From IMG/VR virus record IMGVR_UViG_3300020438_000240, positions 1 through 25,859 of that record: a stretch of DNA of 25,859 nt; one strand, given 5' to 3'. Position 1 is the first letter of the stretch. Every line of letters starts with the position of its first letter. Under the pieces are notes generated by a model. The model worked only from the letters and a program-made list of their open reading frames with translations, did no database searches and was not told where the DNA came from. This DNA comes from a virus. Shown here piece after piece: positions 1-25,859 of this stretch. Both the position numbers and the translations under genes were made by a program.

Positions 1-1061
1 TCTTTTTGTTGTAAAAATGTATGCCAACCCATAACTCCTAAACCTAATGCTCTACCTTTTGAAGCATGTCTATGAGTTCTAATCATTGAATCTTTTCCAT
101 TAGTTTTATCAATAAATTCTTGCATCACACCATCTAAAAAATAAATAGCTGTTTCTACTGTATCTGTATCTTTCCATTCATCATATTTAGCTAAATTTAA
201 AGACGATAAACAACATATAAAACTATGTTCTTCATCTGTGTGTAATGTTATTTCTGAACATATGTTAGTCATTGATACATCTAAATTGTTCATTAGATAA
301 GCCATTGGGTTATCTTTATTAACATTATCCTTAAACATTATGTAAGGTTCACCTGTTTCAACTCTAGCTTTTAAAATTTGAAGCCAAAGTTCCATAGATT
401 CTTGATCTCTATCATTTAACCTTCTCATGAAAGCATCATCTACTACTACACATTGGTGTAAATTTAAGCATTGTCTATTAGGATCACCTTTTGGTCTTCT
501 AATTTGCAAATATTCCTTAATATCAGGGTGATTAACGTCTAAATTAACGCTAGCAGCACCTCTTCGTACACTACCCTGATTTGTAGCAATTATAGTTGAA
601 TCATAAATTTTAGCCCAAGGAACTATACCCTCAGATTTTCCATTACCTCTAATAGAAGTGCCTCGAGGTCTAATTCTATTTAAACCTATACCAACACCAC
701 CACCATAAGAAGTTAATCTCATAAGTTCAGCATTAGTTAAACCTATACCCCTAACTGAATCAGGAGTATCAATCCCAAAGCATGAAATTGGTAATCCTCT
801 ATCTGTTCCAGTATTTGATAAAACCGGAGAAGCTAAACCAATCCAACCATTCCAAATGTATTTAAAAAACTTATTTTCTAAATCTGGTCTATTTAATCTT
901 GAAGCTATTGAACTAACTACTCTTTTATAGGCTTTTCTAGGGGTTTCTTCTGGGAGTAGATATCCTTTTGAAATTGTAGATAAAGCTACTTCATCCATCC
1001 ATTCAGGGTAATCTTTACCCTTTTCCCATTGTTTATAATCTAATATTAAATTGTTATCCAT
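1..1061 (-). CDS. nrdA: Ribonucleotide reductase class I large (alpha) subunit, partial
   Basis: Reduces ribonucleoside diphosphates to deoxyribonucleotides together with NrdB, supplying dNTPs for phage replication. The frame opens at ATG 1061 and runs off the left edge, so 353 codons are visible. Recognisable parts are LASPVLSNTGT near residue 80, PISCFGID with Cys94 (equivalent of E. coli Cys225, one of the redox pair), NICSEI with Asn266/Cys268/Glu270 (the catalytic N-C-E set) and CCLSSLNL at 283-290, whose first Cys is the likely partner of E. coli Cys462. The catalytic domain begins almost at residue 1, so the N-terminal ATP-cone that senses dATP appears to be missing, as in many phage enzymes. 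The gene begins 1 nt after the nrdB stop, implying co-translation. The C-terminal half, including the radical-transfer tyrosines and Cys tail, is outside the window. Confidence 0.95.
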   Translation of the reverse strand, partial: MDNNLILDYKQWEKGKDYPEWMDEVALSTISKGYLLPEETPRKAYKRVVSSIASRLNRPDLENKFFKYIWNGWIGLASPVLSNTGTDRGLPISCFGIDTPDSVRGIGLTNAELMRLTSYGGGVGIGLNRIRPRGTSIRGNGKSEGIVPWAKIYDSTIIATNQGSVRRGAASVNLDVNHPDIKEYLQIRRPKGDPNRQCLNLHQCVVVDDAFMRRLNDRDQESMELWLQILKARVETGEPYIMFKDNVNKDNPMAYLMNNLDVSMTNICSEITLHTDEEHSFICCLSSLNLAKYDEWKDTDTVETAIYFLDGVMQEFIDKTNGKDSMIRTHRHASKGRALGLGVMGWHTFLQQK

Positions 1062-1062
1062 T

Positions 1063-2049
1063 TTAAAACATTGTTGCTGTGTCCCACTCTAAGTGACCTT
1101 TACTATAATTAGTTACTCTATTTGCAAAGAAATCTGTGTGTTGCTTTCCTGCACTTAAAGCATCAAACCATTTCATTTCATTTACTGCCTTCATATCTAC
1201 ATCTAAAATTATAGGATTATATCCTAAATCTCCTAATTTTGTATTAACTCTATTCTTTATAAAATTAATTAAGTTGTATTTTGAACAACCTTCTAAGTCC
1301 CCAAGTTCATAAACTTTTTCTATAAAATCAAGTTCAAGTTGAAGAGATAATAAAGCTGCTTCATTAATTGCTGCCTCTAATTCAGGGGTTTTTAAATGTG
1401 AGTTTTCTTTTAATAAAGTTCTAAATAACCAACACCCTGCTTCTGAGTGCATAGATTCATCTCTAATTGACCATTCTACTATTTGACCTACTCCTTTAAG
1501 TTTATTTCTCATTTTAAATGAAAGTAAAACAGCGAATGAAGAAAATAAATTAACTCCTTCTGTAAATGCTGAAAATATTGCTAATGATTTAGCTCTTTCA
1601 TGCCAATCTACTTCTCCATCAAATGAATCTCTAACATCCATTAATGTTTCAATTTTAGCCATTGTAGTTTCATCTTCTAAAAATTCACTAAAGTCATCTA
1701 AACCTAACTCTTCATTAAGTAAAGAATAAGCTTCTGCATGAATTGTTTCCATAGCACCAAAAGTAGTAGCCATTGCTATAATTTCAGGTTTTCTAAACCA
1801 TTTTGTTACTAACCCAGTCCAATAATCATTTACTACAGTTTCTGTTTGGGCAAAACCCTTTAAAATAGAACCTATAATATTTTTTTCAGTTTCATTTAAA
1901 TTTTGTTTCCAATCATTAATATCCGACATCATTGGAACTTCAGTGTGTATCCAATGTGCCTGTTGTTGTTTAAGCCAGTAATCAAAAGCCTTTGGGTATT
2001 CAAAAGGCTTATAGACTATTCTCTCCTCAAGTAGGTTAGTTTTTGTCAT
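1063..2049 (-). CDS. nrdB: Ribonucleotide reductase class I small (beta) subunit
   Basis: Ferritin-like subunit that houses the di-iron centre and tyrosyl radical needed by NrdA. At 328 aa it has the usual length. Metal ligands can be placed by spacing: Glu70, Glu101 and His104 (ETIHAEAY), Glu164 (FTEGV), Glu198 and His201 (RDESMH). Tyr108, four residues after His104, matches the radical Tyr122 of E. coli. The first ligand is Glu where E. coli has Asp84, and the 31-residue spacing to the next ligand is preserved, so this looks like a natural variant rather than a defect. It lies just upstream of nrdA in transcription order and 12 nt downstream of the helicase gene, inside the tightly packed replication block. 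Confidence 0.96.
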   Translation of the reverse strand: MTKTNLLEERIVYKPFEYPKAFDYWLKQQQAHWIHTEVPMMSDINDWKQNLNETEKNIIGSILKGFAQTETVVNDYWTGLVTKWFRKPEIIAMATTFGAMETIHAEAYSLLNEELGLDDFSEFLEDETTMAKIETLMDVRDSFDGEVDWHERAKSLAIFSAFTEGVNLFSSFAVLLSFKMRNKLKGVGQIVEWSIRDESMHSEAGCWLFRTLLKENSHLKTPELEAAINEAALLSLQLELDFIEKVYELGDLEGCSKYNLINFIKNRVNTKLGDLGYNPIILDVDMKAVNEMKWFDALSAGKQHTDFFANRVTNYSKGHLEWDTATMF

Positions 2050-2061
2050 ATTTTTTTAAAT

Positions 2062-3417
2062 TTAAGTGTTAAAAAATTCTTTTTGAAGGTGTTTTAATTC
2101 AAAACTATCAATATTAGAATGGGGGTTTACTGGGTATGAAGGTTGGACTAATTCATCATCTTCATTATAATCATGAACCTCAAAATGTCCTGTTGATGTA
2201 TCTGCTTTGACTCCAAATGTTAATCCATCCATTCCATATCTATTTTTCATTACGTGAAACCTACCGGTGCCATTAATTTTATCTTTTGCCTTTCTAGACA
2301 GTGATAAACAAAAATCTGTAATCATTATTTTATCATAAGATCCAGCTGCTTTGTCTCCTTCAATGACATCGTCTTTTGCACCCGCCCTATTTACTTGAGA
2401 AACTGACCAAATTGGTAAATTTAATTCTCGAGCAAGGCCTTTAGTACTTGTATAAATATCATCAATTTCATATTTGCGATCAACATTCTTTCTTTTTGAT
2501 GATAATAAATCAACATAATCTATTAAAATCAAATCAGGTTTAACATCTTGGCTTATACATTTTCTAATGTGAGATTCTACTGTGTGGATACTAGCTCTTC
2601 CAGTAGGAAATTCTTTTATTACTAACTTACCCTCTATTTGGGGTATAATTTCTTCTACTTCTTTTTTATGTTTAGTAATATGGTTAACTGGAATTTTAGT
2701 AAAAAATGAATCATATCTTAACCCAACATAATCCTCTCCAAGTTCTAAGGTATAGTGTAAAACATTATATCCCATTTTAACGGCATGTCCCCCTAAAGCA
2801 ACAAGCGACCAAGACTTTCCACCCCCAGGATTACCAAATATTAAACCAAAATCACCACCTCCTAATCCACCTTGTAACAATTCATTAATCCTTTCCCAAG
2901 GGGTTGGTATGCATATTCTATTGTCTTTTCTATATCTAGTTTCTATATCTAAATTATACTCATGTCCAATATTTTTATCTTGACCTGATTTTAAAGCATC
3001 CTCAATCATTATTTTAATTGAATCATAATCTCCGGCCTTTAATAAATCTACAGAAGATAATAATGCTTTTTTTAATTGTTGGTTTTTACAAAATGCTGAA
3101 AATTCTTCTTGGACATATTTTAAATCATCATCACTTGCTATATAAGCTTCTCTAAGTTGTTCTTTAATTGATAATTGTAAAACTTCATTTTCAATTTTTT
3201 TAACTTCAACCTTTAATATGTCTAATGAGGGTGTTGTATGATATTTGTCATAATAAGCAAGTATTTCTTTTACAATCCACCTATGTGCTTGGTTGTTAAA
3301 ATCTTCTTCGTTTAATATATCATAAATGTTGGTTAAAAAATCTTTATGTGTTAATAAAGAGGATAAAACCTTTATTTGAAAATCTTTTCCGTAATCTTGA
3401 ATACTTTTTAATGTCAT
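2062..3417 (-). CDS. Replicative DNA helicase, DnaB/T4 gp41 type
   Basis: Hexameric 5'-3' helicase that unwinds DNA at the phage replication fork. The 451-aa protein has an N-terminal helical part (about 1-150) like DnaB, then a RecA-type motor. Walker A is GNPGGGKS at 195-202, Walker B is LILIDY ending with Asp300, SVSQVNR near 338-344 is the sensor/H3 motif, and KNRYG at 391-395 is a probable arginine-finger region. The start overlaps the exonuclease stop as ATGA (3414-3417), so translation of the two is probably coupled. No primase domain is fused, and no primase gene is seen in the window. Family assignment is firm; gp41 rather than host-type DnaB is inferred from the T4-like neighbours. 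Confidence 0.93.
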   Translation of the reverse strand: MTLKSIQDYGKDFQIKVLSSLLTHKDFLTNIYDILNEEDFNNQAHRWIVKEILAYYDKYHTTPSLDILKVEVKKIENEVLQLSIKEQLREAYIASDDDLKYVQEEFSAFCKNQQLKKALLSSVDLLKAGDYDSIKIMIEDALKSGQDKNIGHEYNLDIETRYRKDNRICIPTPWERINELLQGGLGGGDFGLIFGNPGGGKSWSLVALGGHAVKMGYNVLHYTLELGEDYVGLRYDSFFTKIPVNHITKHKKEVEEIIPQIEGKLVIKEFPTGRASIHTVESHIRKCISQDVKPDLILIDYVDLLSSKRKNVDRKYEIDDIYTSTKGLARELNLPIWSVSQVNRAGAKDDVIEGDKAAGSYDKIMITDFCLSLSRKAKDKINGTGRFHVMKNRYGMDGLTFGVKADTSTGHFEVHDYNEDDELVQPSYPVNPHSNIDSFELKHLQKEFFNT

Positions 3418-4439
3418 TTATTTAATTTTTCAAAATTTTCTTTTAACCAATAATCTAAATTTCTAATCATTCCACCTAACTTGTCTTCGTTATACATTGC
3501 AATGAACTGATCGGGAATATAATTTAAATTTTTAGTTTTTACAACTTCATCTAAATATTTTTTATCATTTTCTCCAATCATAGGATTAGATAAATCCATT
3601 ATTTTATAATTTTTTTCTAATTCATCTACCCCTTGTATTACTCGGGCGTACACAAGATGATCTTTAAACTTTTGTTCACATATATCAAATACATCATCAA
3701 ATGTTAAGACCCTTTCAGTTAATTCCGGGAATTTTTTAAATATACCTTTCTCACCTAACCCTTTAATTCCTTTAATTTTATCAGAACTATCTCCTAAAAG
3801 TGTTTTATATAGAATAAAGTTTTGAGCAGGCATTTTATATTTTTCTCTCATAACCTCTTCAGTATAATACTTTTTTTCCATTGGTCTATAAACTATAACG
3901 TTTTGGTTTACCAATTGAAGAAAATCTTTATCGCTAGATATTATGAAAAGTTTGTCGTTGGGTTGATTTGGCAATTTACCACACAGATATGCTATGATAT
4001 CATCCGCCTCTACCTTATCTAAAATTAATGTTTTTACTGGGAGGGTTTTTAAGTATTGGATTACTCTTACTATTTGGTCTACTTTAGAATCGTGTTCATC
4101 TACTAAACTATCAAATACTTCCCAATTTGTAACTCTTTGCTCGTTTCTACCTGATTTATATTCAGGTACTAAGTTTTTTCTGTTTACAGTAGAGGAAGCA
4201 CCATCAAACACAACATAAACTTTATCAGGTTGTGTTTGCCTAATCATTGCTCCTAATGAACGAAAAAAACCACCTAAACCCCCTATATGAATACCATCAG
4301 GATTAACCATATTCATCATTGCAAAGTTTCTAAAAAATAAATTTAACCCATCTATTAACAAAGTTCTAGTACCTTCAGACGAGCTGGCATCATTCCCCTC
4401 AGTATCATTAAGGAGTTTAAGTAAATTTTTCTTATCCAT
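3414..4439 (-). CDS. 5'-3' exonuclease / flap endonuclease (T4 RNase H-like, FEN family)
   Basis: Removes RNA primers and 5' flaps during lagging-strand synthesis. The 341-aa protein shows the family's acidic metal ligands in order: LLIDGLN with Asp30, VVFDG with Asp79, VEADDIIAY with Glu144/Asp146/Asp147, SSDKDF with Asp170/Asp172, and GDSSDKI with Asp217/Asp220. The last is followed by GIKGLGEKG, the helix-hairpin-helix (H3TH) that grips DNA. The first about 24 residues form a Ser/Glu-rich extension without family similarity. It is a stand-alone nuclease, as in T4, rather than the N-terminal domain of a DNA polymerase I. It ends in a 4-nt overlap with the helicase gene and starts 4 nt after the uvsX stop. 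Confidence 0.93.
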   Translation of the reverse strand: MDKKNLLKLLNDTEGNDASSSEGTRTLLIDGLNLFFRNFAMMNMVNPDGIHIGGLGGFFRSLGAMIRQTQPDKVYVVFDGASSTVNRKNLVPEYKSGRNEQRVTNWEVFDSLVDEHDSKVDQIVRVIQYLKTLPVKTLILDKVEADDIIAYLCGKLPNQPNDKLFIISSDKDFLQLVNQNVIVYRPMEKKYYTEEVMREKYKMPAQNFILYKTLLGDSSDKIKGIKGLGEKGIFKKFPELTERVLTFDDVFDICEQKFKDHLVYARVIQGVDELEKNYKIMDLSNPMIGENDKKYLDEVVKTKNLNYIPDQFIAMYNEDKLGGMIRNLDYWLKENFEKLNK

Positions 4440-4443
4440 AATC

Positions 4444-5520
4444 TTATTCTGGTTCTTCTATGTAAGAGGTAATATCATTATACGCTTGTTCCTCTTCTAC
4501 TATTTGAAAATCACCCCCACCTAAAATGTCTTTCCATGCTTGAGAGTTATCATTTTTATACTCTTTAAGTTCTTTATCATTATCGTTGATAAAACCATGA
4601 GGTGTCATTACAATTCTACCCCTGGTGGTAACTCCATTAATGTGATTTTTATCAATCTGTAAATTAACACGTTTCGCAAATTCTACCTGTTTACCATCTT
4701 TAATTGCTTTAATTTTAGATGTTCCTGCGTTTGAAATATTACCAAATGTAACTACAAACGTTGAATCAAACCACATTGCAAATCCACCTTTATTCATTAA
4801 TTTAGGTTTACCCATTGGTGATTCTGCTTTTGCTGTCCATACTTTATTAATACAAACTAACGTGTTAGTGTATTCAGATGATTCTTTTCTTGATAATGTA
4901 ATTCTTTGATTAACACTATTTCCAAATTGAGTAGACATTGCACCCGCATTCCATTCATTGTTGTTTTTATTTGATTTAACAGACATTTCACAAGGCACTG
5001 ATCCTATTGAATCCCATAAGAATACTAAATCGTATGGTAAATTCCCTCGTTTTTGTTCATCTATTAAATCCAAAATAAATTTAGCAACATCTTCAATTGT
5101 GTGAATAGTTTCTCTATCAGCATAGATAAATTCTCCTTCATAATTTACGATTTCTCCAGTTTCTTTATCTACTACTTCATCTACCTGTAGACCCATTTGT
5201 TGAGCATGTTCCCAATTCCATTTCATCTCAGTAATAATAAAAACAGGTAGTATCCCTCTTTTTTGAGCGGATACTGCTGTTTCTAGTAGTGCTGTTGTTT
5301 TACCTGTATCTGAGTGGCCTCTAAGTAAAACAATATGTCCTTGAGGTATGCCTGGAATTGATGTTACATCTTGAAATGCTTGTGAAAGTGGAATCCAAGT
5401 TTGTTCTTTAAATTTAACATTTTGTTTAAGTCCCTTCTTTTCTTTAAAGGAATTTAAATTAAACTTAGATTTTATTTCTTTGGAGACTGCCTCCGATAGC
5501 GATTTTTTAATTCTTGGCAT
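4444..5520 (-). CDS. uvsX: UvsX-type RecA-family recombinase
   Basis: RecA-fold strand-exchange protein that forms filaments on ssDNA and drives recombination-dependent replication and repair in T4-like phages. In this 358-aa protein, Walker A is GHSDTGKT at 68-75, a catalytic Glu lies in FIITEMKW near residue 98, and Walker B is DLVFLWDS ending at Asp170-Ser171. It is followed by a probable DNA-binding L1/L2 region with AGAMSTQFGNSVNQRI near 192-207. The C-terminal tail is acidic, as in RecA and UvsX, where it modulates DNA access. It lies between gp32 and the exonuclease, the sort of replication/recombination cluster in which UvsX and gp32 are partners. UvsX is preferred over bacterial RecA on context and on the divergent Walker A. 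Confidence 0.92.
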   Translation of the reverse strand: MPRIKKSLSEAVSKEIKSKFNLNSFKEKKGLKQNVKFKEQTWIPLSQAFQDVTSIPGIPQGHIVLLRGHSDTGKTTALLETAVSAQKRGILPVFIITEMKWNWEHAQQMGLQVDEVVDKETGEIVNYEGEFIYADRETIHTIEDVAKFILDLIDEQKRGNLPYDLVFLWDSIGSVPCEMSVKSNKNNNEWNAGAMSTQFGNSVNQRITLSRKESSEYTNTLVCINKVWTAKAESPMGKPKLMNKGGFAMWFDSTFVVTFGNISNAGTSKIKAIKDGKQVEFAKRVNLQIDKNHINGVTTRGRIVMTPHGFINDNDKELKEYKNDNSQAWKDILGGGDFQIVEEEQAYNDITSYIEEPE

Positions 5521-5531
5521 ATAACTTTAAT

Positions 5532-6350
5532 TTAAAATGGTAAATCATCTTTCTCTTCAAACAAATCATCAAATTCTTCTACTTTTGATGCTACTGGTTT
5601 GCCTTGAGTTGCTAAACTGAACTTTTTGTCTTCTTTTACTACTGTAGAATCATCATTAGAATCAGCTATATCATCTTCTTCTCCATCAGTTAAGAAACTT
5701 TGAAGTTCTTCTTTTAGTTTATCATAAGTGTATTTAAATCTTTCTTCTAATAAAAGTGGTTGTTTTTCCAACCATGTCTCTACTGAAGAAGCATTTTCAC
5801 TTAATGGAGTTTGCTTTGGTTTTGGTCTTAAACTAAGAGCAAATCCTGGTCTATCCTGTACCTTAGAAGCATTAACTACAAAATCAAATCCTTCTACTAC
5901 ATCTGTAAAATCACCATAATCTTCATCATCAGCAATTGATAACAATTCCATATAGATAGTTTTACTAAATTCAAACAAACGAACACCTTTTTCTTCTTCC
6001 CCTCTAACAATAACGGGAGCAAATACTCTCATTTTAGGGTCAAGTTTTTTAGATAATTTCCAATTGTCTGAATCTGATGATTCTCTTAATTTCTTAGTGA
6101 AATCTACTATGGGATCTTTTTCTCCCCAGTTTGTTAGGGCTACTATTGGAAACTTTCCAATTCCATAGTGCATGAAAACCTCCTGAAATGGGTTTTCTTT
6201 GTTTAGTTTTGAAGGGACAAACCTGATTTGGTATTTACCTTCTTGTTTTGGTTTCCAATAAACCAAAGTGTAATCCTTTTTTTCTCTTGATTTGGGTTTG
6301 TTGTCTTGATTCAAAGACTCCAAACGGTTTTTGATTGCGTTTAAATCCAT
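5532..6350 (-). CDS. gp32-like single-stranded DNA-binding protein with a bacterial SSB-type tip
   Basis: Coats ssDNA at the fork and during recombination. The 272-aa sequence has the gp32 layout: a basic N-terminus (about 1-30), an OB-fold core beginning with DYTLVYWKPKQEGKYQIRFVP and including FMHYGIGKFPIVAL (the first stretch is split by no gap and is read here only as a landmark), and a long acidic tail from about residue 215. The Cys/His zinc module of T4 gp32 is absent: there are no cysteines. The tail ends EEKDDLPF, which resembles the C-terminal tip of bacterial SSB rather than the T4 gp32 end. It is the only replication gene with a sizeable gap upstream (58 nt), so it may have its own promoter. 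The start codon overlaps the AT-rich string TATAAATATG. Confidence 0.88.
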   Translation of the reverse strand: MDLNAIKNRLESLNQDNKPKSREKKDYTLVYWKPKQEGKYQIRFVPSKLNKENPFQEVFMHYGIGKFPIVALTNWGEKDPIVDFTKKLRESSDSDNWKLSKKLDPKMRVFAPVIVRGEEEKGVRLFEFSKTIYMELLSIADDEDYGDFTDVVEGFDFVVNASKVQDRPGFALSLRPKPKQTPLSENASSVETWLEKQPLLLEERFKYTYDKLKEELQSFLTDGEEDDIADSNDDSTVVKEDKKFSLATQGKPVASKVEEFDDLFEEKDDLPF

Positions 6351-6408
6351 ATTTATAACTTTTTAATAATAACACTTGAATATAATAAAACTTTTAATAT
6401 AAAGCAAA

Positions 6409-6879
6409 TTATACTTCAATTATTTTGTGAATTTTTGTATTTAGCTGTTTTAATTCATTATGTTGTGTTAGCAAAATACAATTTCTGTAATGTTTCCAAT
6501 TAATAGGAAATTTTGTATCAACTACTCCGCCATTAAGTTTTTTAATTAACTCATTTAGAGCATTTATTGTATATAAAGTGTTTGTTTCTTTTTTCCTATG
6601 AACTAAAATAGTGTTTTCTGGGATTGCTGTAATATTTCCTTGATCAACATTATAAGTTAGAACATATTCGTTATTACTCTTAATATGAAGAGCAAACATC
6701 TTGTTATACATTATAGAGTATTTAGAAGAGAGATATTTTATTTTTGCATCCATCTCTTCTAATCTTACAAAAGTGCAAAATAATTTATTATTCAAGTCGG
6801 TAAAATTTATAAAGTTATCATTGTCATATTCTACTTTATAAATATCTGAAATTTCTTCAAAAATCATAGTTGTTTCCAT
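6409..6879 (-). CDS. Unknown protein coupled to the DNA polymerase gene
   Basis: I do not recognise this 156-aa protein. It is Asn/Lys/Ile-rich and probably mixed alpha/beta. A helix around ALNELIKKLNGG (about 107-118) precedes FPINWKHYRNCILLT (about 123-137). There is no signal peptide, membrane segment or nucleotide-binding motif. Its start lies 23 nt inside the polymerase gene, or 11 nt inside if the second Met at codon 5 (position 6867) is used, so the two are almost surely translationally coupled. It sits between the polymerase and gp32, so a replication role such as an accessory subunit is a reasonable guess, but nothing in the sequence proves it. Confidence 0.75.
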   Translation of the reverse strand: METTMIFEEISDIYKVEYDNDNFINFTDLNNKLFCTFVRLEEMDAKIKYLSSKYSIMYNKMFALHIKSNNEYVLTYNVDQGNITAIPENTILVHRKKETNTLYTINALNELIKKLNGGVVDTKFPINWKHYRNCILLTQHNELKQLNTKIHKIIEV

Positions 6880-8113
6880 TACTAATTTTTATGTTTAGTT
6901 GGTGTGATTTAAACACCTCCTTTATTTGGTTTAGCACACTTTCTTCAGTTTTATCGTAATCAAACAAAAACGCATCGTAAGTGTACAAAACTAAATTTGT
7001 TTCTGTTTTTTTTAATATTTTTATTATATCCCACAATATACAAACATTTTTTGAGGTTTCCAAATTTTGTAATAGGTAATTAAATAATTTTTGGGGATTC
7101 ATGTTATCTAACTTAGAATTTTCAAATTTATGTTCTGAAATTGGGCATTTAATGAAACCCTTATTTTGAAAATCACTCCATAAACTATTTATAAATTCTT
7201 GGATTTTTTGAAAAAACTCAAGATCCCTATACTGTTTAAATACACCACCATAAAGCTGTTTGAACGTGAGCTCTTTAGCTTTTTTATAATCCACATTATA
7301 CATTTTAGCAAAGGAAGCATGAATATCATCAGTATCGAACTTATAATTAACCAACATAGCGGCAAGAGTAGGATGATAAGCAGAGATATCAATTTCAATA
7401 AATTCATCATTACTTGGTATAAATGCTTTCCTACATCCATTTTCTTTATTTAAAGCCGCAAAGTTAATTCCTCCAAACCTATTTGATGGTCTAGTTGTTG
7501 TGGTTCTGTAATTATATTGGGTGTATACTTTATCTCCAAAATCTTTATTAAAATGTTCTTGAAATAATTCTGAATTGACTTGGATACCTTTTCTTTCAAT
7601 AGCATTAAACACCAATGGCACTCTATTATTATAAAATGGGTTAACAGGTTCATTAAAATATTGTTTTAAATTATTATAATTTTTCTCACAGGTTTCATAA
7701 TGTTTAACAATAGGAACAATCTTGTTAATATCCAATTTATCTTTGTTTCTTTGTTCTAAAATTTGGTGGGCTCTTGTCGTTTCCATCTCATATTCTGGGG
7801 AAGTTAAAGAGATGTCAATTAGATTTTTATGCAAGTAAAAATGTAAAAATTCCTTTTTACCCCAAACGTACAACGTATCATAGCTATTAATTAATTCCGC
7901 GATATACTCGCTGTTTAACGGCATAGATTCACTGTGGTTTATTGAGATAATGTATCCTTTACTTGCATTTATTGGACGCAAATATATAAGGGATACTTCT
8001 GTGGTTACAGGATGTGTTTTATAGGAATTAGGTATAATCTCTATATAAGCTTCTTTATAACCATTATTGTAAAAACCCTTTAATTGTTCAGTGTTTTCTA
8101 TTAGCCAAAACAT
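6857..8113 (-). CDS. Minimal family A DNA polymerase, apparently without thumb and with a degenerate exonuclease region
   Basis: Predicted template-directed DNA polymerase, only 418 aa. The palm and fingers follow E. coli Pol I in order: the RTTTTRPSN element at 203-211, motif A EIDISAYHPTLAAML with catalytic Asp242, DDIH near 262-265, motif B K280-x3-F284-x3-Y288-G289, the N345/Q349 pair (same spacing as N845/Q849), and motif C YTYDAFLF with catalytic Asp380. Motif C reads Y-D-A rather than H-D-E. Between IERKG (172-176) and VYTQY (196-200) only about 20 residues remain where Pol I has about 110, so the thumb is essentially gone. Residues 1-125 resemble a worn 3'-5' exonuclease fold without a clear set of acidic metal ligands. 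The reading frame is intact. It lies at the upstream end of the replication block. Confidence 0.85.
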   Translation of the reverse strand: MFWLIENTEQLKGFYNNGYKEAYIEIIPNSYKTHPVTTEVSLIYLRPINASKGYIISINHSESMPLNSEYIAELINSYDTLYVWGKKEFLHFYLHKNLIDISLTSPEYEMETTRAHQILEQRNKDKLDINKIVPIVKHYETCEKNYNNLKQYFNEPVNPFYNNRVPLVFNAIERKGIQVNSELFQEHFNKDFGDKVYTQYNYRTTTTRPSNRFGGINFAALNKENGCRKAFIPSNDEFIEIDISAYHPTLAAMLVNYKFDTDDIHASFAKMYNVDYKKAKELTFKQLYGGVFKQYRDLEFFQKIQEFINSLWSDFQNKGFIKCPISEHKFENSKLDNMNPQKLFNYLLQNLETSKNVCILWDIIKILKKTETNLVLYTYDAFLFDYDKTEESVLNQIKEVFKSHQLNIKISNGNNYDF

Positions 8114-8136
8114 TAACTAAATATACGAAATGTATT

Positions 8137-8784
8137 TTAGGAATCCAAGTAATATTTGGAAAATTCTTGTTTGAAATATGAAGTAAATCCATACCAATTA
8201 TTTTTTCTTTCAGCTAATTCAACTATTTTTTTATTTGATTGATATACTTGTTTTTCTTTTCCTATTAAATTCCAAGGTAAAGAAATTGTATTATATAAAT
8301 CAAAGGCTATAGTAGGATCTTGTTGAAGTAATTTATTGTATGTAGTTTTATCAATTTCTATATAAATTAATTCATTTGTTTTTTTAGCAAAATACCTTTG
8401 AAATTCACCATTTTTATAGTCATTTGATGTTGGTGTTGGGTAGTAAGGAAAAGGTAATAGTCTTTTTGAACCCACTTTATTTCCTACTATTCTAAAATAT
8501 TGTTGGGATATTTCTTGATTTTCAAAATCCCAAGCTTCATAACTTTCATTTTGTATTACAATTTCTTTTGGGGGAAATAGTGCTTCTGTACCTTCAGGAT
8601 TAGGAGACTCTTGAGGTTGGGTTAATAATATATTAGGTTTATCACTGGGGTTTTTACCTGTGTATCTTTGTCCATTGGACACAAGATAATAAGAACCTAT
8701 ATAATTTTCTCCTGTAGTAGATAAAGAATATTCCCCTCCATTAGTATATAAATTAGTTGTTATTTGAGATTTAGGATAATACAT
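8137..8784 (-). CDS. Unknown protein at the end of the baseplate operon
   Basis: A 215-aa protein rich in Tyr, Asn and Gln. The N-terminal part (about 5-55) is a run of short strand-like segments, TNGGEYSL, GENYIGSYYLV and GQRYTGKNP, which is suggestive of a beta-structured virion part. The C-terminal half looks helical (QSNKKIVELAERKNNW). No enzymatic motif, signal peptide or membrane segment is visible. It starts 2 nt after the stop of the hub gene and is the last gene before the polymerase, so it is probably a late structural or assembly protein of the baseplate. That role is inferred from position only. Confidence 0.72.
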   Translation of the reverse strand: MYYPKSQITTNLYTNGGEYSLSTTGENYIGSYYLVSNGQRYTGKNPSDKPNILLTQPQESPNPEGTEALFPPKEIVIQNESYEAWDFENQEISQQYFRIVGNKVGSKRLLPFPYYPTPTSNDYKNGEFQRYFAKKTNELIYIEIDKTTYNKLLQQDPTIAFDLYNTISLPWNLIGKEKQVYQSNKKIVELAERKNNWYGFTSYFKQEFSKYYLDS

Positions 8785-8786
8785 TA

Positions 8787-11700
8787 TTAAGAAGAAATAA
8801 AATTAGTTATAGTGTTAAATACTGAGGTTGCTTTTTTTGTTGCTTGATTAATTATTGAATTATCAGGATCTATATTGGCATGAGTATGAGCATTAGACCC
8901 TTTTCCATGAAATTTTACCCCAGTAAATTCTGTGTTTTTACATGCTTGAATAACTAAATTATTTAATGGGGTTGATTTCTTATCTCTTATATCAATGGCT
9001 AATCCCCTAGTATGGGTTGTAGTTGAAGGTGTTGTTTTACCTGTAGGGTATTTCATTCTGTCTGCAGCCTGAGATTTTGTTTCTACACCTACAGGTTTAG
9101 AACCTGCGGTTTTTCCTTGATGATATAAATCATTACCTGCGGTTATTGTAATAGGTAGGAGTGAAGTATATTCATCCTTTCCTAGTTCAATGTGAAGGTT
9201 TGATAAAGCATTTAAAAGGTCTTCAGTTATATCTCCCCCATTACCTAGTTGCCCCCCTGGATTTGTATCAGTATTATCTTTTATTATAATTCTTACTTTT
9301 AAGTTTTTACTTTTCCATTCAGATAAGAAATTAATAAATTTGGTAACATTTGAATTTGGGTTGTTATTTCCTTTTCTAACTACAAATTCTTTAGTGTATT
9401 TATAGGAATTTTTATATATATCTTTTTGTTTTTTACTATCAGTTGAAATAATAATTGGTCTTGAGTTATTAACATTAACTGTTGTTCTGCCAGGAACACT
9501 GTTTACAGTACCGGCAGTAGTAACTAAATTAGAGAGGGAAATATCTATGTTTTGTAAGTCTTTTGTAGACAATAGATTAGTTACTGTAGCTATACTATCT
9601 AAACTTGTAACCCATTGGTTATTTTCTAATTTATGTCTTACCCCAGTTAAAACAAATTCCATTGAATCCTTATAATTAGAAGCTAAAAATTTAGTATTAA
9701 CATTAATTTTATTGTATATTTTCATTCCTTCAATACCATCCATATCTAATTGAAGATTAAAAGGTAAAAATCCTGTTTGGCCCGAGGATTTTTTATCTGC
9801 TTCTTTAGAATTAGCTGCTTGGGCTTGAAGGTATCTATAAAATTCAGAAACAACATTAATATTAGCTGAAATATTATCAGGAGATAATAAAAGGGGAATA
9901 CCCGCAATGGGGTAATCAAGTTTAAGATCTCTTTCATTTTCATCTCCAAGTATACCTTCTAAAGTAAAATCTCCTTTAAATATGTTATCCTTTTTATTGG
10001 CATCATCCTGAATACTTGTGATAGTATCATCTTCTATTATATCATCTGGTAAAAGAAAACCTGAAAATATAAAGGAATTAACTCCTTCTTTATTAAATAA
10101 ATCAACATAATTATTTTCAATTACTTGATATTCAGATAGAGCTTCTTCATCATCAGAATTTGCTGGGGTTGGTAAAGAAGGCGATACTATTTCTTGTTTA
10201 AACCTATCAACAATTCCAGTATTCCATTTAGAAAAAGCTGTAGCATCTTCTCCAACAACATAACCATTAGCTGTAGATCCTACTGTTATCATAGTAGCAT
10301 ATTCAGGTGTAATTTCAGTTGTTATACCTACATTATGAATAAAGTTTGAAGTATTATTATCATTATTATAACCATATAAATCAAACATATATGATTCTGA
10401 ACCCGTAGGGAAAATATTAGATGGTAAACTTGATTTTCCTGGGAGGGGGGTTTGGTCTACAATCCTAATAATGTTTTCTTCTTCATATATTTTAGGTTCT
10501 AATTTATTAACTCCCCCTAAAGATCTATTTATACCATTACAAACCTTTCTTAAAAAATCTATCAAAGCTATGTTTCCATTTTGATCTGTTTCATTTAAAA
10601 GTTGAATAATAAATGAAAAATTTAAATAAACACTCATAATATTTCCATAAGTGTTTTCTCCAGAGTTTGGTGTATATTGAAATTTTCTTAACCCAGTAAA
10701 TAATTTTTGAAAGATAGGTTCACCCGAGGGGTTTGAAGTTACAACACCTTCATTATTAATAACACATACTGATGGATCTAAAGAAACCATATTAGGTATA
10801 AAATACATTAAATTAGCATCAGGGTTACTATCTAATCTAATTTGGGGGGAGTTACTTGGTTTTATAGTTGGTAAAATAAGTTTATTTAATAAAGTTAATA
10901 AACTCTCAAAAGTTAAAAACCATTGAAGGTCTGAATTGTTAAAATTTATTTGGGCAAAGTTTTTATTAAACTTTGGAAAAAGTTTTTCATACTTATTAGG
11001 GGGAGGAACAATTCTACCTACAGGAATGTTTTTACTTTTCCTAAGTTTTTGAGTTTGGATATAAATTGTTTCTTTTATTGATTTTGTTAATATTTGTTCA
11101 TCTCCATCCTCGTTTATTGTTGTTCTATAAGAAGAAACTCTAATATTGTAGAAAAAATTTGAAATTGCATTTTTATTTCTATTAGAATCAATTATTCCCT
11201 CACCTTCAAGCTCACCTTCTATTTCTTCTACCCCTTCATTTGAATCTAAATTTGCTGTATTAATTTTCAAAGATTCAATTACATCACCTAAACTTAAAAC
11301 ATCTAAAGTTATACTATAAGAGCCATCAGGGTTAAAAGTCCATTTAAAGTTTGCAATTTTTCCAAATAATCCCCCATAATTTCCAGCTTTAGCTTCTCTT
11401 TCTTTTTCAATTAAATCTAGTAAAGTTAAATAGGGTTTGTTATCTATAGAAGTTCTGAAGAATTCTTTTTCTATAAGAGTAGGTCCCATTGTAGTATAAT
11501 CCCCATTATTATCAAAATAATTACTATCTCCATATTCAAGTAAAATAGTATAACCTAATCTTAGGTATAAGGCATCAATGATATCAAATTGTTGTTTATT
11601 GTGGGCTTTTAACTGTATAGTAGCTTTTTTAATAGAACCTCTATCTAAATTAGTTATATTAACACTTTCTATTCCTGGCATAGGAACTTGACCAAATTCA

Positions 11701-12167
11701 TTTCCTCCTAAACCATAAGCACCATCAGAACCAATTCCTGATCTTTGGGAAGGGAAAGAAAATGAGGAGTTATTATCTAATGCTCCTTGACCTAAATCAG
11801 ATTCTATAACTTCTTGTCTAGTGAATTGACCTCTAAAAGCCTCAGTAATATCATCTATGTCTTTATTAAATGAAGTTTTATTTATACCCCTTTCTAAAGT
11901 ACTTACACCATTAAATAAAACAAAATTTCTAGCTAAACCTGTTCCTTTAAGATTATCAGCAGTAGTTCCAGAACCAAAAATCATTTCTAATCTTGATTGT
12001 TCCATAGAAGTACCTGAAGCTAACTTAACCCAAGCATTTCTACCATTTAAATATTGAATCTGTTCAGGAGTTCTATTTTGAGTTTTTCCAGAACCATGAA
12101 CTTCTTGCCTAACATTTATTTGTTTGGCCACATAATCCTTAAATGGTTCCCCTACGATATTTCCCAT
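8787..12167 (-). CDS. Giant baseplate hub protein with C-terminal M15-type peptidoglycan peptidase domain
   Basis: At 1126 aa this is the largest gene here. Residues about 165-330 (IESVNITNLDRG, YTILLEYGDS, FKWTFNPDGSYSITLDVLS) and about 790-860 (SMEFVLTGVRHKLENNQW) look like parts of contractile-tail hub proteins of the gp27/gpD kind. The second is the pattern of the hub's terminal beta domain. After a Ser/Asn/Thr-rich linker, the end carries an M15 metallopeptidase signature: THTRGLAIDI with His1052 and Asp1059 in H-x6-D spacing, and AHTHANID with His1094/His1096 supplying the last zinc ligand. Such a domain would cut peptide cross-links of peptidoglycan during DNA entry, a job done by lysozyme in T4 gp5. 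The gene lies between the LysM/gp53-like gene and the 215-aa gene with 2-3 nt gaps. The hub assignment is likely; the peptidase fold is well supported by motif but not by structure. Confidence 0.82.
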   Translation of the reverse strand: MGNIVGEPFKDYVAKQINVRQEVHGSGKTQNRTPEQIQYLNGRNAWVKLASGTSMEQSRLEMIFGSGTTADNLKGTGLARNFVLFNGVSTLERGINKTSFNKDIDDITEAFRGQFTRQEVIESDLGQGALDNNSSFSFPSQRSGIGSDGAYGLGGNEFGQVPMPGIESVNITNLDRGSIKKATIQLKAHNKQQFDIIDALYLRLGYTILLEYGDSNYFDNNGDYTTMGPTLIEKEFFRTSIDNKPYLTLLDLIEKEREAKAGNYGGLFGKIANFKWTFNPDGSYSITLDVLSLGDVIESLKINTANLDSNEGVEEIEGELEGEGIIDSNRNKNAISNFFYNIRVSSYRTTINEDGDEQILTKSIKETIYIQTQKLRKSKNIPVGRIVPPPNKYEKLFPKFNKNFAQINFNNSDLQWFLTFESLLTLLNKLILPTIKPSNSPQIRLDSNPDANLMYFIPNMVSLDPSVCVINNEGVVTSNPSGEPIFQKLFTGLRKFQYTPNSGENTYGNIMSVYLNFSFIIQLLNETDQNGNIALIDFLRKVCNGINRSLGGVNKLEPKIYEEENIIRIVDQTPLPGKSSLPSNIFPTGSESYMFDLYGYNNDNNTSNFIHNVGITTEITPEYATMITVGSTANGYVVGEDATAFSKWNTGIVDRFKQEIVSPSLPTPANSDDEEALSEYQVIENNYVDLFNKEGVNSFIFSGFLLPDDIIEDDTITSIQDDANKKDNIFKGDFTLEGILGDENERDLKLDYPIAGIPLLLSPDNISANINVVSEFYRYLQAQAANSKEADKKSSGQTGFLPFNLQLDMDGIEGMKIYNKINVNTKFLASNYKDSMEFVLTGVRHKLENNQWVTSLDSIATVTNLLSTKDLQNIDISLSNLVTTAGTVNSVPGRTTVNVNNSRPIIISTDSKKQKDIYKNSYKYTKEFVVRKGNNNPNSNVTKFINFLSEWKSKNLKVRIIIKDNTDTNPGGQLGNGGDITEDLLNALSNLHIELGKDEYTSLLPITITAGNDLYHQGKTAGSKPVGVETKSQAADRMKYPTGKTTPSTTTHTRGLAIDIRDKKSTPLNNLVIQACKNTEFTGVKFHGKGSNAHTHANIDPDNSIINQATKKATSVFNTITNFISS

Positions 12168-12170
12168 AAC

Positions 12171-12470
12171 TTATTTATTTATTACTTCATATTCAGCTAC
12201 AATTGGAGCAGGATTTGAAGGTATTCTTAATTGTGTTCCTACTGGTGGAGTTAATGAATTTTGGTCTAATTTACCATTAGCTATTGAAATAATCCACCAT
12301 AAAGAAGAATCACTATAGTACTGTAAAGCTAAAGTATCAAATCTATCTCCAATAGTTGTGTAAACATATATATCACTAAATGATCTAGGTATTTCAGGGT
12401 AACGAACGGTTTTGTATATTCGTTCTCCATCTGGTGATGTTGTAGTTGGTATAGGAGTATATCTTCTCAT
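12171..12470 (-). CDS. LysM-like baseplate wedge protein (gp53/gpX-like)
   Basis: This 99-aa protein has one LysM-like fold at about residues 33-90: TIGDRFDTLALQYYSDSSLW, then WIISIANG, then a Pro-Gly turn and LRIPSNP. The pattern is shared by P2 gpX and the LysM part of T4-superfamily gp53, which help build the baseplate. In such proteins the LysM fold usually serves in assembly rather than in cell-wall hydrolysis. It is shorter than T4 gp53 (196 aa), so only the LysM part remains. It is separated by 2-3 nt from the hub gene and the 708-aa gene, inside the baseplate operon. The choice between gp53 and gpX cannot be settled by eye. Confidence 0.8.
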   Translation of the reverse strand: MRRYTPIPTTTSPDGERIYKTVRYPEIPRSFSDIYVYTTIGDRFDTLALQYYSDSSLWWIISIANGKLDQNSLTPPVGTQLRIPSNPAPIVAEYEVINK

Positions 12471-12472
12471 AA

Positions 12473-14599
12473 CTAACGTTCTTTTACTTTAGTACCAATT
12501 ATTTTACCATCTGAGTTTTTTATAGAAATTACTTCAGGGTCATATTCATTAGGGGCTTCTTTATCATAATTATTTAAAGATGCATTACCACCATCAGCTA
12601 AAGCAATGTATCTTTGATTTCCTTTTCTATTATAAAAACCATTTTCTCCTACTTGTTTTGATGGAACAAATTTTTCAATTGGAGTAAATGCAAATCCTGT
12701 TACTTTACATATCATGGGCATTTCTTTAACTGAAGGATTTCTATAAGTTATACCACCAACAGATGTTGAATCTCTATCTAAATTAGGAATTCCTATTTCC
12801 CAAGGTGATTCTTGAGGAACATCTAATGTTATTGCAGAAATAAATCCAGGTAATTCATAACACCAACCACCCATAGTTAATTGTACTAAAGGTCCTGCCA
12901 TATAACCAGAATCAGTATAATCTGGGGATAAATTAGAAACTAAATAATTTAATTTCCTATACATTACCATTATTTCTTCTTTTGATTGAGCTGCTACAGT
13001 AAATGATAAATTTATATTTCTGCTAAAACCACCATACTTATAAAAAGGTTCAGCTCTACCCATATAGTTTTGAGGATTCCAAGAAGCACCATAAGTATCT
13101 GAGAATGAATCTATAAAAGCTCTAAAATGAATATAATCACCTTTACTGGGGTTTTGATTATTAATAGCAGCTATTCTAAATTTTACTAAATCATTACCTA
13201 ATTCAGATTCAGGATTTCCTAAACTACTTTGATAAATAGGTAAAGCATTTATTTGATCTACAGGACCCATTTTTATATTAGCACCATCTCTTTTTCCAGC
13301 ATCATAATCTATAACATTTCCTCTTTGTCCTGGGGAAACCATTCTAATTCTAGAGGTTGAAGGACCATCAATAGTTTTTTTATTTTTTGGTTGATAAGAA
13401 GGGGATAAAGACATTATAGTAGATTTACCTTGGGCATTTTCTAATAATGGTTTTCTAAAATCTTGAATTGCTGAACCTGGGTTTGATTTATTAGGTTTAC
13501 CTGGGAATTTTTCTTCTACATAGGTGATTAATTGTTCTTGAGTTAAAGTTGTAAAATTTTTCTCCTCTTTTAATCCTATACCTAATATTTTTGACCTATC
13601 ACTGGAATTTAATGTTCCCTTATTATAAACTGAAGTAGCTCCTATTAAAAAAGATTTAGCATCATCTGAAACATTTAAACCTGATTTAAGGTTTTTTGGA
13701 GTATTAGATATACCTACAATAGAAGCATATTTGTTTGTAACTGTGTTGTCATTAAAAAATAAAATATCTCCTTTCCTTGTTATAATTGGTGGTGCTTTAA
13801 ATACATTAAAACCACTTTCCGCTATTTGTCCTGTTTCTGATGTTTCGGGAGTAAAATTAGAATTAGGAGACCCTAAAATTCCTGGGTCTGCATTTATCAT
13901 TGCTTCAGGACTAACTGGAGGGGTAGGAACTGGGAAGAACCCTGAATTTCTAATTTTTGGGTTGTTGATTCCTGTTCTTTGTTCTGAAGGGACTAAACTA
14001 ATATTAGTTTTGCCTATACCTAAATCAGAATTAGGGCCTCCAGAGTATGAATATAAATTAGGAGATAAATTTGTTTTATTAATTTTTTCATTATAAAAAT
14101 CAACTAATCTATTTCCTTCACCACTAGGTAAACCTATAACTTGAAATTTAGCATCTGTATAAGTTCTAACTCCCATAAAGGGGATAGCACCTTGTTTAGG
14201 TATGTGACCACCTGTAAAACCAATTCCAGCTTGAGCTAGTGTAGATAAAGGAGTGTAAACACCTTCATTTAATGGGGCATTTTTCCAATCTATAATATCA
14301 CTAGCTTGAGTAGCAACTCCAGTTCTTGATAAAAGATTTTGTTTAGCTACAAATAAAGCACCTCTTGGTGATTTTAGATCTGAAAAAAACTTTGCTAATC
14401 TAGCTACATCTGTAGCCGCATCAAGAGGAGCATTTATTCCTCCTCTTAATAGAAAATCTTCTGATTGAGGTATTGTGTTTCTATCAATGGATTTCTTAAT
14501 ATAAGGTTCACCACTGTTTCCTCCTCCGGGTCTATCGGAAGCAGGAGGTACCCCAAACTTGTAGGATTTTAGGTCAGTTTGTAGATCTAATAATCCCAT
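12473..14599 (-). CDS. Tail-tube cap / baseplate structural protein (gp48/gp54-like, tentative)
   Basis: A 708-aa virion protein. The C-terminal third (about 480-620) contains FRAFIDSFSDTYGASWNPQN, YMGRAEPFYKYGGF, LSFTVAAQSKEEIMVMYRKL and ESPWEIGIP, a set I associate with tail proteins of marine T4-like phages at the tube/baseplate junction. The N-terminal two thirds are Gly/Pro/Ser-rich and low in recognisable domains. The start is fixed by a 1-nt overlap with the preceding stop (TAATG at 14597-14601). Its position between the tape measure side and the gp53/hub genes fits a tube initiator like T4 gp48 or gp54, but that identity is inference. Confidence 0.75.
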   Translation of the reverse strand: MGLLDLQTDLKSYKFGVPPASDRPGGGNSGEPYIKKSIDRNTIPQSEDFLLRGGINAPLDAATDVARLAKFFSDLKSPRGALFVAKQNLLSRTGVATQASDIIDWKNAPLNEGVYTPLSTLAQAGIGFTGGHIPKQGAIPFMGVRTYTDAKFQVIGLPSGEGNRLVDFYNEKINKTNLSPNLYSYSGGPNSDLGIGKTNISLVPSEQRTGINNPKIRNSGFFPVPTPPVSPEAMINADPGILGSPNSNFTPETSETGQIAESGFNVFKAPPIITRKGDILFFNDNTVTNKYASIVGISNTPKNLKSGLNVSDDAKSFLIGATSVYNKGTLNSSDRSKILGIGLKEEKNFTTLTQEQLITYVEEKFPGKPNKSNPGSAIQDFRKPLLENAQGKSTIMSLSPSYQPKNKKTIDGPSTSRIRMVSPGQRGNVIDYDAGKRDGANIKMGPVDQINALPIYQSSLGNPESELGNDLVKFRIAAINNQNPSKGDYIHFRAFIDSFSDTYGASWNPQNYMGRAEPFYKYGGFSRNINLSFTVAAQSKEEIMVMYRKLNYLVSNLSPDYTDSGYMAGPLVQLTMGGWCYELPGFISAITLDVPQESPWEIGIPNLDRDSTSVGGITYRNPSVKEMPMICKVTGFAFTPIEKFVPSKQVGENGFYNRKGNQRYIALADGGNASLNNYDKEAPNEYDPEVISIKNSDGKIIGTKVKER

Positions 14600-14832
14600 T
14601 AAAATGAAGCGCCCTCAGGTGTATTATCCCTGTAGTTATTTGCAGGAACTTGTCCATCTAAATCTAAAGTTGATGGTTGTGGTTTGTTTGGTACATTAGG
14701 TATTCCATCTATAGAATATGTATCATGTAGTTTTGATTGTGGTGTTGCTCCTACTGGTGTAGAGGGAGTTGCTCCGTTTCCATTAGAAAGAAGAGAACCT
14801 ACTCCACTTATTAGTTTGTTTAATAATCCCAT
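14599..14832 (-). CDS. Small unknown tail-operon protein
   Basis: A 77-aa protein with a hydrophobic/amphipathic start (MGLLNKLISGVGSLL) followed by a Pro/Gly/Asn-rich, probably disordered tail. No family is recognised. It shares the first four residues MGLL with the 708-aa and 142-aa proteins, which may be chance. It overlaps the 708-aa gene by 1 nt and follows the tape measure gene by 32 nt, with an ATATTTATAA element in that gap. It may be a small structural or chaperone-like factor, but this is unproven. Confidence 0.65.
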   Translation of the reverse strand: MGLLNKLISGVGSLLSNGNGATPSTPVGATPQSKLHDTYSIDGIPNVPNKPQPSTLDLDGQVPANNYRDNTPEGASF

Positions 14833-14864
14833 AATTTTGTTTTTTGTATTTTATTATAAATATA

Positions 14865-17231
14865 TTACGATGAGTAAATCTGTCTTCTACCTTGTTCATC
14901 TAGTGCTCCTACTGTTTTATTTCCTATTTCTCTTCGTGTATTATTTGCTTTTTTAGTTTCTTCTAAAAGTTCTTTTAGTAATTTATTATCTGCACCTACT
15001 GAAATTGCACCTTCAGGTCCTGAATATACATCATTACCTCTGAATAAATTTGTTCCTGCTATTACAGTATCATTATTATTTAAGGCAAAAGCCCCTTTAG
15101 GTGTTATTAATGTTCTTTTTCCATGAGTAGAAATACCATCATCCATTGAAGTTGCAGCAGCATAACCAACTGCCCCATAAGGTCCTAAAAGAGCTAATGC
15201 GCCACCATCCATCATATTTTGACCCGCAGCGCCAAATCCTTTTCCTACTCCTTCCAAATAATTATCACCTATACTTGAAAAATCTAAAAGAGGACCTAAA
15301 ATATTTCCTACAGCTCTTAAAAGTAACATTAGGGGTTGCATCATTTTAGATACAACACCTAATATGGGAGCTAAAATATCCATAACAGGAGATAAAATTT
15401 GAAGTATAGGTTCTGCTAGTTGAACAAATATTTCTCGAAGTTTATCCATCGTTTTATTAAATCTATCTTGTATACTAGCTTGACTTTTTAAATCTTCAAT
15501 ACTTCCTTTTGCTAATTGTCTTTGAGCTTCAGCTAACCCTTTTTCCTGGATTAAACTATCTAAAACTGCTTTTCTTTCTTCAGCTTCATCTCCAGTTACA
15601 TTTCTTAATTGTTCTTGAACAAATAAAGTTTCAGCTAATGAGTCTCTACTCATTCCTACCGATTCAGCTAATGCCTTTTGTTGAATAACATTCATTTTAC
15701 CAAAATCAGCAGCACTTCCTATTTGTGATGAAATTTCTTTTGCTACTTCTGCTACATTATTATTTAAAGCTGCTAATCTAGCTCTTTCTAAATTAATGTT
15801 TTTACCTAATAATAATTCTGCTTTTAATTCACTTGCAATAGATTGTTCAAAATTTAATAAAGATTCTGATGAGGATGCTATTTGCTCCATTGTCATACCT
15901 AAAGCCTTAGCTGTTGTTACAGTCTTTGATAATATTGCTGGGTTTTTTCCTAATGATAATGTTGTAGCTGCTGAGAGTTTATTAATATCTCTAAGAACTT
16001 CTTTTTCATTAATTGTAACTCCTAAATTAGCTGAAGATATTTTAGCTTGGGCTAAAACTTCCCCAGTTACTTGATTTAATTCTTTATTAGTGCCTTGGGT
16101 TATTTTAAATATCCCTGTTAACTCTTCATTAGTTAACCCTGATGCTTCTCTTAATTCTGTAAATTGGACTAAAACATCTTCACTTATTTTAGCGTTAGTA
16201 CCTAATGTCTTATTTATAGCCATATAGGTTTCTTGGAGACCTTTTGTGTTTACAAAAATAGAACCAGAATCAGCTGCCATTTTTCCAAATTCTCCTCTTA
16301 ACCTAACAGCATCAGTGTAAGTCATATTCATAGACTTAGCTAAATCTCCTGCTGCTTTATCTCCTTGAATTAACGCTTGTACTAATTCTACAAGTAATCC
16401 TATAGGACCTAAAGCTTTTGAAAGAATAGGACCTAAAGCTTTAAATCCGGATTTTAAAGCAAGCATTCCTTTTTTAGAGGATTTCATTCCCCTTAATTTT
16501 GTTCTTGCTGCTTTCCCTTCTAAACCATTTAATTCTTTTTGTAAACCTAATTCTTTGATTTTATTTTTAGTAAGCTTTCTACCATCCATATTCATGGCTT
16601 GTTCTATACCCGAAGCCATAGAACGAGAAGAATCTGCTGCTTCTTTAAAAGGGCCTGAAAGTTTACTTAAACCTGGAATTTTGCTAGTTAAATCAGAGAG
16701 TCCTTCAAATGTTTTTGATCCAAAATTTTTATTAACTTTTTTAGAAGACTCTTCAACTTTACCTAATTCTTTCTTTAAATTTATTGCTTCTTTAACTTGC
16801 TCCTTTAATGAAATTGTAATGTCTGAAAAGATCTGTTTTTCTTCTTGGCTGGCTGTTTTAGATTCTTGTGCAAATTTTTTCTTTTGTTGATTTAATAACC
16901 TAATATTGTTTTCAATAGATACTCTATCTTTTTGTAATTGTTGAATCCCCTTAAGAGTACCTAATTCATCTTTACCTATTTTATAATTTTTAGAAGCAAT
17001 ACTATTTAAATTATTAACAGTACTATTAATTAACTTTCTTTCTTCTTTTTGAAATTGGATATTTTTTAATTGGTCTTTTAAAACATTAGAAATATCCTGT
17101 TGGTCAGAAAGAGATTCACCGCTAATACCTGCTTGGTCTTGCAGAATTCTAATTTGTTCAGATAAAAGAAGGTTTTGGTCTTTTAATAACTTCTTTATAT
17201 CTTCTTGATTTTGTTTGTTTTGATTGGCCAT
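14865..17231 (-). CDS. Tail tape measure protein
   Basis: A 788-aa protein that would span the tail tube and set its length. Residues 1-165 are strongly coiled-coil (LLKDQNLLLSEQIRILQDQ and later heptads). There is a hydrophobic helical patch near 265-290 (GPILSKALGPIGLLVELVQA) and a longer one near 605-648 (PVMDILAPILGVVSKMMQ, LMLLLRAVGNILGPLLDF), as is usual for tape measures that insert in the host membrane. The C-terminus is Gly-rich and has LITPKGAFALNNNDTVIAGT, a common tape-measure end. It is longer than T4 gp29 (590 aa); at about 0.15 nm per residue the tail would be near 118 nm, a rough inference. It directly follows the gp26-like frameshift pair, the classic chaperone-then-tape order. 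Confidence 0.92.
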   Translation of the reverse strand: MANQNKQNQEDIKKLLKDQNLLLSEQIRILQDQAGISGESLSDQQDISNVLKDQLKNIQFQKEERKLINSTVNNLNSIASKNYKIGKDELGTLKGIQQLQKDRVSIENNIRLLNQQKKKFAQESKTASQEEKQIFSDITISLKEQVKEAINLKKELGKVEESSKKVNKNFGSKTFEGLSDLTSKIPGLSKLSGPFKEAADSSRSMASGIEQAMNMDGRKLTKNKIKELGLQKELNGLEGKAARTKLRGMKSSKKGMLALKSGFKALGPILSKALGPIGLLVELVQALIQGDKAAGDLAKSMNMTYTDAVRLRGEFGKMAADSGSIFVNTKGLQETYMAINKTLGTNAKISEDVLVQFTELREASGLTNEELTGIFKITQGTNKELNQVTGEVLAQAKISSANLGVTINEKEVLRDINKLSAATTLSLGKNPAILSKTVTTAKALGMTMEQIASSSESLLNFEQSIASELKAELLLGKNINLERARLAALNNNVAEVAKEISSQIGSAADFGKMNVIQQKALAESVGMSRDSLAETLFVQEQLRNVTGDEAEERKAVLDSLIQEKGLAEAQRQLAKGSIEDLKSQASIQDRFNKTMDKLREIFVQLAEPILQILSPVMDILAPILGVVSKMMQPLMLLLRAVGNILGPLLDFSSIGDNYLEGVGKGFGAAGQNMMDGGALALLGPYGAVGYAAATSMDDGISTHGKRTLITPKGAFALNNNDTVIAGTNLFRGNDVYSGPEGAISVGADNKLLKELLEETKKANNTRREIGNKTVGALDEQGRRQIYSS

Positions 17232-17267
17232 TTAAAATATATATGTTATAAATATTAAAAAAGGAAT

Positions 17268-17579
17268 TTATTTATATGAGGTTCTAGGTTTTGAACCTTG
17301 TGAAAATTGTGGGAAATTTTGGGGATTTACCTTCCCTGTGGAATCTATTAAAGTAGAGGAATTATTCCCCGATTTAGATTCTTCATATTCTTTCTTTTCA
17401 TCCTCATAAAAATCTTTTATTTCTTTAAAGGTGAATTTTCTTAACCAAATAGGCATGTTATAAATGGTTTCATAATCGTAACCACCTTTACCATGAAATA
17501 AAATTTGATGGATTTGTTGGAATAAACTTAATCTAACTTGGGGTGCTATATCAAACGTCAGGCCAAAAAAATGTAATCC
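17268..17579 (-). CDS. Second ORF of the tail-assembly gene, probably reached by +1 (or -2) ribosomal frameshift
   Basis: This frame is open from 17579 to its stop at 17268. A Met at 17456 would give only 62 aa (starting MPIWLRKFTFKEI), but the coding-like sequence extends upstream without a start: FDIAPQVRLSLFQQIHQ, then ILFHGKGGYDYETIYN, directly before MPIWLRKF. The upstream frame is closed by a TAG at 17580-17582, so entry must occur in 17554-17579, where the 242-aa ORF is still open. The product would be a fusion of about 336 aa. The last about 60 residues are charged, helical, then low-complexity. In dsDNA phages this layout upstream of the tape measure is the tail-assembly chaperone pair (G and G-T of lambda). 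An indel in the T7 run is the main alternative. Confidence 0.75.
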   Translation of the reverse strand, partial: GLHFFGLTFDIAPQVRLSLFQQIHQILFHGKGGYDYETIYNMPIWLRKFTFKEIKDFYEDEKKEYEESKSGNNSSTLIDSTGKVNPQNFPQFSQGSKPRTSYK

Positions 17580-18279
17580 CTATCGGGATTGTGACCTCCT
17601 CTTCACCATCTAAATCATAAGTTAAATCAACGTCTGGTTGGGTGTCTCTAATATGTTCTCTTAATGCTCTAGAATCTATAGCTAATAAATAATTATCTAC
17701 AAATTCTCTTATAGATTTTTTTTCTTCATCACCATTTACTGAGGTGAGAATATATTTTAATCTTGTAGATAATTCAGGGGATGCATTTTTATTAATTTTT
17801 TTAAGACCTCTTAATTCAGCTTCAATTTTTGAATCATCGTGTCCCGTTAGAATTTTATAAGTAACTTGAGTTCCACTATGAGGTAATTTAAATGAAAATT
17901 CATTTAATCCTTTTGTTATAGATGATTCATCAAATTTTTTATTATCTATTTCAGTTAAATCTACAGTTTGTTCTTCACCTTTCCATTCAAATTTATAATC
18001 TTTACCATACCCTAGAATACGTGCTGCTATTAAAACAGCATTTTTATCTCCTAAAATTAGGTCTTTATAATTTATATCTTTGTTTACTATTAAAGAATCA
18101 ATTAATTTATCTAAAACTACTCCTTTTTGGATATAAGCTTGGTTAGTTAAAATATCTTCTTCCTTAGCGGTCATATATTTTATTTCTATTTTTCCATTTG
18201 ATAAAGGGTTATCTTCAGGATAAACTAAACCCTTAGATGGTAATTCAACTTCTTCAGTTGGGAATTTAAATTCACTCAT
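17551..18279 (-). CDS. gp26-like tail assembly / baseplate protein (frameshift donor)
   Basis: A 242-aa protein. Its N-terminus (FKFPTEEVELPSKGLVYP, then MTAKEEDIL) has the form of the T4 gp26-like family found before tape measure genes in marine T4-like phages. In this position the protein is thought to act as the short tail-assembly chaperone that coats the tape measure. The frame ends ITFFWPDV followed by TGA at 17551-17553. A run of seven T on the coding strand (17565-17571) and a GTT-TGA end lie 0-15 nt before the stop, and the +1 frame continues into a credible protein. The short form is expected to be the major product, the fused form the minor one. An imperfect ATATTTATAA-type element (GTATTTATAA) precedes it. 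Family confidence is fair; the chaperone role is inferred from context. Confidence 0.83.
   Translation of the reverse strand: MSEFKFPTEEVELPSKGLVYPEDNPLSNGKIEIKYMTAKEEDILTNQAYIQKGVVLDKLIDSLIVNKDINYKDLILGDKNAVLIAARILGYGKDYKFEWKGEEQTVDLTEIDNKKFDESSITKGLNEFSFKLPHSGTQVTYKILTGHDDSKIEAELRGLKKINKNASPELSTRLKYILTSVNGDEEKKSIREFVDNYLLAIDSRALREHIRDTQPDVDLTYDLDGEEEVTIPIGITFFWPDV
17554..17579 (-). other. Candidate programmed frameshift window
   Basis: On the coding strand this reads GGATTACATTTTTTTGGCCT and then GACGTT, followed by TGA. It is the only stretch where the 242-aa frame and the downstream frame are both open. Two slip sites are possible: the T7 run (TTT-TTT-TGG, +1 or -2) and GTT-TGA, where a slow stop codon could favour +1 slippage from GTT to TTT, as in the RF2 gene. 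No obvious stimulatory hairpin follows. Confidence 0.6.
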
Positions 18280-18309
18280 AATCTTTTATTTGTTAACAAC
18301 TTTAATTTA

Positions 18310-18319
18310 TTATAAATAC
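18310..18319 (-). promoter_or_regulatory. Intergenic ATATTTATAA-type element, one mismatch
   Basis: The coding strand reads GTATTTATAA, 30 nt before the start of the gp26-like gene and just after the terminator of the tail tube gene. A promoter placed right after a terminator is the expected arrangement if the element starts transcription. Confidence 0.5.
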
Positions 18320-18324
18320 CAATA

Positions 18325-18355
18325 TAAAAAAGGAGTTTGACATAGCCAAACTCCT
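18325..18355 (-). terminator. Rho-independent terminator after the tail tube gene
   Basis: A perfect 9-bp inverted repeat AGGAGTTTG (18331-18339) / CAAACTCCT (18347-18355) with a 7-nt loop. On the minus strand it is followed by TTTTTT, so it ends leftward transcription 23 nt after the tail tube stop. It should lower read-through from the highly expressed tube gene into the gp26-like and tape genes. Confidence 0.85.
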
Positions 18356-18378
18356 CTTAATAAGATATGTGAAAAATT

Positions 18379-18867
18379 TTAGAAATTCAATACTGCGTAA
18401 TCAATAGATAATTCAACTTGTAAATTAACTGCTGAATCAACTGTATCCCAGTTATATTCACCAAAATTAGTATTAGTTACAAAAGCACCTTTTAAAACCC
18501 ACTCTGAAACAATATCTCCTACAGGTCCTAAAACATCAATAGTTAAATCTTTTTTATAAAAATCAGAATAACCATCTCTACCTGTTACTGATTCATGGTG
18601 TAATCTTACCCATTCCATTACCGCCTGAGCACCTGATGGTGTGATAGGATCAAATAATGTCATGGTTACATTCTGCCATGTTGATTTACCTTTAACTTTT
18701 CTTTCAACGTTTATATGATTAAGGGTTACTATTCCTTGTGCTAATGTTACAGCACTTATAGCCTTAATCATAAAGCTCGGAATCCCATCCATGTAAAGGA
18801 TGAATCTATTCGCTTGTTTGGGTTCAAACGCGGTAAAAAATATTTCATTGGGATCTAATACTGCCAT
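18379..18867 (-). CDS. gp19: Tail tube protein (gp19 family)
   Basis: A 162-aa protein that polymerises into the inner tail tube. The length equals that of T4 gp19 (163 aa). It shows the family shape: an N-terminal segment (FEPKQANRFILYMDGIPSF), the middle VERKVKGKSTWQNVTMTLFD, then VMEWVRLHHESVTGRDGY and a late beta strand pair ending ELSIDYAVLNF. It sits between the sheath gene and the gp26-like gene, the normal order sheath, tube, chaperone, tape measure. It has its own upstream ATATTTATAA element (20 nt before the start) and a strong terminator downstream, which fits a very abundant protein made from its own transcript. Confidence 0.95.
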   Translation of the reverse strand: MAVLDPNEIFFTAFEPKQANRFILYMDGIPSFMIKAISAVTLAQGIVTLNHINVERKVKGKSTWQNVTMTLFDPITPSGAQAVMEWVRLHHESVTGRDGYSDFYKKDLTIDVLGPVGDIVSEWVLKGAFVTNTNFGEYNWDTVDSAVNLQVELSIDYAVLNF

Positions 18868-18887
18868 TTTCTATTGTTTATTTTCAA

Positions 18888-18897
18888 TTATAAATAT
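18888..18897 (-). promoter_or_regulatory. Intergenic ATATTTATAA element before the tail tube gene
   Basis: Exact 10-mer on the coding strand, 20 nt before the tail tube start and within the 45-nt gap after the sheath gene. Candidate late promoter or processing site (see findings). Confidence 0.6.
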
Positions 18898-18912
18898 CTA
18901 ATTTTTATGTTT

Positions 18913-20631
18913 TTATGCCGGGAAAGTAGCTCCAGTTGGTAAAACGTTAAAATCTAAGTAAATAAATTCTGCTGTTTTAGTAGGTTGAATATAAATCTGA
19001 CCTATCAACTCGTTTCTATCAATAACATCTGGGGTGTTGTTACTATCATCCATTACTACTTTAAAGGCATATAAACCTTGTCTTTGTTGTACACTTTCTA
19101 AGTATGGGTTAACTTGGCTTAAGAAGTTATTTCTTGTAGCAATTGTATTTTGTTCAAATACTAAATTATCTGCTATTTGAGAAATATAAGATTTAAGTTC
19201 AATTAATAATCTTCTAACATTTACTCTATCAAGAGCACTTGCTTTTTTCTGCATTGTTTTTTGTCCAAATACTACTACTCCTACATTTGGGAATGTAGCT
19301 ATTGGGTTAACATTTGCTTGATATAAAGTGTTTCTATTTCCGTTTGTTAAGTTTCTTTCTGCTCTAATTACAGTTGATAAACCACCTCTGTTTAAACCTG
19401 CAGGTGCGAACCATGCTTCTCCTGATCTATCATTAAAAGCAAAAACTCCTGGAATCATTGCTGAAGCTGGTACCCAAACTTGAGATCCTAAATCTGGATC
19501 AATTGTTTGTAACCATGGCCAATATGATGCTGCATATGAAGAATCAACACCTGAAGCTTGACTAGTTACTGTTGATAAAGTTGCAGTATCATAATTTACT
19601 AAATCTATAATAGATAAATTATCTCCTCTAGTTTGTGAATTATCTACCATTGTAGTTAATGGAGATGAATGGCTTTCTCTTGTTAAACCTGGGGCAACTA
19701 TTAAATTATATTGGAATAAATCTTGGTTAGCTAATAAATTAAGGGAATCTGTATAGTTTCCTGCTACTAATCCTTGTGTATTTGTTCCTATATCTCCATA
19801 GAAAGTTCCAGCAACACCAGCAAATGCTTCTCCTGTTGCTGCTCCAAATGAACCTGATCCTGCTACTGGGATAGAGCCTGTAAAGTTTGATTTTGCAGTT
19901 CCGGAGTTATCAAAGAAGTTTAATGTTGGTGTAAGTACTGATTTTACTCTTACATAGTTACTTAATGTGTTATAAGTACCTGAATTTTTTATATAATATT
20001 CACCTGTAGATGCATCTGAGGCTACTTCTTGTTTTGAATTACCAATTACTTTTTCAATGTAATTTGAAGCATTAGGATCTAATGATAAGTTTGCCCAAGT
20101 TTCTAATACTGTTTTAGAAGTTGTTATATCATTACCCCTTCTAATTAATAAACTAAATGTACCAGATGATGTATTAGGAGAAACAATTTCCCATCTAACA
20201 TTATCTTTTGAACCTGTAGCTAAAGCACCTGTGTTTGAATCTTCAGAACCAGTGCTATTCATTTCAACACCTTCTGAAATAGTTTCTAATACAAAAGAAG
20301 CAGATGTATTTGCGTTTGCAATTAATGAACTACTAGCAGGAGTGTAAGAACCACTTACTACTCTAGTTACTAATAATGAATCTCCACCTTGTTGGAAATA
20401 ATTGTATGCTGAGATTGATGTAAAATAAGTATATTCTGCACTTCCACTTTCTACTACTGTACCAAATTTGTTTTGATATTCGCTATAAGTGGTAACTAAT
20501 GTTGGAATACCTACAGGGCCTTTTACAGTAGGTCCTAAGATAGCTGCTCCAGCTTGTATAGGTTGGGCTTGTAAAAATGATTGATCATTTTCTCTAGCTA
20601 ATACTCCAGGGGATAATAATACTTCTGCCAT
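18913..20631 (-). CDS. gp18: Tail sheath protein (gp18 family)
   Basis: A 572-aa contractile sheath subunit. The N-terminus LLSPGVLARENDQSF, followed by QAGAAILGPTVKGPVGIPT, is the sheath start seen across Myoviridae; the C-terminus with QIYIQPTKTAEFIYLDFNV is the conserved domain that links neighbouring subunits. The middle, rich in Thr, Ser and Asn, is the variable surface domain. Length is a little under T4 gp18 (659 aa). Its context, directly upstream of the tail tube gene, supports the call. The presence of a sheath shows that the phage has a contractile tail. Confidence 0.96.
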   Translation of the reverse strand: MAEVLLSPGVLARENDQSFLQAQPIQAGAAILGPTVKGPVGIPTLVTTYSEYQNKFGTVVESGSAEYTYFTSISAYNYFQQGGDSLLVTRVVSGSYTPASSSLIANANTSASFVLETISEGVEMNSTGSEDSNTGALATGSKDNVRWEIVSPNTSSGTFSLLIRRGNDITTSKTVLETWANLSLDPNASNYIEKVIGNSKQEVASDASTGEYYIKNSGTYNTLSNYVRVKSVLTPTLNFFDNSGTAKSNFTGSIPVAGSGSFGAATGEAFAGVAGTFYGDIGTNTQGLVAGNYTDSLNLLANQDLFQYNLIVAPGLTRESHSSPLTTMVDNSQTRGDNLSIIDLVNYDTATLSTVTSQASGVDSSYAASYWPWLQTIDPDLGSQVWVPASAMIPGVFAFNDRSGEAWFAPAGLNRGGLSTVIRAERNLTNGNRNTLYQANVNPIATFPNVGVVVFGQKTMQKKASALDRVNVRRLLIELKSYISQIADNLVFEQNTIATRNNFLSQVNPYLESVQQRQGLYAFKVVMDDSNNTPDVIDRNELIGQIYIQPTKTAEFIYLDFNVLPTGATFPA

Positions 20632-20651
20632 TTTTTATAAATTAATTTTGT

Positions 20652-20661
20652 TTATAAATAT
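20652..20661 (-). promoter_or_regulatory. Intergenic ATATTTATAA element before the sheath gene
   Basis: Exact 10-mer on the coding strand, 20 nt before the sheath start, the same spacing as for the tail tube. A second, imperfect copy (TAATTTATAA) lies nearer the start codon at about 20636-20645. Confidence 0.6.
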
Positions 20662-20684
20662 GTTAATTTTTTTCAAAAACACCA

Positions 20685-20933
20685 TTAAGCCTTAATAAAT
20701 TCACCACTTTCTAAATTAACTGTTCCTTTACCATATTTTTCTTCAAGTTGTTTAGCTAATTGTACTTGATTATTTTCAAAAGATTTAATTTGATGTCTAA
20801 TGTTTTGTTTTTGTTGTTCTAATAGATTAATTTGATATTCAATTTGACCTAACTGAATAATAAAATTATCTTGTTGTTGTTGTAACGAAGAAAGATTGTT
20901 AATTTCTTCTTTTGATAAAACTGATTTTTCCAT
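20685..20933 (-). CDS. Small coiled-coil protein
   Basis: An 82-aa protein with no recognised family. Residues 8-66 are almost entirely helical, Gln/Leu/Ile-rich heptads (LSKEEINNLSSLQQQQDNF, then QINLLEQQKQNIRHQ), forming a predicted coiled-coil hairpin or dimer. The last 16 residues are a Gly-containing tail. It resembles small prefoldin-like coiled-coil proteins in general form only. It lies between a terminator and the sheath gene, with an imperfect ATATTTATTA element 2 nt before the start, so it may be co-transcribed with the sheath. Function unknown. Confidence 0.75.
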   Translation of the reverse strand: MEKSVLSKEEINNLSSLQQQQDNFIIQLGQIEYQINLLEQQKQNIRHQIKSFENNQVQLAKQLEEKYGKGTVNLESGEFIKA

Positions 20934-20935
20934 AA

Positions 20936-20945
20936 TAATAAATAT
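20936..20945 (-). promoter_or_regulatory. Imperfect intergenic ATATTTATTA element
   Basis: Differs by one base from the ATATTTATAA consensus. It lies only 2 nt before the start of the 82-aa coiled-coil gene, just after the terminator of the gene upstream. Confidence 0.35.
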
Positions 20946-20970
20946 TTAAGGGTTAGTTAAAATTTAATTT

Positions 20971-21040
20971 TTTTAAAAAATAGAACTAAGGGAGTTGAGT
21001 ATATTATCTTTTTAAAAAAGAACCCTCCCTTAGAACTATT
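20971..21040 (-). terminator. Large hairpin terminator after the 71-aa gene
   Basis: Inverted repeat: AATAG-aa-CTAAGGGAG (20979-20994) pairs with CTCCCTTAG-aa-CTATT (21025-21040), 14 bp with one symmetrical 2x2 internal loop and a 30-nt AT-rich loop. On the minus strand the stem is followed by a T run, as expected for leftward termination. It begins 1 nt after the stop of the 71-aa gene. Confidence 0.8.
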
Positions 21041-21041
21041 C

Positions 21042-21257
21042 TTAAGTTTCAATAATTTCTTCTTTTACAAATTCACCATCGTTATCTATAGTTACTCTAT
21101 ATCTTTTCCCTGAAGGAGTTTTCATTATAATTCCTTTAGTTGAATCCGTAATTTCAATGTCTTGATTTGTAGTTGGGTCCATTTTAGAATCAATTAAAGA
21201 TCTTAATTCTGACATTTGTTGACCCATAAAAGCCCCCAACTCTGATAATATACTCAT
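21042..21257 (-). CDS. Small unknown protein
   Basis: A 71-aa protein with an N-terminal helix (LSELGAFMGQQMSELRSLI, about 4-22) and a C-terminal beta-like segment (GIIMKTPSGKRYRVTIDNDG, about 42-61). No family is recognised. It is flanked on both sides by strong terminators (20971-21040 and 21308-21335) and preceded by an ATATTTATAC element, so it is probably a separate, strongly expressed transcription unit. A small virion or assembly protein is possible, inferred only from this setting. Confidence 0.7.
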   Translation of the reverse strand: MSILSELGAFMGQQMSELRSLIDSKMDPTTNQDIEITDSTKGIIMKTPSGKRYRVTIDNDGEFVKEEIIET

Positions 21258-21285
21258 ATGACCATTTAGTAAAAACGTTAATATG

Positions 21286-21295
21286 GTATAAATAT
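21286..21295 (-). promoter_or_regulatory. Intergenic ATATTTATAC element
   Basis: One mismatch from the ATATTTATAA consensus. It lies 28 nt before the start of the 71-aa gene and directly downstream of the terminator of the 181-aa gene, a sensible place for a promoter of the isolated 71-aa gene. Confidence 0.5.
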
Positions 21296-21307
21296 GTGGG
21301 GGAAATT

Positions 21308-21335
21308 AAAAAAGGGGAGAACCTAAGTTCTCCCC
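21308..21335 (-). terminator. Rho-independent terminator after the 181-aa gene
   Basis: Perfect 9-bp stem GGGGAGAAC (21314-21322) / GTTCTCCCC (21327-21335) with a CTAA loop, followed on the minus strand by TTTTTT. It is the strongest hairpin in the window and lies 20 nt after the stop of the 181-aa gene, marking the end of a transcription unit of alanine-rich proteins. Confidence 0.9.
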
Positions 21336-21355
21336 AATTGTTTTAATCTAAAAGA

Positions 21356-21901
21356 TTATTGTTTGTTCATGCCTTGTCCTGGTGCTGTTGGGGGCATCAT
21401 CTCTGCTGGAGTACCTCCTGGTGCAGCACCTTTAGCTACCATTGATCCTGAAGCTGCTGCCTCAACGTATACTGGAGTGAAAGCTGCATCTACTGCTGCT
21501 ACATAATCACCAATTACACCGAAATCATCTGCAAAATCAACTCTTTCTTTTAAGTTAGAAGCTTCTTTTGCTGCTACAGCATTGGAAATTTCAGTTCCTT
21601 TTGCTGTTAAATCTGCTGCTAATTCATCAAACGAGTTGATTATCGCATCTGGGTTGTTAATTGCTTGGTTGTATGCATGATTAACTGCTGAAGATCCTGA
21701 ATTTTCTTCTTGAGTTTCAGCTGCTAAAGCTGCTGCTAAATCACTATCAATTTGAGTTCCTTCATCTGAAAGAAATAATTCTCTTCCTGCTTTAAACCTT
21801 GTGGTTGCAGTCATATAGTTTTCTTTTTGGAGTTTTAATGTCCCTGCAGTCTCATCTAACCTTGCTGTTACATTAGCTGCTAATTGTTGTATCTTGTTCA
21901 T
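21356..21901 (-). CDS. Alanine-rich helical protein (181 aa)
   Basis: No family recognised. It is predominantly helical and rich in Ala/Glu/Asp (SDLAAALAAETQEE, AVAAKEASNLKERVDFADDF). It ends in a Gly/Pro/Met-rich tail (GAAPGGTPAEMMPPTAPGQG) that is probably disordered. No cysteines or tryptophans. It is the last of three Ala-rich genes and is followed by a strong terminator, so the unit looks highly expressed and virion-related. An imperfect ATATTTTATAA element (21923-21933) lies 21 nt before the start. Function unknown; a whisker, neck or decoration role would fit but cannot be shown. Confidence 0.75.
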   Translation of the reverse strand: MNKIQQLAANVTARLDETAGTLKLQKENYMTATTRFKAGRELFLSDEGTQIDSDLAAALAAETQEENSGSSAVNHAYNQAINNPDAIINSFDELAADLTAKGTEISNAVAAKEASNLKERVDFADDFGVIGDYVAAVDAAFTPVYVEAAASGSMVAKGAAPGGTPAEMMPPTAPGQGMNKQ

Positions 21902-21922
21902 TTTCTTTTTTTTAAGATTGTT

Positions 21923-21933
21923 TTATAAAATAT
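21923..21933 (-). promoter_or_regulatory. Imperfect intergenic element ATATTTTATAA
   Basis: The 10-mer with one inserted T, 21 nt before the start of the 181-aa gene. Spacing is close to the 20-21 nt seen for the sheath, tail tube and 77-aa genes. Confidence 0.35.
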
Positions 21934-21956
21934 ATTTGTTAGTTGATGTTGCTTTC

Positions 21957-22376
21957 TTAAGCTACAGCTACACTATCATTTACTCCTATTACATCTACAA
22001 ACAAAGTATCTAATGCTGCTTCTTGTGTTGCTTTGAAGTTAATTAATGAAGCATCAAGTTCTGCATCTTTTGCTGCTACTGCTGCTGATGATTCTGAAAG
22101 TGAGTCTGCTTTTGCTGCATCAACGTTAGCTGTTAAATATGCTACTTTTGTATCGTTATCTGCTTGATATGCTGCAAATGAAGAATCAAAAGCTACTTTA
22201 TGAGCTTGTTCTGCATCATTTTTTGCAGTTACTAATGCTGCTTTTGCTGTAGCGTGAGCTGCTGCTTTTGCTGCAAAATCTGCATGAGCTTCACTAAGTT
22301 TTGCATCTCTATCTGCTTTAGCGGATACCATCAATCCTGCTACTGCGTCACTTATTTGTTTAATTTGTGTTGACAT
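21957..22376 (-). CDS. Alanine-rich coiled-coil protein (139 aa)
   Basis: About 39 of 139 residues are Ala, and there is no Pro, Cys or Trp. The body is one long predicted helix with heptad-like repeats (SEAHADFAAKAAAHATAKAA, then NDAEQAHKVAFDSSFAAYQ). Such a composition suits an elongated coiled-coil oligomer like a fibre, whisker or scaffold. The N-terminus has no signal peptide. No family is recognised. It sits in the middle of the Ala-rich trio. Its codons are GCT/GCA-rich, raising local GC above the neighbouring genes. The start is preceded by a pure A run rather than a Shine-Dalgarno sequence. Confidence 0.75.
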   Translation of the reverse strand: MSTQIKQISDAVAGLMVSAKADRDAKLSEAHADFAAKAAAHATAKAALVTAKNDAEQAHKVAFDSSFAAYQADNDTKVAYLTANVDAAKADSLSESSAAVAAKDAELDASLINFKATQEAALDTLFVDVIGVNDSVAVA

Positions 22377-22423
22377 TTTTTTTTAATTTTAAAATATTAA
22401 TAATTAGTTAATAGTAAATTTGA

Positions 22424-22852
22424 TTATTGAGCTGTGTAAGCTGAAGTAAATTCACTAGCAACACCTAAATCAGCTTTGTATTGTGCTTCTATAGCATCAT
22501 ACGATGAATTAGCTGCTGTAAGTACTGAGTTCCAATCAGAATATTGATCACCAAGTTCTGCTATAATTGCAAAAATTGTACCTGCACCTGCACTATCAGT
22601 ATCTACACCTACAATAGCAGAAATTTCTGCAAGAGTAGCGGCTCTTTCAGTTGTTAAATCAAGCATTCTTTGATCTGCTTTGTCTTCGTATCCTTCTTTA
22701 AGAGCAGTGAATTCAGTCATATCAGCAACCATAATGTACTGTGAATCTTCTGTTTTTGCTAATTCTTGAGCAGACCAAGCTGTTGAAATTCCAGCATCCA
22801 AAGCATCAAGATTTGTTTTTATGGCTCCCGCCATATTTCCTAAAAGTCCCAT
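22424..22852 (-). CDS. Alanine-rich helical protein (142 aa)
   Basis: The first gene of the Ala-rich trio. It has an N-terminal amphipathic start (MGLLGNMAGAIKTNLDALDA), then Ala/Thr/Asp-rich helices (KADQRMLDLTTERAATLAEI) and a Gly-containing turn (GVDTDSAGAGTIFAIIAELG). No family recognised. It has the longest upstream gap in the window (194 nt), holding an exact ATATTTATAA element 112 nt before the start and a hairpin between, which would leave a structured leader of about 100 nt. Probably a late structural protein; function unknown. Confidence 0.73.
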   Translation of the reverse strand: MGLLGNMAGAIKTNLDALDAGISTAWSAQELAKTEDSQYIMVADMTEFTALKEGYEDKADQRMLDLTTERAATLAEISAIVGVDTDSAGAGTIFAIIAELGDQYSDWNSVLTAANSSYDAIEAQYKADLGVASEFTSAYTAQ

Positions 22853-22910
22853 AATTTGTTTTGTTTTTAAGGGGTTAATAAATAAATAAAATAACTATAA
22901 GTGAAAACTA

Positions 22911-22930
22911 GTTGCATAGAAAAATGCAAC
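22911..22930 (-). other. Perfect stem-loop in the leader
   Basis: GTTGCAT (22911-22917) and ATGCAAC (22924-22930) pair around a 6-nt loop. No T run follows, so it is unlikely to be a terminator. It may stabilise the 5' end of the message or bind a regulator. Confidence 0.55.
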
Positions 22931-22964
22931 TTAATTTGATGTACATTTTATAATTTTTGTACGG

Positions 22965-22974
22965 TTATAAATAT
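22965..22974 (-). promoter_or_regulatory. Intergenic ATATTTATAA element before the Ala-rich genes
   Basis: Exact 10-mer on the coding strand, 112 nt before the start of the 142-aa gene. This copy is the farthest from its gene, which argues that the element acts in transcription or mRNA processing rather than directly in ribosome binding. Confidence 0.6.
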
Positions 22975-23046
22975 TAAAAAATATAAGAAAGTCGCAAAAA
23001 AAGGAAAAGAAAATGCAGGAAATTTTTACTAAAATATGATGTTTTT

Positions 23047-23685
23047 TTAATAAATACTTTGGGAATTAGGTGTACTATATGAACTAGAAACATTTAAAAT
23101 ATTAATGAATTCATCTGCATCTGTTTGATCAATTCCACCTTGTCTTTCCCATTTAGTTTCATCAAATGGGTATATAGAAGTGTGTGATTCTATACAATTG
23201 TATAATCTATTATCTGGGCCAAATATATCATCTCCTACAGCATAATATGTGTTTGGAGCCCAATCTGTCATACCCGAAGTATGACCCATAGCTTTTTCTT
23301 GAAGAACATTTATTGTTACCTTAATTTCAATAGAAGAGTGACCTGATTGAGTGGAAATTGATATACATTCAAATGTAATATAGTTTACATTTCCTGCAGC
23401 AAATTTTCCTGAATTTTCTAGTATTACAAATTGGGTATTTCCTGCTAAAAAATTTTGATTTACTTGGTTTAATTCGTATCCATCTATTTTTATACCCGCT
23501 GTTGAAGTATATAATCTAATATGACATTTTTTACCTGGTTTTAAAGATAAAAGACCATCAGTATGTTTAATTTGGTTGTATTTATCTTTATGGTCTGTTG
23601 TTTCTCTGTTTAAAATTCTAAAGTCTATAGACCTATCCTGATAAATTACTTGTGTTTCTTCTTTTATTTGATTTGGATGGTACAT
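23047..23685 (-). CDS. Virion adhesin with C-terminal chitin-binding-type (CBM5/12-like) domain
   Basis: A 212-aa protein. The first about 135 residues are beta-rich without a family match. Residues 141-184 (DWAPNTYYAVGDDI, LYNCIESHTS, then FDETKWERQGG) follow the carbohydrate-binding module 5/12 pattern: W-x-Y-x-x-G-D, then Y-x-C-x-x-x-H, then W. Such domains on phage tails bind surface glycans. The gene stands in the adhesin block between the Ala-rich genes and the small fibre gene, with an exact ATATTTATAA element only 3 nt before the start, inside a 12-nt gap. A role in host attachment is inferred. Binding to chitin itself is not implied. Confidence 0.75.
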   Translation of the reverse strand: MYHPNQIKEETQVIYQDRSIDFRILNRETTDHKDKYNQIKHTDGLLSLKPGKKCHIRLYTSTAGIKIDGYELNQVNQNFLAGNTQFVILENSGKFAAGNVNYITFECISISTQSGHSSIEIKVTINVLQEKAMGHTSGMTDWAPNTYYAVGDDIFGPDNRLYNCIESHTSIYPFDETKWERQGGIDQTDADEFINILNVSSSYSTPNSQSIY

Positions 23686-23688
23686 TTG

Positions 23689-23698
23689 TTATAAATAT
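23689..23698 (-). promoter_or_regulatory. Intergenic ATATTTATAA element, 3 nt before start
   Basis: Exact copy filling almost the whole 12-nt gap between the 129-aa and 212-aa genes; its last base overlaps the upstream stop codon. The closeness to ATG is hard to reconcile with a simple -10 box for this gene. Confidence 0.5.
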
Positions 23699-24087
23699 TA
23701 GAAAATAAACCAACCTGTACCACCATTACTAACAGTAGAAATTGATTCGTATTGTATGTCTAAATCTGTATATGTTGTGGCTCCATCTATTGTATCAGAA
23801 CCTTGTCTTTGAAGAGTTAATGTATTTGCTCCTGCAGCTTGTGTTAATTTAAAAAATATTTGTCTACCAGGATATGTAGCAGCAACTGGCATATTTACTG
23901 TAATATCTCCTCCTGAAGGATCAATTAGAATAAATTGTTGTGTTCCTGTTATTGTGTAAGGTGAATCTGTGTTATCTAATGAGACTGTACCTGAGTTTAA
24001 AAGTGAGCCTGATAATATTAATGATCCTGTTAAGTGTGAATCGCCTTTCGAATGAAAGCCGTTTTTTATTATAAATTCGTTTGCCAT
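23698..24087 (-). CDS. Small tail-fibre-like protein
   Basis: A 129-aa beta-rich protein with short repeats (HLTGSLILSGSLLNSGTVSL) that look like a triple-stranded fibre shaft, followed by a beta domain (PGRQIFFKLTQAAGANTLTL) and the end ISTVSNGGTGWFIF, a common close for phage fibre head domains. There are no cysteines. It probably forms a trimeric short fibre or an attachment piece. It is one of the few genes here with a weak Shine-Dalgarno-like GGGAA upstream (coding strand TAGGGAAAAGATATG). Virion fibre is likely; the exact part is unknown. Confidence 0.72.
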   Translation of the reverse strand: MANEFIIKNGFHSKGDSHLTGSLILSGSLLNSGTVSLDNTDSPYTITGTQQFILIDPSGGDITVNMPVAATYPGRQIFFKLTQAAGANTLTLQRQGSDTIDGATTYTDLDIQYESISTVSNGGTGWFIF

Positions 24088-24125
24088 ATCTTTTCCCTAT
24101 CCAAGATTATGTTAATATTTTATTT

Positions 24126-24389
24126 TTAAATAGCTGGTGTTGGTTCCTGCCATTCTGGTGTAGCCATTAAAGCTAAACATTCTGTATGTGTTCCTTCCCA
24201 TGTAGGAGTAACACTACCTGAAGGTGATATAAATGAAGGCCAATCAGTTGTAATCCATTTTAATACACATTGAGTTTCATCTATTGATTTTCTAACAGTA
24301 CTTATTGATGTTTCCATAACTTGAGAAAAATCAACTTTATCTAAATCTGATGTTAATATTGTAGAGTATGTTCTATTTGAATAATTCAT
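24126..24389 (-). CDS. Unknown small protein in the fibre cluster
   Basis: An 87-aa protein rich in Thr, Ser and Trp. An N-terminal half that may be helical (DFSQVMETSISTVRKSIDET) is followed by a Trp/Pro-rich part (ITTDWPSFISPSGSVTPTWE) and ends EWQEPTPAI. No family recognised. It lies between the LamG gene (15 nt gap filled by an ATATTTATAA element) and the fibre-like gene. It is possibly a connector or chaperone of the fibres, by position only. Confidence 0.65.
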   Translation of the reverse strand: MNYSNRTYSTILTSDLDKVDFSQVMETSISTVRKSIDETQCVLKWITTDWPSFISPSGSVTPTWEGTHTECLALMATPEWQEPTPAI

Positions 24390-24393
24390 TTTG

Positions 24394-24403
24394 TTATAAA
24401 TAT
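24394..24403 (-). promoter_or_regulatory. Intergenic ATATTTATAA element, 4 nt before start
   Basis: Exact copy in the 15-nt gap between the 257-aa LamG gene and the 87-aa gene, immediately after the upstream stop codon. Confidence 0.5.
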
Positions 24404-24404
24404 G

Positions 24405-25178
24405 TTAAGTTAAACCAAATCTACCTTTTAAAGCATTATAATTATGTAAAACTTCAGTTGATGTTAAAGTTTTATCATAAATAGAAAAAGATGAAATGTT
24501 GCAATCTGTATAGTTTGATGTTGAACCCGGCCTAAACATAGATGCAAGACCAAAATTATTTAAACCACCTACGGATATTAGATTATTATTCCACCAATCT
24601 GAAGTAGAAGTATCATCTACTAAAGTTGAATTATAATCTACACCATTAATATAAATTTTTATGTTATATTTATTCCCAGTATTTCCGCCAGATTGTTTAG
24701 TGACGCAAACATTGGTCCATTCTCTTGGTAAAATAGATCCTGTGGTACATAATATTGTTCTATTAGCCCCCGATATACCTGCTAAAACATCAAAACTTCC
24801 TGGGAAAGTTAAACTACTTCCTCCTTCTGGGGAAGTGTAAGCTAATCCCATAACTGGGTAGGAACTTAAGTTAGGTGTAAAAGACCAAATATAACGTCTT
24901 ACTGATGTAACTTCAGGTTTTACCCAAACATTATAAGTAGAATCAGCATAGGAATCCATTAAAGGTTCTAAATTATTTATACTTATAAACTCATCTATCC
25001 CATCAAATTCCCAAACATTATTTAAAAACTTAACATCGTTTTCTAGGCTACCTGTTACTTCTTTATTTATTGAAAGTATGGTGTTTATAGTAGTACTACC
25101 ACTAATGTAAGATTCTTGATTAAAGGAATCTATACAATATATTAATCCATTAGTTACTATGTTAGGTCCAAAATTCAT
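24405..25178 (-). CDS. LamG/concanavalin-like lectin tail protein A
   Basis: A 257-aa protein made of a single LamG-3-type jelly roll: NVWEFDGIDEFISINNLE (about 66-83), then YNVWVKPEVTSVRRYIWSF, a WTNVCVTKQ strand near 160 and IKIYINGVDYNSTL. This fold is common in phage receptor-binding and fibre proteins and binds carbohydrate. The end reads EVLHNYNALKGRFGLT, nearly the same as in the next gene upstream. The start overlaps that gene's stop (TAATG), so the two are translated in series. It is probably part of a host-recognition set. Closest relative in the window: the 219-aa protein. Confidence 0.82.
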   Translation of the reverse strand: MNFGPNIVTNGLIYCIDSFNQESYISGSTTINTILSINKEVTGSLENDVKFLNNVWEFDGIDEFISINNLEPLMDSYADSTYNVWVKPEVTSVRRYIWSFTPNLSSYPVMGLAYTSPEGGSSLTFPGSFDVLAGISGANRTILCTTGSILPREWTNVCVTKQSGGNTGNKYNIKIYINGVDYNSTLVDDTSTSDWWNNNLISVGGLNNFGLASMFRPGSTSNYTDCNISSFSIYDKTLTSTEVLHNYNALKGRFGLT

Positions 25179-25837
25179 TATTCAAATCTTCCTTTTAATG
25201 CGTTGTAGTTGTGTAGAACTTCGTTTGATGATAAGGCACGGTTGTAGGTTTGAATAGGACCTATTTCGCCATCAAAATATTTACTACTTGTACCATTTCC
25301 TATAGTAGAATAAGTAGAATCCGTTACTGAGTTTGTTGTTGTAGATCCAAAAATTATAGCATTTCTATATACAGTTAAATTATTTGAAAAATCTCTTGTA
25401 ATAAAAATATTTTGCCATTCATCAGCTGCGAAATTATTTCCACTACTTTCGTTAAATGTTGTTACTGTACTTTTAAGTTTCACTTTAAATTGTGTTGTTG
25501 ATTTAATTTGTATCCAATTATTGCTAGAAGCTCCGTCACCTAAAAAATTTTGGTCACTTACATCATCTGGATTAACCCATACAGAAAGTGAAAATGCTGA
25601 TGGAAACGTTATGTCTGAAGATAAAAGTATATTATCATCACTACCATCTAGTTCCCATACTCCAAAATTTGAATTAGATAATAAAGGAGTAGTTGAAAGT
25701 GTACCTACATTATTTCCTATAGTATCAGTAGCAGTAGTACCAGTTTTAGGATAACATGCCCTATTAGCAGCATCCATATTGAATACTAGCCCATCCGCTA
25801 TTATATCTGTTGTTATGCTACCTACTCTTCCACTCAT
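25178..25837 (-). CDS. LamG/concanavalin-like lectin tail protein B
   Basis: A 219-aa LamG-3-type jelly roll: VWELDGSDDNILLSSDI, then FSLSVWVNPDDVSDQNFLGD, EWQNIFITRDFSNNLTVYRN and FDGEIGPIQTYNRALSSNEV. It ends LHNYNALKGRFE. It is a paralogue of the 257-aa protein with the same order of elements but different loops, as expected for duplicated adhesins under diversifying selection. It overlaps the stop of a further gene upstream by ATGA (25834-25837). Likely a receptor-binding or fibre-tip component; sugar ligand unknown. Confidence 0.82.
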   Translation of the reverse strand: MSGRVGSITTDIIADGLVFNMDAANRACYPKTGTTATDTIGNNVGTLSTTPLLSNSNFGVWELDGSDDNILLSSDITFPSAFSLSVWVNPDDVSDQNFLGDGASSNNWIQIKSTTQFKVKLKSTVTTFNESSGNNFAADEWQNIFITRDFSNNLTVYRNAIIFGSTTTNSVTDSTYSTIGNGTSSKYFDGEIGPIQTYNRALSSNEVLHNYNALKGRFE

Positions 25838-25859
25838 TCGAATCTTGATTTTAATGCGT
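25834..25859 (-). CDS. Partial C-terminus of a third LamG-type gene
   Basis: Only 26 nt are inside the window. In frame with the stop TGA (25834-25836) they read ALKSRFE, almost identical to the ALKGRFE end of the 219-aa protein. The stop overlaps the next start as ATGA. This indicates a third tandem paralogue continuing past the right edge. The domain itself is not visible. Confidence 0.65.

Follow-up and report, generated by a model that had tools for sequence, protein, structure and literature searches.

The open reading frame at 8113..6857, on the minus strand of the window (a virus record of 25,859 bases with a GC content of 30.5%), starts with ATG and encodes a small family A DNA polymerase of 418 aa that belongs to the divPolA1 type by reading frame, homology, alignment and structure model. 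Almost none of its thumb is left and its fingers are shortened; both metal-binding aspartates are invariant among its relatives. The complete chain of argument, in which a proofreading-dead, thumbless accessory polymerase fills short gaps beside a separate replicase, stands at an even balance in our judgement; its separate parts are graded below where their evidence is given. The initial annotation had the coordinates right and missed the minus strand; the first frame of the plus strand of 6857-8113 contains many stops.

Gene neighbourhood and family

The gene content of the contig resembles that of a T4-like phage fragment. Genes for tail sheath, tail tube and the baseplate region lead up to the small polymerase ORF, which is followed by a companion ORF of 156 aa (6409..6879, with a 23-base overlap with the end of the polymerase gene), a gp32-like ssDNA-binding protein (5532..6350; PF08804, 8.4e-12), a UvsX/RecA-like recombinase (4444..5520; PF00154, phrog_97), a 5'-3' exonuclease of the Pol I N-terminal nuclease or FEN type (3414..4439; PF02739, 7e-33) and a DnaB-like replicative helicase (2062..3417; phrog_19, 2.8e-80), all on the minus strand, and by ribonucleotide reductase. 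The same neighbours recur among the relatives. At the 91 loci with enough flank, that is more than 7 kb downstream, the small polymerase is accompanied by gp32, UvsX and the 156-aa ORF in 91/91 cases each, by the 5' nuclease in 88/91 and by the helicase in 83/91.

A tblastn search of 50,697 phage records identified gp001 of Flavobacterium phage immuto (E 3e-73, 36.1% identity, 95% coverage), which is annotated as 'DNA polymerase family A'; these matches comprise four records, all from a single phage group. Further relatives came from Microcystis phage Mel-JY01 and from LR756508, a record of 484 kb. Scans of viral contigs with four queries confirmed 29, at least 596, 109 and 312 relatives, and a scan with the LR756508 protein returned zero contigs. 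The best 80 loci were kept from each of the scans with at least 596, 109 and 312 relatives, so that the sample leans toward the side of each query. The marine clade of the window shows 66-85% identity within the first scan and 36% to immuto. The carriers are large marine and freshwater phages, a common aquatic group. Bacterial and archaeal genomes contributed 8 loci. In 4/8 the title refers to Flavobacteriales, Winogradskyella or Flavobacteriaceae, which fits Bacteroidota hosts, with binning errors possible among these genome matches. We also note one relative (L338) on a short contig binned as the archaeon Candidatus Nitrosopelagicus, which stems either from misbinning or from an archaeal host.

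As a single protein, the window polymerase gave no Pfam match, PF00476 included, and no useful PDB sequence match, and the PHROG search returned a marginal 'DNA polymerase I' (E 0.039). PF00476 matches 21 of the 58 members of the family alignment (best 7.1e-13), and immuto gp001 scores 43.9 with a cut-off of 34.3. By these profile matches the family is placed in PF00476, from which the window member appears to have drifted below the reach of the profile. Comparison with 7 close relatives gave dN/dS values of 0.09-0.15, which are rough as dS is near or above 1; the median in 25 closer pairs is 0.063 and the maximum 0.196. Values this low point to strong purifying selection and hence to a polymerase gene in use.

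The divPolA1 proteins were described in 2024 from 14 phages including immuto (Virol J 2024;21:200; PMC11348598; preprint PMC11188092). In that paper, the palm residues are conserved, the thumb is truncated, the exonuclease is inactivated, and a regular PolA, PolB or PolC is present elsewhere in the genomes; the modelled proteins come from records MK892584 and LR796625 (PMC11348598). The window protein is almost certainly a further member. The features that define the likeness are a short PolA with palm residues, a truncated thumb, an inactive exonuclease, downstream replication genes and, in genomes of relatives, a second, regular polymerase; homology, the short thumb, the replaced acids and the downstream replication genes were all found in the window protein or its relatives. 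The barbavirus divPolA2 is similar in being a second, thumb-lacking PolA beside a PolB and differs, as the paper describes it, in an unrelated N-terminal domain and a variable gene neighbourhood (PMC11348598). The words 'steric gate' and 'ribonucleotide' do not occur in the main text of the paper, whose figures show key residues, and its divPolA1 section mentions neither a companion gene nor shortened fingers (PMC11348598). In a literature word search the term divPolA1 appeared in no paper beyond this one, and 'thumbless' combined with 'DNA polymerase' gave no match. What the present analysis adds is a nucleotide site remodelled in every aligned member, shortened fingers, the size and wide distribution of the family, co-occurring replicases that differ from clade to clade, and the companion gene. 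The steric-gate histidine is also added here, yet we do not claim it as unreported.

Rhodothermus phage RM378, a far-T4 phage that encodes the exonuclease-like part and the polymerase part in different genes, was considered as a split-PolA relative and rejected. Its p092 is an unrelated family B protein (PF00136, 1.2e-34), and PF00476 has no match in RM378.

Domain architecture and nucleotide site

An AlphaFold2 model was calculated from 58 window and viral-contig sequences, with a mean pLDDT of 92.3 and a pTM of 0.90. VIA-align superimposes residues 1-418 onto residues 300-874 of Bst Pol I (4f3o; Z 26.4, rmsd 3.7, 390/418 residues), Foldseek matches the Klenow structure 1kfd with a TM score of 0.76 by query length, and every one of the 50 top PDB fold matches listed is a DNA polymerase. 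Structure prediction and superposition on Pol I, which had been proposed as a check on the loss of the thumb, thus yield a full-length match to Bst Pol I from which the thumb is missing. The whole-chain fold, motifs A, B and C, R668 and Q849 are shared with the bacterial Pol I large fragment (Bst, Klenow, Taq). In contrast to the latter, the small polymerase has a thumb interval of 19 rather than 108 residues in the window protein, shorter fingers, the replacements E710H, R754Y and E883A/S, and no conserved exonuclease acids.

The thumb was measured as the interval between IERKG, starting at residue 172, and VYTQY, starting at residue 196. It comprises 19 residues (177-195; 7529..7585, minus strand), compared with 108 in an ordinary 906-aa PolA (L033 / MT836467; tblastn E 0.4) that served as the length yardstick and was kept out of the family. 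These counts agree with the earlier estimate of about 20 residues against about 110, and the model bears out that nearly all of the thumb is gone, since it retains one short helix, 181-188, in the thumb place. The interval is 12-30 residues long in 205/205 proteins (alignment columns 175-199); the short thumb is family-wide and no oddity of the window contig. The fingers are shortened as well: 55 residues instead of 77 separate the motif B Gly from N345, and 14 instead of 23 separate H265 from K280. The initial annotation, correct on the thumb, had missed both this shortening and the change at the steric gate described below.

Residues 1-130 (7724..8113, minus strand) adopt a fold resembling that of a 3'-5' exonuclease, in which the exonuclease acids are not conserved, as judged from the model and the structure alignment. 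The alignment of model residues 1-418 with residues 300-874 of Bst Pol I indicates that the N-terminus fills the place of the exonuclease domain. No conserved D-x-E is present on the first strand (21-28) of this region across the 205 proteins, in agreement with the decayed proofreading domain suggested at the outset; positions that are kept are H60 and K87 (both 205/205) and D100 (204/205). It had also been considered that a full thumb might be inserted elsewhere, for example within the N-terminal 130 residues. The model contains no such insertion, and a thumb supplied by residues 1-130 is ruled out by their occupying the exonuclease-domain place in the superposition.

The active site was compared in an alignment of 205 rows, consisting of the window protein and distinct proteins no shorter than 395 aa; the pool held 209 distinct proteins, five of which were shorter and left out. 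Aligned positions carry E. coli Pol I residue numbers as we assign them. The numbers D705, E710, D882 and E883 are also those used in a study of the Tt72 phage polymerase (PMC9324360). On the minus strand, motif A spans residues 242-250 (7364..7390), with D242 equivalent to D705 and H247 at the position of E710, both in 205/205. Motif B spans residues 276-289 (7247..7288), where Y276 replaces R754 and K280, F284 and Y288 correspond to K758, F762 and Y766, all in 205/205. The RTTTTR element occupies residues 203-208; N345 and Q349 (7067..7081), the counterparts of N845 and Q849 of Pol I, are kept in 204/205 and 205/205. Motif C is Y379-D380-A381 (6971..6979), with D380 in 205/205 and position 381 being A in 146 proteins and S in 59. 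Among the positions checked, those invariant throughout are D242, H247, Y276, K280, F284, Y288 and G289, together with T206, R208, P209, N211, N217, K342, Q349, E352, T353 and D380. The equivalents of D705, K758, F762, Y766, R668, Q849 and D882 are therefore retained in all 205 proteins, among which identity goes down to about 25%, and three residues of the nucleotide site are replaced in all 205, E710 by H, R754 by Y and E883 by A or S. The H734 equivalent varies (His 147, Glu 52, Asp 6).

These assignments draw on several sources. A weak HMM alignment to Taq Pol I 5o7t (E 0.079) places the motif A histidine opposite the Glu of DYSQIE and, at the same weak E value, YDA opposite HDE. Profile alignment to large phage PolA proteins, which is sensible in the polymerase part and not in the N-terminal part, supports the same motifs. 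With the model, both alignments uphold the earlier matching of motifs A, B and C, RTTTTR and N345/Q349 to Pol I. The Y-D-A of motif C, which had been singled out as altered, is present as described and is unremarkable by itself, since the active Tt72 PolA naturally has D-S at this place and immuto carries H-D-Q there in its large PolA. As reported in the Tt72 study, the S616A mutant has 76% activity, and 35% remains in E389A, which is altered at the position of E710 (PMC9324360). The resemblance to Tt72 lies in the non-acidic residue after the motif C Asp of an active enzyme; unlike the small polymerase, Tt72 has a thumb, proofreading and the steric-gate Glu (PMC9324360).

The three replaced nucleotide-site residues may signify low activity, another substrate or none. 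Another substrate is the basis of an unlikely alternative, in which the protein is a PolA-derived polymerase that accepts ribonucleotides and makes primers, extends primers or synthesizes short RNA. H247 at E710, A/S at E883 and Y at R754, each in 205/205, speak for it. T7-type RNA polymerases carry the motif H-D-S, which the Y-D-A/S of motif C resembles. In PolA, steric exclusion of ribonucleotides is attributed to E710 (PMC9324360). The divPolA1 authors brought up the idea of an RNA polymerase for the sister type divPolA2, not for divPolA1 (PMC11348598). A bulky His may nevertheless still act as the gate, the F762 and Y766 equivalents are kept, DNA polymerases make up all of the 50 best PDB matches listed, and the larger genomes have a primase of their own (see below). 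A more elaborate version, in which the small polymerase has remodelled its sugar gate, with Tyr in place of the phosphate-binding Arg, has exchanged the thumb for a partner encoded next door and synthesizes or elongates strands containing ribonucleotides within gaps of the phage DNA, seems improbable.

Nor do we expect a polymerase-shaped protein without catalytic use, serving as a structural or regulatory subunit of a replication or recombination complex. The lost thumb, the trimmed fingers, the three changed residues and the constant position of the gene in one block with gp32 and UvsX would all suit such a subunit, which would not need every one of the equivalents of the metal-binding Asp pair, Lys758, Tyr766, Arg668 and Gln849 that are present in 205/205; we regard it as improbable to a similar degree. 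The small polymerase is predicted, as the most likely case, to be catalytically competent.

Separate replicases and the proposed role

Genomes of relatives were searched for another replicative polymerase in 25 long records, comprising 22 contigs (62-177 kb, chosen by length from the loci in hand), immuto, Mel-JY01 and LR756508. As the initial annotation had asked whether such a polymerase exists, the answer is affirmative: a separate large PolA or PolB was found in 21/25. The 22 contigs divide into 8 with a large PolA, whose frames measure 778-796 aa, 10 with a PolB, 0 with both and 4 with neither; in these last (G024, G032, G040 and G041), all of them fragments, no large PolA, PolB or PolC was detected. 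All 3/3 phage records have a separate replicase, which in immuto is gp199, a PolA of 777 aa that includes an exonuclease and sequence of thumb length, a PolB in Mel-JY01, and PolB pieces plus a PolC in LR756508. Contigs found via immuto carry the large PolA, and those found via the family of the window or via Mel-JY01 carry PolB. A 93-kb contig (L024) whose small polymerase is 78% identical to that of the window contains a PolB. No other polymerase was found on the window contig, and as this is only a 25.9-kb fragment, the replicase of the window phage is inferred from its relatives.

A search for primases covered 18 of the 25 long records. DnaG-like primases were present in 11/18, and in 9/9 of those of at least 150 kb; several matches extend over stops at their ends, and the open frames are 310-344 aa long. 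With a separate large polymerase and a DnaG-like primase at hand, the small enzyme would not be the replicase and most likely not the primase. Among the special roles initially offered (repair, priming, or main replicase with partners), a repair or accessory function is now the likeliest; priming is disfavoured by the primases of the large records, and the main-replicase proposal is contradicted by the large PolA or PolB in 21/25.

That proposal, a main replicase made processive by partners, can draw on the position of the gene within the replication block and on the location of the large polymerase of immuto elsewhere in the genome, as the divPolA1 authors note (PMC11348598). The same text interprets the gene context of divPolA1 as a part played in replication and calls the functionality of regular polymerases 'less obvious' (PMC11348598). 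With proofreading and thumb both missing, and the second polymerases found, we consider it very unlikely. The small polymerase is very probably accessory to a separate replicase.

Far-T4-type phages would keep divPolA1, with its largely lost thumb and shortened fingers, as an accessory enzyme. The thumb provides processivity and a grip on the duplex; an enzyme without it would hold duplex DNA loosely and act distributively, adding only a few nucleotides each time it binds, which would fit it for filling short gaps. Such gaps could be left where the neighbouring 5' nuclease has removed a primer, or at recombination intermediates formed by UvsX, and partners, perhaps gp32 or the 156-aa companion, may tether the polymerase at the site. 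The gap-filling step is a guess from context and anatomy that we hold tentatively, at somewhat below even. The missing proofreading acids, the neighbouring UvsX and an active site that, as modelled without a thumb, is expected to be open would also suit a translesion polymerase acting on damaged phage DNA together with UvsX-dependent repair, which we consider quite unlikely.

The accessory polymerase shows how far DNA polymerase I can shrink with its active site still guarded by evolution. A natural small, thumbless PolA opens the role of the thumb in processivity and duplex grip to direct test, and the invariant change at the sugar gate allows a gap-filling DNA polymerase to be separated experimentally from one that accepts ribonucleotides.

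Two observations concern the large polymerases and their surroundings. PolB occurs as separate frames in the contigs of L126 (G023; frames 58817-59464 and 59731-60168), L121 (G025; one frame with an internal stop) and L204 (G028), and in LR756508 (W03), which suggests a split or interrupted gene. In immuto, the region 18607-40231 (L030) is annotated with a queuosine/7-deazaguanine pathway, with DpdA near the large PolA and GroEL/ES.

The companion ORF and other genes of the window

The 156-aa ORF is present in exactly the 6 of 50,697 phage records that contain a full-length small polymerase, in a search with two members of each family as queries. Relatives of gp32 were found in 42 records and, at that sensitivity, the upstream 215-aa ORF in one. 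As the six records represent only three lineages, the pairing is suggestive and not proof, and it makes the 156-aa protein a concrete candidate for a partner of the polymerase. Its conserved core lies around HRKKETNTLYTINALNELI. The companion model has a mean pLDDT of 81.5, with residues 1-17 and 19-23 below 50. A fold search gave no reliable match (best Foldseek E 0.16); the best VIA hits, origin-binding domains of polyomavirus T-antigen (Z 6.7, rmsd 2.9, 82 residues), are below the meaningful level. The companion was also considered as a stand-in thumb; its model shows an alpha/beta fold and not a helical thumb.

Three further observations were made on the minus strand of the window. The baseplate-region protein of 1126 aa at 8787-12167 has a C-terminal stretch with HTRGLAIDI and HTH, an end that we take to be similar to VanY/M15-type peptidases; the immuto gene in the matching region is annotated as a carboxypeptidase. 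Three small Ala/Asp-rich proteins, perhaps coiled-coil, lie in a row at 21356-22852. The adjacent proteins at 24405-25178 and 25178-25837 both have a concanavalin A-like (Laminin_G_3) domain and identical C-terminal words, and are probably tandem duplicates that act as glycan binders of the tail fibre.

Follow-up and report, generated by a model that had tools for sequence, protein, structure and literature searches.

In this viral fragment from IMG/VR, two tail assembly chaperones are most probably produced from one gene by programmed +1 ribosomal frameshifting; judging from sequence comparison, we put the probability of this reading at about 0.87. The gene lies on the minus strand of the window (i.e. 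the whole 25,859-nt stretch of DNA that was analysed), where the 0 frame encodes a gp26-like protein ending at a TGA (17553-17551) and the +1 frame, which is also the -2 frame, encodes a C-terminal extension. Frame relation, slip site and coding of the extension are all conserved among relatives, in good agreement with the sequence-only reading that a programmed frameshift fuses the gp26-like protein to the downstream ORF. While the chaperone system as such is known, its +1 version with a motif of its own seems to be new.

Two coding frames between the tail tube and tape measure genes

On the minus strand of the window the genes follow each other in the order tail sheath, tail tube, gp26-like protein and tape-measure-like protein (Table 1), and this order confirms the placement of the shift just before the tape measure gene that had been proposed earlier. 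Two overlapping coding stretches fill the interval from tail tube to tape measure, which is the layout of tail assembly chaperone (TAC) genes. As judged by its sequence, the locus is probably a TAC gene with a short (TAC-N) and a long (TAC-NC) form, the counterpart of lambda G/GT.

Table 1. Features of the chaperone locus and its neighbours in the window
Feature	Positions	Strand	Basis or remark
Tail sheath protein	18913..20631	-	PF04984; phrog_23 1.5e-70
Tail tube protein (gp19-like), adjoining the gp26-like ORF upstream	18379..18867	-	PF06841 1e-5; phrog_4542 1.9e-19
gp26-like ORF, 0 frame (short form, TAC-N), 242 aa, C-terminus ...ITFFWPDV	17551..18279	-	phrog_150 'baseplate hub' 1.8e-9
Shift site TTTTTTTGGCCTGA (TTT-TTT-TGG-CCT-GA)	17558..17571	-	Invariant or near-invariant over distinct sites; synonymous constraint limited to these codons
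+1-frame extension, 98 aa, GLTFDIAPQ...TSYK	17271..17564	-	Conserved protein upstream of Met; codon-position pattern; profile match to cyanophage -1 extension, E 2.2e-6
First ATG of the +1 frame	17454..17456	-	Not a conserved start
Tape-measure-like protein, 788 aa, adjoining downstream	14865..17231	-	Position and length; gene in the same place in phage immuto annotated as tail tape measure

The minus-strand junction reads ACA, TTT (17571-17569), TTT (17568-17566), TGG (17565-17563), CCT, GAC, GTT and TGA. Upstream, a TAG (17582-17580) limits the +1 frame, which is open as far as a TAA (17270-17268); entry into it maps to TTTTTTTGGCCTGA (17571-17558). The window's ORFs and translations reproduce what had been read off this frame before, namely the closing TAG, the +1-frame peptides and the first Met at 17456. 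The -1 frame closes immediately at the junction (TTG GCC TGA), and the canonical X XXY YYZ layout of -1 sites is absent. TTTTTTTGGCCTGA has a single occurrence in the window, against 0.05 in shuffled sequence when one mismatch is tolerated.

The two-frame layout is widespread, being shared by almost all relatives whose downstream sequence is long enough. Of the first 80 relatives that the window protein retrieved, 77 include downstream DNA, and every one of these has part 2 (the extension) in the +1 frame, 74 with T7GGCCTGA and three with TTT CTT TGG CCT GAC. Further scans together with named phages gave the layout in about 185 non-redundant IMG/VR loci of four clades, a count of loci and not of independent events, as many of the relatives come from related samples. 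The slip context in these loci is TTT TTT TGG CCT (137), TTT CTT TGG CCT (29), TTC TTT TGG CCT (9), TTT CTA TGG CCT (3), CTT TTT TGG CCT (3) or TTT CTA TTC CCT (1), and in three loci TAC replaces TGG. All 10 GTDB contigs, which come from unrelated assemblies (Flavobacteriales, Winogradskyella, Saprospiraceae and others), have the same layout, the site being TTT TTT TGG CCT in nine and TTT TTT TTC CCT in the tenth. Frame relation and site recur in the named phages Flavobacterium immuto, Microcystis Mel-JY01 and Rhodothermus RM378; immuto, a phage of Flavobacterium sp. LMO8, has TTT CTT TGG. Phages of the Streptococcus/Listeria type are also +1, with TTT CGT/CAC/AGT sites: TTT CGT is found in Streptococcus phage GXN1 (L084) and contig L375, and TTT CAC in L374. 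In influenza A, UUU CGU forms the core of the PA-X +1 site. Scans from the RM378, GXN1 and LIS04 relatives yielded only one or two loci each.

A few loci depart from this pattern. L215 and one other locus were scored as -1 only because that frame is longer; in L215 the site is kept and the +1 frame is open. L087 is so divergent that its frame relation is hard to judge. In L347 and L351, part 2 has an independent ATG, the shift site is degenerate and the +1 frame is closed. By its sequence, this pair (n = 2) is a natural loss of the frameshift and an informative control.

These two loci, together with the annotation of a separate small ORF in Flavobacterium immuto and in cyanophages, are what speaks for part 2 being a gene in its own right, translated from its own start (Met17456) or by re-initiation. 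For the remaining loci we reject an own start, which we consider very improbable, on the basis of 139 non-redundant relatives. The Met is variable (M 108, F 23, L 7, I 1), so that 31 of 139 lack it, and in six relatives the first 45 codons of part 2 contain neither ATG nor GTG nor TTG. Moreover, protein conservation runs 36 residues upstream of the Met, up to the slip site, with the +1-frame pattern GLT..R..F..IH.I.FHG.GG; substitutions relative to the window in this stretch number 1320, 771 and 2185 at codon positions 1, 2 and 3. A second ORF with its own start and no similarity upstream of its Met, which had been named as a way in which the frameshift could fail, is thus not what the relatives display.

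The phages with the +1 site appear to be a large T4-like group, mostly of marine and freshwater Bacteroidota, with hosts putatively assigned from MAG labels and isolates. One of the 10 GTDB contigs, a WOR-3 chromosome assembly (L370, CP070664.1), carries a T4-like locus with an intact TTT TTT TGG CCT and 32% identity, either as an integrated phage or as a binning artefact.

Slip site and direction of the shift

We infer from these comparisons that shifting occurs, that it is used by a minority of ribosomes, and what its products do. The majority would read TTT TTT TGG CCT ... TGA and make the 242-aa TAC-N protein. In the minority, with peptidyl-tRNA-Phe at the second UUU (17568-17566) and UGG in the A site, the tRNA would slip forward by one base, skipping U17565, so that reading resumes at GGC (17564-17562) and continues GGC CTG ... 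to yield a 336-aa TAC-NC form. The tRNA would re-pair from UUU to UUU, and in relatives from CUU to UUU or from UUU to UUC; the A-site UGG may be the source of a pause. On the model of lambda G/GT, its N part would coat the tape measure and the C part would recruit tail tube subunits.

Codon usage points to selection on the slip site. Codon identity between same-residue pairs was compared after thinning to below 90% identity, which left 93 sequences. The two slip codons have identities of 1.00 and 0.99 (expected 0.72 and 0.69), the following GGC CTG 1.00 and 0.88 (expected 0.32 and 0.37), and past the dual-coded bases identity drops to near background. Overlapping coding of WPD/E and GL would by itself account for most of the nucleotide conservation of TGGCCTGA, so this conservation is not independent proof. 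Since the conservation of GGC CTG is accounted for by the 0-frame W-P-D/E overlap, the independent signal resides in the two TTT slip codons, and synonymous constraint, as estimated from these alignments, is confined to the slip site.

Of the two directions that the sequence-only reading had left as alternatives, +1 is favoured: +1 re-pairing is permitted at 153 of 153 distinct sites. A -2 shift, in which tRNA-Phe would move back two bases on U7 and add an extra Phe (FFFGLT), is unlikely. Phage Mu does employ it, its tail chaperone gene entering the +1 frame like that of the window but by -2 (PMC5009743), and U7 offers perfect -2 re-pairing at the TTT TTT TGG sites, which make up 111 of the 153. 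However, even under a lenient rule 10 sites (mainly TTC TTT TGG, plus TTC TTT CGT of phage GXN1) do not allow -2 re-pairing, and about 27 further sites (TTT CTT/CTA) would need a Leu tRNA to re-pair on UUC, which is doubtful; the set as a whole does not follow the Mu pattern. Note that the +1 assignment of the window's own T7 site comes from comparison with its relatives, since -2 would fit that site alone, and the same kind of reasoning underlies the direction in any single phage.

The length of the T run bears on two further explanations. It is 7 in 113 of the 153 distinct sites, 3 in 24 and 4 in 8, the others having 6 or a different site form. The 113 runs of seven are where RNA polymerase could drop or add Us and generate a mixed mRNA pool. 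A run of seven is short for transcriptional slippage, and the sites with only three Ts (TTTCTTTGG) or four keep the same frame relation; we reject transcriptional slippage on the strength of these T3/T4 sites and rate it as very unlikely. The variants TTT CTT TGG, TTC TTT TGG and TTT CTA TGG favour a +1 shift over both -2 and transcriptional slippage. Finally, homopolymers are prone to sequencing and assembly error, but the T count agrees exactly between independently assembled sequences and isolate genomes, the shift recurs at sites that lack a long homopolymer, and the run is exactly 7 or else 3, 4, 6 or of another form, so the miscount that had been raised as a way of joining both parts in one frame is excluded for practical purposes.

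Relation to T4 gp26/gp51 and other shifting genes

The N part belongs to the family of T4 gp26 and gp51. Both T4 proteins fall in PF12322 and phrog_150, gp51 having an additional C-terminus; the N part of the window matches phrog_150 (Table 1) and stays below the PF12322 threshold, which the RM378, GXN1 and LIS04 relatives pass at 2e-9 to 4e-25. In cyanophages, Vibrio phage phi-pp2 (KVP40-like), Aeromonas avDM6 and Sinorhizobium phiM9, the gp26 ORF closes with a canonical -1 site, T TTT TTC/G, a single codon ahead of its stop. What is annotated as a separate 'gp51' (L089:2684-2884, L090:2675-2866, L092, L091, L094) is the -1 extension of gp26. These phages have the same two parts and the same shift position (FF closing the N part), but their sites are -1, T TTT TTC (78 distinct sites) or, in phiM9, T TTT TTG, whereas the window group is +1 at TTT TTT TGG. 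In Vibrio phage VAP7 (L093), the gp26 stop overlaps an ATG (TAATG), part 2 is in the -1 frame and GTTTTT replaces T TTT TTC; a start and a shift are both possible there.

A profile of the -1-fused cyanophage protein matches T4 gp51 over its whole length (E 5.8e-20) and the cyanophage extension alone matches the gp51 C-terminus (1.6e-10), which shows end-to-end homology of the cyanophage-type fused form with gp51. The window-type extension in turn matches the cyanophage -1 extension (Table 1; fused profiles 1.1e-7), and by this comparison the +1 site is homologous in position to the cyanophage -1 site. Directly against gp51 the +1 extension reaches E 0.05, the link running via the cyanophage extension. 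By sequence, the extension would be the C-terminal domain of TAC-NC, the counterpart of the gp51 C-terminus and of lambda T. T4 gp26 (L088:7803-9229, with its paralogue gp51) ends at the slip point of its relatives. Given this end point and the profile matches, gp26 corresponds to the short and gp51 to the fused long form, made in T4 from two divergently transcribed paralogous genes without a frameshift and in the window, on the present reading, from one gene with a +1 shift. The one-frame homologue that the earlier reading had asked about thus exists in the form of gp51. Profile searches with the window extension alone gave no match to a known T-domain family; phrog_634 matches weakly in 4 of 40 extension members.

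The N part and the extension were folded separately. The AF2 model of the N part (pLDDT 89) matches viral baseplate hub proteins in Foldseek with E down to 7e-19; its best PDB matches, the HK97 tail assembly chaperone 2ob9 (E 0.37) and YqbN 3klu (E 1.2), are below significance. The extension model is mostly helical (pLDDT 77), and a structure search with it alone found no significant fold match. In the small non-T4 myophage LE4 of Leptospira (L377:21543-22645), a gp26-like protein is followed by a 71-aa ORF before the tape measure gene, and no stop interrupts the -1 frame at the junction. By length and order, A0A343LED6 (the gp26-like fold match) and A0A343LED7 (weakly extension-like) appear to be neighbours in its tube-tape measure interval.

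T4-like tail assembly chaperones were reportedly identified by Vladimirov, Gautam and Davidson in 2022. PMC12846349, citing that study, mentions polyT -1 signals for the TAC-N genes of T4-like phages. On this basis, both the TAC assignment of gp26/gp51 and the -1 sites count as already known. A literature search, which covered the Vladimirov 2022 study by title only, found no published description of a +1 site in this gene family. The relevant passage of Sullivan et al. 2010 (PMC3037559) has cyanophage gp51 as the C-terminal fifth only and does not explain it, and the Atkins review states that G-T frameshifting is widely conserved 'except T4' and that tailed phages use -1, -2 or +1 (PMC5009743). 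Lambda gpG/gpGT likewise places two overlapping frames in the interval from tail tube to tape measure and has a short and a long chaperone, but its shift is -1 (PMC5009743) and its site and proteins bear no evident relation to those of the window. The archaeal myovirus HSTV-2 also enters the +1 frame, very likely by +1 (PMC5009743).

A probable +1 site with no evident stimulators

The closest bacterial parallel is prfB (RF2), CUU UGA C, with which the site shares a P-site pyrimidine-U-U followed by a U that permits +1 slippage; CTT TGG C occurs in 29 distinct loci here. In prfB, a stop codon in the A site is combined with an SD-like AGGGGG three bases upstream, whereas the window site has TGG in the A site and neither element. 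We found no conserved Shine-Dalgarno (SD) sequence at a useful distance and no strong synonymous constraint at SD distance; the one upstream feature, a weak codon bias towards GAG GAG about 33 nt ahead of the site, was judged too distant. Nor was a conserved downstream RNA fold found (mean z -0.54 in the +1 group, +0.37 for the window); the -1 group has a modest downstream fold signal (mean z -1.3).

We consider it likely that the site is a compact, SD-independent and structure-free +1 signal (UUU/CUU, then UGG-CCU) that has been conserved in one orthologous tail-chaperone gene of a wide T4-like phage group, mainly of Bacteroidota, hosts in which ribosomes make little use of SD pairing, and that the direction of shifting has switched within this gene family, because the shift is -1 at this residue in orthologues elsewhere and gene duplication has taken the place of shifting in T-even phages. 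An SD-free +1 site is of interest in F. johnsoniae, where SD pairing is infrequent and the prfB shift inefficient (PMC12421855, PMC8710568). Few bacterial or phage +1 sites are known and the best-studied depend on a stop codon or on SD pairing; a site that appears to lack both, conserved over hundreds of loci, is therefore a good test of what determines forward slippage. The family allows -1, +1 and no shift to be compared within a single gene, and the finding fits the published view of T4 gp26/gp51 as tail assembly chaperones. For a very common phage group it also corrects the annotation, which omits the long chaperone and lists its C-terminal part as a separate gene or not at all. Elsewhere in the window (24405-25837), two adjacent ORFs share a terminal HNYNALKGRF motif and look like tandem paralogues.
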